Assembly (NCBI GenBank): GCA_004017535.1
Contig: SAJS01000015.1
Coordinates: 103,327 to 167,326, forward strand
Source: Mesorhizobium sp.
GTDB lineage: Bacteria > Pseudomonadota > Alphaproteobacteria > Rhizobiales > Rhizobiaceae
Direction: 5' to 3'
Length of the DNA: 64,000 nt
Positions 1-64,000 of the stretch are shown piece by piece; position 1 is the stretch's first letter; every line of letters starts with the position of its first letter. Under the pieces are notes generated by a model. The model did no database searches. It saw only the letters and a program-made list of their open reading frames with translations, and was not told the DNA's origin. Position numbers and translations under genes: made by a program.

Positions 1-1303
1 CCGAATAGCCGCGCGTGCAGAGTTCGCCAGGTTCGCCGACCGCGACGGTCGCGCCATCCGCGCCGATCGCCTTCACCTCGACATGCGGGTGGATGCGGCC
101 GACCGTGGAGACGCGCTTTTCAAGCGGGTCATCGACACTGCTCTGGAAGGAGACCGGGCTGGTCTCGGTCATGCCATAGGCGATGGTCACCTCAGACATG
201 TGCATGAGCGACACCACCTTCTTCATCACCTCGATCGGGCATGGCGAGCCGGCCATGATACCGGTGCGCAGGCTGGAGAGGTCGAAGCCGGCGAAATCGG
301 CATGGTCGAGCATGGCGACGAACATGGTCGGCACGCCATAGAGCCCGGTGCAGCGCTCCTGCGCGACCGCCTCCAGCGTCGCGCCGGCATCGAAGCCCTC
401 GCCCGGGAAAACCATGGTCGCGCCCTTCGACACGCAGCCCATCGTGCCCATCGACATGCCGAAGCAATGGTAGAGCGGCACCGGGATGCAGAGCCGGTCA
501 TCGACGGTGAGTTTTATGGCCGAGGTGACGAAATTGCCGTTGTTTACGATGTTGGTATGCGTCAGCGTCGCGCCCTTCGGCGCGCCGGTCGTGCCGCTGG
601 TGAACTGGATGTTGATGGCATCTGCAGGCTTCAGGCTCTCCGAGATCCGATCGAGACTGTCGTGCTCGTCGCGGCAGGCCATGGCCAGCACGTCGCCGAA
701 ATTGAACATGCCTGGCGAGTTGTCATCGCCCATGCGGATGACGATCTTCAGCGCCGGCAGCTTCTTCGCCTTGAGCTTGCCGGGCTCCGCCTTAGCGATC
801 TCCGGCGCCAGCGTCTCAATCATGCCGAGATAGTCGGATGTCTTGAACTGGGCCGCCGTGACCAGCGCCTTGCAGCCGACCTTGTTGAGCGCATATTCCA
901 GCTCGGTCAGCCGATAGGCCGGGTTGATGTTGACCAGGATGAGGCCGATGCGGGCGGTGGCAAACTGCGTCACCAGCCATTCCCAGCGGTTCGGCGACCA
1001 GATGCCGACGCGGTCGCCTTTTTCCAGCCCAAGCGCCAGGAAACCGGCGGCCAGGGCGTCGACCGCATCCGAGAGCTCGCTCCAGGTGAAGCGCTTGTCC
1101 TGACCGACGAAGACGGCGGCGTCGAGCGTGGCGTATTTGCTCACCGTATCGGAGAACAGCTCCGGAATGGTCTTGTTGAGCAAAGGCACTGACCGGTCGC
1201 CCGAGACATGCGCCTTGCCGCCGGCCGGGGCAATAAAGGTGCCGCTCGCGCGATACCCGCGCAAATTGGTGGCGTTCATAAGCTCGTCGAGTTTGATCGC
1301 CAT
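1..1303 (-). CDS. AMP-dependent acyl-CoA synthetase, C-terminus beyond window
   Basis: Adenylate-forming ligase that activates a carboxylic acid to its acyl-CoA via an acyl-adenylate. The 434 visible codons begin with [16 protein letters not shown] and carry the ATP-binding loop ([11 protein letters not shown]) and the later YGMTETSP motif, both typical of the ANL superfamily. A GGAGGAAAC ribosome binding site sits just before the ATG, which supports this start. Full-length relatives are about 550 to 560 residues, so roughly the last 125, including the small C-terminal domain with the catalytic lysine, lie outside the window. Medium- or long-chain fatty acids are the likely substrates, but specificity cannot be read from sequence. 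It is transcribed away from hisG and lies 73 bases downstream of it on the same strand. Confidence 0.9.
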
Positions 1304-1376
1304 CGCCGTTTCCTCCCGGGATGATTGACCCTATCAGCCTGCAAAGGCGGTGGAAACCCGCCGAAGGTAGGGAGGG

Positions 1377-2075
1377 CTAACCAACCAAGGCGCCCATCTT
1401 TGCAGCGATTTCCCGCAACCGCGCCTCATCCTCCGCGCCGCGTTGCTTCTTCGAAGCGACCAAACAGGCCTGCGACTTCAGGATCGTACCATCGCCCAGC
1501 ACCTTGAGGTGGTTGGCGCGCAGCGTCGAGCCGGTGGTGGTGATGTCGACGATGACGTCCGCCAGGCCGGCGGCCGGCGCGCCTTCGGTGGCGCCGAGAC
1601 TTTCGACGATGCGGTAGACCTGGATGCCGTGCTTGAGCGAAAAGAACTGCTGCGTCAGCCGCCAGTATTTGGTGGCGATCCGCAGCCGCCGGCCGTGGCG
1701 CTGGCGGAAATCGGCGGCGACATCGTCGAGGTCGGCCATCGTGTCGACATCGAGCCAGATGTCGGGAACGGCAACGACGACATCGGCATGGCCGAAGCCG
1801 AGGCGGGCGACGATCTCGGCGCGCGCTTCCCAGTCGGCGAGGTTCTCGCGCAACAGGTCCTCGCCGGTGATGCCGAGATCGACCGACCCTTGCCCGATCT
1901 CGCCGGCGATCTCGAATGCGGACAGGAAGGCCACCTCGACATTGTCGAGGCCGTCGATACGCGCGCGGTATTTGCGGTCGTCCTCCGGCAGCTTGACGGC
2001 CAGGCCGGCCTTGGCCAGCACTTCGAGGGACTGCTCCTTGAGACGGCCTTTCGACGGGATCGCCAGCGTGATCAT
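1377..2075 (-). CDS. hisG: ATP phosphoribosyltransferase, short form catalytic subunit
   Basis: First enzyme of histidine biosynthesis; condenses ATP with PRPP to phosphoribosyl-ATP. At 232 residues it is the short form, which lacks the C-terminal regulatory domain and works only as a hetero-octamer with HisZ. Visible family features are the opening [11 protein letters not shown], the GITGEDLL segment, and the PRPP-binding stretch [17 protein letters not shown] near residues 170 to 190. Its ATG overlaps the hisZ stop by four bases, so the subunits are probably translationally coupled. A short hairpin (GGCGGGTTTCCACCGCC on the minus strand) with only three T residues follows the stop and might be a weak terminator. 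Confidence 0.96.
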
Positions 2076-3190
2076 TTGGCGCTCTCCCGCAAGGCTTCGA
2101 TGCGGTCGAGCCAGACCGAGAAGCCGACGCCGGGGATGGGCTTCTTGGCGCCAAGCAGCGTCAGCAACCGGTCGTAACGGCCGCCGCCGACAAGCGGACG
2201 ATCGCCTCCCTGGACAGCGATCTCGAAGACGAGGCCGGTATAATAGTCGAGCGGACGGCCGAAGGCGGCGTCGTAACGGATGTGCGCCGCGGGCAGCCCA
2301 TGCGCCTCGATCGCGTTGGCGCGGGCCGCGAAATTCTCCAGCGCCGGTCCCAGCGACAGGCCGGCATCGGCGGCGAATTTTTCAAGCGCCGCGGTCGCGC
2401 CGCTGAGCGCGACGTCGATCTCGAGAAAACCCTTCAGCGCCGAAAAGGCGTCATCGGACAGGCGCACACTGCGCAACTGCGCTTTCTCGATCAGCCGGCG
2501 CGCAATATCGGCCGGAGCCCGGCCGCCGGAAGCCGACAGACCGGCCTCCTCCATGCCTTCGGCAATGTGCGCGGCGAGGCCTTCCTGATCGCCGTCGAGC
2601 ACCAGCAAGGCGACGGGACCGGAGAGCTGACTGTTGCGCGGCGGATTGGCGAGATCGGCAAGGGCCGCTTCCAGCATCGGCGCCGAACCGAAGGCACGGG
2701 CCAGCCGCATGCGCCAGCCGCGCGGCAGGCCGAGCGCCGCCAGCACAGCCTCGAACAAAGTCTGGTCGCCAAGCGTGATGGCGAGGGGCTGTCCAGGCAG
2801 CACCAGCGACAGCAGCGCATGCGCGTCGGCCAGCGAGCGGGCATCGGCGGCGGCGATATCACTGTCGCCGAGATCCTCGATGCCGGCCTGGAAGAACTCG
2901 TTTCCGCCGTCGCGGCGCTGGCGGAACACCTCGCCGAGATAGGAGTAGCGGCGCGGCGTGCCGGCCTGGCTGGCGATGTGGTCGAGGCAGACCGGAATGG
3001 TGAATTCGGGCCGCAGGCACAAAGTCTTGCCGGTCTCGCTTTCGGTCAGGAAGATGCGTCGGCGCAGGTCTTCGCCCGCCATATCGAGGAACGGATCGGC
3101 CGGCTGCAGCACGGCGACTTCGACCGCGTGCGTGTCGCGGACGGCGAAGAGTTTCGTGATGTCGGCGGCGATGGCGGGGCGGGAGGTCAT
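2072..3190 (-). CDS. hisZ: ATP phosphoribosyltransferase regulatory subunit HisZ
   Basis: Paralogue of the histidyl-tRNA synthetase catalytic core that acts as the regulatory subunit of short-form HisG and mediates histidine feedback. The 372 residues include class II synthetase-like motifs: [10 protein letters not shown] near residue 60, GRPLDYYTG near 310 and GGGRYDRL near 335. It has no C-terminal anticodon-binding domain, which separates it from the true HisS encoded upstream. Its end overlaps hisG by four bases. The 178-base gap to hisS holds a palindromic repeat rather than an obvious terminator, so hisS-hisZ-hisG may be one transcript. Confidence 0.95.
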
Positions 3191-3208
3191 GGATAAGTTG
3201 GGCGCGAG

Positions 3209-3371
3209 GCCCCCCTCTCTGTCCTGCCGGACATCTCCCCCTCAAGGAGGGAGATCGGCAGTTCGGGCGCCGCGCCTCCTCCTGCAACGGCGAAAATTGG
3301 CGAAAGCATGCGCGACATCCAATCTCCCCCCTTGAGGGGGAGATGGCCGGCAGGCCAGAGAGGGGGGCTCA
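3209..3371. repeat. Rhizobial palindromic repeat, family A copy 1
   Basis: Two arms in inverted orientation: CTCTCTGTCCTGCCGGACAT around 3213-3234, followed by a CTCCCC-rich block, and the complementary GGGGGAGATGGCCGGCAGG around 3336-3354. The right arm reaches the hisS stop codon. A second copy of the same family lies at 11793-11955. Such short non-coding palindromes are common in rhizobial intergenic DNA. This one sits inside a probable operon, so it is likely transcribed. Confidence 0.85.
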
Positions 3372-4913
3372 AGCGCCACCCTTCGCGCGGTCAGCGGCGT
3401 GCGCCGCCAGGATCTTCTTCACCTCGCCAACCAGATCGCCTTCGGCCACCGTCACCTGCGCCGGCCGCGCGGCGCGCCATTCGGCGTTGTCGGTGATTTC
3501 CGCCGAAAGGCGCGCGCCTTCGATCAGGTCCTTGATCTGCACCTCGCCCTTGGCGCGCTCGTCGCCGCCCTGGATGATGGCGACCGGGCTGCCGCGGCGG
3601 TCGGCATATTTGAGCTGCGCCTTCATGCCGGCGCCGCCGAGATACATTTCCGAGCGGATGCCGGCGGCACGCAGGTCCGCAACCATCTTCTGGTAGCGGC
3701 CGAGGCTTTCCGTATCCTTGTCCATGACCAGCACGACGACCGGGGCGATGACATCGGAGGTATCCAGCTTGCCGAGGTTCTTCAGCGCCGTCATCAGCCG
3801 CGAGACGCCGATCGAAAAACCGGTCGCCGGCACCGGCTCGCCGCGGAAGCGCGAGACCAGCCCATCATAACGGCCGCCGCCGCCGACCGATCCGAAGCGC
3901 ACGATCTGGCCTTCGTCGTTGGGGATTTCGGCCAGCAGTTCGGCCTCGAAGACAGGGCCGGTGTAGTATTCCAGGCCGCGCACGACGGAGGGGTCGATCA
4001 ATATCTTAGTCTCGTCGTAGCCAGCGGCTGCACAGAGCAGTTGTATCTGATCAAGCTCGTCGCAACCCTGCATCACCAGAGGGGTCTGTTCGAAGCCGCG
4101 ACGCAGATTGTCGACAGTAAGGCCGTTAGCAACCCCGCTGCTGCCCGATCCCTGGGCCTTCCAACCAGTGATGTTTAACAACTGCGAGATCTGACTGTCG
4201 GAAAGACCTGCGCCTTTGGTGAAATCTCCCTCGCCTTCCTTGCCGCCGTCCCAGCGGCCCTTTCCAAGCAAAAGTTGAATGTCCTCAAGTGCGAACTTGT
4301 CCAGCTTGTCGATGGCGCGCAGCACTGTCAGCCGGCGTCCGGCATTCTGGTCACCGCCAAGGCCGATCGCCTCCAGCACGCCGTCGAGCACCTTGCGGTT
4401 GTTGACGCGGATGACATAGTCGCCGCGCTTGATGCCGAGCGCTTCCATGACGTCGGCCATCATCATCGCCATCTCGGCGTCGGCGGCGACGCCTGGCGTG
4501 CCGATCGTGTCGGCGTCGAACTGCATGAACTGGCGGAAGCGGCCGGGGCCGGGCTTCTCGTTGCGGAACACCCAGCCGGAGCGATAACTGCGATAAGGCT
4601 TCGGCAGCTTGTCAAAGTTTTCGGCGACGAAGCGCGCCGTCGGGGCGGTCAGGTCGTAGCGTAGCGACAGCCACTGGTCGTCGTCGTCCTGGAAGGAGAA
4701 CACGCCTTCGTTCGGCCGATCCTGGTCGGGCAGGAATTTTCCCAGAGCATCGGTGTATTCGATCATCGGCTGGTCGACCGGCTCGAAGCCGTAAAGCTCA
4801 TAGACCGAGCGGATGGTCGCCATCATCTTTTCGACGGCGCGGATGTCTTCGGCGCTGCGGTCGGCAAAACCGCGCGGCAGCCGCGCTTTCGTCTTTTCGG
4901 ATTTGTCGGCCAT
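3369..4913 (-). CDS. hisS: Histidyl-tRNA synthetase
   Basis: Class II aminoacyl-tRNA synthetase that charges tRNA-His. The 514-residue product starts [19 protein letters not shown]; a longer in-frame start further upstream would add a non-homologous N-terminus running through a repeat, so it was rejected. Visible motifs are motif 2 ([13 protein letters not shown]), the histidine-binding [10 protein letters not shown], and motif 3-like [11 protein letters not shown]-terminal anticodon-binding domain follows ([16 protein letters not shown]). Its cognate tRNA-His is also in this window (41878-41954) and has the alphaproteobacterial form without encoded G-1. Confidence 0.96.
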
Positions 4914-5035
4914 GGGGTCGGTCTTTTCGTTAAGTAAACACTGGCTTATCGGGAGCGGGCGTGTCCTAACCCATGCCAAGTGGTGCGGCAAGCGTTTGCA
5001 GACCTGCAGGAAACAGTTCGATAGTTTGCAAGCGC

Positions 5036-5217
5036 CGCGCCGCCCCTCATCCGCCTGCCGGCACCTTCTCCCCGTATAGTGACGGGGAGAAGGAGGAAGC
5101 TTCGGCGCCGGCGCGACAGCTCCAGCGTTGACGACTGGCGAAACCCGCGGCGCCAGCGTCCTTCTCCCCGTCACTATACGGGGAGAAGTGGCCGGCAGGG
5201 CGATGAGGGGCAGCGCG
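5036..5217. repeat. Rhizobial palindromic repeat, family B
   Basis: Long inverted repeat in the 467-base gap upstream of hisS. The left arm holds CCCTCATCCGCCTGCCGGCA then CTTCTCCCCGTATAGTGACG; the right arm holds the complement CGTCACTATACGGGGAGAAG followed by a GCCGGCAGGGCGATGAGGGG arm. The inner arms form a near-perfect stem of about 25 bp. The remainder of the gap (4914-5035 and 5218-5380) shows no gene and presumably carries the hisS promoter and that of the small downstream gene. Related single arms occur at 5637-5699 and 8576-8755. Confidence 0.85.
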
Positions 5218-5380
5218 GAGCGAGCGAACATTAGCGTCGGTCTTGGCTTCGGATGTTTTGCGGTTCCAGCCCATATCTCGAAACAAACCACACCAAAACG
5301 AAACAATTCCGCCACCAGCGCGGCATGCTGCCGACACAATCGACGACGATAAAGCGCGTCGAAACAAGGGGTTCGGGGCC

Positions 5381-5608
5381 ATGACGACGGCTGAAGATAT
5401 CATCGAGGGCGAGACTGCAAGGCTGAGGCCTGCCGGGGTTCCGACACTGAAGCCGGCGCAGCATCCGGCAGGGCCTTTCGAGGCTGCGGCGGCCAAGCCG
5501 AGCGCTCGCGACGCGCTGGTGACCGGGCTTTTGGTGATCTACCCGGCTTTCGCGGCGGTCGCGGCAATCCTGGCCGGGCTGTTTTTGGCGGGCGCCGGCA
5601 GCGTTTGA
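5381..5608 (+). CDS. Small hypothetical protein with one membrane segment
   Basis: I do not recognise this 75-residue product. It starts [19 protein letters not shown], has a Pro/Ala-rich middle, and ends in a hydrophobic stretch ([19 protein letters not shown]) that would span the membrane. The ATG at 5381 was chosen over an upstream in-frame start at 5243 because the upstream part reads like non-coding sequence. The ribosome binding site is poor (GGGGTTCGGGGCC). A real small gene is plausible because the hydrophobic C-terminus is coherent, but a chance reading frame cannot be excluded. Confidence 0.45.
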
Positions 5609-5636
5609 ATTAGAGTCTTTCCGCGAAATCTCGAAG

Positions 5637-5699
5637 GCCGGCGCTGCCCCTCATCCGCCCTTCGGGCACCTTCTCCCCGTGAACGAGGAGAAGGGAAAA
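5637..5699. repeat. Family B palindromic repeat, single short copy
   Basis: Contains CCCCTCATCCGCCCTTCGGG and ACCTTCTCCCCGTGAACGAG, which match one arm of the family B element at 5036-5217, with a small internal hairpin (CTTCTCCCCGTGAACGAGGAGAAG). It lies between the convergent small membrane-protein gene and tag. Confidence 0.65.
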
Positions 5700-5703
5700 C
5701 CCT

Positions 5704-6357
5704 TCATCTCGGCCGCTTAAGTTTCCTGCGCTCTTTCTCCACCTCCGCCCTGCAATAGCAGCCCTCGAGGTGGTCGTTGACGAGGCCCATAGCCTGCATG
5801 AAGGCGTAGACCGTGGTGGGGCCGACGAAGCTCCAGCCTCGTTTCTTCAACTCCTTCGAGATCCTGACCGACACGGCCGTCGTCGGATTGGCGCGCAGAT
5901 GCGCCAGGTCGACGATTTCCGGACGCTCGTCCGGGCTCGGTTCGAACTTCCAAAACCAGGCGGCTAAAGAGCCGAACTCGTCGACCACCTCGCGGGCGCG
6001 TTTGGCGTTGTTGACGGTCGAGACGATCTTGCCGCGATGGCGGATGATGCCCGCGTTGCCGAGCAGGCGCTCGACATCCTTGTCGGTGAAGAGCGCCACC
6101 TTGTCGAAGTCGAAGTCGGCGAAGGCCTCACGGAAATTCTCGCGCTTGCGCAGGATGGTGAGCCACGACAGGCCCGACTGGAATCCTTCGAGGCAGATCT
6201 TTTCGAACAGCCGGCGATCATCCGTTACCGGCCGGCCCCATTCATGATCATGATAGTGAAGATAGTCCGGCAAATTGCCATGCCAGAAGCAGCGCGCCTT
6301 GCCGTCAGGGCCGTCGAGAATGCCGGTATTTTCCGTTGCCATCGTCAGCAGATCCAT
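5704..6357 (-). CDS. tag: DNA-3-methyladenine glycosylase I
   Basis: Base-excision repair enzyme that removes 3-methyladenine from alkylated DNA. The 217 residues show the family pattern: CFWHGNLPDYLHYHDHEWG near the N-terminus, LFEKICLEGFQSGLSWLTIL in the middle, and the C-terminal NDHLEGCYCR. The N-terminal Cys and His together with the C-terminal His and Cys form the zinc site known for Tag. The start at 6357 gives a 20-residue extension before the conserved core; an internal ATG at 6342 is an alternative. It is convergent with the small gene at 5381. Confidence 0.93.
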   Translation of the reverse strand: MDLLTMATENTGILDGPDGKARCFWHGNLPDYLHYHDHEWGRPVTDDRRLFEKICLEGFQSGLSWLTILRKRENFREAFADFDFDKVALFTDKDVERLLGNAGIIRHRGKIVSTVNNAKRAREVVDEFGSLAAWFWKFEPSPDERPEIVDLAHLRANPTTAVSVRISKELKKRGWSFVGPTTVYAFMQAMGLVNDHLEGCYCRAEVEKERRKLKRPR

Positions 6358-6555
6358 TCGTTAATGCGCCTCGGCGCCGCTTTTACCGTGGCTTTACCAG
6401 ATTCCTGAACCGGCCGGTAACCACACCAAAAGGTTTACTGACAAAGCGGCATTTTACGCATTCCGATTCATGTTTTGCTTGCCGCTTAGCGCCAAGGATC
6501 GCGAAACCGAGGGCGCCCTCTCCGCCCCGGATGAGTTCGATCAAGGTGCGTTCCG

Positions 6556-7293
6556 ATGAAGACAGCGTTTTGTTCCCTGCTCGGTGCCGTGGCAATCCTT
6601 GCCGCCGGCGCCACGACTACCCTTGCCAATGACCGCTATGCGGATATGCCGCCGGTGACGGTGAGCCCCGACCTCTCGGCGCCATGGGTGCTACAGCTTG
6701 GCCGTGCGCCGGGCATCGTGCGCCCGGCCCGGCAGGCGGCGCAGCCGCTGCAGCGCCTGTTCCAGGCGCAGCCCGATCGGCAGAAGACGGCGGCCGTGCA
6801 GCAGCCGGCCAGGCGCATGGTAATGCGGCCGCAGATTAACCCGATCTATCTGCCGCAGGAAGTCGCTTATGACGGGCCGGCAAAGCCGGGCACCATCGTG
6901 ATCGACACCCATCAGAACTTCCTTTTCCTGATCGAGAAGAACGGCAAGGCGCGCCGCTATGGCGTCGGCACCGGCAAGCCCGGCTTCGAATGGTCGGGCA
7001 CGCACAAGATCACCAACAAGCGCGAGTGGCCGGACTGGCGGCCGCCGGCGGAGATGATCAAGCGTGAGGCAGCCAAGGGCCGTTACCTGCCGACCTATCT
7101 CGCCGGCGGCATCGAAAACCCGCTGGGCGCCCGCGCGCTCTATCTCGGCACCACCGAATACCGCATCCACGGCACCAACCAGCCCTGGACGATCGGCGGC
7201 GCGGTGTCTTCCGGCTGCATCCGCATGCGCAATGAGGACGTCGTCGACCTTTACGAGCGCGTCAATGTCGGAACCACGGTCGAGGTGATCTAG
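6556..7293 (+). CDS. L,D-transpeptidase (YkuD domain), periplasmic
   Basis: Cell-wall enzyme expected to make 3-3 peptidoglycan cross-links or attach proteins to meso-diaminopimelate. It begins with a signal peptide (KTAFCSLLGAVAILAAGATT, likely cut after TLA). A Gln/Pro/Arg-rich linker spans about residues 50 to 100. The YkuD domain starts at GTIVIDTHQNFLFLIE near residue 113. The catalytic signature HGTNQ...SSGCIRM is intact, with His205 and Cys221. It is a single-domain enzyme of 245 residues. Alphaproteobacteria of this order rely heavily on such enzymes and often carry many copies, so no specific gene name is assigned. Confidence 0.92.
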   Translation: MKTAFCSLLGAVAILAAGATTTLANDRYADMPPVTVSPDLSAPWVLQLGRAPGIVRPARQAAQPLQRLFQAQPDRQKTAAVQQPARRMVMRPQINPIYLPQEVAYDGPAKPGTIVIDTHQNFLFLIEKNGKARRYGVGTGKPGFEWSGTHKITNKREWPDWRPPAEMIKREAAKGRYLPTYLAGGIENPLGARALYLGTTEYRIHGTNQPWTIGGAVSSGCIRMRNEDVVDLYERVNVGTTVEVI

Positions 7294-7394
7294 TTTCTGC
7301 GAGCCAGCCGGTTAGGCAGCGCAGCACTTTTAGTCCAGCTGTTGCCGCCAAGTCATAGTGCGATCCCGTGGGATGTGCTTAAACGGTGTCGAGT

Positions 7395-7470
7395 TTACGG
7401 GGGACGGGCCGTGTGGGGATACGGCCGGTCACGAAAGGGCAGCGCGGGCAACCGCGCTGCCCTTTTCGTT
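7395..7470 (+). ncRNA. Candidate small RNA with two hairpins and terminator
   Basis: In the 359-base gap between the L,D-transpeptidase gene and folD two stem-loops stand in tandem. The first is GGCCGT (7407-7412) paired with ACGGCC (7421-7426). The second is a strong rho-independent terminator (7434-7466): a 14-bp stem beginning AAAGGGCAGCGCGG, a GCAA tetraloop and four T. The terminator lies 141 bases after the transpeptidase stop, so it may end that mRNA or a separate small transcript. I found no ZTP/pfl riboswitch pattern ahead of folD. The rest of the gap shows nothing recognisable. Confidence 0.35.
7434..7466 (+). terminator. Rho-independent terminator between L,D-transpeptidase gene and folD
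   Basis: Perfect 14-bp stem (7434-7447 with 7452-7465) closed by a GNRA-type GCAA loop and running into TTTT. The A-rich 5' side of the stem makes it potentially bidirectional. It separates folD transcriptionally from the upstream gene. Confidence 0.85.
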
Positions 7471-7652
7471 CTTGAGGCTTCTTTGACGCGTGGCGCGGCA
7501 AGTCGCGGCGCAAACAGACGGATTCGCTTTCGGGGCTGATTTCCCGGCGCTCCTCTGCTATTGCAGTGCACAAATCCTGATCGTCACGCAATTCTGGACG
7601 CAACGCTGCTTACGCGATTTCCTCGAATTGCCCAGAAGGCAGAGGTGCCGCC

Positions 7653-8573
7653 ATGACCCGGACCGACGACAGCCGCTATCTGAAAGGCGGCCCGGTTGCC
7701 CAGCGCATCATCGCGTCGGTGCGCGAAGATGCCTTGATCGCCACGGCCGAAGGTTTTCCGCCGAAGCTGGTTTCGATCACCGTCGGCGACACCGCCGCGG
7801 TCGATGTCTACGTGCGCAACCAGCGTGCCAAGGCAGCCCTTGCCGGCATCGGCTTCGAGGAGCGGCGCTTTGCCGCCGACATCACGGCCGGCGAACTGGA
7901 AGCGGCGATCCACGGCCTCAACGCCGACCCGCGCGTCACCGGCATCATCATCCAGCGGCCGGTGCCGGCGCATATCCCGATCAAGACGCTGCAGGGCGCG
8001 GTGCATCCGCTGAAGGATGTCGAAGGCATGCACCCGGCCTCGATCGGCAACATCGTCTACAACCAGCTCGACCTGGCGCCCTGCACGGCGGCGGCCTCGG
8101 TCGAACTGCTGAAGGAGACCGGCCTCGATCTCAAGGGGCTCGAAGTGGTCGTCGTCGGCCATTCCGAGATCGTCGGCAAGCCGATCGCCTTCCTGCTCAT
8201 GAGCGAAGGCGCCACGGTGACGGTGTGCCACCACATGACGCGCTCGGTGGCGGCGCATGCACGGCGTGCCGACGCGCTGTTCGTCGCGGTCGGCAAGCCG
8301 CGGCTGATCAAGGCAGACATGGTGAAGCCGGGCGCCGCCGTCATCGACATCGGCATCAATTCGGAGGTCGGGCCCGACGGCGAAACCCGCATCGTCGGCG
8401 ACGTCGATGCCGAAAGCGTCAAGGAAGTGGCCTCCTGGATCACGCCGGTGCCGGGCGGCGTCGGTCCGCTCACCGTGGCGATCCTCCTGCGCAACACCAT
8501 GGTGGCGCTCAACCGCCAGCGCGCGCTCTATCGCGCGACCTACGGCGTGGCGGATCAGCTCGCGGCGGAGTAG
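7653..8573 (+). CDS. folD: Bifunctional methylenetetrahydrofolate dehydrogenase/cyclohydrolase
   Basis: Cytosolic one-carbon enzyme interconverting 5,10-methylene-, methenyl- and 10-formyl-tetrahydrofolate with NADP. The 306 residues include the N-terminal catalytic domain (TVGDTAAVDVYVRNQRAKA near residue 45, holding the conserved Tyr), the substrate motif GIIIQRPVPAHI, DVEGMHP near 125, the Rossmann motif VVVGHSEIVGKPIA near 170, and the closing TPVPGGVGPLTVA near 270. The classic family sequence is QLPLP at the position read here as QRPVP. A GGCAGAGGTGCCGCC ribosome-binding region precedes the ATG. It stands alone, separated from both neighbours by a terminator and a repeat. Confidence 0.95.
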   Translation: MTRTDDSRYLKGGPVAQRIIASVREDALIATAEGFPPKLVSITVGDTAAVDVYVRNQRAKAALAGIGFEERRFAADITAGELEAAIHGLNADPRVTGIIIQRPVPAHIPIKTLQGAVHPLKDVEGMHPASIGNIVYNQLDLAPCTAAASVELLKETGLDLKGLEVVVVGHSEIVGKPIAFLLMSEGATVTVCHHMTRSVAAHARRADALFVAVGKPRLIKADMVKPGAAVIDIGINSEVGPDGETRIVGDVDAESVKEVASWITPVPGGVGPLTVAILLRNTMVALNRQRALYRATYGVADQLAAE

Positions 8574-8575
8574 GC

Positions 8576-8755
8576 CGGCACACGCCCCCTCAGCCAGCCT
8601 CCGCTTCGCTCGGCCGACCATTCCGGGCGAGCCACGCGTCTCGCCCGTCCTTCGGCCCCCGCCGGGGAGAGGAGATCGTCCGCGGCGGCGCCAGTCTCTT
8701 CTCCCCTCGGGGAGAAGGTTGCCGCGAAGCGGTCGGATAAGAGGGCGCCGGCGAC
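8576..8755. repeat. Family B-like palindromic repeat between folD and glcF
   Basis: Contains CCAGCCTCCGCTTCGCTCGG, GGCCCCCGCCGGGGAGAGGA and CTTCTCCCCTCGGGGAGAAG, with outer arms CCGCTTCGCTCGGCCGACCA and GCCGCGAAGCGGTCGGATAA. The CTTCTCCCC...GGGGAGAAG core is shared with 5036-5217. It occupies almost the whole gap between the convergent folD and glcF genes. Confidence 0.75.
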
Positions 8756-8760
8756 GAGGA

Positions 8761-10086
8761 TTACTCTGCCGCCGCAAGCCTTCGCTCGGAAACACCTTCC
8801 GGCTTCGGGCCGCCATACGCCCAGTCGAGCAGCTTGATCGTGTGCACCACCGGCAGCTTGGCGGCGGACGCGATTTGCGTGATGCAACCGATATTGCCGG
8901 TGGCGACAATTTCGGCGCCGGTCGCCTCGATGTTTTTCACCTTGCGGTCGCGTAGCTTGGCTGAAATCTCCGGCTGTAGGATATTGTAGGTGCCGGCCGA
9001 GCCGCAGCACAAATGCCCTTCGCGCGGCTCGCGCACGACGAAGCCCGCCTTGGCGAGCAACTCCTTCGGCTGGCGCGTGATCTTCTGGCCGTGCTGCATC
9101 GAGCAGGCGGAATGGTATGCAACGACGGTGCCCGGTTTGCGCACCGGCTCGGGCAGGTCGAGCGCGGCGAGATATTCGGTGATGTCCTTGGCCAGCGACG
9201 ATACCCGCGCCGCCTTTTGCGTATAGGCCGGATCGAGGCGCAGCATGAAGCCGTAGTCCTTGATCGTGGTGCCGCAGCCCGACGCGGTAATGATGATGGC
9301 ATCGAGCCCGCCTTGGTCGATCGCGCGCGTCCAGGCGTCGATATTCCGTCTGGCCGAGGCAAGAGCCTGATCCTCGCGGCCCATGTGATGGACGAGCGCG
9401 CCGCAGCAGCCCTCGCCTTCGGGCACCACGACCTCGACGCCAAGCCTGGTCAGCAGCGAGATGGTAGTGTCGTTGATGGCGGGATCGAGCACCGACTGCG
9501 CGCAGCCGGTAAGGATGGCGACGCGGCCTCGCTTTGTGCCTTGCCCGGCATGCGTACCTGGTTTCCGCATCGGCGATGCCGGCGGGCTCGCGGACGGCAC
9601 GAGCTTCAGCATGGCGGCGACCGGCTTCAGACCCGGCAGTTTGTCGAACAGGCCGATGAAGGGCCGGCCGAACCCTGCCAGTTTCAGCGCGGCGCGGAAG
9701 CGGCTGGGATGAGGCAGCACGAAGGCCAGCGTGGCGCGTATCAGCCGGTCGAACAGCGGCCGCTTGTAGGTCTGCTCGATATGGGCGCGGGCGTGGTCGA
9801 CCAGATGCATGTAGTTCACGCCCGACGGACATGTCGTCATGCAGGCAAGGCAGGACAGACACCGGTCGATATGGGTGACGATCTCCTTATCCGCCGGGCG
9901 GCTGTTCTCCAGCATGTCCTTGATGAGGTAGATGCGGCCGCGCGGCGAATCGAGCTCGTTGCCAAGCGTCACATAGGTCGGACAGGTGGCGGTGCAGAAG
10001 CCGCAATGCACGCATTTGCGCAGGATCTTCTCCGATTCCGCGACATGCGGGTCGGCAAGCTGGGCAAGGGAGAAATTGGTCTGCAC
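8761..10086 (-). CDS. glcF: Glycolate oxidase iron-sulfur subunit
   Basis: Electron-transfer subunit of the GlcDEF glycolate dehydrogenase, which oxidises glycolate to glyoxylate at the membrane. The 441 residues contain two ferredoxin-type clusters near the N-terminus (CVHCGFCTATCPTY and CLSCLACMTTCPSGV) and two CCG domains later on (CCGALVHHMG and CCGSAGTYNI), as in E. coli GlcF. Start at MQTNFSLAQLADPHVAESEK. It is the last gene of the glcD-glcE-DUF4870-glcF run, 10 bases after the small membrane gene. Glyoxylate so formed could feed the glyoxylate shunt and aceA-related metabolism elsewhere in the window. Confidence 0.95.
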   Translation of the reverse strand: MQTNFSLAQLADPHVAESEKILRKCVHCGFCTATCPTYVTLGNELDSPRGRIYLIKDMLENSRPADKEIVTHIDRCLSCLACMTTCPSGVNYMHLVDHARAHIEQTYKRPLFDRLIRATLAFVLPHPSRFRAALKLAGFGRPFIGLFDKLPGLKPVAAMLKLVPSASPPASPMRKPGTHAGQGTKRGRVAILTGCAQSVLDPAINDTTISLLTRLGVEVVVPEGEGCCGALVHHMGREDQALASARRNIDAWTRAIDQGGLDAIIITASGCGTTIKDYGFMLRLDPAYTQKAARVSSLAKDITEYLAALDLPEPVRKPGTVVAYHSACSMQHGQKITRQPKELLAKAGFVVREPREGHLCCGSAGTYNILQPEISAKLRDRKVKNIEATGAEIVATGNIGCITQIASAAKLPVVHTIKLLDWAYGGPKPEGVSERRLAAAE

Positions 10087-10096
10087 GCAAAAATCC

Positions 10097-10486
10097 TTAC
10101 TGTCCCAGAAGCCAGCTCTGCGGGTTCCTGACGGGCTCGCCGCGCTGCAGCGCCTGGATGCCCAGAATGCAGCGGGCGATGAACCAGACGGCGACGGCCA
10201 ACATCAGCACGAAGCCGATCACAAGCATCATCAGGACCACCGAGATCAGCGCGTAGAGAACGCCGATCCAGAACGTCCTGATCAGGAACGTGTAGTGGCT
10301 TTCGACGAAGCCGCCGGCCTTGCCGCGGTTGATGTAGGCAAGCACGATGCCGACAATGCCGGTGATGCCGATGACGAAGCTGGCGAGGTAGAGAATGTAG
10401 ATGACCAGCGCGTTGGTCTGGCCCGGCTCCAGCCAGCGATCGGTCTGGCGTGGCGCGCTGCTCGGTCCTGGATCGGTATTGCTCAT
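10097..10486 (-). CDS. Small multi-pass membrane protein (DUF4870-like)
   Basis: 129-residue protein with a polar N-terminus (residues 1-23), then hydrophobic segments around 27-48 (ALVIYILYLASFVIGITGIV), 66-98 and 98-115, and a short cytosolic tail ending NPQSWLLGQ. The pattern matches the DUF4870/COG3671 group of small predicted membrane proteins, whose function is unknown. It is inserted between glcE and glcF: its ATG overlaps the glcE stop by four bases and glcF follows 10 bases later, so it is certainly co-transcribed. A role in anchoring or assembling the glycolate dehydrogenase is an inference from position only. Confidence 0.8.
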   Translation of the reverse strand: MSNTDPGPSSAPRQTDRWLEPGQTNALVIYILYLASFVIGITGIVGIVLAYINRGKAGGFVESHYTFLIRTFWIGVLYALISVVLMMLVIGFVLMLAVAVWFIARCILGIQALQRGEPVRNPQSWLLGQ

Positions 10487-11751
10487 GATGCTGCTCCCTC
10501 CGTTGATTGGACGAGAGTAGCAGAGCCGGCGCCCGGCGCCATGCGGCCGGGGTTGAGGATATTCTTCGGGTCGAATTCGGCCTTGAGCCGCGCCGAGAGC
10601 GCCGCCAGATGCGGCGGCGGCGGCTCGAACACCGGCAGCGCCGCGCGATGCGGAGCAGAGGCGCGCACCAGTGTCGCGTGGCCGCCGCCATGCTTGCGGA
10701 TCAGCCCGCGCAAGAGGTCGGCCTCCGGATCATCCTCGCGCATCGACAGCCACACCAGGCCGCCCTGCCAATCGTAGAACGCATCGACCGCCGCCTGCAT
10801 GCGCAGCGCCATCACCATGTGATGCGCCTCGGATGGCGCCATCGAGACGCGCCAGACCGGCCGCGTGCCGCTGTCTGCGAACGGCCGGCAATCACGGATG
10901 TCGCGCCAGATCGTCTTCGACGCCTCGCCGGCGATCTCTTCCAGCGGCCCTGCCTTGCCGAGCAGCTTCCGCAGCGCCTCGATACGATAGACGACCGAGG
11001 GGCCAAACCCCTCGACGCGCAGCAGCGTGGCGGCGTCGCTGCCGTGCTTGCCGCCGGCGACACGGGCCGCGATGCGCTCCGGCAGATGCGCCGCGCTCGA
11101 CACTTCGGCGCTGGAGCCCAGCGCCAGCGCCATGGCGGCGACCGCTGCCTCGTCGAGCAGGCCGCGGATGGCCAAAGTCACTTCCGTTTCGGCGGCCGGC
11201 AGCACCTTGAACGTGACATCGGTGAGCACGGCCAGCGTGCCCCAGCTGTTCGCCATCAGCTTGGAGAGATCGTAGCCGGTGACGTTCTTGACGACGCGCC
11301 CGCCCGACTTGAAGGCCTCGCCGCGGCCGGACACGGCGGCGACGCCAAGGATATGGTCGCGCGCGGCGCCTGCCTTGAGACGGCGCGGGCCGGACAGGTT
11401 CGAGGCCAGCACACCGCCGATGGTTCCGTTCTTGCCCCCTTGGCCTAGCTCGCCGCCGAGCAGCGGGCCGTAATCCATCGGCTCGAAGGCAAATTGCTGG
11501 CCGTTTTCCGCAAGCAGTTGTTCGATCTCGGCGAGCGGCGTGCCGGCCTTGGCCGACAGCACCAACTCGGCGGGCTCGTAGAGGGTTATGCCAGTGAGCT
11601 TGGACAGGTCGAGCGTGTGCTCGGTCTGCAGCGGACGACCGATGCCGCGCTTGGAGCCGTGGCCGAGGATTTCGAGGGGTGTTTCCTCGGCCGCTGCCCA
11701 TTGGATGGTGGGGAGGGTTTCGGCGGAAGAGGATGGGGTGAAGGTGGTCAT
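10483..11751 (-). CDS. glcE: Glycolate oxidase FAD-binding subunit
   Basis: Second flavin-type subunit of glycolate dehydrogenase. The 422-residue product starts [13 protein letters not shown]; a longer upstream start would translate part of the palindromic repeat and was rejected. The PCMH-type FAD-binding domain is visible at residues 40-190 ([39 protein letters not shown]). The C-terminal [12 protein letters not shown] is the usual end of this family. It lies between glcD, from which a family A repeat separates it, and the small membrane-protein gene it overlaps by four bases. Confidence 0.94.
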
Positions 11752-11792
11752 GGGTGCGCGACCATCCCAAATGAGGATATGTCGAGTTCCTT

Positions 11793-11955
11793 CACACCCC
11801 CCTCTGTCCTGCCGGACATCTCCCCCGCAAGGGGGGAGATCAGATGTCGCCTTGGCTTTCGCCAATCTGCAACGTCGCCAGAAAGGCGGGGCGCAGAAAC
11901 TGCCAATCTCCCCCCTTGCGGGGGAGATGTCCGGCAGGACAGAGGGGGGTGTTCA
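11793..11955. repeat. Rhizobial palindromic repeat, family A copy 2
   Basis: Inverted repeat with left arm CCCCCCTCTGTCCTGCCGGA and right arm TCCGGCAGGACAGAGGGGGG, plus inner arms rich in CTCCCC and GGGGAG. It belongs to the same family as 3209-3371 but its arms are longer and better conserved. It fills the gap between glcD and glcE and would fold in the polycistronic message. Confidence 0.9.
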
Positions 11956-11972
11956 AGCGCCAACATAGCCAC

Positions 11973-13469
11973 TCAAAACCTCGGAATATCCGGAAACGCC
12001 ACCTGCCCGCGATGCACATGCATCCTTCCCAGCTCCGCGCACCGGCGCAGCTGCGGAAACACTTTTCCCGGGTTGAGCAGGTGGTTGGGATCGAAGGCGC
12101 ATTTGACGCGCATCTGCTGGTCGAGGTCGATCTGGTTGAACATTGCCGGCATCAGGTCGCGCTTCTCGACGCCGACGCCGTGCTCGCCGGTCAGCACGCC
12201 GCCGACTTCGACGCAAAGCCGCAGTATGTCGGCGCCGAAGCTTTCGGCCTTGTCGAGCTCGCCCGGCACGTTGGCGTCGTAGAGGATCAGCGGGTGCAGG
12301 TTGCCGTCGCCGGCGTGGAAGACATTGGCGACGCCGAGGCCGTATTTCTCGGAGAGATCACGCATGCCGGCGAGCACGCGCGGCAGCTCCTTGCGCGGGA
12401 TAGTGCCGTCCATGCAGTAATAGTCGGGCGAGATGCGGCCGACCGCCGGAAACGCCGCCTTGCGCCCGGCCCAGAAGCTCAGCCGCTCCTGCTCCGACTG
12501 CGAGATGCGGCAGGTGGTCGAGCCGTTCCTATAGGCGATCGCCTCGACGAGGCCGATCAAATGGTCGACCTCGACGCTCGGTCCGTCCAACTCGACGATG
12601 AGCAGCGCCTCGACGTCGAGCGGATAGCCGGCATGGACGAAATCCTCCGCCGCATGAATCGCCGGGCGGTCCATCATCTCCATGCCGCCGGGGATGATGC
12701 CGGCGCCGATGATGTCGGCGACGCACTGGCCGCCCTGTTCGCTGGTTGGAAAGCCGATCAGCAGCGCGCGCGCCGTCTCCGGCTTCTTGAGGATGCGCAC
12801 GGTGACCTCGGTGACGACGCCGAGCAACCCTTCCGATCCTGTCATGACGCCGAGCAGGTCGTAGCCCTCCTGGTCGAGATGGCTGCCGCCGAGCCTGATC
12901 ACCTCACCATTCATCAGCACCATCTCGATGCCCAGCACATTGTTGGCGGTGAGACCGTATTTCAGGCAATGCACGCCGCCGGAATTCTCCGCGACGTTGC
13001 CGCCGATCGAGCAGGCGATCTGGGAGGATGGATCAGGGGCATAGTAGAAGCCCTCCTGCTCGACGGCGGTGGTGATGCCGAGATTGGTGACGCCCGGCTG
13101 GGCGACGACGGTGCGGTTGGGATAATCGATTTGAAGGATGCGGTTGAAGCGGCTCATCACCAGGAGCACTGCATCTTCCAACGGCAACGCGCCGCCGGAC
13201 AGCGAGGTGCCGGAACCGCGCGGCACGACGCGGATGTTGCGCTCGTTGCAGTATTTCAGAACCCGCGAGACCTGAGCCACCGTTTCCGGCAGCACGACGA
13301 CCAGCGGCAACTGCCGGTAGGCGGTCAGACCGTCACTTTCGAAGGCGCGCATTTCATTGGCCGCATCGACGACGCCCTCGCCCGGCACGATGATGCGCAT
13401 GTCGGCGACGATCTCAGCGCGCCGGCGCAGCGGCTCGGCATCTGGCTTGGGCATGGCTAGGCCGGACAT
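11973..13469 (-). CDS. glcD: Glycolate oxidase catalytic FAD subunit
   Basis: Catalytic subunit of glycolate dehydrogenase, FAD-linked oxidase family. The 498 residues show the FAD-binding PCMH domain (VVLPETVAQVSRVLKYC near 60, PRGSGTSLSGGALP near 85, ENSGGVHCLKYGLT near 160) and the C-terminal substrate domain ending with LTGEHGVGVEKRDLM and FDPNHLLNPGKVFP. Start at 13469, with MPKPDAEPLRRR five codons later as an alternative. It heads the glc gene run. A palindromic operator-like site TTGACTGGTCAA lies 13-24 bases before the ATG. Confidence 0.95.
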   Translation of the reverse strand: MSGLAMPKPDAEPLRRRAEIVADMRIIVPGEGVVDAANEMRAFESDGLTAYRQLPLVVVLPETVAQVSRVLKYCNERNIRVVPRGSGTSLSGGALPLEDAVLLVMSRFNRILQIDYPNRTVVAQPGVTNLGITTAVEQEGFYYAPDPSSQIACSIGGNVAENSGGVHCLKYGLTANNVLGIEMVLMNGEVIRLGGSHLDQEGYDLLGVMTGSEGLLGVVTEVTVRILKKPETARALLIGFPTSEQGGQCVADIIGAGIIPGGMEMMDRPAIHAAEDFVHAGYPLDVEALLIVELDGPSVEVDHLIGLVEAIAYRNGSTTCRISQSEQERLSFWAGRKAAFPAVGRISPDYYCMDGTIPRKELPRVLAGMRDLSEKYGLGVANVFHAGDGNLHPLILYDANVPGELDKAESFGADILRLCVEVGGVLTGEHGVGVEKRDLMPAMFNQIDLDQQMRVKCAFDPNHLLNPGKVFPQLRRCAELGRMHVHRGQVAFPDIPRF

Positions 13470-13481
13470 CGGTCATCTCGC

Positions 13482-13493
13482 TTGACTGGTCAA
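13482..13493. promoter_or_regulatory. Operator-like palindrome TTGACTGGTCAA upstream of glcD
   Basis: Perfect dyad TTGAC-TG-GTCAA directly ahead of glcD. The extended stretch ACTGGTCAAAATCTTTTACC (13485-13504) is closely similar to the complement of the region at 15071-15087 upstream of the FCD-type regulator (ACTGGTCAAATTATTTATCC in reverse orientation). FCD regulators of the FadR/LldR/GlcC type bind TGGTC-centred dyads, so this is a likely operator for the regulator at 15142. Confidence 0.5.
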
Positions 13494-13611
13494 AATCTTT
13501 TACCAGCATGATCGTCTTGTTGCAAACGCTGCTTTGGTTGCAGGCCGCAACGAGCGTGATGCCAAGCTTCCGCAGCGGCAATCTGCCGCTGGCGCTCTCC
13601 TCTTCGAGAGA

Positions 13612-14934
13612 TTACTCGCCCGGATGCTTCGCCGGCTCGGAATGCATCTTGCGCACCCGGCGCACGCCCCACCAGACCAGCAGGATGGCGACTGGGACGG
13701 AGGCGGCGGTGACGACTTCTGGCGCGAAGGCGTGACCGAAGATCGAGGCGCCCTTGGCGACATAGCCGATTAGGCCGACGACGTAGTATGACACAGCGGC
13801 CACGGACAGGCCTTCCACCGTTTGCTGCAGGCGCAGTTGCAGCCGGGCCCGGTTGTTCATCGACGCCAGCAGGTCGCGGTTCTGCTTCTCGACTTCGACG
13901 TCGACCCAGGTGCGCAGCAGCGTGGTGGCGCGGGTGAGTTTCCGCGACAAATTGGCCTGGCGCTCCTCGACCGAGCGGCAGGTGCGCATGGCCGGCGCCA
14001 TGCGCCGCTGCAGGAAGCCCGCCCAGGTATCAAAACCCTGCACCGGCTCTTCATCCAGCGCCTCCAGCCTTTCGGTGACGATGCCGTCATAGGCGCGGCT
14101 GGCGCCGAAGCGGTAGAGGCTGGATGCGGCGTCGGCCTCGAGTTCGGCGGCGAGCTCGGTGAGGTCGGCGAGCAGCGTCTGGCTGTCGCGTGTTTCGACG
14201 GCCTTCATTTCCAGCGTGGTCTGCGCGAGGCGGTCCTCGATGCGGCGGGCCCGGCCGGACAGCGTCAAGGCCAGAGGCAGGCCGAGCATGGCCAGCGTCC
14301 GATAGGTCTCGATGTCGATCAGCCGCTGCGACAGGGCGCCGGTGCTGGCCGGCGTCAAACCGCGATCGAGCACCAGGATACGGGTCAGGCCGTCGCCGTC
14401 CTGGCGGAAATCGGTGATGATGGCGGCAGCGCCGCGTTCGACCAGCGAGTAGCAGAGGCTTGTTGGGTCGAAGCCGGCGATCAGCCTTTCGCTCGCCTGC
14501 GTCCATTTGCGGATTTCGAGGCGGATGGCGGAGATCACCGTGCCTGGGGGCGAGAAGCCGTTACCGAAGGGCGAATCTTCCTGCCCCCGGCCATTCTCGG
14601 CCAGCGGCCCCTCCCACAGATAGGTCGAGAATTCCGTATGTCGCTCCCAACGCAACGAGCCCTTGCCCCATTTCATGGCGTGGTGGCGCGCGTTGCGCTC
14701 AGGCGCTGCGATTCCCAGCCGCCTCGAAAGCTCCGAGAGCACGGCATGGTCGACCGCGGCGCCGGCCTCGGTCATGAAGGAAAGCTGGATCAGCACGCGC
14801 GGCTTTTCAATCAGCGGGTGCGGACGGGCATGAACCTCGCCAATCGCGCCGGGCCGCCCCTCATGCGCCGGAAAACCCATGACGCTGCCTTGGGCGCGCG
14901 GCTGGAATTCGAGACTGGACATCTCGTCGGACAC
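13612..14934 (-). CDS. DUF3422 family membrane protein
   Basis: 440-residue member of DUF3422, a proteobacterial family of unknown function. The N-terminal half contains the conserved VHARPHPLIEKPRVLIQLSF and the LRWERHTEFSTYLWEGP stretch. The middle (about 230-380) is helical and charged. Two hydrophobic segments near the C-terminus (SVAAVSYYVVGLIGYVAKGA and TAASVPVAILLVWWGVRRVR) suggest membrane anchoring, ending in KMHSEPAKHPGE. The GTG at 14934 follows a GGGGGA ribosome binding site and gives MSDEMSSLEF; earlier starts would add unrelated residues. It lies between the glc genes and their probable regulator but on its own promoter, so a link to glycolate use is unproven. Confidence 0.82.
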   Translation of the reverse strand: MSDEMSSLEFQPRAQGSVMGFPAHEGRPGAIGEVHARPHPLIEKPRVLIQLSFMTEAGAAVDHAVLSELSRRLGIAAPERNARHHAMKWGKGSLRWERHTEFSTYLWEGPLAENGRGQEDSPFGNGFSPPGTVISAIRLEIRKWTQASERLIAGFDPTSLCYSLVERGAAAIITDFRQDGDGLTRILVLDRGLTPASTGALSQRLIDIETYRTLAMLGLPLALTLSGRARRIEDRLAQTTLEMKAVETRDSQTLLADLTELAAELEADAASSLYRFGASRAYDGIVTERLEALDEEPVQGFDTWAGFLQRRMAPAMRTCRSVEERQANLSRKLTRATTLLRTWVDVEVEKQNRDLLASMNNRARLQLRLQQTVEGLSVAAVSYYVVGLIGYVAKGASIFGHAFAPEVVTAASVPVAILLVWWGVRRVRKMHSEPAKHPGE

Positions 14935-15078
14935 GGCTGGTCCCCCTGTTTTCGACCCTTCGTGCAACCCGGTGGTCTTGCGGCAATCGGCGAGACGCGT
15001 AAACAGCAAATATTAGCATCCGGCGATGGCGGCGCGCGGCAGGCGATCCGACCGCATTGGGCGAATTGGATAAATAAT

Positions 15079-15090
15079 TTGACCAGTTGG
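15079..15090. promoter_or_regulatory. Operator-like TTGACCAGTTGG upstream of FCD regulator and DUF3422 gene
   Basis: Half-conserved dyad TTGAC-CA-GTTGG, 52 bases before the regulator start, in the divergent region between it and the DUF3422 gene. Read on the minus strand it gives ACTGGTCAAATTATTTATCC, matching the glcD upstream site in the nine bases ACTGGTCAA and loosely beyond. This suggests autoregulation and shared control of the glc genes. Confidence 0.45.
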
Positions 15091-15141
15091 CGACAGACGC
15101 TTTAATCTGGGCGACATCCGTTCAATATCCAGGCGTCTCCG

Positions 15142-15945
15142 TTGAGCGACATTTTCTCCAGGATCGAGCATTCGCGCACCGCCGACGAGGTGGTTCAGCA
15201 GATCGAGAGCCTGATCCTCGAAGGCGTGCTGCGCACCGGCGACCGGCTGCCCGGCGAACGCGAGCTGGCGCGCCAGTTCGACGTGTCGCGGCCGATCCTG
15301 CGCGACGCGCTGAAGGCGCTGGAAGGACGCGGACTGCTGACGACGCGCCCCGGCGGCGGCACGCATGTCGCCGACGTCATCGGCCAGCTCTTCACCAAGC
15401 CGGTGACGGACCTGATCTCCACGCACCGCAAGGCGGTGACCGACTATCTCGAGTACCGGCGCGAGATCGAGGCGGTGGCGGCCGAATATGCGGCGCGGCG
15501 GGCGACGCCGGAGGACCTTGCGCTGCTCGACCGCATCATGGCGCGCATGGACGAGGCGCACCGGACCGGCGATTTCGACGACGAGGCTGAGATCGACGTC
15601 GAGTTCCACCATGCCGTCTGCGAATGCGCGCACAACATCATCCTGCTGCATACGCTGCGCTCCTGCTACCGGCTGCTGTCGGAAGGCGTATTCCAGAACC
15701 GGCTTCTGGTGTTCGGCGTGCCCGGCGCGCGCGAGGCGCTGCTCGAACAGCACCGAGCGATCCACACCGCGATCAAGGCCGGCGATCCGATCGCGGCGCG
15801 CAAGGCGGCGATGGACCACATCACCTATGTCGAGCGCTCGATGGCGGAAGCCGAGCGCAGCGGCGACTGGCAGCGCGTCTCCCGGCTGCGGCTGAGACAG
15901 CGCTCCGATGCCGGCGATATCGAACCCACACGTAAACGCTCCTAA
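15142..15945 (+). CDS. FCD-type GntR regulator, probable lactate/glycolate regulator
   Basis: Transcription factor of the FadR/LldR/GlcC class. The 267 residues have an N-terminal winged helix-turn-helix (GDRLPGERELARQFDVSRPI near 30-55, then LKALEGRGLLTTRPGGGTHV) and a C-terminal FCD ligand domain with the metal-binding pattern (EIDVEFHHAVCECAHN near 155 and EQHRAIHTAIKAGDPIAARK near 210). Translation starts at a TTG codon, since no ATG fits the conserved N-terminus. It is followed 24 bases later by lldD and faces the DUF3422 gene and glc cluster, all consistent with control of 2-hydroxy-acid oxidation. Effector is probably L-lactate or glycolate; which one is not resolvable here. Confidence 0.88.
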   Translation: MSDIFSRIEHSRTADEVVQQIESLILEGVLRTGDRLPGERELARQFDVSRPILRDALKALEGRGLLTTRPGGGTHVADVIGQLFTKPVTDLISTHRKAVTDYLEYRREIEAVAAEYAARRATPEDLALLDRIMARMDEAHRTGDFDDEAEIDVEFHHAVCECAHNIILLHTLRSCYRLLSEGVFQNRLLVFGVPGAREALLEQHRAIHTAIKAGDPIAARKAAMDHITYVERSMAEAERSGDWQRVSRLRLRQRSDAGDIEPTRKRS

Positions 15946-15969
15946 GCACAGATTTAGCGGGGACCCATC

Positions 15970-17106
15970 ATGAGTGAAATCCTCACCATCGCCGATCTCA
16001 AGGATCTGGCACGCCGCAGGGTGCCGAAGATGTTCTTCGACTATGCAGATTCCGGCGCCTGGACGGAGAGCACCTACCGCGCCAACGAAGAGGACTTCGG
16101 CAAGATAAAATTCCGTCAGCGCGTGCTGGTCGACATGAGCAACCGCTCGCTGGAATCGACCATGATCGGCCAGAAGGTGGCGATGCCGGTGGCGCTCGCG
16201 CCGACCGGATTGACCGGCATGCAGCATGCCGACGGCGAGATGCTGGCGGCACAGGCGGCGGAAGCGTTCGGGGTGCCGTTCACGCTGTCCACGATGAGCA
16301 TCTGCTCGATCGAGGATGTCGCCTCGGTGACCAAGAAGCCGTTCTGGTTCCAGCTCTATGTGCTGCGCGACAAGGATTTCGTGCTCAACCTCATCGACCG
16401 CGCCAAGGCGGCAAAGTGTTCGGCGCTGGTACTGACGCTCGATCTGCAGATCCTGGGACAGCGTCACAAGGACGTGCGCAACGGGCTTTCGGCGCCGCCG
16501 AAGATGACGCTTGCCAACATCATCGACCTTGCGCTGAAGCCGCGCTGGTGCCTGGGCATCGCAGGAACCAAGCGCCGCACCTTCCGCAACATCGTCGGCC
16601 ACGCCAAGGGCGTGGGCGACGTCTCCTCACTATCGTCCTGGACGACGGAGCAGTTCGATCCGCACCTGTCGTGGAAGGACGTCGCCTGGATCAAGGAACG
16701 CTGGGGCGGCAAGCTGATCCTGAAGGGCATCCTCGACAAGGAAGACGCGCTGATGGCGGCCGAGACCGGCGCCGATGCGATCGTCGTCTCCAATCATGGC
16801 GGGCGGCAGCTCGACGGCGCTCCCTCCTCGATCTCGGTGCTGGAAGAGATTGCGGATGCGGTCGGCGACAGGATCGAAGTCCATATGGACGGCGGCATCC
16901 GCTCGGGTCAGGACGTGCTCAAGGCGCTCTGCCTCGGCGCCAAGGGTACCTATATCGGCAGGCCGTTCCTTTACGGCCTCGGCGCGATGGGCAAGGACGG
17001 CGTCACCAAGGCGCTCGAAATCATCCGCAAGGAAATGGATGTCACGATGGCGCTTTGCGGCAAGCGCCTCGTCGCCGACATGGGCAAGGACCAGCTCCGG
17101 CGCTAG
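15970..17106 (+). CDS. lldD: FMN-dependent L-lactate dehydrogenase
   Basis: Alpha-hydroxy-acid oxidising flavoenzyme that converts L-lactate to pyruvate and passes electrons to the respiratory chain. The 378 residues form the FMN TIM barrel with the conserved PVALAPTGLTGMQH near 73, FWFQLYVLRD near 125, and the active-site motif SNHGGRQLDGAPSS carrying catalytic His276. The phosphate-binding DGGIRSGQDVLKAL follows near 310. Relatives include LldD and glycolate or mandelate dehydrogenases; lactate is the best guess given length and the FCD regulator 24 bases upstream, with which it likely forms an operon. Confidence 0.92.
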   Translation: MSEILTIADLKDLARRRVPKMFFDYADSGAWTESTYRANEEDFGKIKFRQRVLVDMSNRSLESTMIGQKVAMPVALAPTGLTGMQHADGEMLAAQAAEAFGVPFTLSTMSICSIEDVASVTKKPFWFQLYVLRDKDFVLNLIDRAKAAKCSALVLTLDLQILGQRHKDVRNGLSAPPKMTLANIIDLALKPRWCLGIAGTKRRTFRNIVGHAKGVGDVSSLSSWTTEQFDPHLSWKDVAWIKERWGGKLILKGILDKEDALMAAETGADAIVVSNHGGRQLDGAPSSISVLEEIADAVGDRIEVHMDGGIRSGQDVLKALCLGAKGTYIGRPFLYGLGAMGKDGVTKALEIIRKEMDVTMALCGKRLVADMGKDQLRR

Positions 17107-17200
17107 GACGCAATAGCGTCAAGATCGCAGGATCGGTTGCGTCGCTAGGGCGTTGTTCATCGATCGGCACTAGGCTTGGCTCCAACTGTGCCTCGGGAAG

Positions 17201-17977
17201 ATGTTCACCTTGACCGGAACCGGTATCCACTATCTCGACGCGCGCGGGCCGGACGGCATGCGGCTTTACGCCATCGGCGACGTACATGGACGCCATGACC
17301 TGCTCGCCGCCATGCACCGGCGCATCGAAAGCCAACTGGAACATGCGCCCGCCTCCGACTGGCGCATCATCCATCTCGGCGACTATGTCGACCGCGGTCC
17401 GGATTCAAAGAGCGTCATCGACTTCCTGATCGAGGCGCGCAAGCGCGATCCGCGCAACATCATGCTCGCCGGCAACCACGATATCGGCATGCTCGAATTC
17501 CTGGCCGATGCCGAGCCGGACGGCCTGTTCATGAACTATGGCGGCGTGCAGACCGCGCAGTCCTATGGCGTGGACCTTGTCCGCGACGCCCATTGGTACG
17601 GCAAGGCGGAGGCCATCGCGCGAGGACACGCTACGCTGGTGAAAGCGGTGCCGCGCGGCCATGTCGATTTCCTGCAGTCGCTGACGTTTTCGGTCAGTTT
17701 CGGTGACTTCTTCTTCTGCCATGCCGGGATAAGGCCGGGCGTGCCGCTCGACCATCAGAACCAGCAGGACCTGATCTGGATCCGCGATGCCTTCCACGAT
17801 CACCCGGGACTTTTTTCCAAGGTGATCGTGCATGGGCACACGCCCGTCTCGGAGGCCGAAGTTAAAGCCAACCGCGTCAACGTCGACACGCTCGCCTGGA
17901 AATCGGGGATGCTGAGCGCGCTCGCCGTCAATGGCGGCGACAAGCGTATCGTGACCGTGCAGGGAACAGCTTCCTAG
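17201..17977 (+). CDS. PPP-family serine/threonine protein phosphatase
   Basis: Metallophosphoesterase of the bacterial PrpA/lambda-phosphatase type. The 258 residues show the complete metal-binding signature: GDVHGRHD near residue 26, GDYVDRGPDS near 62, GNHD near 92, and later histidines in HAGIRPG and VHGHTPV. Two starts are possible: the ATG at 17201 behind GGGAAG, used here, or the ATG at 17258 right before the conserved LYAIGDVHG. The second is nearer to the usual family N-terminus. It appears monocistronic, and its substrate is unknown. Confidence 0.88.
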   Translation: MFTLTGTGIHYLDARGPDGMRLYAIGDVHGRHDLLAAMHRRIESQLEHAPASDWRIIHLGDYVDRGPDSKSVIDFLIEARKRDPRNIMLAGNHDIGMLEFLADAEPDGLFMNYGGVQTAQSYGVDLVRDAHWYGKAEAIARGHATLVKAVPRGHVDFLQSLTFSVSFGDFFFCHAGIRPGVPLDHQNQQDLIWIRDAFHDHPGLFSKVIVHGHTPVSEAEVKANRVNVDTLAWKSGMLSALAVNGGDKRIVTVQGTAS

Positions 17978-18165
17978 GTGCCGTGAAGGGTCACCAAGCA
18001 AATGAAATCCGCCACCGGCCCGATAGAGCAAGCGCATTGCCGGGATCAGCTTCCCCGCGCCCAAGCGACACGCCGGCTTGAGATCGGGACACTGGCGGCG
18101 GATACTAAGCTGCCCTTTCCGCGTCTCCTGAACCATCATTCTCGGCATCGATTTGCACGGCAGTC

Positions 18166-19245
18166 ATGATCGACCTGATTGAACTCATCTACGAGGCTGC
18201 CTTCGTTCCGGAGCGGTGGAACCAGGTGCTCCAGCGGGCCAGCGAACAGTCGAACTCGGCCAGCGCGCAGGTCTTCTTCTTCAGCGACGATGGCCCGCCG
18301 CGCGGAACGACGCTCGACAATCTGCGGCCGCTGTTCGACGAGTTCGTCAAGGGCGATTTCTGGAAGTTCTGCGACAGCGTCCAGAAGATGTGCAGTCTGC
18401 AGCCGGCGTCCTTCGTGCGTGTCGACGACTTCATGAGCGCCGAGGAGATCGAGCGCGACCCGGCCCGCATCATGCTGAGGCAATTCGGCATCGGCGCTCA
18501 TCTATGCGCGGCCATCCCAATGCCGACCGGCGAGCTCGCGACATTCGTGTTCCAGAAATGGATCAAGGACGGCGGCTATGAGCATGGCGAGATCGACAGG
18601 CTCGACGGGCTGCGACCCCATCTTGCGCGGGCCAGCCTGGTCGCCGGGCGGTTGAGAGTTGAGCGCGCGGAAGCAACCGCTTCGGCACTCAGCCTGCTTG
18701 GCTTGCCGGCCGCCGTGCTTTCGTCGAATGGACACGTGATGGCGACCAACCCGCATCTCGATCGGCTGGACGCGACGTTCCTGCCAGTGGCCTATGGCGG
18801 ACTGGCGATCGCCAACCGTGATGCCAATCGGCTGTTTCAGCAGGCCGTGACCGATATGAGCCGGCACGGCAATACGATCGGATCCATCCCTGTGCCGCCG
18901 ATCAGAGGCCAGGTGCCGCTCGTCGTGCACCTTTTGCCGCTGCGGCGCGCCGCGCACGACATCTTCGGCAATGCCGATATTCTCGTGGTTGCGACGCCGG
19001 TGAAGCCAAGCGCGCTCGTGCCGTCGGCTAGCCTGCTCAATGCCTTGTTCGATCTGACCCCGGCGGAGGCGCGGCTCGCCACCGATCTGGCCGCCGGCCT
19101 CACGCTGGCGCAATCCGCAAGCCGCAACGGCGTTACCGTCAAGTCCGCCCGCACCTATCTGGAGCGTGTCTTCCAGAAAACCGGCACTCACCAGCAGAGT
19201 CAGCTCGTCGCCATGCTGAAAACGATGCAGCCGCTGGTCCAGTGA
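18166..19245 (+). CDS. LuxR-type helix-turn-helix regulator
   Basis: 359-residue regulator whose C-terminal about 60 residues form a LuxR/GerE DNA-binding domain (LTPAEARLATDLAAGLTLAQ, then NGVTVKSARTYLERVFQKTG). The N-terminal 280 residues begin IDLIELIYEAAFVPERWNQV and resemble the uncharacterised sensory region of rhizobial regulators of this architecture. No acyl-homoserine-lactone-binding pattern stands out. There is no cognate synthase nearby, so quorum sensing is not supported. It stands alone, followed by a block of palindromic repeats. Confidence 0.82.
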   Translation: MIDLIELIYEAAFVPERWNQVLQRASEQSNSASAQVFFFSDDGPPRGTTLDNLRPLFDEFVKGDFWKFCDSVQKMCSLQPASFVRVDDFMSAEEIERDPARIMLRQFGIGAHLCAAIPMPTGELATFVFQKWIKDGGYEHGEIDRLDGLRPHLARASLVAGRLRVERAEATASALSLLGLPAAVLSSNGHVMATNPHLDRLDATFLPVAYGGLAIANRDANRLFQQAVTDMSRHGNTIGSIPVPPIRGQVPLVVHLLPLRRAAHDIFGNADILVVATPVKPSALVPSASLLNALFDLTPAEARLATDLAAGLTLAQSASRNGVTVKSARTYLERVFQKTGTHQQSQLVAMLKTMQPLVQ

Positions 19246-19304
19246 GCCGGACAGAAAACCGCTTTTACCCTTTTTCCTGGAATCCCTGCGGGAGATCCGC
19301 TCCG

Positions 19305-19508
19305 AAAGCGCGTCGCGATCTTTCAGATTCGCTCCATGCGCTTTAGGTTTTTGATTTTACGCATGTCTTTCCCGAAACCGGTTTCCACTTTCGAGAGACA
19401 TGCTTAAAGCGCGTCGCTTCGAAACGGATTCGAGCGATGCACTTCTAGTCTTTGTTTTTATGCATGTAGTTTCCCCAAAGCCGCGCGCTTTGGGGGCGAC
19501 ATGCATTA
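19305..19508. repeat. Family D palindromic repeat, two tandem copies
   Basis: Two adjacent copies of a bipartite element. Each has a GC-rich hairpin (AAAGCGCGTCGC... with its complement) followed by TTTGTTTTTATGCATGTAGT or a variant, and a second arm ending GGGCGACATGCATTA. Related copies are at 27717-27777, 51425-51530 and 55971-56132. Together with the trailing part of the LuxR gene this fills the gap from 19246 to the small gene at 19525. Confidence 0.85.
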
Positions 19509-19524
19509 ACAGAGAGGGTCAGGC

Positions 19525-19686
19525 TTAGTTGAGCGAGGCGGTGACGCCGTAGCCGTCGACAGCCCGGTGGTTGGTCGCTGCATCGGCGGCGTAAATGCCG
19601 AGGCCGCACACGATGATGGCAGACAGCATGACAAAGGACAAAAGCGCTGCTTTCACGGACGTCATCTCTGGTTGAGCTTTCTGCAT
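19525..19686 (-). CDS. Small single-pass membrane or secreted peptide
   Basis: 53-residue reading frame starting MQKAQPEMTSVKAALLSF, with a hydrophobic core (LLSFVMLSAIIVCGLGIYAA) and a short polar tail ending GYGVTASLN. The layout, a few charges, one hydrophobic helix and a small tail, matches a signal anchor or a secreted peptide with cleavage near AADA. A second ATG at 19665 would give 46 residues. Neither start has a strong ribosome binding site. I do not recognise a family. It lies 17 bases from the end of a family D repeat, the same arrangement as at potI and the EamA gene. Confidence 0.5.
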   Translation of the reverse strand: MQKAQPEMTSVKAALLSFVMLSAIIVCGLGIYAADAATNHRAVDGYGVTASLN

Positions 19687-19932
19687 CTGTGCATGAGGCG
19701 GTTACCAATGCGTTGAAACGATAAAATGCGTCTCAATGTTTCGACGATTTCGCGCTTCTAAGCAGATTCTGTATCGCCGGTGTGTCGCTTGGATCACACA
19801 GAAGGTTCATCGCGGTTGCACGGACGATACAGAGCGCGCCTTCTAGGAGGGCGCGCGCGCACAAGCCAAGGACAAAGCAGGTTTTCCCCAGGCGGAACCG
19901 CCGTTGCGTGCCAAATATGCCACGCTTCGGGA

Positions 19933-21216
19933 TCAGGCTGCCCATTTAACCCAGGGCAAACCTCGCCGAATCCATGCCCATAGGCCACGTCTGGCAATGA
20001 AATCCTGGTATTCGCGATAGGCCGGGTCGGCCGCGAGATGACGCTCCTCGGTGAGGGCGCGCAGCCAATAGACCGCGTTCACACCGGCAAGCAGCAGGCA
20101 CGACTGCACGGCCACTGTCCAACCCGCGGTGCTGAGGAACGGCACCGAGATCATCCACCAGCTGATGTTTTTGCAGAGATAGGCGGGATGCTTGACCCAA
20201 CGGTACGGTCCGTTGGTGATGATGCCGCGATTGGTCAGGTTCGAGAACCGTAGGCCGAAGGAGATGGTCGCCCAGACATAGACCAAGACCAGCGCCAGGA
20301 TGATGCTGCCCCAGAGGCCGTACAGCAGCGGATAAGGCGCGAGGAGCTGGCCCCAATAGACGCCGTCCTGATCAAAGGTGAGATATTTGACCCCAACCGA
20401 GTTCCAGAAGGGAGGATAGCAGAACAGGCAGACCAACCAGCCACTGACAGCGGGCTCGGCCGAGCGCACATGGCTGTCGGTCAGGCGCAAGGTGAGCGTG
20501 TAGGCCACGGCGGCGAAAAGAACGTCGACCAGATATAGAAAGCCGATGCCGAAGGAGAAGAAATGCTCGAAATCGTCTATTCGGACCAGTGGTGGACCTG
20601 CCCAGAGCGCAGCGAGGTCATTGTTGGTGTAGACGATCATCAAGGGCAGGAAGAAGCCCTTGATGATCCAGCCCCGACCATGCGCGACAAGCATCGACCA
20701 GTCCCGTGGCCGTTCGCCGGCGATGAGGCGGCCGAGCTCGGCATAGGCATCCTCGGGCTGGTGCTGCAGGCGGTCGACGAAGGCGATGTAGACGGGTGAA
20801 AGCAACACCAGCGCAGGCAGCGCGTAGAGCGCCGCCAGTTTGAATGGACCATAGAACGGGTCCGCGTAGACGGGCAGCAGCCAGTAGAGGGCGGCGACCA
20901 CGCCGACGGTGAGCCACAGCCCGGCCAGCTTGCGGATGGCGCGGCCGGCGTCGAACGGCCGCAGCGGCGCCGCCGACAAGCCGGACGAGGCATTGAGCTG
21001 GACCCGATAGAATTGCAGGTCGACCACCACCATGGCGAGCGCGACGACGGCAAGGACAGCGAGCGTCCTGACGTAGTCCGGCTGCTGCCAGGAGTGCAGC
21101 GCGATGACCGCCGCGATCATGGCGACAAGACCGGCGATGCCGCTCCACACCCCGGTTGCCGATCGCGGAGGCGCGTCCGAAGCGATCAATCGCAGCGGTT
21201 TCAGATCGTGCAGCAA
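19933..21216 (-). CDS. Integral membrane methyltransferase, ICMT/PEMT-like
   Basis: 427-residue protein with about ten hydrophobic segments. The C-terminal part carries the membrane methyltransferase signature NGPYRWVKHPAYLCKNISWW near residue 325 and the downstream EERHLAADPAYREYQDFIAR near 395. These form the S-adenosylmethionine site in isoprenylcysteine carboxyl methyltransferases and phospholipid N-methyltransferases. The N-terminal about 280 residues are additional membrane helices not present in short ICMT proteins. The start is a TTG only 3 bases after the stop of the upstream Gly/Ser/Thr-repeat gene, suggesting translational coupling. Its substrate is unknown; lipid or protein carboxylates are both possible. 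Confidence 0.78.
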   Translation of the reverse strand: MLHDLKPLRLIASDAPPRSATGVWSGIAGLVAMIAAVIALHSWQQPDYVRTLAVLAVVALAMVVVDLQFYRVQLNASSGLSAAPLRPFDAGRAIRKLAGLWLTVGVVAALYWLLPVYADPFYGPFKLAALYALPALVLLSPVYIAFVDRLQHQPEDAYAELGRLIAGERPRDWSMLVAHGRGWIIKGFFLPLMIVYTNNDLAALWAGPPLVRIDDFEHFFSFGIGFLYLVDVLFAAVAYTLTLRLTDSHVRSAEPAVSGWLVCLFCYPPFWNSVGVKYLTFDQDGVYWGQLLAPYPLLYGLWGSIILALVLVYVWATISFGLRFSNLTNRGIITNGPYRWVKHPAYLCKNISWWMISVPFLSTAGWTVAVQSCLLLAGVNAVYWLRALTEERHLAADPAYREYQDFIARRGLWAWIRRGLPWVKWAA

Positions 21217-21219
21217 GGC

Positions 21220-21669
21220 TCAGCCAGTGGTACCGCTGGTGCCGCCGGACGTATTGCCGCTGGTTCCGGACGTGCCGCTACTACTGGTTTCACCGGATGT
21301 GCCGCCGGACGTGCCGCCGCTGGTCCCGCCCGACGTGTTGCCGCTGGTTCCGGACGTGCCGCTACTACTGGTTTCACCGGATGTGCCGCCGGACGTGCCG
21401 CCGCTGGTCCCGCCCGACGTGTTGCCGCTGGTTCCGGACGTGCCGCTACTTCCCGATCCGCCGTTGTTCCTCCTCGCGGAACGATGCCCTGCATCATTAC
21501 CGCCGGCGAACGCACATCGGCCGGGAAACACGCAAGAGGCCAGCTCGACTACAGGCGGTCCTGCCGCGGAGCTCATCAACTGCCGCAAATCGCTCGCGAC
21601 ATGCGCGGCCGCGGCGCAAGCGCCACCGGCAACGAGCGCGGATCCGACGACAAACCCCACAAGCCGCAT
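21220..21669 (-). CDS. Secreted Gly/Ser/Thr-rich repeat protein
   Basis: 149-residue product starting MRLVGFVVGSALVAGGACAA, a plausible signal peptide, followed by about 45 residues with two cysteines (LASCVFPGRCAFAGG). The C-terminal half is almost entirely GTSG, GGTSG and NTSGG units. The repeat has a 28-residue period from an 84-bp DNA repeat. A run of six G residues lies before the ATG. Its stop is 3 bases from the TTG start of the ICMT-like methyltransferase gene, so the two probably act together. No family was recognised. The antisense strand also has an open Val/Pro repeat frame, but it lacks a signal peptide. Confidence 0.6.
   Translation of the reverse strand: MRLVGFVVGSALVAGGACAAAAHVASDLRQLMSSAAGPPVVELASCVFPGRCAFAGGNDAGHRSARRNNGGSGSSGTSGTSGNTSGGTSGGTSGGTSGETSSSGTSGTSGNTSGGTSGGTSGGTSGETSSSGTSGTSGNTSGGTSGTTG
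21252..21452. repeat. 84-bp tandem repeat within the Gly/Ser/Thr protein gene
   Basis: About 2.4 nearly identical copies of an 84-base unit; for example GCTACTACTGG occurs at 21277 and again at 21361, and CCGCTGGTTCCGGACGTGCC at 21340 and 21424. The unit is a multiple of three, so copy number changes alter the protein by 28 residues without frameshift. There are no unique spacers, so this is not a CRISPR array. Confidence 0.9.
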
Positions 21670-21729
21670 GAACAAGCCCCCCGCCACAAGAGCGACACCA
21701 GGCAATGCCAGGGGGTCGGCTCGCGATGA

Positions 21730-21876
21730 TCAAAAGACACCGGCCCCGGCACCGGGGCCGGATGTCTTCATACCCCTCGCGCACGGAATTCGTGTGCTCG
21801 ATTGAACCCCGCAACCAATGAAAGGCAGGGTGACGGATTCCGCAGTCGTCAAATGACGACTGCGACGGGCTTTTTT
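21730..21876 (+). ncRNA. Candidate structured RNA, three hairpins ending in T-run
   Basis: Three stem-loops follow each other in a gap with no gene. Hairpin 1 (21734-21768) has a long stem with arms CCGGCCCCGG and CCGGGGCCGG. Hairpin 2 (21779-21797) pairs GCGCACG with CGTGTGC around GAATT. Hairpin 3 (21841-21864) pairs CGCAGTCGTCA with TGACGACTGCG and is followed after six bases by six T. No plus-strand gene lies upstream, so hairpin 3 would terminate an unannotated RNA. Hairpin 1 read on the minus strand ends in TCTTTTGAT and could instead terminate the glutamine amidotransferase gene. Confidence 0.35.
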
Positions 21877-21988
21877 CACACCGGCCAAATCCGGAGAGCG
21901 CCCCTCGATGCAACCCGGAACACGGCCTTCCGCTGCCGTTGCACGGCATCAGGTCATTTGCGGCATGGGCCTCGGCACGATTCCGGCC

Positions 21989-22687
21989 TCAGATCGTAGC
22001 CACCCAAGCGCGGGCGATCGCCAGGCCGGCGGCATCGGCTTCGGGGCCGTTACCGGCCAACTCGTCGTCGAGCCGGTCGTTCCAGTCGGGATGGCGCTCG
22101 GAGATCGTTGCCGCAAAGGAGGTGCTCCAGTGGCGCACCATCGGCGTGTCCGCCTCGAAATGGAACTGGAACCCGTAGACTGCGCGGCCGAGGCGGAAGG
22201 CCTGGTTTTCCGCGACCGCGCTGCCGGCAAGCCGCACGGCATTCTCAGGCAGTGCAAAAGTGTCGTCGTGCCATTCGAAGATCGGGAATTGTTCGGGCAG
22301 CGCCGCCAGCACCGGATCCGACTTCGCCGCCGGCGTCAGAGAGACCTTGTGCCAGCCGAACTCGGTGGCGCCGCCGATATGGTTGTCGCCACCAAACGCA
22401 CGGGCAAGGAGCTGACTGCCGAGGCAGATGCCGAGCACCGAGCGGTCCTTCTCGGCGAAATCGCGTGTTAGATCAAGCAGCGCCGGAAAATAGGGATAGT
22501 CCTCGTCGGCCAGCGCATTCTGCCCACCCCCCAGCAAGACCATCGCATCGTGTCCGCCTGCGTCCTGCGGCAACGGATCGCCCTGGTATGGGCGCCGCAG
22601 GTCGACATCCGCGCCCGCTTCGGCCAGAGCGGCACCGACCTGACCGAGGCCGGTATTGTCGTAGTTCTGGACCACCAGCACGCGCAT
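21989..22687 (-). CDS. Class I glutamine amidotransferase-like protein
   Basis: 232-residue stand-alone GATase1 domain resembling the GMP-synthase-like amidotransferases. The nucleophile elbow GICLGSQLLA holds Cys88. The histidine of the triad is in YGFQFHFEAD near residue 180, with Glu two residues later. The opening MRVLVVQNYDNTGLGQVGAA matches this subgroup. The start at 22687 was chosen because the longer upstream frame runs antisense through the divergent neighbouring gene. Some relatives hydrolyse gamma-glutamyl compounds, including gamma-glutamyl-GABA in polyamine breakdown, but the substrate here is not determined. Confidence 0.85.
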   Translation of the reverse strand: MRVLVVQNYDNTGLGQVGAALAEAGADVDLRRPYQGDPLPQDAGGHDAMVLLGGGQNALADEDYPYFPALLDLTRDFAEKDRSVLGICLGSQLLARAFGGDNHIGGATEFGWHKVSLTPAAKSDPVLAALPEQFPIFEWHDDTFALPENAVRLAGSAVAENQAFRLGRAVYGFQFHFEADTPMVRHWSTSFAATISERHPDWNDRLDDELAGNGPEADAAGLAIARAWVATI

Positions 22688-22774
22688 CGAAAATCCTGCT
22701 GACATGAAAATGCTGGGGCGAGCGATATCATGCGGCCCGTGTTTCAGCCAAGATGCGCGGCGGGAGAGAAAGCT

Positions 22775-23422
22775 ATGCCACTGCAGAACCGGGTCGATCC
22801 CTTCGGCGCCATCCATGCCGTGCCGGAACGCGGCCTGTTCACCGGCAATCGCGGCATCATTCATGATCCGGAGACCAAGACTCTGCTGAGGAAGCGCTGG
22901 GCCTTGCCGGCCTGGATCATTTGTGTATGCGAGTTCCGCAGCGTGCGGCGCGAGCCGATGGGCCGCAACAGGCCGGGCGGCAAGGCCGGCTGGACGGAAC
23001 TGTTCTTCCTCGACGAGGTGACGGCATTGGCCGCCGGCCACCGGCCCTGCTTCTTCTGCCGGCGCGAGTGGGCGACCGATTTCGTCGGCCGCTTCGGCAA
23101 GGCCTTCGGCTTCGCAGAGCCCCGCGCGCCGATGGTCGACAAACGGCTGCACAGGGAACGGCTGGCTTCGGGCGGACGGCCGCCTCCCCTACCCGTGCCG
23201 GAGCTTGGCGGCTTGCCTGATGGAGCGATGATCGCGGACGGCGACACCGCCTACGCGCTACGTGCCGGTACGGCACTTGAATGGTCCTTCGCGGGTTACG
23301 CCCGTCCAGTCGCCTTCGATCGCTTCACCGGCCGGTCGCTGCGCCTGCTGACGCCGGCAACCACCATTGCTGTTTTGCGGCAGGGCTTCGTGCCGACCTG
23401 GCATCCGACTGCCGACACTTGA
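22775..23422 (+). CDS. Conserved hypothetical protein with a CxxC motif
   Basis: 215-residue protein starting [20 protein letters not shown] behind GGGAGAGAAAGCT. Features visible are a [19 protein letters not shown] stretch near residue 25, CICEF-like [12 protein letters not shown] near 50, and [15 protein letters not shown] near 90. The last holds a Cys-x2-Cys pair that may bind metal. The C-terminal part ([23 protein letters not shown]) looks like a folded beta-rich domain. I recognise no characterised family. It is divergent from the amidotransferase and precedes rsmE by 134 bases. Confidence 0.75.
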
Positions 23423-23556
23423 CGATATCCATCGCCTCGCCCATTGGTCGGCAGATATTCGCGGGATGGCCCGCAAAATATCTGCCTAGATTCCCTTGTT
23501 TTTCGCAGGTTCTGATCGCAAAACCGCGGGGACACTTTTGCGGAACCTGCTTGGCC

Positions 23557-24291
23557 ATGCGCGCCAACTACAAAATGCAGCGGCTGTTCGTGCCGGACGA
23601 TCTTGGACCCGGCCTCGAATTCGATGCCGGGCAGCAGCACAGCCATTATCTCGCCCATGTGCTGCGGCTCGGCGAAGGCGCCGAGGTGCTGCTTTTCAAC
23701 GGCCGCGACGGCGAATGGTCGGCTGCGATCGCCGCCCGATCCAAGAAGGCTGTCCGGCTGAAAGTGCTGGAGCTGCAGCGGCCGCAGCCATCACTGCCCG
23801 ACCTGGTCTATTGCTTCGCGCCGCTGAAGCAGGGCCGGCTCGACTATCTGGTGCAGAAGGCCGTCGAGATGGGCGCGGGCATCCTTCAGCCGGTCATCAC
23901 CCAGCACACGCAGGTGACAAAGCCCGGCATCGAGCGGCTGCGCGCCAATGTCGTCGAGGCGGCCGAGCAATGCGGCATCCTCGCGGTGCCGCAGGTGCGC
24001 GAAGCGGAGAAGCTGGAGCGGCTGCTCGCCAATTGGGACAGGGAGCGGCGGCTGATCTTCTGCGACGAAGATGCCTCGACCAACAATCCGCTGCCGGCCC
24101 TGCAAGCGGTAAGCGAGAAGAAACTTGCGCTTCTGGTCGGTCCGGAAGGCGGATTTTCCGAGGACGAGCGCAAGATGCTGAGAGCCTTGCCTTTCGTGAC
24201 CGCCATCCCGCTCGGGCCGCGGATCCTGCGCGCCGATACGGCGGCGGTGGCGGCACTGGCCGCGATCCAGATGACGATCGGCGACTGGTAA
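23557..24291 (+). CDS. rsmE: 16S rRNA (uracil-1498-N3)-methyltransferase
   Basis: SPOUT-class methyltransferase that modifies U1498 of 16S rRNA in the assembled small subunit. The 244 residues start [16 protein letters not shown]. The C-terminal knot has the family signatures [11 protein letters not shown] near 195 and [17 protein letters not shown] near 220. The N-terminal PUA-like domain includes [20 protein letters not shown]. The longer upstream frame was trimmed to this ATG because homology begins here. It precedes gshA by 207 bases, in which no gene is seen. Confidence 0.93.
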
Positions 24292-24498
24292 TCAAATCCC
24301 ATTGAGGCGTGGCTCAGGATTTTTTGCTTGATCGGCCGCGGGCATTTCGTCCATCTAGCGCCGGCGGCCGTCCGGCCTCTGCAGCACCGCGCCTCCTTTT
24401 CGTGGAGCAAAGGGCGCTGTAACACTTAAAAGACTTGCGCAGGACGTTCAGCGGACATCGGTCCCGGCTTTCGGAAATCATGCGCACGGAGGGGCGAG

Positions 24499-25872
24499 AT
24501 GGCGCGCGACACAACCGATACCCAGCCCATCGGAGGCATCGACGAACTGGTCGGCTACCTGGCTGCCGGCAACAAGCCGCGCGACAAATGGCGCATCGGC
24601 ACCGAGCACGAGAAATTTCCCTTCTATGTCGACGGCAACGCGCCGGTGCCTTACGGCGGCGAGCGCGGCATCCGCGCCATCCTCGAAGGCATGCAGCAAA
24701 AGCTTGGCTGGGACCCGATCATGGACGCCGGCCGCATCATCGGCCTCGTCGAGCCGACAGGACAGGGCGCGATCTCGCTGGAGCCAGGCGGCCAGTTCGA
24801 GCTTTCAGGCGCGCCCCTGGAATCGATCCACCAGACCTGTCGCGAGGGCAACGCGCACCTGGCGCAGGTGCGCGAGATCGCCGAGCCGCTCGGCATCCGC
24901 TTCCTCGGCCTCGGCGGCAGCCCGAAATGGTCGCTGGCCGATACGCCGAAAATGCCGAAGTCGCGCTACGAGATCATGACGCGCTACATGCCGAAGGTCG
25001 GCACCAAGGGTCTCGACATGATGTACCGCACCTGCACGATCCAGGTGAATCTCGACTTCGAGAGCGAGACCGACATGCGCCGCAAGATGCAGGTGTCGCT
25101 GAAGCTGCAGCCGCTGTCGACAGCACTGTTCGCCAACTCGCCCTTTACCGAGAGCCGGCCGAACGGGCTGCAGAGCTGGCGCGGCGACATCTGGCGCGAC
25201 ACCGACAACCAGCGCTCCGGCATGCTTGAATTCTGCTTCTCGCCCGATTTCGGCTTCGCCGACTATGTCGAATGGGCGCTCGACGTGCCGATGTATTTCG
25301 TCATCCGCGACGGCCACTATCACGACATGACGCGCTACACCTTCCGCCATTTCATGGCGGGTGCGGCGCGCAATGAAATCCCCGACGGCCTGCCGACGAT
25401 GGGCGACTGGGCGAACCATCTCTCTACCTTGTTCCCCGACGTGCGCCTGAAGCGCTTCCTCGAAATGCGCGGCGCCGATGGCGGCCCGTGGCGCCGCATC
25501 TGCGCCCTGCCCGCCTTCTGGGTCGGGCTGCTCTATGACGAGCAGGCGCTGGACGCCGCCGAGGCGCTGACCGCAAGCTGGACCTATCAGGAAGCGCTGG
25601 CGATGCGCAATGCCGTGCCAGAGCTGGGCATTGCCGCGCCGTTCCGCAACGCCACCTTGCGCGACGTCGCCCGCGACGTGCTCGCCATCTCGCGCATGGG
25701 CCTGAAGAACCGGGCCAAGAAGAACCGAGACGGTTACGACGAGACGTCGTTCCTCAACACGCTGGACGAGGTCGTGTCGCGTGGCACGACCAGCGCTGAG
25801 GAGATGCTGTCGGCCTACCACACGCGCTGGGGCGGCTCGATCGAGCCGGTGTTCATGGAATATGCCTATTAA
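24499..25872 (+). CDS. gshA: Glutamate-cysteine ligase, plant-type (class 3)
   Basis: Catalyses the ATP-dependent first step of glutathione synthesis, joining glutamate and cysteine. The 457 residues belong to the alphaproteobacterial/plant GCS2 type: WRIGTEHEKFPFYVDGNAPV near residue 34, GQGAISLEPGGQFELSGAPL near 90, MYRTCTIQVNLDFESETDM near 176, and WRDTDNQRSGMLEFCF near 234. An excellent AGGGGCGAG ribosome binding site precedes the ATG. Length equals that of other rhizobial GshA proteins. It appears transcribed alone. Confidence 0.94.
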   Translation: MARDTTDTQPIGGIDELVGYLAAGNKPRDKWRIGTEHEKFPFYVDGNAPVPYGGERGIRAILEGMQQKLGWDPIMDAGRIIGLVEPTGQGAISLEPGGQFELSGAPLESIHQTCREGNAHLAQVREIAEPLGIRFLGLGGSPKWSLADTPKMPKSRYEIMTRYMPKVGTKGLDMMYRTCTIQVNLDFESETDMRRKMQVSLKLQPLSTALFANSPFTESRPNGLQSWRGDIWRDTDNQRSGMLEFCFSPDFGFADYVEWALDVPMYFVIRDGHYHDMTRYTFRHFMAGAARNEIPDGLPTMGDWANHLSTLFPDVRLKRFLEMRGADGGPWRRICALPAFWVGLLYDEQALDAAEALTASWTYQEALAMRNAVPELGIAAPFRNATLRDVARDVLAISRMGLKNRAKKNRDGYDETSFLNTLDEVVSRGTTSAEEMLSAYHTRWGGSIEPVFMEYAY

Positions 25873-25974
25873 CCGTCCGCTACCCGCTACGTGGTTGGTT
25901 GGCAAAAGCCGCTTCAATCGGTGATCGAAACGAACTAGTCTTTTCCCGCGAGAACACTGCCGGAGGAGACCCCC

Positions 25975-26991
25975 ATGCCTTCCCTGTTCGACATTTTTGC
26001 CCAAGCCCAGAATGGCGCCGGCATGCAGGCGCTGGCCCAGCAATATGGGCTTTCGATGCAGCAGACGCAGGCTGCGGTCCAGGCGCTGCTGCCCGCCTTC
26101 TCGCAGGGGCTCCAGCGCAACACCGCCGATCCCTACGGGATGGGCGCCTTCATGACGGCGATGGCGAGTGGCCAACACGCCAAATATTTCGAGGACGCGA
26201 CAAGAGCCTTTTCGCCGCAAGGGATCGATGAGGGTAATGGCATTCTCGGCCATCTGTTCGGCTCGAAGGAGCTGTCGCGCGCCGTGGCGAACCAGGCCGC
26301 GCAGGCGACGGGCCTCAGCCAGCAGGTGCTGCAGCAGATGCTGCCGGCCATGGCATCGATGATGATGGGCGGGCTGTTCAAGCAGACCAACAATCAGTTG
26401 ACCGGGGGGCAGATGCAGGCCTTCGGCGGCAGTGGCAATCCACTCGGCGAGATCATCGAGCAGATGATGCGGCAGGGCGGCCTCGCGGCGGCGCCGCAAA
26501 CGCGGCAGGAGCCGGCACCCAATCCCTACGCCGAGAATCCGCTCGGCAAGGTGCTGCAGGACATGTTCGGCGGCGGCGCGGCGCAGCCGCAAAGCCAGGC
26601 ACAGCAAGCGCCCAGCCCCTACGGCGAGAACCCGCTTGGCAAGGTGCTGCAGGATATGTTCGGCGGCGGCGCGCAGCCGAAAGGCCAGCCCCAGCAGACG
26701 CAAAGCCCCTATGGCGACAATCCGCTCGGCAAGATGTTCGAGGAGATGCTGCGCCAGGGCGGTGGCGGCTTCGGCGCGCCCGGCGGGCAGCCGGCGCCGC
26801 AGCCGCAACAGCGCCAACCGCAGCAGAGCGCGGCGCAACAGCCGCAGACCAACCCGAGCGGCCGTCCGCGAAATCCCTTCGACGACATCTTCGGCAAGAT
26901 GTTCGAGACGGGCGCGCAGCAGCGCGACGAATATGAGAAGAGTGTCGGCACGATCTTCGACCAGTTCAAGCGCGACATGGATCGGCGGTAG
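25975..26991 (+). CDS. DUF937 family protein with internal repeats
   Basis: 338-residue protein. The N-terminal about 140 residues match DUF937 (LFDIFAQAQNGAGMQALAQQ, LLPAFSQGLQRN, GNGILGHLFGSKELSRAVAN, LPAMASMMMGGLF), a family of unknown function. The C-terminal half is Gln/Pro/Gly-rich and contains three imperfect repeats of the form PYxENPLGKVLQDMFGGG, plus a fourth degenerate one (NPFDDIFGKMFETG). Between repeats are Gln/Pro linkers (QPAPQPQQRQPQQSAAQQPQ). The repeats look like amphipathic short helices on flexible tethers, suggesting a multivalent binding tail. Confidence 0.82.
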   Translation: MPSLFDIFAQAQNGAGMQALAQQYGLSMQQTQAAVQALLPAFSQGLQRNTADPYGMGAFMTAMASGQHAKYFEDATRAFSPQGIDEGNGILGHLFGSKELSRAVANQAAQATGLSQQVLQQMLPAMASMMMGGLFKQTNNQLTGGQMQAFGGSGNPLGEIIEQMMRQGGLAAAPQTRQEPAPNPYAENPLGKVLQDMFGGGAAQPQSQAQQAPSPYGENPLGKVLQDMFGGGAQPKGQPQQTQSPYGDNPLGKMFEEMLRQGGGGFGAPGGQPAPQPQQRQPQQSAAQQPQTNPSGRPRNPFDDIFGKMFETGAQQRDEYEKSVGTIFDQFKRDMDRR

Positions 26992-27007
26992 GTCGCGCGC
27001 CGACCGC

Positions 27008-27178
27008 GAGGTCGTCATCCACGGGCGGAGCGACGCGAAGCGGAGCGTAGACCCGAGGATCCATGCCGTTACCTTCCTTGAAGGGTGCCGCGGAGCAGAA
27101 TTCTGCACAGTTGCAGCACGTCAAGGGTCACGGCATGCCTGCGCTGCGTCGCTTCGCTCCTTGCTCCGCCCTAAAACG
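27008..27178. repeat. Family C palindromic repeat
   Basis: Left arm GGGCGGAGCGACGCGAAGCG then GTAGACCCGAGGATCCATGC; right arm GGTCACGGCATGCCTGCGCT then GCGTCGCTTCGCTCCTTGCT and CCGCCCT. The arms are inverted around a central segment. Such GACCCGAGGATCCATGCCGT elements are widespread in Mesorhizobium intergenic regions. With the hairpins at 27190-27275 it fills the 348-base gap between DUF937 and DUF1127 genes. Confidence 0.8.
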
Positions 27179-27189
27179 ACGAACCAAAA

Positions 27190-27275
27190 GAAAAATGCCC
27201 GGTCCTGGAGGGGAACCGGGCAAATGTGCAGGCTGGCCGGCGGGGAACCGGCAGGGAGTGTGGGAGCCTGCATGA
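27190..27275 (-). ncRNA. C-rich-loop hairpins and terminator downstream of DUF1127 gene
   Basis: On the minus strand, after the DUF1127 stop, a stem GCAGGCT/AGCCTGC (27265-27271 with 27228-27234) encloses an inner hairpin with TTCCCCG loop. It is followed by a terminator stem TGCCCGGT/ACCGGGCA (27196-27222) with loop TCCCCTCCAGG and then TTTTTCTTTT. The loops expose CUCCC/CCCCUCC sequences. In Rhodobacter the CcsR small RNAs, whose loops carry CCUCCUCCC, lie downstream of a DUF1127 gene, so this may be a diverged relative or an mRNA 3' end of similar function. Confidence 0.45.
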
Positions 27276-27339
27276 AGCTTGGTCGCGCCGAGCCGTGAAA
27301 AGGTTCAACGCGACCGGAAATCCAGGGAAGCGCAGCCCG

Positions 27340-27630
27340 TCAGCCTACCTGACGAGCAAGGTCCTCGATCGTGTCGGCGCGCTCGCTGGCGATCAGGCGC
27401 AGCTTCGCGGTCGGATCGCGGCCGAAGGGGACGTCGATCGCGACATGGAGGTCGCCGCGCGTCAGGCCGATATCGGCAAGCTCGGCGTCCGACATCTCGC
27501 CGAGGCGATAGAAGGCGCGGCGGTTTTTCCAGGCGCGGTAGCTGTTGGCGACGGCATTGACCACAAGCCTCGCAACGGCCGGACGCGTGGTGATGCGCGG
27601 AGACTCGGAGGCGAATTCAATCGTGGTCAT
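27340..27630 (-). CDS. DUF1127 small protein
   Basis: 96-residue protein whose centre holds the DUF1127 signature (YRLGEMSDAELADIGLTRGD near residues 41-60), an arginine-rich family common in rhizobia. Flanking regions are basic (YRAWKNRRAFYRLGE). Members such as CcaF1 in Rhodobacter bind RNA and affect small-RNA maturation; that is knowledge of relatives, not evidence here. A GGAAGGAGAGACTGAA ribosome binding site precedes the ATG. C-rich hairpins and a terminator follow downstream. Confidence 0.88.
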   Translation of the reverse strand: MTTIEFASESPRITTRPAVARLVVNAVANSYRAWKNRRAFYRLGEMSDAELADIGLTRGDLHVAIDVPFGRDPTAKLRLIASERADTIEDLARQVG

Positions 27631-27716
27631 TTCAGTCTCTCCTTCCAGGAGTCGAGCGGACGTAACCAGTCAATCGGCGCCTTGGGAGAAGCGCCGGTCC
27701 GGTTTCCATTCATTGA

Positions 27717-27777
27717 TGTGATGCATGTCGTTGTCCCCAGAACCGGGAACCACTTCTGGGCGACAGGCACTGTTCTC
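27717..27777. repeat. Family D palindromic repeat, partial copy
   Basis: Contains TGATGCATGTCGTTGTCCCC and CACTTCTGGGCGACAGGCAC, the second half of the family D element, without its GC-rich first hairpin. It sits in the divergent region between DUF1127 and the LysR gene, unlike the other copies, which follow stop codons. Confidence 0.7.
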
Positions 27778-27868
27778 ATGTGGACAATGACAATTTGCCA
27801 TCGCGCGATTGATTAATCCAACGAATGTTTTTAATCTCTAGCATCAACATCAATGATAGGTTGGACCG

Positions 27869-28825
27869 ATGAAAGCGCCGCTTGACCTCGATCAGTTGCA
27901 AACCTTCATCTCGATCGCCGATACAGGAAGCTTCACCCGCGCGGCCGAGGAGGTGCACCGGACGCAGTCGGCCGTGTCGATGCAGATGCGGCGGCTGGAG
28001 GAGCGGATCGGCAAACCGCTGTTCGAAAAGGACGGCCGCACCAACAAGCTGACCGAGGAGGGTGACCGGCTGCTTTCCTATGCGCGGCGGCTGATCTACC
28101 TAAACCGCGAGACCTTGGCGGCCTTCGACGACCAGCGCCTCGAAGGCACGATCCGCATCGGCACGCCGGACGACTATGCCGACCGCTTCCTGCCCGAGAT
28201 CATGGCGCGCTTCTCGCGCTCCAATCCGCGTGTCGAGCTGACGGTCGTTTGCGAGCCGACGCCGGGGCTGGTCGAACACATCAAGCGCGGTAATCTCGAC
28301 CTCGCGCTGGTCACGCATAACGACACGCGCGGCCAGTCGGAAGTGGTGCGTCGCGAGCCGCTTTTGTGGGTCACCTCGGCCAACCACGCCACGCATGAAC
28401 AGGAAACCCTGCCGATGGCGTTCGGGCGGCCGAACTGCATCTGGCGGCGTGCGGCTGTCGACGTGCTCGACCGGCAGAATCGCGACTACCGCGTGCTGTT
28501 CTCCAGCTTCTCGGCCACCGTCATCACCGCGGCCGTGCTCTCCGGCCTGGCGGTCTCGGTGCTGCCGGAATGCGCGCTCAGGCCCGGCATGCGCGTGCTC
28601 GGCGAGGCAGACGGCTTCGGCCAGTTGCCGGACTGCCGCATCGGCATCATGCGCGGCCAGACCTCGCAGCCGGAGATCGTCGACGCCTTGGCCCGTCACA
28701 TCGCCGAAAGCCTCGACAACATTTCCGTGCCGGTGAGCGAAGAGGCGGGAAGCTTCGACTTCGCGGCGCTCGCCTTCGCCAAGATGAAGCGGGTCAAGGC
28801 AAACCAGATCATGCCTGGGTGGTAG
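27869..28825 (+). CDS. LysR-type transcriptional regulator
   Basis: 318-residue LysR regulator. The N-terminal winged helix-turn-helix is clear (LDLDQLQTFISIADTGSFTR, AAEEVHRTQSAVSMQMRRLE, near residues 4-45). A linker helix and periplasmic-binding-like effector domain follow (GTIRIGTPDDYADRFLPEIM near 92; NPRVELTVVCEPTPGLVEHI near 120). No target gene is adjacent: the divergent gene encodes DUF1127 and the next gene is convergent. The effector cannot be inferred. Confidence 0.92.
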   Translation: MKAPLDLDQLQTFISIADTGSFTRAAEEVHRTQSAVSMQMRRLEERIGKPLFEKDGRTNKLTEEGDRLLSYARRLIYLNRETLAAFDDQRLEGTIRIGTPDDYADRFLPEIMARFSRSNPRVELTVVCEPTPGLVEHIKRGNLDLALVTHNDTRGQSEVVRREPLLWVTSANHATHEQETLPMAFGRPNCIWRRAAVDVLDRQNRDYRVLFSSFSATVITAAVLSGLAVSVLPECALRPGMRVLGEADGFGQLPDCRIGIMRGQTSQPEIVDALARHIAESLDNISVPVSEEAGSFDFAALAFAKMKRVKANQIMPGW

Positions 28826-28836
28826 ACAGAAGCAAT

Positions 28837-28931
28837 TCCAGGAAAAGTGTGAATCGGTTTTCCGTCCGGAAGTGCGTCCAGACAAAGAGATAGCAGTTCG
28901 CCGTTTCCGTGAGACGACGAACTGCTCTAGG
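28837..28931. repeat. Rhizobial palindromic repeat, family E
   Basis: Contains AAGTGTGAATCGGTTTTCCG, GACAAAGAGATAGCAGTTCG and an inverted hairpin AGCAGTTCG...CGAACTGCT. It fills the gap between the convergent LysR and GGDEF/EAL genes and overlaps the last bases of the latter. The hairpin may help terminate both transcripts. Confidence 0.65.
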
Positions 28932-31137
28932 CACGAACGGCCGAACGTTCCTGGCCGGCTGACGAAACACCCGGCAGCGCAAGCAACTGGCCGGGCTCCA
29001 GCGGCGGCGACAGCAGATAGCCCTGCATCTGGTGACAACCCATGCCGACCAGCAAGGCCTTCTGCGCGTCGGTCTCGACGCCCTCGGCGGTCACCTCGAC
29101 CTTGAGCGCCAGCGCCAACTCGATTAGCGTCTTGGCGATTGCGCGGGCGCTTTCGTCCTCGTCGAGCAGACGCACGAAGGAGCGGTCGATCTTCAGCTTG
29201 TCGATCGCGTGGCGACGCAGATAGCCGAGGGAAGAATAGCCGGTGCCGAAATCGTCGAGCACGATGCGCACGCCAGACTGGCGCAGCGCGGCAATCACGG
29301 CGTCGATCGTGTCGTTGTGCTCGAGCAGAACGCTCTCGGTGGTCTCGAGCTGCAGGCGAGATGGGTCGAGCCCGGTTTCCTTCAGGATGCCGGCGACCTG
29401 TTCGGCAAAGCTGGCATCACGCAGTTGCATCGGCGAGATGTTGACGGCGATCCAGGGCAATCCGGTCCTGGCGGCGAAGCGGCAGGCTTCGCTCAGCGCC
29501 CATTTTCCCAAATCACCGATGAGGCCGCGCTCTTCGGCAATCGCGATGAACTGCGCCGCGGGCAAGGCGCCGTGCACCTCATGCCTCCAGCGGATCAGCG
29601 CTTCGGCCCCCAAAATCCGGCGGCCGTCGGCCGCGAAAACCGGCTGATAGGCGAGCTTGATGCCGCCGTCGCCGTCCAGCGCCTTGCGGAGTTCCGCCTC
29701 GACCTTGCGCTTGCGCAACAACAGATCGTCCATGTCGCCAGCGAACACCTCGTAGCGGCCGCGGCCGTTCTTCTTGGCCTCGTAAAGCGCGATGTCGGCC
29801 TTGCGCAGCAGGTCGTCGGCATCCGTATCCGACCCAGACGAGAGCGCGATGCCGATGCTCGCGCCGACGAAGACCTGGTCGCCAATGAGCCTGAACGGCT
29901 CACGCAGCTTCATAAGCAGCCTTTCGGCGACATCTTCTGCGCTTCCGGCGTCGGGAATGTCGAGCAGGATCACAGCGAACTCGTCGCCGCCGAGCCGCGC
30001 GACAGTATCGACTTCGCGGATCGTATGCTTGAGCCGCGCCGCCGTCTGGCGCACGAGCTCGTCGCCGGCCGGATGGCCGAGCGTGTCGTTGATGTGCTTG
30101 AAGCGATCGAGGTCGAGGTAAAGCAGCGCCACGCGCGTTCCGTCCTGGCTGGCGAACAGCAGCGTGCGCCGGAGCCGGTCCTCGAACAGCGCCCGGTTGG
30201 GCAGGCCGGTGAGCGTGTCGTGGAAGGCGAGATATTGCGCCTGATCCTGGCTGGTCTGCAGCGCGGCCGAGGCGCGGCGCAATCGGCGCAGCAGGAACAC
30301 CAGAACGCCACCCGCCACGAGCAGCGCGATCGCCAAGGCCGGAGCGATCTTTCGCACCAAGGTGAGGCCGGGTCGCAACTGGTCCCAGCCGATATAGCCG
30401 AGGATGACGCCACGCGAATCAACCAGCGGCACGGCGGCCGGGCCAACCGGCTCGGACAACGGCACCAGGCGCGCGCCATCGAGCAGGTATTTTGCCGCGA
30501 TCTTGCCGATGACTGCATCGTTGATGAACTCGGCTGAGATATGCAGATATTCCGTGCCGGGCGCCTGGCTGACGCGATCCGTGCTCGGCACAAGCGGCAT
30601 GACGCTCAAAAACGCGGGCTTCCCCTGGAGCGAGACAAGATCCTGCGCGACCATCTTGGCCGGCTGGCCGGAGGCGTCGACCTTTGGCGGCTCAGCCAAC
30701 ATGTGGCGCAGCTTGTCGATGGTCGGCCGCAATTCCGGCTCATCCTCGCCGAAGGCCGACGCCGCGACGATCTTGCCTTCCCGCATGGCGTGGATCGCAT
30801 GGTTGGCGGCGTCGAGGATGTAGACCCGGTTGTGGCCGTAGTAGCTGTACATCCAGGTGCTGAGGTTTTCCTCGATCCAGGCCTGATTGCCCGCCCTCAC
30901 ATTGGTTACCGAATCATCCCAGACCGTCACGCTTTCCTGCTCGCGCTGGACCGTGGCAATCTGGTCGTTCAGGCCATGGGCGATGAAAATCTTCTGCCGT
31001 TCGAGCGAAGCCTTGTCAGCCTGGTTGGCGGCGTAGAAGCCGAAGCCGACGACAATCACCAAAGTGAAAGCGGCGAGCGTCAGCACGGTCAGCGTGACCT
31101 GGTGCGTCAACGGGCTACTGTTGTGGCGTGCGCTCAT
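28927..31137 (-). CDS. CHASE4-GGDEF-EAL membrane protein (cyclic-di-GMP turnover)
   Basis: 736-residue signalling protein. An N-terminal helix (LTLAAFTLVIVVGFGFYAA) and a second helix before the catalytic part (LAIALLVAGGVLVFLL near 260) flank a periplasmic CHASE4-like sensor. The GGDEF domain keeps its active site (RLGGDEF, residues 383-387 for GGDEF) and the inhibitory I-site RxxD (REVD) five residues before it. The EAL domain keeps GAEALIRWRH (EAL at 512-514) and DDFGTGYSSLGYL. Both cyclase and phosphodiesterase activities are therefore possible. The start was placed at MSARHNSSPLTHQV because upstream sequence overlaps the divergent xseA promoter region. Confidence 0.92.
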   Translation of the reverse strand: MSARHNSSPLTHQVTLTVLTLAAFTLVIVVGFGFYAANQADKASLERQKIFIAHGLNDQIATVQREQESVTVWDDSVTNVRAGNQAWIEENLSTWMYSYYGHNRVYILDAANHAIHAMREGKIVAASAFGEDEPELRPTIDKLRHMLAEPPKVDASGQPAKMVAQDLVSLQGKPAFLSVMPLVPSTDRVSQAPGTEYLHISAEFINDAVIGKIAAKYLLDGARLVPLSEPVGPAAVPLVDSRGVILGYIGWDQLRPGLTLVRKIAPALAIALLVAGGVLVFLLRRLRRASAALQTSQDQAQYLAFHDTLTGLPNRALFEDRLRRTLLFASQDGTRVALLYLDLDRFKHINDTLGHPAGDELVRQTAARLKHTIREVDTVARLGGDEFAVILLDIPDAGSAEDVAERLLMKLREPFRLIGDQVFVGASIGIALSSGSDTDADDLLRKADIALYEAKKNGRGRYEVFAGDMDDLLLRKRKVEAELRKALDGDGGIKLAYQPVFAADGRRILGAEALIRWRHEVHGALPAAQFIAIAEERGLIGDLGKWALSEACRFAARTGLPWIAVNISPMQLRDASFAEQVAGILKETGLDPSRLQLETTESVLLEHNDTIDAVIAALRQSGVRIVLDDFGTGYSSLGYLRRHAIDKLKIDRSFVRLLDEDESARAIAKTLIELALALKVEVTAEGVETDAQKALLVGMGCHQMQGYLLSPPLEPGQLLALPGVSSAGQERSAVRA

Positions 31138-31255
31138 GCGTTCCCGGCCGGCTCTCCTGCCGCCTTCAAAGCAAATCGGGCTTAAAATCACGTTATAATA
31201 TTGGCGGGGTTTCTCCCTGCTTGACGCGAGCCGATAAGCGTTCCCCAATCGCCAA

Positions 31256-32821
31256 ATGAGTGAAACAGCAACAGAATCACGCAGCAACGCCACCGAATAT
31301 ACGGTGAGCGAGATTTCCGGCGCGCTGAAGCGCACTGTCGAGGACGCCTTCGGCAATGTGCGGGTGCGCGGCGAGATTTCCGGCTATCGCGGCCCGCATT
31401 CGTCCGGCCACGCTTACTTCGCGCTGAAGGACGACCGGGCGCGGATCGATGCCGTGGTCTGGAAGACCACCATGGCGCGCCTGAAATTCCGCCCCGAGGA
31501 AGGCATGGAGGTGATCGCCAGCGGCCGGCTGACGACCTACCCCGGCAAATCCAATTACCAGATCGTCATTGACAATCTGGAGCCGGCCGGCGCCGGCGCG
31601 CTAATGGCGCTGCTCGAAGAGCGCAAGCGCCGGCTGCAGGCCGAAGGCCTGTTCGACGCCGGCCGCAAGCGGCGGCTGCCGTTCATGCCCAAGGTCATCG
31701 GCGTCGTCACCTCGCCGACGGGCTCGGTGATCCGCGACATCATCCATCGCATCAAGGACCGGTTTCCGCTCCATGTGCTGGTCTGGCCGGTGCGGGTCCA
31801 GGGCGAGACGACGGCCAAGGAAGTCACCGCGGCCGTCAACGGCTTCAACGCGCTGACTTGGGACGGGCCCATCCGCCAGCCCGACGTTTTGATCGTGGCG
31901 CGCGGCGGCGGCAGCCTCGAAGACCTCTGGGGCTTCAACGACGAAGGGCTGGCGCGTGCCGTGGTGGCGTCCGGCATCCCGGTGATCTCGGCCGTCGGGC
32001 ATGAGACCGATACGACTCTGATCGACTTCGTCGCCGACATGCGCGCGCCGACGCCGACGGGCGCGGCCGAGATCGCCGTGCCGGTCAGGGCGGACCTGGA
32101 GGCGACGCTCGCCAGCCTCGGCGCGCGGCTCAATGCCTGCGCTTCGCGGCATCTGGAGCGCAAGCGCCAGGCGGTGCGCGCGGCGGCGCGCGCGCTCCCC
32201 TCGCCCGACCAGTTGCTGGCGCTGCCGCGCCGCCGTTTCGACGACGCGACCAGCCGCCTCGTCCGTGGGCTGACGGTGAATATCGAGCGCAAGCGGGCGA
32301 CGCTGGAGCGGCAAAGGCTGACGCCGTCGACCCTGTCGCGACGCCTCAACGAAGCGCGCACGCTGACCGGCCGCGACATCGCACGTGCCCGCGCGGCGTT
32401 CTTCGCCATCGTGCGCGAGCGACGCCAGCGCTTCCAGCGCAATTCGACGCGCCTGTCGCCGGCGTCGATCGTGCGGCGCCAGAAGCTGCAGGCCGACGCG
32501 CTGGCCGGACTGTCGCGCAGGCAGGACCAGGCGCTGGCGCGGCGGCTCGACCGGATTCGCGCGGCGCTGACCCAGGCCGACCGGCTTTTGTCGACACTGT
32601 CGCACAAGGCCGTGCTGGCGCGCGGCTTCGCGCTGGTCAAGGATGCCGACGGCTCGGTGATCAAGCGTGTCGCGGAGCTGGCGCCGGGCGCTGCGCTGCA
32701 GCTTGAATTCGCCGACGGCACTGCCGAGGCCATCGCCACCAGCGGCGGCGCGCGGCCGAAGCTGGCCGTGAAGCCGCTCGCCAAGGCCAAAGAGCCGGGC
32801 AATCAGGGCTCGCTGTTCTGA
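31256..32821 (+). CDS. xseA: Exodeoxyribonuclease VII large subunit
   Basis: Catalytic subunit of the single-strand DNA exonuclease VII. The 521 residues begin with an OB-fold ([20 protein letters not shown], then [20 protein letters not shown]) and continue with the nuclease domain: [14 protein letters not shown] near 154, [20 protein letters not shown] near 206, [20 protein letters not shown] near 240. A long Arg/Ala-rich helical region follows (about 280-440). It is divergent from the GGDEF/EAL gene and is followed 7 bases later by the peptidase gene, probably in one transcript. Confidence 0.95.
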
Positions 32822-32828
32822 GGTCCGC

Positions 32829-33947
32829 ATGAGCAAACACCACCCGCATCTTCGCACGCCTTCCGGTAAGCCGCGGCTGCGCTCCTTCGGCATCGCGCTC
32901 GACGGCACGCCAGGCAGATTCAACGCCATCACCGACGTTCCAGGCGTGTCGGTGGGCTACACGACGCTTATTTCCGGCGACGGTCCGCTGCGTGTCGGCA
33001 ACGGACCGGTACGCACGGGCGTCACTGCGATCCTGCCGAGGCCGGTTCAGGAACTCGCAACGCCGGTTTTCGCCGGCGTGTTCAGCCAGAACGGCAATGG
33101 CGAGCTGACGGGCACGCATATCATCGAGGAGACCGGCGCCTTCAACTTCCCGGTCACCATCACCAACACGCATTCCTGCGGCGTCACCCGCGACGCCACG
33201 CTGCGCTGGATGCACAAGGTGCTGCCGGCCGCGCTCGACACAGGCTGGGGCCTGCCGGTGGCGGCCGAGACCTATGACGGCTTCCTCAACGACATCAACG
33301 GCCATCATGTGAGCGTGGAGCACGTCGCTGCCGCGCTCGACAATGCTGCCGGCGGCGCCATCGAGGAAGGCAGCGTCGGCGGCGGCACCGGCATGATCAC
33401 CCTCGGCTTCAAGGCCGGATCCGGCACCGCCTCGCGCATCGTCGCGTGGCAGGACAAGCGCTACACACTGGGTGTCTTCGTGCAGTCGAATTTCGGCAAA
33501 AGGCACAATTTCACCATTCGCGGACGGCGCATCGGGCAGGAGCTTGTCGACCCGGCGATCCGCGAGGCGACGGCTCGCGCCGAAAAGGGTTCGATCATCG
33601 CCGTGGTCGCCACCGACGCGCCGTTCCTGCCGCATCAGATGAAGCGGCTCGCCCGGCGCGTGCCGCTCGGCATCGCCATGACCGGCGGCTACGGCTACCA
33701 CAGTTCGGGCGATATCTTTCTGGCGTTCTCGACCGCCAATCCGGAGGCGGCGCTTGGCGCTTCGGGGCGCATCCGACGCGCGGAGTTCATCCCGGACGTC
33801 GACATCGATCCGTTCTTCGACGCGGTCGTGCAAGGGGTCGAGGAGGCGATCCTCAACGCGCTCACCGCCAACGAGGATATGACGGGACGTGACGGCAATT
33901 TCGTGCCGGCGCTGCCGAAGGACTGGTTAAAGCAGATGTTCGGCTAA
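32829..33947 (+). CDS. DmpA/P1-family N-terminal-nucleophile aminopeptidase
   Basis: 372-residue member of the autoprocessing P1 (S58) peptidases such as D-Ala-aminopeptidase DmpA and beta-peptidyl aminopeptidases. The N-terminal GRFNAITDVPGVSVGYTTL and the HSCGVTRDATLRW and GGGTGMITLGFKAG stretches are family hallmarks. The expected autocleavage pair is Gly254-Ser255 in EKGSIIAVVATDAPFL, which would release an alpha and a beta chain with Ser255 as nucleophile. No signal peptide is visible. It follows xseA by 7 bases. Natural substrate unknown. Confidence 0.9.
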   Translation: MSKHHPHLRTPSGKPRLRSFGIALDGTPGRFNAITDVPGVSVGYTTLISGDGPLRVGNGPVRTGVTAILPRPVQELATPVFAGVFSQNGNGELTGTHIIEETGAFNFPVTITNTHSCGVTRDATLRWMHKVLPAALDTGWGLPVAAETYDGFLNDINGHHVSVEHVAAALDNAAGGAIEEGSVGGGTGMITLGFKAGSGTASRIVAWQDKRYTLGVFVQSNFGKRHNFTIRGRRIGQELVDPAIREATARAEKGSIIAVVATDAPFLPHQMKRLARRVPLGIAMTGGYGYHSSGDIFLAFSTANPEAALGASGRIRRAEFIPDVDIDPFFDAVVQGVEEAILNALTANEDMTGRDGNFVPALPKDWLKQMFG

Positions 33948-33979
33948 GAGATGCCGCCCGCCCGCGCAAGGACGGGCTT

Positions 33980-34231
33980 TCACTCCGCCGGCTTGTCGGG
34001 CCTTGCTTCGCTGTTGCCCTCTTCGGCGGCTTCCTCGAGGCGCGACGCGATCAGTTCCTGGATGTCGCCGACCTCTTCCTGAATGTCCTCAAGCAGAATG
34101 CCTGCCTCGGCGGCTTTGGCGCAGCACTCCTTTGCGAGAGTCTCGGCCTGCTCGATCTGGATCGGCGAATGCTGGCATTGGACTTTCTCGCCAATCCATC
34201 CGCGCAAGAACTCGATCGCATGTTCACTCAT
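33980..34231 (-). CDS. DUF768 family small protein
   Basis: 83-residue acidic protein starting MSEHAIEFLRGWIGEKVQCQ, with two adjacent cysteines (AKECCAKAAEAG) and an Asp/Glu-rich helix (LLEDIQEEVGDIQELIASRL). This pattern matches DUF768, a family known mostly from Mesorhizobium and without assigned function. The ATG at 34231 follows GGGAAGAAGCAGT on the minus strand, supporting the shorter start. It is convergent with the peptidase gene. Confidence 0.8.
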   Translation of the reverse strand: MSEHAIEFLRGWIGEKVQCQHSPIQIEQAETLAKECCAKAAEAGILLEDIQEEVGDIQELIASRLEEAAEEGNSEARPDKPAE

Positions 34232-34636
34232 ACTGCTTCTTCCCTGGCGGCAAAGCCGGTTGGTAGCCATGAACGTCCGCACCCTGGAAAGGATGCATGC
34301 CCCATTCGAACCGAGTCGCCCCCGACCGGCAAGACATCTTGCCCATGGGACAAGACATCTTGCCCATGAGACGCAGAGCCGCAGGATTGGAAGGGTTCGA
34401 GGTGCACGTTCAGATCATTGAGAATGATGGAATGGTAGGCCGGGATCGACAGAACGCTGTCGTCGTTGTTTTTGCTTGCCTTTTTCTAACTTCGACAGCG
34501 CATTTGCATCACAAACCGTATCGCAGCTTCCCGGTCAACGCCTGCCCCGGCCCGAGCCGGAGCAGGCGCTATATAGTGACATCCTCTCGCAATGTCGACT
34601 CGGGGCTCGGTCATCCGCGTGGCTACCTCCCGGGCG
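34232..34636. other. Gap without recognised gene
   Basis: This stretch upstream of DUF768 has no convincing coding sequence. A plus-strand open frame from 34297 looks like random translation and runs across the FCD remnant. A tandem duplication GACATCTTGCCCATGGGACA / GACATCTTGCCCATGAGACG lies at about 34330-34370. The rest presumably includes the DUF768 promoter. Confidence 0.6.
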
Positions 34637-34750
34637 GTTGCGCTCGACGGTCCTCAGATGCGTCAGCATGGCAGCGCTGGCGCCTTCGGAGTCGCGCGCC
34701 GGCAACGCATCCAGCACGAGCCGGTGCTCGCTGGAGATCGAGAGTGAAAC
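34637..34750 (-). pseudogene. Remnant of an FCD-type GntR regulator C-terminus
   Basis: The minus strand reads SLSISSEHRLVLDALPARDS then EGASAAMLTHLRTVERN, which closely matches the last two helices of FCD ligand domains (typical EHRAILDAIAARDxxxAxxAMxxHL). No winged-helix part or upstream FCD sequence precedes it: directly upstream are the last codons of the hydroxyacid dehydrogenase. The frame then continues into unrelated residues to 34535. I interpret it as the surviving tail of a deleted regulator gene that once neighboured this catabolic block. Confidence 0.55.
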
Positions 34751-34757
34751 CGGAGGA

Positions 34758-36158
34758 TTATGTTGACGTGAACGGCCCGGAAAGATGATGGTTGCGCAGC
34801 AAGGTGGAGAGCCGGTTCGCCGCCTCGGCGAAGGCTTCGCCTCCGGAAGCGATCAACGCCTTTCGTTCCTGCTCGGGCGCAGCCAGAATGCGTTCCCAGA
34901 ATCCAGCCATGACAGCGCCCGCACCGGCCAAGTCGGCGGCTACCGGCTTGTCCGCGGCGAGTGCCGCAAGGTGCCGAGGCGTAATGCCGCCGATACCGGG
35001 AGGGACTTTCGCCCCCATATCGACGAACCCCGGAGGCAACGAGCCTTTCAGATTGGTGACCTGACGCTCGGTGATGACCGCATGGATCTGATCGACCGCC
35101 TGCTTGGCGCCGGCGACGCGAGAGGGATGATCGGTGTCGGCCGCGGCATGAGGGAGAAGTTCCAGACGCGGGCCATAGGCTTCGACCAATTTGAGATAGG
35201 GCAGCATCGGCCCGGAGAGCGTGCCGCCGTCCCTGAACAGGTCCGCATCGATCGCCGCATGGGAAACGCGCCCTGACGCCAGCGCGCGCTCCAGCGCTGC
35301 AACATCGACCAGCTCGCCGCGATCATAGTTGATGAGCACGGCGCCGCGGTTGAGCAGAGAGAGGACTTCATCTCCGATCAGTCCGGCATTGGCGTATCGT
35401 TGCGCGCCGGGATCGAAGGCACCGAGGCCAAGATGGACCGAAAGCGCGTCAGCGCCGCGCGCCGCGTCTTCCATAGTTGCGGCGTAGTCGAAGCCTTCCA
35501 GCTCGATCCATTTTTGGTGACGGGGCCGCGCATGAATGGCGACCCGCATGCCGAAGGCCTGGCCGAGCCTGGCGAATTCCCGGCCGATATTGCCATAGCC
35601 GATCACCGCCAGCCTTTTGCCTTCGAGCTTCTCGGTCGGGTAATGGCGCAGGTCTTTTCCCGTATCGAACTGCCCGCTCGCGACCAGGGTGTTGAGTCGG
35701 TCCACGGGAAGATCCGGCCTGACTTTCAGCAGCGCCTTCATGGCCATCTGCGCGGTGGCGCGGCTGTTGATGCCGGGTGTGTTCATCAAAGGCGCTTCGC
35801 CGCCTTCTCCGCTGCCGCCGCCCCAGGATGCCGAGCCCATATTGCCGGTGCCGGCACCGATGCGCACGCCGCCAAGCCGGAACCGGGTCTCTGCCGGAAT
35901 GAAGGTCGCGGCGGCGATGACGGCGTCGTAGCGGCCGTCGCCAGCCTCGGCCAGCAATTCGTCGCGCGTGCTCAATTGCGGCTGGTAGAAGAAATGCAGC
36001 TTGCCGGGGTCAAGCGCGCCCGCCTTGGCAATACCTGTCTGGTGGAACACGCCACCCTTGGCTTCGATATAGGCCTTGACCTCGCTATGGTCGGGATTGC
36101 CGTCGGCCCCAAAGCGGAGGCCGACAAAATCGCAGATCAGAATATTGGCCGATGTCAT
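34758..36158 (-). CDS. D-isomer-specific 2-hydroxyacid dehydrogenase family protein
   Basis: 466-residue NAD-dependent oxidoreductase. The Rossmann motif VIGYGNIGREFARLGQAFGM lies near residue 200. The catalytic Arg is in LINYDRGELVDVAALERALA near 290, and a candidate catalytic His in LLPHAAADTDH near 350. The N-terminal 130 residues contain an unusual glycine-rich segment (IGAGTGNMGSASWGGGSGEG). The protein is longer than phosphoglycerate dehydrogenase catalytic cores, with an extra C-terminal helical region. Substrate not identified. It is the last intact gene of a minus-strand group with the PfpI protein and FCD regulator. Confidence 0.85.
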   Translation of the reverse strand: MTSANILICDFVGLRFGADGNPDHSEVKAYIEAKGGVFHQTGIAKAGALDPGKLHFFYQPQLSTRDELLAEAGDGRYDAVIAAATFIPAETRFRLGGVRIGAGTGNMGSASWGGGSGEGGEAPLMNTPGINSRATAQMAMKALLKVRPDLPVDRLNTLVASGQFDTGKDLRHYPTEKLEGKRLAVIGYGNIGREFARLGQAFGMRVAIHARPRHQKWIELEGFDYAATMEDAARGADALSVHLGLGAFDPGAQRYANAGLIGDEVLSLLNRGAVLINYDRGELVDVAALERALASGRVSHAAIDADLFRDGGTLSGPMLPYLKLVEAYGPRLELLPHAAADTDHPSRVAGAKQAVDQIHAVITERQVTNLKGSLPPGFVDMGAKVPPGIGGITPRHLAALAADKPVAADLAGAGAVMAGFWERILAAPEQERKALIASGGEAFAEAANRLSTLLRNHHLSGPFTST

Positions 36159-36262
36159 GAGGCTTGTTTCCCTGCAACTGCCTCTAGCTACTCCAATCCG
36201 TTATCCGGTGGAGCGACGTGAAGCGGCATATCCGGGTCGCAAGCGAGATTTGCAGCAGGGGT

Positions 36263-36397
36263 CTAGAATCTGTCGGCTTTGAACGGCGACAGATCGCTCA
36301 TCGGCTTGGTCGGCCGGAAAGGCAGCCGGATTCCAGGTTCGATAATCTGGGGTTTGGCTGCGTCGAAGAACAGCCCCTCTTCGACTAGTGAAAGATT
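36263..36397 (-). pseudogene. Possible C-terminal remnant of an FAD oxidoreductase gene
   Basis: In the 319-base gap between the PfpI gene and the hydroxyacid dehydrogenase, the minus strand reads LSLVEEGLFFDAAKPQIIEP then FRPTKPMSDLSPFKADRF and a stop. An ending of the form LSPFxxDRF is typical of D-amino-acid dehydrogenase/glycine-oxidase-like flavoproteins. Nothing upstream in this frame looks like such an enzyme, since the frame runs into the PfpI gene in another phase. It is therefore probably a deletion remnant, though a chance frame is possible. The rest of 36159-36477 shows nothing else. Confidence 0.4.
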
Positions 36398-36477
36398 GCA
36401 ATCGTTTCTACTTGGAGCGGTGCGCCTTCCATCCAGAACCGGCCACCCGCTCCAAGTCTTTCTGCTTCCTGCCAGTC

Positions 36478-37071
36478 CTAGCCGTGCCGGATTTCCGTGC
36501 CGAGCACTTTCAGGCATTCCCGAATGAAGGCGGCGAGAGCCGTCCAGCCTTTGGCCGAAACCATCGTGCCGTCGACATAGGCCTCCGTCGGAGACAGGTC
36601 GATATAGGTGCCGCCGGCGAGCGTCACTTCCGGCTCGCAGGCCGCCAGCGCACCGACCTTCTTGCCGCGTACGACGCCATCGACCGCGATAAGGATCTGC
36701 ACGCCGTGGCAGATGGTGAAGATCGGTTTCTTCGTTTCGTGGAAATGACGCACCATCGCCTGAATGCGCTTGTCGGTGCGGATATATTCCGGTCCGCGGC
36801 CGCCGGCGCAATAGACGGCGTCGTACTGATCGAGCTGCTTCTCCGCGTCGGCGAACGTCTTGTTGATCAGGGCATAGTGGCCGGGCTTCTCGGTATAGGT
36901 CTGGTCGCCCTCGAAATCGTGCAGCGAGGTCTTGATCACGTCGCCGGCATTCTTGTCGGGGCAAACGACGTGGACGGTGTGACCAACGGCCTCCATCGCC
37001 TGCTGATAGACAAAGATTTCATATTCCTCGGTGAACTCACCGGTCAGCATCAGTATCTTCTTGGCTGGCAT
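36478..37071 (-). CDS. DJ-1/PfpI family protein
   Basis: 197-residue member of the DJ-1/PfpI superfamily. The nucleophile elbow is FTICHGVQILIAVDG with Cys121 followed by His, and the upstream acidic residue lies in LTGEFTEEYEIF near residue 10-20. YCAGGRGPEYIRTDKRIQAM precedes the elbow. Members include glyoxalase III, deglycases and peptidases; sequence alone does not decide. It lies 15 bases downstream of the FCD regulator gene, so the two are co-transcribed. A role in aldehyde defence would fit a cluster that makes semialdehydes, but that is inference. Confidence 0.88.
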   Translation of the reverse strand: MPAKKILMLTGEFTEEYEIFVYQQAMEAVGHTVHVVCPDKNAGDVIKTSLHDFEGDQTYTEKPGHYALINKTFADAEKQLDQYDAVYCAGGRGPEYIRTDKRIQAMVRHFHETKKPIFTICHGVQILIAVDGVVRGKKVGALAACEPEVTLAGGTYIDLSPTEAYVDGTMVSAKGWTALAAFIRECLKVLGTEIRHG

Positions 37072-37086
37072 GACTTATCCTTTCGG

Positions 37087-37785
37087 TTACTCGAAGGCGG
37101 GCAGGAGGCGGTCCCGCGAATTCTCAATGTGCACGTGCATCGCCTTCTCGGCGGCATGCGCGTCGCCGGCCGCGAAAGCAGCGAGAATCGCCTCGTGCTC
37201 ATCCAGCGCTTCTTCGGTGACGCGCGAGTGGTACATCAGGCGGAAAATGTGGAAGTGCGTATGCTGGTGGTTCAGCGTCTCGCGGATGAGCTCGTTCTGC
37301 GCGAACTCCATGATCTTGTCGTGGAAGATCGCGTCCTGCCGCGCGAAATTGGAATAGCGCAGGCGCTCGTCCTTTCCCACCCGCCGCGCCATCACGCCTG
37401 CCGCCTCCTGCAACACCGCGAGGCGCTCTTCATCCAGCGCCGCAGTGGCCTTGGCGGCGGCAGCGGGTTCCAACAAAAGGCGCAGTTCATAAAGTTCATC
37501 GAACCTATGCCGGGTGATTTGCGGGGCTGCGCGATAGCCGATCAGGTGGGTCTTGACCACCAGGCCCTCGCCTTCCAACCGCCCGAGCGCTTCGCGGATG
37601 GGCGTGTGCGAAACGTCGAATTCCCTGACAAGGTTATCGACGGTGATGCGCGATCCCGGCGGAATCTTCAGCGACATCAATTGCGCGAAGATTGCTTCGT
37701 AGACATCGCCCGCCAAGCTGTTGGCGCGCTGGATGCGGCCGCTTGGGCGAGTCTCGGTTTCCATCGTCAGGTCGGGACTTTCCAT
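37087..37785 (-). CDS. GntR-family regulator, FCD subfamily
   Basis: 232-residue transcription factor. The N-terminal winged helix-turn-helix reads IPPGSRITVDNLVREFDVSH, TPIREALGRLEGEGLVVKTH near residues 42-80. The FCD domain follows with ELYELRLLLEPAAAAKAT, QDAIFHDKIMEFAQNE and DEHEAILAAFAAGDAHAAEK; the histidines form the usual metal site. An AGAGGTAAC ribosome binding site precedes the ATG. It is divergent from the Fe-alcohol dehydrogenase gene, with a perfect palindrome ATAGGATATCCTAT between them that is a good operator candidate. Confidence 0.92.
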   Translation of the reverse strand: MESPDLTMETETRPSGRIQRANSLAGDVYEAIFAQLMSLKIPPGSRITVDNLVREFDVSHTPIREALGRLEGEGLVVKTHLIGYRAAPQITRHRFDELYELRLLLEPAAAAKATAALDEERLAVLQEAAGVMARRVGKDERLRYSNFARQDAIFHDKIMEFAQNELIRETLNHQHTHFHIFRLMYHSRVTEEALDEHEAILAAFAAGDAHAAEKAMHVHIENSRDRLLPAFE

Positions 37786-37836
37786 CGGTTACCTCTTGAC
37801 AGGAGCAAGCCCTAACATGATGCTCCGGCCAATTCA

Positions 37837-37850
37837 ATAGGATATCCTAT
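37837..37850. promoter_or_regulatory. Palindromic operator candidate ATAGGATATCCTAT
   Basis: A perfect 14-bp dyad, flanked by a further A/T pair on each side, lies 52 bases upstream of the FCD regulator start and 160 bases upstream of the Fe-alcohol dehydrogenase start. A partial repeat, TATAGAGGATACG, follows at 37859-37870. VanR-type FCD regulators bind such AT-rich dyads, so this probably controls both divergent units. Confidence 0.5.
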
Positions 37851-38009
37851 ACGATTTTATAGAGGATACGAACGGTTGAGCCAGGAACCTATCGCCCGCA
37901 TTCAACGACGCGGGGCACAAAACCGACAAAAGCACCGGCCTGCGAAATTGAAGGCCCCTACCGACGAACACGAACTTCTCCATCAGTCTCCTTCGAAAGA
38001 TCTCGATCC

Positions 38010-39236
38010 ATGACCCTCTTTGCAGCCGCGCGCCTGCCGCGCGAAATCCTCTTCGGCAAGGGTCAGCGCCATGTGCTGCCGGCCATTGCCGGGCGATATG
38101 GCCGGCGCGCATTCATCTGCACCGACGAAAGGCTCGCCGGAACGTCCGAGTTCATCGAGATGCTCGATGGGCTGAAGGCTGCCCGGATCGACACGCTCGT
38201 CTACGATCGCACCTTGCCGGATGTGCCGCGCGACAGCGTCGGCGTCTGTATCGCGGAGGCGAAGGGATTCAGGCCGGACATGGTGATCGGGGTCGGAGGC
38301 GGCAGTTGCCTCGACATGGCCAAATGCGCCGGGCTACTCATCAGCCATGGCGGCAAGCTCCAGGATTACTATGGCGAGTTCAAGGTGCCGGGCCCCACCC
38401 TTCCCCTTATCGCTGTGCCGACCACGGCCGGCACGGGTTCCGAAGTCACTCCCGTCGCGGTGATCTCCGACCCAGAGCGGACGCTGAAGGTCGGCATCTC
38501 CAGCCCGCATCTCATCGCCGCGGTCGCTCTGTGCGACCCGGACCTGACGGCAAGTTGTCCCCCATCACTGACCGCCATCGCCGGCGCCGACGCGCTGACG
38601 CATGCGATCGAGGCTTTCACCGCGGCAAGACGCGGCGCCGATGCCGATCTGGCGCAACGCCATGTCTTCGTCGGCAAGAGCGCGCTGACCGATCACTTCG
38701 CCCTTCTGGCGATCAGGCTCCTCGGCCGCAGCCTCGAAGCAGCCTATCGCGACGGGTCGAACGAGAATGCACGGGCCGATGTCATGATGGGAGCGCTGGC
38801 CGCCGGCTGCGCCTTCGGCACGGCGGGAACCGCCGCCGCCCATGCGGTGCAGTATCCGGTCGGCGCGCTCACCCATACGCCGCATGGCCTGGGCGTCGCC
38901 ACGATGCTCCCCTATGTGATGCGCTACAACCTGCCGGCGGCAACCTCGGATATCGCCGAAATCGGCATTGCGCTTGGCCTGCCGCGCCAGGACCGCGATG
39001 CCGGTCAGTTGGCCGACGCCACGATCACGGAAGTGGCGCGACTGTTCAGCGCCATCGGCATCACCCGGACGCTGGCTGATCTCGGCCTTGCCGAGGACAA
39101 GATCGACTGGACGGCGGAACAGGCGCTCGGCATCGACCGGCTGATCAAGAACAATCCCCGCCCCTTCGACCTGCCCGCGATGCAGCGCCTGGTCAGGGCT
39201 GCTTACAGCGGCGACACGTCGGCCGCGGCAATGTGA
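38010..39236 (+). CDS. Iron-containing alcohol dehydrogenase
   Basis: 408-residue group III alcohol dehydrogenase. The NAD-binding motif MVIGVGGGSCLDMAKCAGLL is near residue 91, PLIAVPTTAGTGSEVTPVAV near 132, and metal-ligand regions near AGADALTHAIEAF (195) and THTPHGLGVATMLPYV (290). Relatives include gamma-hydroxybutyrate dehydrogenase, maleylacetate reductase and lactaldehyde reductase. Because succinate-semialdehyde dehydrogenase follows 19 bases later, oxidation of gamma-hydroxybutyrate to succinate semialdehyde is the most coherent proposal. It opens a three-gene operon divergent from the FCD regulator. Confidence 0.9.
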   Translation: MTLFAAARLPREILFGKGQRHVLPAIAGRYGRRAFICTDERLAGTSEFIEMLDGLKAARIDTLVYDRTLPDVPRDSVGVCIAEAKGFRPDMVIGVGGGSCLDMAKCAGLLISHGGKLQDYYGEFKVPGPTLPLIAVPTTAGTGSEVTPVAVISDPERTLKVGISSPHLIAAVALCDPDLTASCPPSLTAIAGADALTHAIEAFTAARRGADADLAQRHVFVGKSALTDHFALLAIRLLGRSLEAAYRDGSNENARADVMMGALAAGCAFGTAGTAAAHAVQYPVGALTHTPHGLGVATMLPYVMRYNLPAATSDIAEIGIALGLPRQDRDAGQLADATITEVARLFSAIGITRTLADLGLAEDKIDWTAEQALGIDRLIKNNPRPFDLPAMQRLVRAAYSGDTSAAAM

Positions 39237-39255
39237 GGGAAGGAGCCCGATTGCA

Positions 39256-40743
39256 ATGAACATCTCCCACCTAACAGTCGATCAGGATTCCGACATGTCC
39301 GAATACATCCCGTTCTCGCAAGGCCTTTACATCGGCGGGAAATGGCGACCCTCCTCCGACGGCCGTGTCATCGAAGTGGTCGACCCATCGACCGAGGCTG
39401 TGATCGCAGCGGTTCCGGACGCGACACTCGCCGACGCCGCTGCGGCGGTCGAGGCGGCGGCACAGGCGGCGGCCAGCTGGCGCGAGACCCCGCCGCGCAA
39501 GCGGTCGGAGATCCTGAGGCGCTGCTTCGAGCTGATGACCGAACGTGCCGAGACCTTGGCCGCGTTGATTTCGCTGGAGAACGGCAAGGCCCTGCGTGAC
39601 GCGCGCGGCGAAGTCGCCTACGCGGCCGAGTTCTTCCGCTGGAACGCGGAGGAAGCGGTTCGCATCAGCGGCGAGTTCGGCCTTGCACCGTCGGGCGCGA
39701 ACCGGATCGTGGTCGATTATCAGCCCATCGGCATTTGCGTACTGATAACGCCGTGGAATTTCCCGGCGGCGATGGCCACGCGCAAGATCGCGCCGGCGCT
39801 TGCCGCCGGCTGCACCGTCATCCTGAAGCCGGCCAGCGAGACGCCGCTGACGGCCTACGCGCTTGCGGCCCTCTACGAGGAGGCTGGCGTGCCGCCGGGC
39901 GTCGTCAACGTCATCACCACTTCGAATCCGGGGCCGGTGACTGCGGCCATGCTGGCCGACGCGCGGGTGCGGAAGCTCTCCTTCACAGGCTCGACGGGCA
40001 TCGGTCGCATGCTTCTTGCCGAGGCGGCGAAACACGTCATTTCCTGCTCGATGGAACTCGGCGGCAATGCGCCGTTCATCGTCCTCGACGACGCCGACCT
40101 GGAAGCGGCGCTCGACGGCGCGATGATCGCCAAGATGCGCAATGCCGGCGAGGCCTGCACGGCGGCCAACAGGCTCTACGTCCAGGCGGGCATCCACGAC
40201 GCATTCGCCGAAGGCCTGCGCAAGCGCATGGCGGCGCTCGCCATCGGCCCCGGCACGGATTCGGAAACCGAATGCGGGCCGATGATCACCAGGAAGGCCG
40301 TGGACAAGATCGATCGGCTCGTCCAGGACGCGGTCGCGCGCGGGGCGAAGGTCCTGTGCGGCGGCGCGGTCGCCGAGGGGCGAGGATTTTTCTATCCGCC
40401 CACGGTGCTGAGCGACGTGCCGGCCGACGCCGCCATGGCTTACGAGGAGATATTCGGTCCGGTGGCACCGATCAGCCGCTTCGAGGACGAGGCGGAGGTC
40501 ATCGCAAGGGCGAACGACACCGAGTACGGCCTTGCCGCCTACATCTACACGCGCGATCTTGCCAAAGGCATGCGCATGGCGTCGAAGATCGAGTCCGGCA
40601 TGATCGCGCTCAATCGCGGCCTGATGTCGGACCCTGCCGCGCCTTTCGGCGGCGTCAAGCAGAGCGGGCTTGGGCGCGAGGGCGGCCAGAAGCACGGCAT
40701 CGCCGAGTTCATGGAGGCGAAATACATCGCCGTGACGATCTGA
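39256..40743 (+). CDS. Succinate-semialdehyde dehydrogenase family protein
   Basis: 495-residue aldehyde dehydrogenase of the GabD class. Cofactor and substrate motifs include TPWNFPAAMATRKIAPALAA near 165, FTGSTGIGRMLL near 243, the catalytic base Glu267 in SMELGGNAPF, and the nucleophile Cys301 in NAGEACTAANR. AAFGGVKQSGLGREGG-like APFGGVKQSGLGREGGQ lies near the C-terminus. A GGAAGGAG site precedes the ATG at 39256; an internal ATG 13 codons on is an alternative. Its stop overlaps the start of the next gene (TGATG). Confidence 0.9.
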   Translation: MNISHLTVDQDSDMSEYIPFSQGLYIGGKWRPSSDGRVIEVVDPSTEAVIAAVPDATLADAAAAVEAAAQAAASWRETPPRKRSEILRRCFELMTERAETLAALISLENGKALRDARGEVAYAAEFFRWNAEEAVRISGEFGLAPSGANRIVVDYQPIGICVLITPWNFPAAMATRKIAPALAAGCTVILKPASETPLTAYALAALYEEAGVPPGVVNVITTSNPGPVTAAMLADARVRKLSFTGSTGIGRMLLAEAAKHVISCSMELGGNAPFIVLDDADLEAALDGAMIAKMRNAGEACTAANRLYVQAGIHDAFAEGLRKRMAALAIGPGTDSETECGPMITRKAVDKIDRLVQDAVARGAKVLCGGAVAEGRGFFYPPTVLSDVPADAAMAYEEIFGPVAPISRFEDEAEVIARANDTEYGLAAYIYTRDLAKGMRMASKIESGMIALNRGLMSDPAAPFGGVKQSGLGREGGQKHGIAEFMEAKYIAVTI

Positions 40744-41567
40744 TGAAACAGATGGCGAAAGATCCATTCCGTATTCGCGACCATGTCCCCGAGTTCGACG
40801 ACATCGTCGCCGAGATCGTCAGGCGCAGCGCCGAGACCAGAGCCAAGAGTCCGATGGCCGCCGACGTGGCTTACGGACCGGACGGCACGGAGACCGTCGA
40901 CCTGTTCTTCCCGCAGGGCAAACGCGATCGCCTGCCGGTGCACATGTTCATTCATGGCGGCTACTGGCGCATGTTCTCCAAGCGCGACTATTCCTACGTA
41001 GCGGACACCGTCACCGACGCCGGGGCGATTGCCGTCATCGTGGATTACGCGCTGATGCCGAGCGTGAGAATGGCGACGATCGTCGATCAAATACGCCGCG
41101 CGAGGCAATGGATACATGACCACATCGCGAGCTATGGCGGCGATCCCGGCCGACTAACGGTAAGCGGCCATTCCGCCGGGGCGCATCTCGCGACGATGCT
41201 CTTTGACGACAACACCCGGCCTTCAGGCATCAAAAGCGCGCTCCTGCTCGGCGGTATCTACGATCTAAGACCGTTGCAGGAGTCATTTCTCGCGGCCGAG
41301 ATCGCGATCACCGACGACGAGGTTGAGCGGTTCTCGCCGATAAGTCATCGCTTCGATCGGGGCGTGGCGGTCGAGATATCCGTCGGTGCCGAGGAAACGC
41401 CGCCCTTCCACAGCCAGGCCGCCGCTTTCGCAGCGAATCTCGAACGGCAAGGGCTGGTCGTTTCACGCACAAGCCTCGCAGGGGCCAACCACATGAGCAG
41501 CGTCCGCGATCTTGGCATCGCCGGCACCGGGGCCGCATCATTCTTGGCTCGCCTGCTGTGCGTATGA
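40743..41567 (+). CDS. Alpha/beta hydrolase, arylformamidase/esterase-like
   Basis: 274-residue alpha/beta hydrolase. The oxyanion-hole motif HGGYW (residues 71-75) and nucleophile elbow GHSAGAH with Ser144 are those of the hormone-sensitive-lipase and kynurenine-formamidase-like group. The last catalytic residue is probably His in ANHMSSV near 255. The ATG overlaps the dehydrogenase stop, so the three genes form one operon. In this context it may open an ester or lactone that feeds the two dehydrogenases; this is inferred from neighbours, not from the fold. Confidence 0.87.
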   Translation: MKQMAKDPFRIRDHVPEFDDIVAEIVRRSAETRAKSPMAADVAYGPDGTETVDLFFPQGKRDRLPVHMFIHGGYWRMFSKRDYSYVADTVTDAGAIAVIVDYALMPSVRMATIVDQIRRARQWIHDHIASYGGDPGRLTVSGHSAGAHLATMLFDDNTRPSGIKSALLLGGIYDLRPLQESFLAAEIAITDDEVERFSPISHRFDRGVAVEISVGAEETPPFHSQAAAFAANLERQGLVVSRTSLAGANHMSSVRDLGIAGTGAASFLARLLCV

Positions 41568-41877
41568 AGGCCATATCTCCGCCAGCGATAAGAGAGCTTC
41601 ACGAACGTGATCCGTCAACGTTATGACGCGTCCTGCTCGAGAACTTCCATGGACGGCGACGTGGAAATCCGGATCGAAAGGTGCGCGATCGCAGTAGGCC
41701 GCTATGATGGAGGAGGAAGCAGCGACCAGAGCGCGCTCTTCGCGCGTTCGTCCCTACCATCCGTTTGCGCCAAAATAGGGAGCACAATTTGTGGGGCAAA
41801 ATCGCAAGCAGATGCGAAGCTTACGATCGAATCTTGCAATTTACATCGAAAAATCAGTTACTTACGCGATAAGGCGA
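41568..41877. other. Gap without recognised gene
   Basis: The stretch between the hydrolase gene and tRNA-His contains no convincing frame or hairpin terminator. It is more AT-rich near the tRNA end (TTGCAATTTACATCGAAAAA at 41834-41853). I saw no integrase gene or repeated tRNA 3' end that would mark an island boundary. Confidence 0.6.
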
Positions 41878-41954
41878 TGGTACCGTTGGCTGGGCTCGAA
41901 CCAGCGACCCCCAGATCCACAATCTGGTGCTCTAACCAACTGAGCTACAACGGC
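41878..41954 (-). tRNA. tRNA-His (anticodon GTG)
   Basis: The minus strand folds as a cloverleaf: acceptor GCCGTTG with CAACGGT, D-arm AGCTCAGTTGGTTAGAGC, anticodon stem CCAGA/TCTGG around TTGTGGA (anticodon GTG), and T-arm CTGGTTCGAGCCCAG. The CCA end is encoded. The base before G1 is T, so no G-1 is encoded, and the discriminator at position 73 is A rather than C. This is the pattern known for alphaproteobacterial tRNA-His, which is read by an adapted HisRS. Confidence 0.97.
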
Positions 41955-42090
41955 ACATTCCAGGCGAGCGCTATCCAGAAATCCTGGGGATGCGCTCCAT
42001 CGTTGGCGATGCGTCCAATACGGGCTATCGGATTCTAATTCAAGGCCCTTAATAAGGCAAAGGACGGGTTGTCCTCGTCGCCCCTTCATA

Positions 42091-42210
42091 AGGCAAAAGA
42101 AAAGGCCGGCGGGAGGAGGTGCCGGCCTTTTCCTGTTACGAGCCAGCGGGAGGAGGTGCTGGCTGGTCACCCCGGAAACAGAGGGAGGAGGTTCCGCTTC
42201 CGGGTATCTG
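42091..42210 (-). ncRNA. CcsR/cuckoo-type small RNA with three CCTCCTCCC hairpin loops
   Basis: Downstream of the phasin gene on the minus strand are three consecutive stem-loops. The first (stem CCCGGAA/TTCCGGG, 42171-42204) and the next two (AGCCAGC/AGCCAGC-type 7-bp stem at 42141-42164; 10-bp stem AAAGGCCGGC at 42101-42130) each expose ACCTCCTCCC in the loop. The last is followed by TTTTCTTTT and is a rho-independent terminator. Multiple hairpins with a conserved CCUCCUCCC loop define the CcsR RNAs of Rhodobacter and the wider cuckoo family. The loops could pair with GGAGG ribosome binding sites. Whether it has its own promoter or is cut from the phasin mRNA is not clear. Confidence 0.8.
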
Positions 42211-42287
42211 GTTGCTCAACTCTATCGCATAACTATTTGTCTGACGAAATGCGACGTTTTGATGCATCGCAGAGTTGTGCGCGAAAA

Positions 42288-42755
42288 TTAGGCAGCCTTG
42301 GCGTCCTTCATCGCCTTCTCGAAGGCACTCTTGACCGGCTTGGCGACATCCTCGACCGCCTTGGTGGCAACGGCCTGGAACTCCTTGGCCTGCTCCACGG
42401 TCATTTCGGCGCGCTTGCGCAGGAAAGCGGTTTGCAGCTCGACGACTTCCGAAAGGGTCTTGGCACCGACCAGGGCCTCAAGGTGCGAGAAGCCAGCTTC
42501 GGCATTGGCGCGCAGCGCGGCGATCGCCTTGAGCGAAACGTCGCTGGATACGGCCTTGGCGGTCTCGTAGGTCGACTCGAGAACCTTCTGGGTCTCCTCG
42601 GCACCGGTCTTCAGCTTGGCATAGGCCTCTTTCGACTGCTCGACGCCCTTCTCGGCGAAGGCGCGGATCTGGTCAGTGGCCTTGGAGGCGTCGAAGCTCG
42701 GAAATTCCACGTTTTCGATGGCCTCGGCAGCGGTCTTAGCGGTGGTCTTGGACAT
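42288..42755 (-). CDS. Phasin family protein
   Basis: 155-residue alanine- and lysine-rich helical protein, a typical phasin (SKATDQIRAFAEKGVEQSKE, AYAKLKTGAEETQKVLESTY, VVELQTAFLRKRAEMTVEQA, ending AFEKAMKDAKAA). Phasins coat polyhydroxybutyrate granules and control their number and size. A GGTTGGAAA site precedes the ATG and a good promoter lies at 42815-42842. Acetoacetyl-CoA synthetase, which recycles a PHB breakdown product, is encoded about 4.5 kb away. The CUCCUCC-loop RNA follows directly downstream. Confidence 0.92.
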   Translation of the reverse strand: MSKTTAKTAAEAIENVEFPSFDASKATDQIRAFAEKGVEQSKEAYAKLKTGAEETQKVLESTYETAKAVSSDVSLKAIAALRANAEAGFSHLEALVGAKTLSEVVELQTAFLRKRAEMTVEQAKEFQAVATKAVEDVAKPVKSAFEKAMKDAKAA

Positions 42756-42814
42756 TTTCCAACCTTTCGGGATAGCAGCTTTGACAGAAAGCCGTCTCGT
42801 TCATGTATAGTGGC

Positions 42815-42842
42815 AATATAAAGGATTTTTTGTGCATTGCAA
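42815..42842 (-). promoter_or_regulatory. Probable sigma-70 promoter of the phasin gene
   Basis: On the minus strand, TTGCAA (42837-42842) and TATATT (42815-42820) are separated by 16 bases, close to the housekeeping consensus. The site lies about 60 bases before the phasin start. It is embedded in a short AT-rich stretch (GCACAAAAAATCC), with the inverted pair TTGCAAC / GTTGCA just upstream. Confidence 0.55.
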
Positions 42843-43024
42843 CATCTTTGTTGCACCGCACCATAAAATCTTCCCATACGTCAACCGTAGCGTCAGCGCT
42901 GGGCCGTTAACCAAGAGCCCAGAGATTTCGGCCTATGCAAGCCAGGGCTTGTGGACCTTCGAGCCGCGGGCTTTTATTAACAAAGTGTTAACTGAAATGC
43001 CCGCTCCGGAGGGTTGCCCAGCGC

Positions 43025-46000
43025 ATGCCGCCTGAAAACTACTCCTTCCTCGACGTCGCCGTGCTCGACGCGGTGCGCCAGCGCTTTGCCGCCGGCGACG
43101 CCCTGGCCATCTTGTCGGCCGACCTCGAGCAGGTGATCTGGGCGAACGGACCGGGGGCGTCGGTGTTCGGCTATCCGGATATCGAGGCCATCATCGGCGC
43201 ATCGGCGCGGCTGCCGCTGATCGCCAGGCGGCAGATCATGGCGACCAGCGGTTTTCCCGAGATTGGCAGCGACCGCGCCATCACGGTGAGGCTGGCCACG
43301 GGCATGGTGAGCCGCGCCGTGGGCTTCCTGGCCAGCGCCGTGACGATGCCGGACGGCGAGAAGGCAATCATGCTGGCGGTGCCGGCGGCGCAGACCAGCT
43401 CACGCAGCGCCGGCGAGATCGCCGGCCGCGCCATCGGCGGTTTCACCGAGGCCGGGCATTTCATCGCCTTCGTCGACGCGCAGGGCGATGTTGAGGCGGC
43501 TTCGGACGGCTTTGCGGCGCTCGGCATCGAGCCGCGGACCTTGGCTGCGCTGGTCGCGGATGTGGCAAGCAGCGGCGATCGCATCGTCAAGCGCCTTGTG
43601 CCTGGCAGCGGCACTTCCTACCCGGCCGGTTTCGCGCGGCTCACGGACACACGGCATCTGCTGGTGGTGATCGATGAAGACCAGCTCGACGGCGACCAAG
43701 GGGAACAGCCGACCGCCGGCCAGGGCGATCGGCCCGATGGTGAGCAAGTCGCGACGCCAGGAACCGTTGCGGCCACGCTGTCGGGTGAAAGCCTGGCCGC
43801 CGAGCCCGAACCCCGGCCGGTCCAGGACAACAGCCCCGCACCGGTCGCGACAGCCGGCGAACAAGCCAAGCTGGTCCCGAAGCCTGCTGAAGGCGATGCA
43901 CCGACTGAGGCTGGAAGCCGGACCAATCATCACGTGAATGCCGCCGAGCCCAGCCAACAGGACGCGGACGCCGGTGCCGGTCAGCACGACCATTGGTATT
44001 TCAACGCCGGCGACGATGACGCCGGGCAGGCTCAACCGGCGGCGCCGGCCAAGGATGAGCCGAAGGAGGCCGTCGCGGCCGAAGGCCTGCGGCCAGGTAT
44101 TGGCGAGACCGCTGTGCGCGAAACCGTCATGCCGTCGCGGCCAGCCCTGCCCCGCGGCATCGACCGTTCGGCGCCACCCTTGCGCTTCGTCTGGCGCACC
44201 GACGCCGAAGGCAAATTCAGCGCGTTGTCGCCCGAATTCGCAGACATCGTCGGCCAGCCCGCCGCCGATGTGATCGGCCGCCGCTTCAAGGACGTCGCCA
44301 CCATTTTCGGCCTCGATACCTCGGGCGAGATCGCCGGTCTGCTCGAGCGGCGCGACACCTGGTCAGGCCGATCGGTGCTGTGGCCGGTGGCCGGAACCGA
44401 TCTGAAGATACCGGTCGATCTGGCGGCGCTGCCCGTATACGGCCGCAGCCGCGCCTTCGAGGGTTTTCGCGGCTTCGGCGTCGCGCGCGCGGCCGACGCC
44501 GTGGTCGATCCCGAAGCGCTAGGCATGGCGCTGGTGCCTAATGCCGCGCCTGCCGGGAGCGGGCGGTCGGTCGAGCAGCCAGCCGCGGAGCAGGCGCAGC
44601 CGGAACAGCCAAAGTCCGAAGATCCGTTCCAAGGCGAAGTGCCGGCGCTGAGTATCGTGCCGAAGCCGGAGCGGCGCTTCGCCGACAAGGTGATAAGGCT
44701 GGCCGAGCACCGCCAGCCGGCCAACGACAAGCAGCCGGGGACCGACACGCCCGCAAGTCAGAAGACCCTGTCGATCCTCGAGCGCAGCGCGTTCCGCGAG
44801 ATCGGCGAGCGGCTGCGCAAGGACAATTCCCTGCCTGCCGAGCCGGGCGCCGCCGAAGCCGGCAAGCAGGCCGATGCTGTTGTTGCCGGCAAGGACGAGG
44901 CAACAGCGAAAGAGCCCGCCGTCGGAACGAAAGCCGAGGCAAACCAGCCAACGACGCTTGAAGCGCCGGCGCACGAGAACCCCGCGCTGGAGGCGACGCC
45001 GGCACCCGCGCCGGAAGCCTCGGAAACGGCGGACGCGAAGGCCGACGCGGAGACCGCGGAAGCACAGACTGAGGCGGAAGACCAGGAAGACCTGGCGAGG
45101 CTTGACGGGATCGATGACGCCGCCGCGACGGCCGACGCCGGCAAGACCGTGACGCCGGCCGCTTCCGGCTCGCTGCTCAGCTACGCCGATGGTGAGAAAT
45201 CCGGGGAAGAAGCCGGCGTCGAACCTGCTTCCGAGGACAGCCAGGCAGTGGTCGCCCGGCAGGCGGCCGAGCGTGCCTATGCCGAGCCGCGGCAGCCGGA
45301 CGATCGGCCAGCGACCGAGCCGGTCGCCGAAAAGCCGGCTCGCGATTCGACGGCGGACGATGACAGCATGACCGCCGACGATTTCCGCGATGCGCAAGAC
45401 AGCGAGGATTGGGCTGGCTCCGACGCCGGCGCGACGACGGCCGCGGAAGAACCGGAAACGGCAACGCCGGCGCGGCCACGCCTGGACGTGCCGCCACTCA
45501 AGCTCGCAGGCTTTGTGCCCTCCGCTTTTTCGACCGGAGAGGAAACCAAGGCGCCCGATACGTCCATCCTCGCCAGGCTGCCGGTGCCGCTGCTCATCCA
45601 TTCGGGGGACGAGCTCCATTACGCCAATGACGCCTTCCTCGAGCTCACCGGCTACGATGCGCTGGACGACCTCGCGGATGCGGGCGGCCTGGGCGCGTTG
45701 TTTGCCGATCCCTATGCCGAGAATGCCGCCGCGGACGAAAGCGACCACTCGCTGAAGCTCAAGAGCCGCCAGGGCCAGGAATTTCCGATCGAAGCCCTGC
45801 TTCGCTCGGTGCCGTGGCGGGGCGGCAAGGCGCTGATGCTGGTGGTGCGGCGCTCCGGCGAGGACGATGCTGCGCATTTCACCGCCGCCAATGACGAACC
45901 GGCGCTGCAGCCCGACGTTCCGGAATTGAAGTCGCGTATCGCCGAGATGCGCACCATCATCGACACCGCCACGGATGGCGTCGTGCTGATCGGCCGCGAC

Positions 46001-47044
46001 GGCAACATCCGCTCGATCAGCCGGCCGGCGGAAGCCCTTTTCGGTTTCGACAGCGACGAGGTCGCCGGCAAGCCCTTTGCCTCGCTGTTCGCCATCGAAA
46101 GCCAGCGGGCGGCGCGCGACTATCTCGCGGGCCTTTCGGAGCCAGGCGTGGCGAGCGTCTTGAATGACGGCCGCGAGGTCATCGGCCGCGAGGCGCAGGG
46201 ACGTTTCATCCCGCTGTTCATGACCATCGGCAGGCTGCCGAACGACAGCGGCTTCTGCGCCGTGGTGCGCGACATCACCCAATGGAAGCGGGCCGAAGAA
46301 GACCTGACGCAGGCACGCGCGGTTGCCGAGCGCGCCTCTTCGCAGAAGACAGATTTCCTGGCCCGAATCAGCCATGAGATCCGCACGCCGCTCAACGCCA
46401 TCATCGGCTTTTCCGAGCTGATGGTGGACGAGAAATTCGGTCCGATTGCCAACGACCGCTATCGCGACTATCTGCGCGACATCAACCGGTCAGGCAATCA
46501 CGTGCTCGACCTCGTCAACGACCTGCTCGACATCTCGAAGATCGAGGCCGGGCAGCAGGAGATGGATTACGAGGCGGTGTCGCTCAACGACGCGCTGGCC
46601 GAGACGGTGGCGATGATGCAGCCGCAGGCCAATCGAGAGCGCGTCATCATCCGCTCCAGCTTCGCGTCACGGCTGCCGGAAGTGGTGGCTGATTTGCGAA
46701 GCGTGCGCCAGATCGCCCTCAACATCCTGTCAAACGCCATCCGCTACACCCAGGCCGGCGGCCAGGTGATCGTCTCGACCGCTTACGAAGCTTCGGGCGA
46801 TGTCGTCATGCGCGTGCGCGATACCGGCATCGGCATGACCCCGGCCGAGATCGAACAGGCGCTGAAGCCGTTCAAGCAGATCAATGCGCTGAAGCGCGGG
46901 CGCGGCGACGGCACAGGGCTGGGTCTGCCCCTCACCAAGGCCATGGTGGAGGCGAACCGCGCCCGGTTCGCCATCACCTCAACGCCAGGCGAAGGAACCC
47001 TGGTCGAGGTCGCCTTCCCCTCGACCCGCGTGCTCGCCGAATAA
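43025..47044 (+). CDS. Large multi-PAS sensor histidine kinase, PdhS/PleC-DivJ-like
   Basis: 1339-residue, apparently cytosolic kinase with no clear membrane helix. PAS-like segments occur near 20-70 (DALAILSADLEQVIWANGPG), 140-190, 390-440 (PLRFVWRTDAEGKFSALSPE), 850-900 (LLIHSGDELHYANDAFLELT) and 975-1040 (IIDTATDGVVLIGRDGNIRS). A long Ala/Pro/Glu-rich, probably disordered linker spans about 500-840. The kinase core has phospho-acceptor His1117 in ISHEIRTPLNAIIGF and a HATPase with NILSNAIRYTQAGG and GRGDGTGLGLPLTKAM. The HisKA sequence resembles PdhS/PleC/DivJ kinases that act on DivK in cell-cycle control. No response regulator gene is adjacent. Confidence 0.88.
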   Translation: MPPENYSFLDVAVLDAVRQRFAAGDALAILSADLEQVIWANGPGASVFGYPDIEAIIGASARLPLIARRQIMATSGFPEIGSDRAITVRLATGMVSRAVGFLASAVTMPDGEKAIMLAVPAAQTSSRSAGEIAGRAIGGFTEAGHFIAFVDAQGDVEAASDGFAALGIEPRTLAALVADVASSGDRIVKRLVPGSGTSYPAGFARLTDTRHLLVVIDEDQLDGDQGEQPTAGQGDRPDGEQVATPGTVAATLSGESLAAEPEPRPVQDNSPAPVATAGEQAKLVPKPAEGDAPTEAGSRTNHHVNAAEPSQQDADAGAGQHDHWYFNAGDDDAGQAQPAAPAKDEPKEAVAAEGLRPGIGETAVRETVMPSRPALPRGIDRSAPPLRFVWRTDAEGKFSALSPEFADIVGQPAADVIGRRFKDVATIFGLDTSGEIAGLLERRDTWSGRSVLWPVAGTDLKIPVDLAALPVYGRSRAFEGFRGFGVARAADAVVDPEALGMALVPNAAPAGSGRSVEQPAAEQAQPEQPKSEDPFQGEVPALSIVPKPERRFADKVIRLAEHRQPANDKQPGTDTPASQKTLSILERSAFREIGERLRKDNSLPAEPGAAEAGKQADAVVAGKDEATAKEPAVGTKAEANQPTTLEAPAHENPALEATPAPAPEASETADAKADAETAEAQTEAEDQEDLARLDGIDDAAATADAGKTVTPAASGSLLSYADGEKSGEEAGVEPASEDSQAVVARQAAERAYAEPRQPDDRPATEPVAEKPARDSTADDDSMTADDFRDAQDSEDWAGSDAGATTAAEEPETATPARPRLDVPPLKLAGFVPSAFSTGEETKAPDTSILARLPVPLLIHSGDELHYANDAFLELTGYDALDDLADAGGLGALFADPYAENAAADESDHSLKLKSRQGQEFPIEALLRSVPWRGGKALMLVVRRSGEDDAAHFTAANDEPALQPDVPELKSRIAEMRTIIDTATDGVVLIGRDGNIRSISRPAEALFGFDSDEVAGKPFASLFAIESQRAARDYLAGLSEPGVASVLNDGREVIGREAQGRFIPLFMTIGRLPNDSGFCAVVRDITQWKRAEEDLTQARAVAERASSQKTDFLARISHEIRTPLNAIIGFSELMVDEKFGPIANDRYRDYLRDINRSGNHVLDLVNDLLDISKIEAGQQEMDYEAVSLNDALAETVAMMQPQANRERVIIRSSFASRLPEVVADLRSVRQIALNILSNAIRYTQAGGQVIVSTAYEASGDVVMRVRDTGIGMTPAEIEQALKPFKQINALKRGRGDGTGLGLPLTKAMVEANRARFAITSTPGEGTLVEVAFPSTRVLAE

Positions 47045-47062
47045 GGCCGTGCTGGATCAGCC

Positions 47063-47091
47063 AAAGAAAAAGGCGTCCGGGAGGACGCCTT
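47063..47091 (-). terminator. Terminator between histidine kinase and acetoacetyl-CoA synthetase genes
   Basis: A perfect 9-bp stem AAGGCGTCC/GGACGCCTT with a four-base loop; on the minus strand it runs into TTTTTCTTT, so it ends the acetoacetyl-CoA synthetase transcript. It lies 27 bases after the kinase stop and may also serve that convergent gene, although the plus-strand T-run is missing. The 200 bases between it and the synthetase stop contain a further inverted pair, CTTGAG...CTCAAG. Confidence 0.7.
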
Positions 47092-47291
47092 GAGAAATGG
47101 GATGCTGTCACAACGGGGGCTTGAGCTGAACCTCAGGGGACGAGGAACGGGATTTCTCCCTCAAGTTACACGCGACTATCGGGGTCGTCCCTTAACAAGT
47201 CCTTACCGGACCGCGGAAAAATTTACGAATGTGTACCACCCGTGAAATCTAGGTAAATTCGCCGTACCGATTTCGTTAACCATGCCTTCTG

Positions 47292-49250
<1,959 letters not shown>

Positions 49251-49515
49251 GATCGCTCCTCCAAAGTGCGTCGCGTTCGAGCCAGTTAAGCTCAACATCG
49301 CCTATGCCATCGTCCCAAAAACGGCGCGCAACCGTGGACCGGGGTCGTGTGGTTCGCTTATGCATATCGCAGCGCAGCAGAGCAAGATTTTGTTCGGGCG
49401 ACCCATGCCTGTCGCTACGCAAATGCCATCGCAAGGCCATAAAGACTTGAAAAGCGTCGGCGCTCGGTTACACCCGTCGGGCGATTTTGTCGGCACTAGA
49501 AGCATACGGGGCGAA

Positions 49516-51396
49516 ATGCCATCATCTTTGATCCGGCGCGGGGTGTGGGCGATCGGCGTTGCCGTGCTCGTCATTGCGCTCGCGGTCGCGGCGCTGCCGC
49601 TGATTGCCTCGACCCGCATCGTGCGCGACCGCATCGCCTGGGAATTGAGCGCCTGGAGCGGCTTCAGGGTCACGATCGACGGCTCGCCGCGCATTGAGGT
49701 GTGGCCGAAGTTCCGGGCCGTTCTCAGCGACGTGACCCTGTCGCAATGGACAGAGACCAACGCGCCGCCGGTGGTCGAGGCCGATCGCGTGGAAGTCGAT
49801 CTTTCGGCCATGGCAGCCCTGCAGGGCGACGTCGCCTTCTCGACCGCAAGGCTGGTGCGCCCGACGATCAGGGTGCAGCGCATGGCGAGCGGCTTCTATC
49901 TGCCGCCGCTTCCGACCGGGGGGCGCATCACGCGCTCCATCGATACCGCGCGCGGTGTGGTCACCGCCAACCCGCAGAAGCCAGACCTCGGCAGATTGCC
50001 TTCCGATCCGTTCGGCACCGTCGAGTTCCGCGATGGCCGCGTCGTGACCACGGCCGACGGCAAGGACGCCGAGATCCTGAGCAGCCTGAACGGCCAGGTG
50101 AACTGGGAAGCGATGAACAGCGATGCATCGCTGACCGCGACCGGGATCTGGCGCGGCGAGACCGTGCAGCTCGATTTGTCCTCCGCGAAACCGCTGGTGC
50201 TGTTTGCCGGGGGCGCCGCGCCCGTTACCCTCTCCTTCAAGGCGGCGCCAGCGACATTCTCCTTCGACGGAACGGCCTCGATGTCGGACAATGCCTATCT
50301 GGATGGCCAGGCGAAGTTCGTCGCGCCGTCGCTGCGGCGCGTGCTGGAGTGGTCGCAGGCCGGCCTCGCGCCGGGCGCCGCGATCGGGGCGGTCTCGGTC
50401 GCCAGCAAGGTGAACGCCTCGGCGGGGCGCGCGAAATTCGAGAACACAACCGTCACGCTGAACAACAATCCGGGCATGGGAGCGCTGGATTTCTCCTTCG
50501 CCGAAGGGCGCCCAGTGATCGCCGGCACGCTCGCCTTCGATACGCTGGATCTGAGATCTTTCCTGTCGGCCTTCACGCCCGTAGCGCCCACCGGCGAGGC
50601 CGGCCCAGGCGACATCGACACCAGCTTCGCCGACCGCATCAACCTCGACCTCAGGCTGTCGGCGGCGCATGCCATGGCGGGACCGGTGCAACTCGCCGAC
50701 GTCGCGGCGACCGCCCAGGTCAAGAACGGCCTTGCCGTCTTCGACATATCCGACGCGTCGGCCTTCAACGGCAACATCCAGAGCAGCCTGCGCTTCGACC
50801 GCAAGCCAGAAGGCATGCAGGTGGAGCTGCGGCTCCTGGCGTCGGATGTGGATACGGGCGCCTTTGCCACGGCGGCGGGAATGACGCGGCTGGTGCCGGC
50901 CGGCACCGGCACTGTGTCAGTCATCCTCAAGGGACCGGGCAAGGCGTGGAATTCGATCTTCGAGAATGCCGACGGATCGTTCTCGGCGACCTTCGGGCCG
51001 GGCACGCTCAACGGGCTCGACCTGCCGGCCTTCCTCAAGCGCAACCAGCAAGGCGGCTTCTTCGCGCTTGACGACGTCGCCAATGGCTCGCTGCCGATCG
51101 ACGGCGCCGAGATCAAGGCAAGCATCTCGAAGGGCGTGGCGCGCCTCGACAAGGCCGAGATCAATGCGCAGAAATACAAGATCTGGCTGTCGGGCATCGC
51201 CTCCTACGCCGGACGCGGGCTGGCGCTCTCGGGCGGCGTGGTGCCCAGCGGACAGCCGGCACAGCAGCCCCAGCAGGCCAACGGCCAAGCGGCCAGTCCG
51301 CCTCCCGCCGTGCCGAACCAGTCGCTGTTCTTCGTCGGCGGCAACTGGAGCGCGCCGTTCATCTCGCCGATCGCTGCCGGCGTTTCAGGCCAGTAA
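49516..51396 (+). CDS. AsmA family protein
   Basis: 626-residue envelope protein of the AsmA/TamB-related repeating beta-groove group. An N-terminal helix (WAIGVAVLVIALAVAALPLI) anchors it in the inner membrane. The periplasmic body begins FRVTIDGSPRIEVWPKFRAV and closes with the AsmA C-terminal domain (NGLDLPAFLKRNQQGGF, LPIDGAEIKASISKGVARLD). A Pro/Gln-rich tail follows (QPAQQPQQANGQAASPPP). Relatives are implicated in phospholipid transport and outer-membrane assembly. The ATG at 49516 is preceded by GGGGCGAA. It is divergent from the acetoacetyl-CoA synthetase gene. Confidence 0.87.
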   Translation: MPSSLIRRGVWAIGVAVLVIALAVAALPLIASTRIVRDRIAWELSAWSGFRVTIDGSPRIEVWPKFRAVLSDVTLSQWTETNAPPVVEADRVEVDLSAMAALQGDVAFSTARLVRPTIRVQRMASGFYLPPLPTGGRITRSIDTARGVVTANPQKPDLGRLPSDPFGTVEFRDGRVVTTADGKDAEILSSLNGQVNWEAMNSDASLTATGIWRGETVQLDLSSAKPLVLFAGGAAPVTLSFKAAPATFSFDGTASMSDNAYLDGQAKFVAPSLRRVLEWSQAGLAPGAAIGAVSVASKVNASAGRAKFENTTVTLNNNPGMGALDFSFAEGRPVIAGTLAFDTLDLRSFLSAFTPVAPTGEAGPGDIDTSFADRINLDLRLSAAHAMAGPVQLADVAATAQVKNGLAVFDISDASAFNGNIQSSLRFDRKPEGMQVELRLLASDVDTGAFATAAGMTRLVPAGTGTVSVILKGPGKAWNSIFENADGSFSATFGPGTLNGLDLPAFLKRNQQGGFFALDDVANGSLPIDGAEIKASISKGVARLDKAEINAQKYKIWLSGIASYAGRGLALSGGVVPSGQPAQQPQQANGQAASPPPAVPNQSLFFVGGNWSAPFISPIAAGVSGQ

Positions 51397-51424
51397 GGCG
51401 GGGCGCAAAGCGTCCCCGCCACTT

Positions 51425-51530
51425 AAAAGCGCGTCGCGCTGAAACGAATTCAGGCGACGCGCTTTGCGTCTTTGTTTTGATGCACGTCGTTGTCCCAGAA
51501 CCGCTGCAGACTTCTTGGCGACATGCATTA
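51425..51530. repeat. Family D palindromic repeat at the potI stop codon
   Basis: Hairpin AAAGCGCGTCGC...GGCGACGCGCTTT followed by CGTCTTTGTTTTGATGCACG and a second arm ending TTGGCGACATGCATTA. The terminal TTA is the complement of the potI stop codon, so the repeat supplies or abuts the gene end. Separates convergent asmA-like and potI genes and may act as terminator for both. Confidence 0.88.
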
Positions 51531-52346
51531 ACCGCGCTGCGCGGCCTGCTCGTCGAGCTGGCGCTGGATCTCGCGACGCTTGTTGGCGATCGAGGCGATG
51601 ATGACGCCGACAGCCACGACCGCGATCAGGATTGTGCAGGCGGCATTGATTTCCGGCGTCACGCCGAGACGCACCTGGCTGTAGATTTTCATCGGCAGCG
51701 TGGTGGCGCCCGGACCCGAGGAGAAGCTCGCGATGACCAGATCGTCGAGCGAGAGCGTGAAAGCCAACATCCAGCCGGAGATGATCGCTGGCAGGATGAC
51801 CGGCAAGGTGATCTGGAAGAAGGTCTTCACCGGCGGCGCGCCGAGATCCATCGCCGCCTCCTCGAGCGAGCGGTCGAACGAGACCAGCCGCGACTGCACG
51901 ACGACGGCGACGAAGCACATGGTGAAGGTGATGTGCGCGAGCGTGACCGTGAAGAAGCCGCGGTCGAGCCCGACGGCGACGAAAAGCAAGAGCAGCGAGA
52001 GGCCCGTGATGACCTCCGGCATGACCAGCGGCGCGAAGACCATGCCCGAGAAAAGCACCCGGCCCCGGAAGCGCGTGTAGCGTGTCAGCGTGATGGCGGC
52101 GAGCGTGCCGAGCACGGTCGCAACCGTCGCTGAGATGACGCCGACGCGCGCCGTCACCCAGGTGGCGTCCATCAGGCCCTGATTGTGGAACAGTGACACG
52201 TACCACTTGGTCGAGAAGCCGCCCCAGACGGTAACGAGCTTGGACTCGTTGAAGGAAAAGACGATCAAAAGCACGATCGGCAGATAGAGGAAGGCAAAGC
52301 CCAGCACGATCGAGGTGATGTTGAAGCGGCTCCAGGTCGAGTTCAT
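51528..52346 (-). CDS. potI: Polyamine ABC transporter permease PotI
   Basis: 272-residue inner-membrane permease of the spermidine/putrescine importer class. Six hydrophobic segments are apparent, beginning FNITSIVLGFAFLYLPIVLL. The EAA loop that contacts the ATPase reads EEAAMDLGAPPVKTFFQITL near residue 160. The C-terminus is basic (NKRREIQRQLDEQAAQRG). Its ATG overlaps the potH stop by four bases. It ends the potF-potG-potH-potI run. Confidence 0.93.
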   Translation of the reverse strand: MNSTWSRFNITSIVLGFAFLYLPIVLLIVFSFNESKLVTVWGGFSTKWYVSLFHNQGLMDATWVTARVGVISATVATVLGTLAAITLTRYTRFRGRVLFSGMVFAPLVMPEVITGLSLLLLFVAVGLDRGFFTVTLAHITFTMCFVAVVVQSRLVSFDRSLEEAAMDLGAPPVKTFFQITLPVILPAIISGWMLAFTLSLDDLVIASFSSGPGATTLPMKIYSQVRLGVTPEINAACTILIAVVAVGVIIASIANKRREIQRQLDEQAAQRG

Positions 52347-53308
52347 CTGCCCTGCTCCTGTGCCTTTGCCTGCGCCTGCTGGAAGAACATGATCGGGATG
52401 GTCAGAACCAGAAGCAGGATGACAGCCACCGCCGAGGAGACCGGCCAGTCGCGGTTGGAGAAGAATTCGTTCCAGAGCGTCTTGCCGATCATCAGCGTCT
52501 GCGAGCCGCCGAGAAGGTCGGGAATGACGAACTCGCCGACGGCCGGGATGAACACCAGCAGGCAGCCGGCGACGACGCCTGGCAGCGACAGCGGGAAGGT
52601 GATCTTCCAGAAGGCGCCGATCGGCGGACAGCCAAGATCCTCCGCGGCCTCGACCAGCGAATAGTCCATCTTCTCAAGCGACGAATAGAGCGGCAGCACC
52701 ATGAAGGGCAGGTAGGAATAGACGATGCCGATGAAGATCGCCGTGTAAGTGTTCAAGATCACCAGCGGCTGGCTGATGATATGCAGCGACATCAGCAACT
52801 GATTGAGCAGCCCTTCGGGCTTGAGGATGCCGATCCAGGCATAGACGCGGATCAGGAAGGAGGTCCAGAAGGGCAGGATCACCAGCATCAGCAAGGTCGG
52901 ACGGATCGTCGCCGGGGCTCGCGCCATGCCATAGGCGATCGGATAGCCGACGATCAGGGTGAGCATCGTCGAGATCGCCGCGATGATTAGGCTCGTCACA
53001 TAGGCGTTGAAATAGAGCGCATCCTGGGTGAGCCAGGTGTAGTTGTCGAAGTTGAGCTCGCGGAAGCCGGCGAGGAATCCCGAGATGCCGTCGCTGAAGT
53101 CGAGCACCGGCGTATAGGGTGGCATCGAGATCGCCGTCTGCGACAGCGATATCTTGAAGACGATGATGAAGGGAATGAGGAAGAAGAACAGCAGCCAGAG
53201 ATAGGGGATGATGATGACGAGGCGGTTGACGAAGCCCTTCGCCAGCCGCGCCGGCAGCGCGGCCGGGGGAGCGGATAATGGAGCGGCGGTAACTGCGATA
53301 TTGGTCAT
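52343..53308 (-). CDS. potH: Polyamine ABC transporter permease PotH
   Basis: 321-residue permease partner of PotI. It starts MTNIAVTAAPLSAPPAALPA, with a first membrane segment VIIIPYLWLLFFFLIPFIIV. The EAA motif is VEAAEDLGCPPIGAFWKITF near residue 225. It lies 9 bases downstream of potG and overlaps potI. The putrescine-type PotFGHI system is the closest match by layout, though opine or other polyamine-like substrates are possible. Confidence 0.93.
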   Translation of the reverse strand: MTNIAVTAAPLSAPPAALPARLAKGFVNRLVIIIPYLWLLFFFLIPFIIVFKISLSQTAISMPPYTPVLDFSDGISGFLAGFRELNFDNYTWLTQDALYFNAYVTSLIIAAISTMLTLIVGYPIAYGMARAPATIRPTLLMLVILPFWTSFLIRVYAWIGILKPEGLLNQLLMSLHIISQPLVILNTYTAIFIGIVYSYLPFMVLPLYSSLEKMDYSLVEAAEDLGCPPIGAFWKITFPLSLPGVVAGCLLVFIPAVGEFVIPDLLGGSQTLMIGKTLWNEFFSNRDWPVSSAVAVILLLVLTIPIMFFQQAQAKAQEQGR

Positions 53309-53317
53309 GTCCGCCTC

Positions 53318-54466
53318 CTACCGTGTCAGCACGACGCCGGCATCGGGCCGGAAGGAGACCCAGGCGCGGTCATTCCAGGTCAGCGGATCCTCCGTGACAC
53401 GCGAGGCATTCAGCGCGCTCGCCCGCACGATCTGCCCGTCATCGAGCTTGATGTGATAGACGGTCATGTCGCCGAGATAGGCGACGTCATAGACCTCGCC
53501 TTCCAGCGCATTGACGGCATCGGCGGGCTTTTTCGAGGAGACCTTGATCTTTTCCGGCCGGATCGCGAAGACGATGTCGGAGCCGGCAGCGGCTTTGCCG
53601 CCATTGTCGACGACGATCTCAGCCCCGGTCGCGCCGGTGATGCGCGTCGCGTTCGCCGTGTGCTCGGCAACCTTGCCCTCGAACATGTTTACGTTGCCGA
53701 CAAAATGCGCCACGAAACGCGAAGTCGGCGCCTCGTAGATCTCGGCAGGCGTGGCGACCTGCATGACCTCGCCCTTGTCCATGATGGCGATGCGATCGGC
53801 CATGGTCATGGCTTCTTCCTGGTCGTGGGTGACGACGACGAAGGTGAGGCCGAGCTCCTGCTGCAGGTCCATCAGCTCGAACTGCGTCTCCTCGCGCAGC
53901 TTCTTGTCGAGCGCGCCGAGCGGTTCGTCGAGCAGCAGAACCTTGGGCCGCTTGGCGACCGAGCGCGCGAGCGCCACGCGCTGGCGCTGGCCGCCCGAGA
54001 GCTGATGCGGCTTGCGCTTGGCGAACTGCTCGAGCTTGACCAGCTTCAGCATCTCGGCGACGCGCTTTTCGATATCGGATCCCGGCATGCGTTCCTGCTT
54101 GAGGCCGAAGGCGATGTTCTTCTCCACCGTCATATGCGGGAACAGCGCGTAGGACTGGAACATCATGTTGACCGGCCGCTTGTAGGGCGGGATGCCGCGC
54201 AGGTCCTGCCCGTCAAGCAAGATACGGCCCGCCGTCGGTTCCTCGAAGCCGGCGAGCATCCTGAGCAGGGTCGACTTACCGCAACCGGAAGCGCCGAGCA
54301 GCGCGAAGAATTCGCGCTCGAAGATGGTCAGCGACAGATTGTTGACGGCGGTGAAGTCACCGAACTTCTTGGTGACCTTGTCGAATTGGATATATGGCTT
54401 GGCGTTCGGGTCGTTCCATGGCGCGAAATCCCTGCGGATGCTGCCAAGCGATTTCATGATCCCCAC
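53318..54466 (-). CDS. potG: Polyamine ABC transporter ATPase PotG
   Basis: 382-residue ATP-binding subunit. Walker A GASGCGKSTLLRML near residue 58, Q-loop region near MMFQSYALFPHM, signature LSGGQRQRVALARS near 157, Walker B VLLLDEPLGALDKK near 176, and the switch THDQEEAMTMADRI near 212. A C-terminal TOBE-type domain follows (FAIRPEKIKVSSK). The start is MGIMKSLGSIRRD or MKSLG three codons later. A hairpin terminator lies between potF and this gene, so its expression is probably lower than that of potF. Confidence 0.94.
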   Translation of the reverse strand: MGIMKSLGSIRRDFAPWNDPNAKPYIQFDKVTKKFGDFTAVNNLSLTIFEREFFALLGASGCGKSTLLRMLAGFEEPTAGRILLDGQDLRGIPPYKRPVNMMFQSYALFPHMTVEKNIAFGLKQERMPGSDIEKRVAEMLKLVKLEQFAKRKPHQLSGGQRQRVALARSVAKRPKVLLLDEPLGALDKKLREETQFELMDLQQELGLTFVVVTHDQEEAMTMADRIAIMDKGEVMQVATPAEIYEAPTSRFVAHFVGNVNMFEGKVAEHTANATRITGATGAEIVVDNGGKAAAGSDIVFAIRPEKIKVSSKKPADAVNALEGEVYDVAYLGDMTVYHIKLDDGQIVRASALNASRVTEDPLTWNDRAWVSFRPDAGVVLTR

Positions 54467-54487
54467 TCCGTTACTTTTTTAGTCCCC

Positions 54488-54526
54488 AAAAAAGAAAGCG
54501 ACCCCGGCAGTTGGCTGCCGGGGTCG
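54488..54526 (-). terminator. Intraoperon terminator/attenuator between potF and potG
   Basis: A 12-bp stem CGACCCCGGCAG/CTGCCGGGGTCG (54499-54510 with 54515-54526) with a TTGG/CCAA loop, followed on the minus strand by CTTTCTTTTTT. It lies 11 bases after the potF stop. Such hairpins after the binding-protein gene commonly give excess binding protein by partial termination and 3'-end protection. Confidence 0.8.
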
Positions 54527-54537
54527 TGTGGCAATGT

Positions 54538-55635
54538 TTACTGACCGGTGACGATCTTGGTCCAGGTGCGCGTGATGACGCGCTGTGTCTTTGGATCATA
54601 TGGCTTAACGGTGTAGAGCTTCTTGATCGTCTCGGCATCTGGATAGACCGAAGTATCTTCCAGGATCGCCTTGTCGATGAACTGCTGCGAAGCCTTGTTG
54701 CCGTTGGCGTAGAGCACGTAGTTCGACGACTTGGCGATGACTTCGGGTGTCATCATGTAGTTGATGAACTCGAGCGCTTCGGCGACATGCGGCGCGTCCG
54801 CCGGGATCGCCATCTGATCGAACCACATCTGGGCGCCTTCCTTCGGCACCGAATAGCCGATCTCGACGCCCTGCTTGGCTTCCTCGGCGCGGTTGCGCGC
54901 CTGGAAGACGTCACCCGACCAGCCGATCGCCAGGCAGATGTCGCCATTGGCCAAGGCGTTGATGTATTCGGACGAATGGAACTTGCGGATATAGGGGCGG
55001 ACCTTGAGCAACGCTTCCTCGGCCTTGGCAATGTCATCCGGCGAGGTGCTGTTGGGATCGAGGCCGAGAAATTTCAGCGCCGCCGGAATGATGTCGGCGG
55101 GAGAGTCCAGCACATAGACGCCGCAATCCTTCAGCTTGGCCAGCTTGTCCGGATTGAAGAAAACATCCCAGCTGTCGATCTTGTCGGTGCCGAGCGCCGC
55201 AGTCACCTTCTTGACATTATAGCCCAGGCCGACGGTGCCCCACATGTAGTTGACCGAATATTCGTTGCCCGGATCGTATTTGGCGGTGCGCTCGGAGATG
55301 ACGTCCCACATGTTGGAGATGTTCGGCAGCTTCGACTTGTCGAGCTTCTGGAACACGCCCGCCTGGATCTGGCGCGCCAGGAAGTTCGCGCTCGGCACGA
55401 CGACGTCGTAGCCGCTGCCGCCGGCCAGCAGCTTCGTTTCGAGGATCTCGTTGGAATCGAAGGTGTCGTAGACGACCTTGATGCCGGTCTTCTTGGTGAA
55501 GTCATCGATGATCGAGCTGTCGATATAATCCGACCAGTTGTAGACGTTGACGACGCGGTCTTCGGCATGGCCGCCTGCTGTGAAAAGCGTCAGAAATACC
55601 GACGTCGCCGAAAGCCAGAGCGCTTTACGGATCAT
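54538..55635 (-). CDS. potF: Polyamine-binding periplasmic protein PotF
   Basis: 365-residue solute-binding protein. A signal peptide (ALWLSATSVFLTLFTAGGHA) precedes the mature start EDRVVNVYNWSDYIDSSIID, the hallmark opening of PotD/PotF proteins. Later features are YMWGTVGLGYNVKKV and the polyamine-site stretch IGWSGDVFQARNRAEEAKQG. It is first in the operon. Putrescine or spermidine is the presumed ligand. Confidence 0.93.
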   Translation of the reverse strand: MIRKALWLSATSVFLTLFTAGGHAEDRVVNVYNWSDYIDSSIIDDFTKKTGIKVVYDTFDSNEILETKLLAGGSGYDVVVPSANFLARQIQAGVFQKLDKSKLPNISNMWDVISERTAKYDPGNEYSVNYMWGTVGLGYNVKKVTAALGTDKIDSWDVFFNPDKLAKLKDCGVYVLDSPADIIPAALKFLGLDPNSTSPDDIAKAEEALLKVRPYIRKFHSSEYINALANGDICLAIGWSGDVFQARNRAEEAKQGVEIGYSVPKEGAQMWFDQMAIPADAPHVAEALEFINYMMTPEVIAKSSNYVLYANGNKASQQFIDKAILEDTSVYPDAETIKKLYTVKPYDPKTQRVITRTWTKIVTGQ

Positions 55636-55970
55636 GATGTTCTCCTTTGGTGAGTGTTCCCTTGCCGGCTCGTCGCGATACGGCGGCGCGGCATTGATTT
55701 CAGACTATTGGGCTTTCCGGAGGGCAACAAGCGCGACCTGCCGGCGCTGCGCCGGGTTGCCGGTCGGCGGTCAAAGACCTCCCGCTGGGTGCCCTTGTAA
55801 GGTACCCGGGCGGCGTCAGCGGCGTTCGCCGTGGCGTGGGCAGAGATACGACGATGTGATCCGGCCTTGGTCAGGCCGGCAGAGACACTTGGCAAGATAC
55901 GCCTGTCTTGTTGTTGCCGTGATCGCAGCCTGCCCGCCCGGCAGCGGGGTTGTCAATGGGGAAGGCTGCC
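55636..55970. other. potF upstream region, no gene seen
   Basis: No convincing reading frame lies here. The region presumably carries the potF promoter and leader. A small palindrome GGGTGCCCTTGTAAGGTACCC occurs at about 55787-55808, and CGGGTTGCCGGTCGGCGGTC nearby; neither has a T-run. Confidence 0.55.
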
Positions 55971-56132
55971 TAAAGCGCGTCGCGTTGAGAGGGATTCAGG
56001 CGACGCGCTTTGGGTCTTTGTTTTGATGCATGTCGTTCTCCCAAAACCGCTGCGCACTTTGGGCGACCTGCTGTTGTCTTGATCGCATTGTCGTTGACCC
56101 AGAACCGCTGCACACTTCTGGGCGACATGCAT
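55971..56132. repeat. Family D palindromic repeat, one and a half copies
   Basis: Begins with hairpin AAAGCGCGTCGCG...GGCGACGCGCTTT, then GTCTTTGTTTTGATGCATGT and an arm ending TTTGGGCGACCTG. A second half-copy follows (GCATTGTCGTTGACCCAGAA ... CTTCTGGGCGACATGCATTG). It ends 4 bases before the EamA gene stop, the same geometry as at potI and at 19508. Confidence 0.85.
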
Positions 56133-56135
56133 TGG

Positions 56136-57092
56136 TCAATTGGGCGACGGCAGGCCGGTGACGCCGGGACGCGCCGGCCGCGCCTGACGTTTGAACTCCA
56201 GGCCAATATGGACGAGCAGCGCCGTGACCACGACCGCACCGCCGATGATGGTGCGCACCGACGGCACCTCGGAATGGACGAGCCAGACCCAGATGGGCCC
56301 GAGGATCGGCTCGAACGTGCCGAGCAGCGCCGCGATCGCCGCCGGCACCAGCCGGGCGCCCATGGCGAAAAAGGCGAGGCCGACGCCGAGGTTGACGACG
56401 CCGAAGGCGAAGAGGAAGCCCATGTCGCGTGCGGACACCGCAAACTGCGAGGCCTGGGCGGCGGCAAAGATACCGGCAAGCAGCGCGCCGAGACAGGTGG
56501 CCGGCACCATGCGCACATGAGCAAAGCGACGGGTGATCACCGTCGCGAACGAAAACATCACCGCAATCAGCAGCGCCAGGCCATCGCCGATTGGCGAGAC
56601 GGCGCCGCCGAGGGATTCTGAGACCATGATGGCAACGCCAGCGATGACGGCGGCGATGGCAATCCAGGTGGCTTGGCTCACGCGCTCGCGAAATAGCAGC
56701 CAGGCGAGCAAGGCGGCCAGAAGCGGCACGCCAGCTTGCATCAGGAGAATGTTTGCAACCGTCGTATAGGCAAGCGCAACGATGAAGCTGGTCGAGGCCG
56801 TGGCAAAGCACAAGGCCACGCCGAGACCAGGCAGGCCCATATCGCGGAACAATCTCAACGTGCCGCGCCAACCGTCGCGCCAGACCATGAATGCGACGAG
56901 GAAGGCCACCGCCCAGAGCGAGCGCCAGAACACCACAGTCCAGCTGTCGTCGACATGGATGAAACGGGCGATGGTGCCGCCAAAGCTCCACATCAGCGCC
57001 GAGAGGAAGACCAGCAGCATGCCGATCCGCTCCTCGCGCGGCGAGACGTCTGGCAGGGCGACGCGAGGCGATGCGGTATCGGTCATGGACAT
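56136..57092 (-). CDS. EamA-family (DMT) membrane transporter
   Basis: 318-residue drug/metabolite transporter with about ten hydrophobic helices arranged as two EamA repeats: IGMLLVFLSALMWSFGGTIA opens the first and GDGLALLIAVMFSFATVITR the second. PAAIAALLGTFEPILGPIWV near 250 is the typical end-of-repeat signature. Substrate unknown; amino acids or metabolite export are usual. Start uncertain: 57092 (MSMTDTA) or 57086 (MTDTA), neither with a strong ribosome binding site. Confidence 0.88.
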   Translation of the reverse strand: MSMTDTASPRVALPDVSPREERIGMLLVFLSALMWSFGGTIARFIHVDDSWTVVFWRSLWAVAFLVAFMVWRDGWRGTLRLFRDMGLPGLGVALCFATASTSFIVALAYTTVANILLMQAGVPLLAALLAWLLFRERVSQATWIAIAAVIAGVAIMVSESLGGAVSPIGDGLALLIAVMFSFATVITRRFAHVRMVPATCLGALLAGIFAAAQASQFAVSARDMGFLFAFGVVNLGVGLAFFAMGARLVPAAIAALLGTFEPILGPIWVWLVHSEVPSVRTIIGGAVVVTALLVHIGLEFKRQARPARPGVTGLPSPN

Positions 57093-57297
57093 GAGTGTCA
57101 GCGAGTTATGCGCGCTATGGTGCACCAAGGACAACAGGAACTCTGCGTCTCAAACGACAGAACTGTGTCTCAATCGCGTAACGCAAACTAGAAAGCCGTG
57201 CGTGATCCAGCACTCACTGAAATGTGGGACAACGTCGCCATGGTTTACTTCGACACGGGTCGAACCTGCACCGACGCGCAGGTCCGGGCGGCGTATA

Positions 57298-58740
57298 TCA
57301 TCCCTGAAAATCAAAGGCGCTGAGGCCCGTCACCATCTCGTCGAGACCGAGCGGGCGCGTCACCGGCGGCTCGGCGCGCGCCAGGCAGCCGGCGCGCTCG
57401 CAAAGCCTGCAGGCGGGGCCGACCGGGGTGGCGAAGCCTTGCCCGGACTTGCCGGAGGATCCGGCCGGCAGCGCCGCGCCATAGACGATCTCGTCGCGAA
57501 AGCCGATATCGCAACCGAGCAGGAGCGCGGTGCGGCGCTGCCGCTCGGAGAAGGCGCCTTGCGGGCCTTCCAGCGTGCGGGCGATGCACAGGAACTCGGC
57601 GCCATCGGGCATTTCCACCGCCTCGACCAGGATCTGGCCCGGCTGCGAGAAGGCCGCATGAATGGGAAGCTTGGGGCAGCCGCCGCCGAAGCGGCTTTGC
57701 GGATAACCCTGGCTGCCGGCCTTGCGGAAGCGGTTGCCGGCATTGTCGACCTCCAGCATGAAGAACGGCACGCCCGCCGCGCCCTGCCGCTGCAGCATGG
57801 TCAGGCGGTTGGCCGCCTGTTCGAAAGAGACGCCGAAGCGGGAACGCAGGACGTCGATATCATAGCAGGCGCGAACGGCGGCGGCATGGAAAGCCTGGTA
57901 GGGCATCATCAGGGCGTGCGCGGCATAGCGGCCGAGCTCGAAGCGGGCGAGCCGGCGGGCCTCGTCCGTACCGAGCTTGAGCCCCTGGATCTCGCCCGCG
58001 ACGGCCACCGACATGCGCATCAGGCTCGCCTCCATGGCGACCTCACGCAGCTGATCGAAGGGCGACAGCCGCTCCGACAGGAACAGGCGTTGCGAATGGC
58101 GGTCATAGCGGCGGCGCCAGTTGGGCATGGTGGCGACCGGCAGCACCTTGACGACGATGCCATGCTCGCGCCTCAACCAGGCCTTCAGCGCGCCGAACAG
58201 ATCGTCGCCGGGCTCGAGGAGCGATGTGAAAGCCTCCGCCTCCTCCTCCAGCGCGGCAAAGTGGTTCGGCCGGCGTTCGAACACTTCGTGGAGTTCGTCG
58301 GCGGGCAGGCGCGCGCCGGACAGCGCGGTCGCCCTGCCCTCCTTCGCCAGGAGCTGGTTTAGGTCGGACAGGCGCTCGGTCTGCTCGCGATAGGCGCGAA
58401 AGAGTTTTATCATCGCGGCCGAAGCGTTCGGCGCCGTTTCGGCGAGGTCAATCAACTCCTGATCGCCCGGAAGTTCACCGGTCAGCAGCGGATCGCCGAA
58501 CACTTCCTTCAGCGCCGCGATCGATCCCTTGGCCTCTCTCTGCAATTCATGCGGATCGACCTTGTAGACGGAGGCCAGCTTGAGGATGAGCTGCACCGTC
58601 AGCGGCCGCTGGTTGCGCTCGATGAGGTTGAGGTAGGAGGGCGAGATGCCCAATCCCTCGGCCATCGCCGTCTGGGTCAGCCCCCTGGCGTTGCGCAACC
58701 GGCGCAGCCGAGGCCCGGCAAAGATCTTCTGGTCGGCCAT
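57298..58740 (-). CDS. RamB/ScfR-type regulator (XRE-ImmA/IrrE-DUF2083)
   Basis: 480-residue regulator of the short-chain acyl-CoA-responsive group. The N-terminal XRE helix-turn-helix reads RLRRLRNARGLTQTAMAEGL, GISPSYLNLIERNQRPLTVQ (residues 11-50). The middle has the degenerate ImmA/IrrE-like region (LMMPYQAFHAAAVRACYDID). The DUF2083 C-terminus ends with a cysteine cluster (GPACRLCERAGCLARAEP). The ATG at 58740 follows AAGGGTGGAAGCG. Relatives (RamB in Paracoccus, PccR in Rhodobacter) control acetate and propionate genes; divergence from aceA makes aceA the likely target. Confidence 0.9.
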   Translation of the reverse strand: MADQKIFAGPRLRRLRNARGLTQTAMAEGLGISPSYLNLIERNQRPLTVQLILKLASVYKVDPHELQREAKGSIAALKEVFGDPLLTGELPGDQELIDLAETAPNASAAMIKLFRAYREQTERLSDLNQLLAKEGRATALSGARLPADELHEVFERRPNHFAALEEEAEAFTSLLEPGDDLFGALKAWLRREHGIVVKVLPVATMPNWRRRYDRHSQRLFLSERLSPFDQLREVAMEASLMRMSVAVAGEIQGLKLGTDEARRLARFELGRYAAHALMMPYQAFHAAAVRACYDIDVLRSRFGVSFEQAANRLTMLQRQGAAGVPFFMLEVDNAGNRFRKAGSQGYPQSRFGGGCPKLPIHAAFSQPGQILVEAVEMPDGAEFLCIARTLEGPQGAFSERQRRTALLLGCDIGFRDEIVYGAALPAGSSGKSGQGFATPVGPACRLCERAGCLARAEPPVTRPLGLDEMVTGLSAFDFQG

Positions 58741-58759
58741 CGCTTCCACCCTTGACAAG

Positions 58760-58911
58760 AATTTACAGGCGCATCGAACCCGACGTCCACCTTGCCGCTT
58801 TTACAATCATGACAAATTTACAGAGCGGACCTGTCAATAGCAACACAGCTTTTCCTTTATTTTCGGCGCTAAATGGCGGTTTCCCTGGCGTATTTCGCGC
58901 TGCAATGTAAA
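58760..58911. promoter_or_regulatory. TTTACA repeat operators between RamB-type regulator and aceA
   Basis: The intergenic region holds two long direct repeats, GACAAGAATTTACAGGCG (58754-58771) and GACAAATTTACAGAGCG (58811-58827). A third TTTTACA is at 58799-58805 and an inverted copy TGTAAA at 58906-58911. Repeated AT-rich boxes around a regulator-target pair are what one expects for a RamB/ScfR binding region. Spacing of the two long repeats is 57 or 56 bases, near five helical turns. Confidence 0.55.
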
Positions 58912-58990
58912 CGATGTCACACGCAGACGTCGCGGGATATGCCTTTGCGATGCGGCGCTGAAGCAGTTTTCAAACGATCCGGAGTGACCA

Positions 58991-60280
<1,290 letters not shown>

Positions 60281-60334
60281 CGGATAACAACCAGAGGAAA
60301 CGCCCGCAGGGCATCTACATCGAGGAGAAGACCA

Positions 60335-60577
60335 ATGGCATCGATAAGCCGCGTCAAGGAAAGGGCGGAAGAGCAATCGAGCGCGATGAGCGTCGACCAG
60401 CAGGCGACGATCCGCATGCTTGCCAACGATCTGCACAGGCTCAACCAGTCGGTCATGAAGGCAGTCGAGGCCGGCGTCTCGGTGGAGCTGGTGCGCTCGG
60501 CCAGGCACCATGGCGGCGACGGCAACTGGGGTGACCTGCTGATCCCCGTCATCGTCACCCATCAGAGCCATACTTGA
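60335..60577 (+). CDS. Small conserved-looking protein in the aceA operon
   Basis: 80-residue protein starting MASISRVKERAEEQSSAMSV, with a predicted helical region (QQATIRMLANDLHRLNQSVM KAV... interrupted here for length) and a short C-terminal GNWGDLLIPVIVTHQSHT. GGAGAAGACCA is the ribosome binding site. Because it lies between aceA and the operon terminator, it is almost certainly co-expressed. I do not recognise a characterised family; regulation or stability of isocitrate lyase is a guess from position. Confidence 0.72.
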   Translation: MASISRVKERAEEQSSAMSVDQQATIRMLANDLHRLNQSVMKAVEAGVSVELVRSARHHGGDGNWGDLLIPVIVTHQSHT

Positions 60578-60596
60578 CGTAACGTCAACAGTCTCG

Positions 60597-60644
60597 GCGA
60601 CAGTCTCCCGTGCGTTATACGTTCGGGAGACTGTCGCATTTTTT
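60597..60644 (+). terminator. Strong rho-independent terminator of the aceA operon
   Basis: A 14-bp perfect stem GCGACAGTCTCCCG (60597-60610) with CGGGAGACTGTCGC (60624-60637), loop TGCGTTATACGTT, then A and six T. Confidence 0.92.
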
Positions 60645-60868
60645 CGATTTGCCTTCCTCGTCGGGAGGCACGACTTGCGCTGAATTCGGGATTTTCTTGC
60701 TATATTTTCGGCTTCGACCGTTTCAGCTTGACACCGGCCGCGATCTCACTCAATTCTGCCTCAGGTTTCAACCCTGCATTGAACCAGAGTGCCTCTCCGC
60801 CGATGTGTCCCGCCGACCGTGACGACCACTCCGAAAAACATCCAAGACCGGCTATCCGCGCCGGTGCG

Positions 60869-61252
60869 ATGGCAGCGGACTTGTCGAAGGTGCTGGTCGT
60901 CGGAAAATCATCGATCAACAGGGTCGTGGTGTCGAAAATCGTCGAGAAATCGGGCCTTAAGCCGATCTCGGAATCGCCCGAGGCCGCCGAGAAGACGCTG
61001 GCAGGATATCTGCCCGGCGCGGTCATCCTCGATGGCGGCCCCGACAACAAGGATTGCGACCGGCTGATGTCGGCCATCGACGCGTTGCGGCGCGTCTCCG
61101 GCAAGCCGCTGCCCGCGGTGATCCTGCTTTCAACCAGGAATGGCACGCCGGAAAGCCTAGGCCTGTCGAGCGTGATCGACGCGGTGGTCGCCAAGCCGAT
61201 CATGCCCGAGAGTCTGCAACCGGTGGTCGATCGCCTGACAGGGCGCGGTTAG
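60869..61252 (+). CDS. Degenerate response-regulator receiver-like protein
   Basis: 127-residue single domain with receiver topology: first strand KVLVVGKSSINRVVVSKIVE, second region GAVILDGGPDN with Asp55 at the phosphorylation position, LPAVILLSTRNG with Ser/Thr, and VVAKPIMPESLQPVV with Lys109. The acidic pair that binds Mg at the end of the first strand in normal receivers is replaced by Gly-Lys, so conventional phosphorylation is doubtful. The ATG at 60869 starts at the homologous region; the longer frame upstream looks non-coding. No kinase gene is adjacent. Confidence 0.75.
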   Translation: MAADLSKVLVVGKSSINRVVVSKIVEKSGLKPISESPEAAEKTLAGYLPGAVILDGGPDNKDCDRLMSAIDALRRVSGKPLPAVILLSTRNGTPESLGLSSVIDAVVAKPIMPESLQPVVDRLTGRG

Positions 61253-61264
61253 ACTCTAGAGCCT

Positions 61265-61987
61265 TCAACCGGCCTTTGCGATAGCCTCGACAAGGTTCGG
61301 CAACTCGCCGAGATGGGCAATCTGGCGGAAACGCGGCGCCTCGACAGGCGCCTCGGCATGTTCGATTGCCCAGGTCAATTCGTGCGGCACATGGATGCCC
61401 CAACCGCCGGCCTCGATCGCGGGAACCACGTCGGACTTGAGGGAATTGCCAACCATCATGCTGCTCTGCGGACCACGGCCATGGCGGCTGAAGATGCGGG
61501 CATAGGTGGCGGCGGTCTTGTCGCTGACAATCTCCACCGCGTCGAAGAGGTCACCCATTCCCGACTGCGCAAGCTTGCGCTCCTGATCGAAGAGGTCGCC
61601 CTTGGTGATCAGCACCAGATGATAGGAGCCCGCCAGCGCCTTGACCGTCTCGCGCGCATGCGGCAGCGGCTCGATCGGGTGGCTGAGCATCTCACGGCCG
61701 GCGGCCAGGATCTCGCCGATCATCGAACCAGGCACCTCACCACCGGTGATCTCGACCGCCGTCTCGATCATCGACAGGGTAAAACCCTTGATGCCGAAGC
61801 CGTAGAGGGCGAGGTTGCGCCTTTCCGCCTCGAGCAGCCTTGCCGCGATATGCTCATGGTCGCCGTGCTCCACCAGCATTTCGGCAAAGCGCTTCTCAGT
61901 CATGCGGAAGAACTGTTCATTCTGCCACAGCGTGTCGTCGGCATCGAAGCCGATCGTGGTCAAATGAGAGGCGGGCCCGTTCTTCAT
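61265..61987 (-). CDS. HAD-superfamily hydrolase
   Basis: 240-residue phosphatase-like protein. Motif I is GFDADDTLWQNE (Asp nucleophile near residue 14), motif II LITKGD near 130, motif III Lys in VSDKTAATYARIF, and motif IV MVGNSLKSDVVPAIEAGGWG near 180. A helical cap lies between I and II (FAEMLVEHGDHEHIAARLLE). The ATG at 61987 is chosen because upstream residues cross into the divergent glutamine-synthetase gene. Substrate unknown. Convergent with the receiver-like gene. Confidence 0.9.
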   Translation of the reverse strand: MKNGPASHLTTIGFDADDTLWQNEQFFRMTEKRFAEMLVEHGDHEHIAARLLEAERRNLALYGFGIKGFTLSMIETAVEITGGEVPGSMIGEILAAGREMLSHPIEPLPHARETVKALAGSYHLVLITKGDLFDQERKLAQSGMGDLFDAVEIVSDKTAATYARIFSRHGRGPQSSMMVGNSLKSDVVPAIEAGGWGIHVPHELTWAIEHAEAPVEAPRFRQIAHLGELPNLVEAIAKAG

Positions 61988-62114
61988 GACGGCCGGTGTA
62001 CCTGCTGTTGCGGCGCGCCGCCAGCCTGAAGACGGATGCCTGGTTGTCCCGCCTCCCCTTCCCTTCCCCCGTGGCGCCCGGCTATAGTCCGAAATCCGCA
62101 ACACAATCTGGTGA

Positions 62115-63551
62115 ATGATGCCGCCTGAAAAAAAGGAAGTCCGTCCGTCAAGCCGGGGGGGACGCGCCCGCACGCCTGCCTTCCTGAAAAACGAACGCGG
62201 TGTGAAGAACTGGAAGGAAGCCAGCGCCTGGCTGGAGTGGCGCGGCATCGAGGACATCGAATGCATCACGCCGGACCAGGCCGGCGTCGCCCGCGGCAAG
62301 ATGATGCCGTCGAAGAAATTCACCTCCAACACCTCGCTGGCGCTGCCTTCGGCCGTGTTCATGACGACGATCTCGGGCGGCTATCCGGAAGACGGCAACG
62401 GCTTCCACTACCCTGAGGACGACGGCGACCTGAAGCTCTTGCCCGATCTCTCGACGCTGACCGTGGTGCCGTGGGAAGAGGACCCGACGGCGGCGGTGAT
62501 CTGCGACCTCGTGCACCAGGATGGCCGCTCGGTCGAGTTCACGCCGCGCAACGTGCTGAAGCGCGTGCTTGCGGCATATGACGAGCGCGGGCTCAAACCG
62601 GTCGTGGCGCCCGAGATCGAATTCTATCTGGTGCGCAAGAACCCCGATCCGGACTATCCGCTGACGCCGCCCGTCGGGCGTTCGGGGCGGCCGATCGGCG
62701 GCGGCGCTGGCTATTCGATCGCCGGCGTCAACGAGTTCGACGAGTTGATCGACGACATCTACCATTTCTCGGAACGGCAGGGCCTGGAGATCGACACGCT
62801 GATCCATGAGGAAGGTGCCGGCCAGCTCGAGATCAATTTGCGGCACGGCAACCCGATCGAGCTCGCCGACCAGGTGTTCATGTTCAAGCGCACCATCCGC
62901 GAGGCGGCGCTGAAGCACGAGATCTACGCCACCTTCATGGCAAAGCCGATTCAGGGACAGCCGGGCTCGGCCATGCACATCCACCAGTCCGTGGTCGACA
63001 AGAAGACCGGCAAGAACATCTTCTCGGCCGAGGACGGCTCCGAGACAGACGCTTTCTTCCACTTCATCGGCGGCATGCAAAAGCATGTGCCGAACGCGCT
63101 GGTGATGTTCGCGCCTTACGTCAACTCCTACCGCCGGCTGACGCAACAGGCCTCGGCTCCGGTCAACAACAAATGGGGCTACGACAACCGCACCACCGCC
63201 TTCCGCGTGCCGCGCTCGGACCCGGCGGCGCGGCGCGTCGAAAACCGCATCCCGTCGTCGGACGCCAACCCTTACCTCGCGCTTGCGGCCTCGCTGGCCT
63301 GCGGGCTGGTGGGCATGAACAACAAGATCAAGGCGGAACCGCCGGTGCTGACGACCGCCAACGCGGATGAAATCGACCTGCCGCGCGGCCTTCTGGAGGC
63401 GGTCGGCCTCTTCGAGGACGATACGGAGCTCGGCGCCATCCTCGGCAAATCCTTCGCCGCTACCTACACCGCGATCAAACGCGCCGAGTTCGAGACCTTC
63501 ATGGAAGTGATCAGCCCGTGGGAGCGAGAGTATCTGTTGCTGAATGTCTAG
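62115..63551 (+). CDS. Glutamine synthetase family protein, gamma-glutamylpolyamine synthetase-like
   Basis: 478-residue catalytic-domain glutamine-synthetase homologue. Visible active-site motifs are VVAPEIEFYLVRKNP near 170, EGAGQLEINLRHGNP near 235, MHIHQSVVDKKTGKN near 290, and NNKWGYDNRTTAFRVPRSD near 350. Such rhizobial paralogues are often PuuA- or GlnT-like and ligate glutamate to polyamines or other amines rather than ammonia. The potFGHI importer 8 kb away makes a polyamine role reasonable. The stop codon TAG is the first triplet of a (TAGGGGAG)4 array leading into the next gene. Confidence 0.88.
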   Translation: MMPPEKKEVRPSSRGGRARTPAFLKNERGVKNWKEASAWLEWRGIEDIECITPDQAGVARGKMMPSKKFTSNTSLALPSAVFMTTISGGYPEDGNGFHYPEDDGDLKLLPDLSTLTVVPWEEDPTAAVICDLVHQDGRSVEFTPRNVLKRVLAAYDERGLKPVVAPEIEFYLVRKNPDPDYPLTPPVGRSGRPIGGGAGYSIAGVNEFDELIDDIYHFSERQGLEIDTLIHEEGAGQLEINLRHGNPIELADQVFMFKRTIREAALKHEIYATFMAKPIQGQPGSAMHIHQSVVDKKTGKNIFSAEDGSETDAFFHFIGGMQKHVPNALVMFAPYVNSYRRLTQQASAPVNNKWGYDNRTTAFRVPRSDPAARRVENRIPSSDANPYLALAASLACGLVGMNNKIKAEPPVLTTANADEIDLPRGLLEAVGLFEDDTELGAILGKSFAATYTAIKRAEFETFMEVISPWEREYLLLNV

Positions 63552-63580
63552 GGGAGTAGGGGAGTAGGGGAGTAGGGGAG
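63549..63580. repeat. (TAGGGGAG)4 array upstream of the four-helix-bundle gene
   Basis: Four perfect copies of the 8-mer TAGGGGAG; the first TAG is the stop codon of the glutamine-synthetase-like gene. The array ends 8 bases before the GTG of the next gene and is G-rich enough to serve in place of a ribosome binding site. The reverse complement CTCCCCTA is repeated at 63961-64000. Confidence 0.97.
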
Positions 63581-63588
63581 TAGGACGG

Positions 63589-63957
63589 GTGGCCGAAAAG
63601 ACAGGTTCCTACAAGGATTTGGTAGTCTGGCAGCAGGCGATGGATTTGGCTGTGTCGGTCTACGGTGCGACAAAATCCTGGCCCAAGGAAGAACTCTATG
63701 GGCTGACCAGCCAAGTGCGCCGCTGCGCGACTTCGGTGCCGTCAAATATAGCCGAGGGTTACGGCAGAGAGTTACGGGGTCCCTATCAGCAGTTTCTCCG
63801 CATCGCTCAAGGGTCGCTGAAGGAATTAGAAACGCAGCTTTTGATCGCTGAACGCATCGGTATCGCGTCACAACAAACGACGGCTTCATTGCTAGCCAGT
63901 GCCGAAAGTGTGGGAAAGCTTCTTCGACTTTTGATTCGAAAATTAGCAGCCGACTAG
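63589..63957 (+). CDS. Four-helix-bundle protein, 23S rRNA IVS/S23 family
   Basis: 122-residue protein starting GTG (MAEKTGSYKDLVVWQQAMDL). The pattern YKDLVVWQQAMDLAVSVY, LTSQVRRCATSVPSNIAEGY, GRELRGPYQQFLRIAQGSLK, ELETQLLIAERIG is diagnostic of the IVS (S23) four-helix-bundle family. These were first found in intervening sequences of 23S rRNA and are related to Avd accessory proteins. They form pentamers, and their role is unknown. Base composition appears more AT-rich than its neighbours. The gene is enclosed by inverted 8-mer arrays, so its transcript could fold into a long stem with the gene in the loop. Confidence 0.92.
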   Translation: MAEKTGSYKDLVVWQQAMDLAVSVYGATKSWPKEELYGLTSQVRRCATSVPSNIAEGYGRELRGPYQQFLRIAQGSLKELETQLLIAERIGIASQQTTASLLASAESVGKLLRLLIRKLAAD

Positions 63958-63960
63958 CTT

Positions 63961-64000
63961 TCCCCTACTCCCCTACTCCCCTACTCCCCTACTCCCCTAC
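63961..64000. repeat. (CTCCCCTA)n array downstream of the four-helix-bundle gene
   Basis: One partial (TCCCCTA) and four perfect units of CTCCCCTA reach the window edge and probably continue beyond. It begins 4 bases after the stop codon of the four-helix-bundle gene and is the exact reverse complement of the array at 63549-63580. Confidence 0.97.

What the first reader, a model, noticed from the sequence alone, without database searches (positions are those of the whole stretch)
63549..64000. IVS/S23-type four-helix-bundle gene bracketed by inverted 8-mer arrays
Seen: (TAGGGGAG)4 before and CTCCCCTA repeats after a 122-residue gene, exact reverse complements over at least 32 bases and within 8 and 4 bases of the coding ends. 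The first unit also forms the stop codon of the upstream gene. Known: IVS proteins were discovered in intervening sequences in 23S rRNA, whose ends pair into a stem and are cut out by RNase III. Inference: this is a chromosomal cassette with IVS-like architecture, inserted just at a stop codon, whose RNA could fold into one long stem enclosing the gene. It may be a mobile or RNA-excised element. The arrays may also vary in unit number.
Basis: partly seen in the sequence, partly recalled or inferred. Interest (0 to 1): 0.75.

Follow-up and report, generated by a model that had tools for sequence, protein, structure and literature searches.

The report
Small-protein gene inside mirror-image repeat arrays
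A small bacterial gene, from a family first found interrupting ribosomal RNA, sits inside two mirror-image arrays of a short repeat; relatives in many bacteria do too, and gene-less copies of such arrays are scattered through genomes that carry a gene with matching arrays, which offers a testable origin for a common but unexplained kind of bacterial repeat.

Summary
Observation confirmed, and it generalises. (TAGGGGAG)4.5 and its complement (5 units) bracket a PF05635 (23S intervening-sequence protein, IVP) gene between a puuA-like and a puuB-like gene. All three IVP genes found in this genome have inverted 7/8-mer arms, each with a different unit. Against shifted-interval controls (99th percentile) the arms are present at 32/32 genus, 27/27 family, 12/19 phylum and 57/77 multi-phylum loci. 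One IVP inside a 23S rRNA gene has them; the Xanthomonas IVP has GGGAATC-type arms, a heptamer published as a dispersed repeat. Gene-less arrays are dispersed at 3' ends of genes; for 3 of 3 units tested they are commoner in genomes whose IVP has arms of that unit. IVP is under purifying selection, sits at six sites in genus plus family, and unit follows protein clade. Best reading: a resident IVP with unit-matched dispersed hairpins, working like RAYT/REPIN but with an unrelated protein lacking any known catalytic domain; rRNA IVSs would be the same element in a special place. Trans action, RNA excision and copying are inferred. Against: arms not detected at 27 of 96 distant loci, phylogeny-controlled tests underpowered, TAGGGGAG itself not dispersed in this genome.

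The parts
62115..63551 (+). upstream gene: glutamine-synthetase catalytic family, puuA-like, 478 aa; its TAG stop is the first three bases of the left array
   Evidence: PF00120 343.6 bits; gamma-glutamylputrescine-synthetase model 217 bits, below its cut-off, so the name puuA is by context
63549..63584 (+). left array, 4.5 x TAGGGGAG; purine-rich 5' arm of the stem; may also serve as ribosome-binding region of the IVP gene (inference)
63589..63957 (+). IVP gene, 122 aa, PF05635 / TIGR02436 four-helix-bundle protein
   Evidence: PF05635 125.9 bits, cut-off 33.8; NF008911 177 bits, cut-off 137; homologues of solved structure 2gsc and 2rld
63961..64000 (+). right array, 5 x TCCCCTAC in the window, cut by the contig end; pyrimidine-rich 3' arm of the stem
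   Evidence: continues in contig C11
63549..64000 (+). whole element as far as the window holds it: array - IVP gene - inverted array

Best explanation
The element is one copy of a widespread two-part system. Part one: a resident gene for an IVP (PF05635) protein, nested between inverted arrays of a 7/8-base unit, placed in the sense direction in the short gap between two co-directional genes, right behind the stop codon. Part two: gene-less inverted arrays of the same unit dispersed at the 3' ends of other genes. Works like RAYT/REPIN: a conserved single gene acts in trans on short hairpin elements whose sequence matches the arms round its own gene. Proposed mechanism: the operon transcript folds into a stem of about five units; the IVP pentamer recognises the purine-rich unit of the hairpin (possibly one unit per subunit), RNase III can cut the stem as in rRNA IVSs, and rare copying of the hairpin to new 3'-end sites plus arm-to-arm correction keeps both arms alike. 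Shown: anatomy, breadth, unit match between arms, unit match between IVP clade and dispersed arrays, purifying selection. Inferred: binding, RNase III cutting, trans action, and the copying step, for which no enzyme was identified.
For: Arms versus shifted intervals in the same loci (99th percentile): 32/32 genus, 27/27 family, 12/19 phylum, 57/77 multi-phylum; 69 of 73 scorable further genus loci above the maximum. Best period 7, 8 or 14 in 32/32, 27/27, 14/15 and 53/57 loci with arms; 5' arm purine-rich in 124 of 131, controls 137 of 292. Dispersed arrays, counts outside fetched IVP loci, genomes with versus without an IVP of that unit: TAGCGAA median 10.5 vs 0 (p 1.6e-5), TGAATGG 14.5 vs 0 (p 8.2e-6), TAGGCAG 18 vs 5 (p 5.5e-4); of 12 mismatched cells the lowest p is 0.015; reversed-pattern control 0 in 146 genomes for all three. 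GGGAATC: 5 of 34 IVP-bearing genomes have it, the three Xanthomonas, Luteimonas and Dokdonella, 16-125 matches each; 29 have none. Unit label changes 10 times on the IVP protein tree of 127 loci, shuffled mean 78.6. dN/dS medians 0.06-0.08. Stem length median 4.7 seven-base units, IQR 4.3-5.6, homologue 2gsc a homopentamer (PMC4990558, passages). IVP inside 23S rRNA with heptamer arms (L366).
Against: Independent-pair tests that control for kinship go the same way for all three units but are not significant (for example >=10 matches: 4.5:0.4, 4.7:0.3, 4.7:0.2; median p 0.125 each). 7 of 28 IVP-less genus genomes still carry TAGCGAA arrays. At the puuA site the unit of a gene-less array matches an IVP unit of the same genome in only 12 of 44 (permuted mean 7.4; 79 of 5000 reach it). 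In the window's own genome TAGGGGAG arrays were found only at this locus, and dispersal of that unit was not tested in other genomes. IVP gene copies hardly move: six sites, site label changes 6 on the tree. Arms not detected at 7 of 19 phylum and 20 of 77 multi-phylum loci, and at 3 of 8 plasmid loci (L363, L364, L365 weak). No transposase, RT or catalytic domain was found in the IVP.
Confidence: 0.5

Rival explanations
1. The arrays are host 3'-end hairpins (terminator or mRNA-end structures) that grow by slippage and are kept palindromic by template switching between the arms; IVP genes are passengers lodged in the loops of some of them and the protein does not act on other arrays.
For: Gene-less arrays lie at 3' ends: 22 convergent, 17 tandem, 0 divergent, 3 undetermined of 42 loci, against 8, 22 and 9 of 39 window gene pairs (loci are the first listed, some share a site). 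Arrays are old and stable at atpD-atpC: 27 of 30 nearest relatives carry one there, in two unit families. Arrays occur in IVP-less genomes.
Against: Unit-specific association with the resident IVP for three of three units and IVP clade predicting the unit are not expected; arms also enclose IVP in 23S rRNA, which is not a 3' end.
Confidence: 0.27
2. RNA-only reading: a chromosomal IVS. The stem is cut by RNase III so that the IVP segment is released from the operon mRNA; arrays are there for processing and the gene-less ones are decayed remnants, with no trans system.
For: Long stem with z -7.35; sense orientation between co-directional genes, ++ in 131 of 136 genus plus family loci, the rest undetermined on one side or +- once, window background 12 of 38; Coxiella IVS has tandem heptamers at its 5' side and RNase III cuts at the first (PMC4990558, passages); at the puuA site 60 of 145 alleles have IVP, 51 are gene-less, 24 empty, 10 not resolved.
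Against: Does not explain dispersed arrays at many other sites nor their unit match. The 136 loci are only six sites, so the orientation count is not 136 independent events.
Confidence: 0.13
3. Ordinary DNA transposon or MITE pair with the arrays as terminal inverted repeats and IVP as transposase.
For: Inverted ends, empty sites and gene-less short copies.
Against: No catalytic domain; no target duplication could be recognised at the puuA site, whose empty gap is mostly 6 bases; IVP copies sit at six sites; arms differ in unit between copies.
Confidence: 0.05
4. G-quadruplex regulatory repeat, as proposed for Xanthomonas and Nostoc heptamers.
For: TAGGGGAG and GGGAATC hold G runs; PMC4692102 reports G4 formation of its repeats in vitro (passages).
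Against: Most other units (TAGCGAA, TGAATGG, TAGGCAG, TAGTGAG, TTGAAGAA) have no run of three G; the shared feature is the purine-rich inverted 7/8-mer.
Confidence: 0.03

Closest known systems
23S rRNA intervening sequences (IVS) with an S23/IVP ORF
   Same: Same protein family; inverted ends forming a long stem round the ORF; in Coxiella the 5' side carries 2-3 GACAGAT heptamers of variable number (PMC4990558, passages); an Azospirillum 23S IVS has inverted heptamer arms.
   Different: This copy lies between protein genes at a stop codon, not in rRNA; unit matched by dispersed gene-less arrays for other units was not part of the passages read.
RAYT / REPIN system
   Same: Resident, conserved gene flanked by the repeat it is linked with; short dispersed inverted hairpins; more hairpins in genomes that keep the gene (PMC8049555, passages).
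   Different: IVP is a four-helix bundle with no tyrosine-transposase domain; arms are tandem 7/8-mer arrays; the unit differs between clades.
Dispersed heptamer repeats of Xanthomonas (GGGAATC) and Nostoc
   Same: Same heptamer type as the arms of the Xanthomonas and Luteimonas IVP gene; 70-75 convergent pairs per genome reported (PMC4692102, passages).
   Different: The paper treats them as G4 repeats; the terms 23S, intervening, four helix, S23 and XCC0516 have 0 occurrences in it.
Avd protein of diversity-generating retroelements
   Same: Related fold according to PMC10053308 (passages); weak bAvd match.
   Different: bAvd score 21 bits, cut-off 40; no RT was seen beside this gene within the window's ORFs that I examined (58000-64000).

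Membership tests
PF05635 23S rRNA-intervening sequence protein | profile match over the curated cut-off | tested here: met
   125.9 bits against 33.8; TIGR02436 118.9 against 24
23S rRNA IVS | lies inside a 23S rRNA gene | tested here: not met
   lies between a glutamine-synthetase-type and an FAD-oxidoreductase gene
23S rRNA IVS | complementary ends forming a long stem | tested here: met
   36 exact bases, fold z -7.35
23S rRNA IVS | excision of the RNA by RNase III | not testable with these tools
   needs RNA data
RAYT/REPIN | gene codes for a Y1 HUH transposase | tested here: not met
   only 23S_rRNA_IVP and a sub-cut-off bAvd match in Pfam
RAYT/REPIN | dispersed inverted hairpins related to the gene's own flanks | tested here: inconclusive
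   met for three other units across the genus; not met for TAGGGGAG in this genome
IS element / MITE | target-site duplication | tested here: inconclusive
   empty and filled puuA sites compared; gap too short and divergent to see one
diversity-generating retroelement (Avd) | bAvd profile over cut-off | tested here: not met
   21 bits, cut-off 40

The most novel reading that the evidence does not exclude
IVP genes and heptamer arrays form a distinct, very widespread genetic system: a ring-shaped four-helix protein without catalytic domain reads a clade-specific 7/8-base unit (about one unit per subunit of its pentamer) and in trans maintains and spreads gene-less hairpin arrays of that unit to the 3' ends of genes; rRNA intervening sequences, the Xanthomonas and Nostoc heptamer repeats and much of the unexplained intergenic heptamer excess of prokaryotes are members or products of it.
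Probability: 0.35. Interest if true: 0.92.

Novelty: new variant of a known kind. Interest (0 to 1): 0.8.

Why it matters
A survey of 7006 prokaryotic genomes found tandem heptamers to be the most abundant repeats between genes in a wide range of species and stated that there was no clear clue to their function (PMC6344855, passages). The origin and use of rRNA intervening sequences is also called unclear (PMC4990558, passages). The link shown here, one protein family inside inverted heptamer arms in many phyla with unit-matched gene-less arrays, joins the two questions and makes both testable with one purified small protein and one deletion strain. In the held papers, searches did not turn up a paper that makes this link; papers outside that library were not searched.

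Tried and rejected
Rejected or weakened: (1) chance: excluded. (2) Arms alike only because loci are related: within-locus pairs beat mispaired arms from other loci (multi-phylum mean 19.9 against 9.2); within the genus the mispaired control is less telling because many loci share a site and unit (32.9 against 23.0). (3) A first orientation count with a general coding score gave wrong strands in GC-rich loci (it called puuA antisense); it was dropped for a codon model trained on the window, which may be less reliable outside the family. (4) Wider arms (300 bases) give 52 of 77 over the 99th percentile and only 4 over the control maximum of 32, so weak loci among the distant ones are uncertain. 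(5) (GGGAATC)3 in 398 phylum genomes hit only 3, not useful. (6) Association at the puuA site alone is weak. (7) Left and right arms of puuA-site IVP alleles share unit variants (Spearman 0.65, 55 of 60 alleles with countable units, 0 of 2000 permutations), but descent alone could do this. (8) State of the puuA site (IVP, gene-less, empty; 135 genomes) needs 44 changes on a tree of 400 puuA bases, shuffled mean 58.6: turnover is high, but the tree is poorly resolved, so the number is not a count of events. Rows dropped: L049 and L084 (coordinates off near contig ends); L076, L083, L085 left out of the phylum count as same-genus; loci with under 100 bases of flank (genus 33 to 32, phylum 20 to 19, multi-phylum 80 to 77); of 74 further genus loci one was too near a contig end; pairs with dS outside 0.05-1 left out of dN/dS. 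The genus IVP list was itself cut; its weaker matches were not fetched. Structure prediction was not run.

Full report
What is there. At 63549-64000 a PF05635 gene (122 aa, 63589-63957) stands between 4.5 copies of TAGGGGAG and 5 copies of the complementary octamer; the arms are exact reverse complements over 36 bases and the first TAG is the stop codon of the upstream glutamine-synthetase-type gene. The window ends with contig C6 inside the right array; contig C11 ends in the same array and leads, reversed, into an FAD-oxidoreductase gene, the order seen in relatives. The RNA can fold into one long stem round the gene.

It is not alone in its genome. A PF05635 search of the genome gives three genes. 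The other two lie between an ATP-grasp and an Alpha-E gene and between a TolB and an OmpA-family gene. Both have inverted arms too, but of other units: TAGCGAATAGGGAAT-like and GAATTGAAGAATTGAGG-like.

How general it is. PF05635 is found in 118 of 146 genus, 47 of 151 family and 44 of 249 phylum genomes. For loci fetched from these searches and 80 named loci from a scan with the Xanthomonas homologue, the 200 bases on either side of the gene were aligned to each other as reverse complements, and gene-sized intervals shifted within the same loci served as control. Over the 99th percentile of controls: 32 of 32 (genus), 27 of 27 (family), 12 of 19 (phylum), 57 of 77 (multi-phylum: Pseudomonadota, Bacteroidota, Planctomycetota, Chloroflexota, candidate phyla and others). 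Of 74 further genus loci, 69 of 73 scorable ones pass. Best period is 7, 8 or 14 in almost all loci with arms, and the 5' arm is purine-rich in 124 of 131, control 137 of 292. Of 8 plasmid loci fetched out of 28 plasmid records with a match, 5 have clear arms.

Two links to known things. The Azospirillum plasmid locus L366 is an IVP inside a 23S rRNA gene (Rfam LSU_rRNA_bacteria, 2471.6 bits over 292-3285) and has inverted heptamer arms; Coxiella's 23S IVS has variable GACAGAT heptamers before its ORF and RNase III cuts at the first (PMC4990558, passages). The Xanthomonas and Luteimonas IVP lies between a biotinyl-carrier and a biotin-carboxylase gene with GGGAATC-type arms; that heptamer is the dispersed repeat of PMC4692102, which reports 70 and 75 convergent pairs in two genomes and does not mention the protein (passages). 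All three Xanthomonas, the Luteimonas and the Dokdonella genome have 16-125 matches to two and a half units of it; 29 other IVP-bearing genomes have none. For Dokdonella no GGGAATC arms were seen at its IVP, and taxonomy is confounded with unit here.

One site in 145 genomes. Between puuA and puuB, 60 alleles hold an IVP (two of them cut short, L113 and L175), 51 a gene-less spacer of 51-210 bases, 24 are empty (5-35 bases, mostly 6), one long spacer without a recognised IVP and 9 are cut by contig ends. Of the 51 gene-less spacers 44 hold at least two copies of a known unit (TAGCGAA 21, TGAATGG 19, others 4), and 34 of 51 form a stem scoring 14 or more. So the same gap has been held by different unit families, by gene and gene-less forms, or by nothing.

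Dispersed gene-less arrays. Patterns of about two and a half units are found in 81 (TAGCGAA), 59 (TGAATGG) and 105 (TAGGCAG) of 146 genus genomes; the reversed control in none. Of 30 TAGCGAA loci looked at, 3 hold an IVP; in 16 of the other 27 a strict pattern also finds the inverted partner close by. Gene-less loci lie between convergent (22) or tandem (17) genes, never between divergent ones (0; 3 undetermined; 42 loci), against 8, 22 and 9 of 39 pairs in the window. At atpD-atpC 27 of the 30 nearest relatives carry an array, in two unit families with both arms changed together; two have an unrelated spacer and one a longer insert.

The unit match. For each of the three units, array matches outside the fetched IVP loci are more numerous in genomes that have an IVP with arms of that unit: TAGCGAA median 10.5 vs 0, p 1.6e-5; TGAATGG 14.5 vs 0, p 8.2e-6; TAGGCAG 18 vs 5, p 5.5e-4. 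Of 12 mismatched combinations 11 have p above 0.05 and one 0.015. Kinship-controlled pairs agree in direction for all three but do not reach significance (median p 0.125 at the highest threshold). IVP classes were assigned from fetched loci only, so some genomes may be misplaced.

The protein. dN/dS medians are 0.06-0.08 in five classes. The unit label needs 10 changes on the protein tree of 127 loci against 78.6 for shuffled labels, the site label 6 on 126 loci: gene, unit and site travel together, with unit switches at two of the sites. All but five of 136 genus and family loci are called in the sense direction between two co-directional genes (131 ++; one +-; four with one side undetermined), but they are only six sites.

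Reading. The gene-bearing form is a stable resident, the gene-less hairpins are the form that is widespread, and the two share their unit. That is how RAYT and REPINs behave (PMC8049555, passages), with a protein of a different kind. The stem length, median 4.7 seven-base units, fits a pentameric protein (2gsc; pentamer according to PMC4990558), a suggestion only. Binding, RNase III cutting, trans action and copying are inferences. The main rival, host 3'-end hairpins with IVP as passenger, is kept at 0.27.

Noticed in passing
window 3201-3290 and 11794-11850: Two long palindromic repeats share the core TGTCCTGCCGGACATCTCCCCC; REP-like dispersed palindromes of another kind, without 7/8-base periodicity.
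   Followed up: no
window 5024-5140: A further long imperfect palindrome (score 44) in the window, not periodic.
   Followed up: no
window 64000; contigs C6 and C11: Both contigs of the assembly end inside the array; several relatives' contigs end in these arrays too (L115, L120, L124, L132, L186, L205, L208, L214), so the arrays break assemblies and are under-counted.
   Followed up: partly
L243, L457-L486: A gene-less inverted array sits between the ATP-synthase beta and epsilon genes in 27 of 30 relatives, in two unit families.
   Followed up: partly
L113 and L175: Truncated IVP genes at the puuA site; in L113 the cut gene runs straight into the puuB start and the right array is missing.
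   Followed up: no
G518: A genome with two IVP genes has 9 matches to CTAAGGG heptamers, the read-backwards control of the GGGAATC search; possibly its own unit.
   Followed up: no
L477: At the atpD-atpC gap this genome has a 257-base insert with an ORF-like end instead of an array.
   Followed up: no
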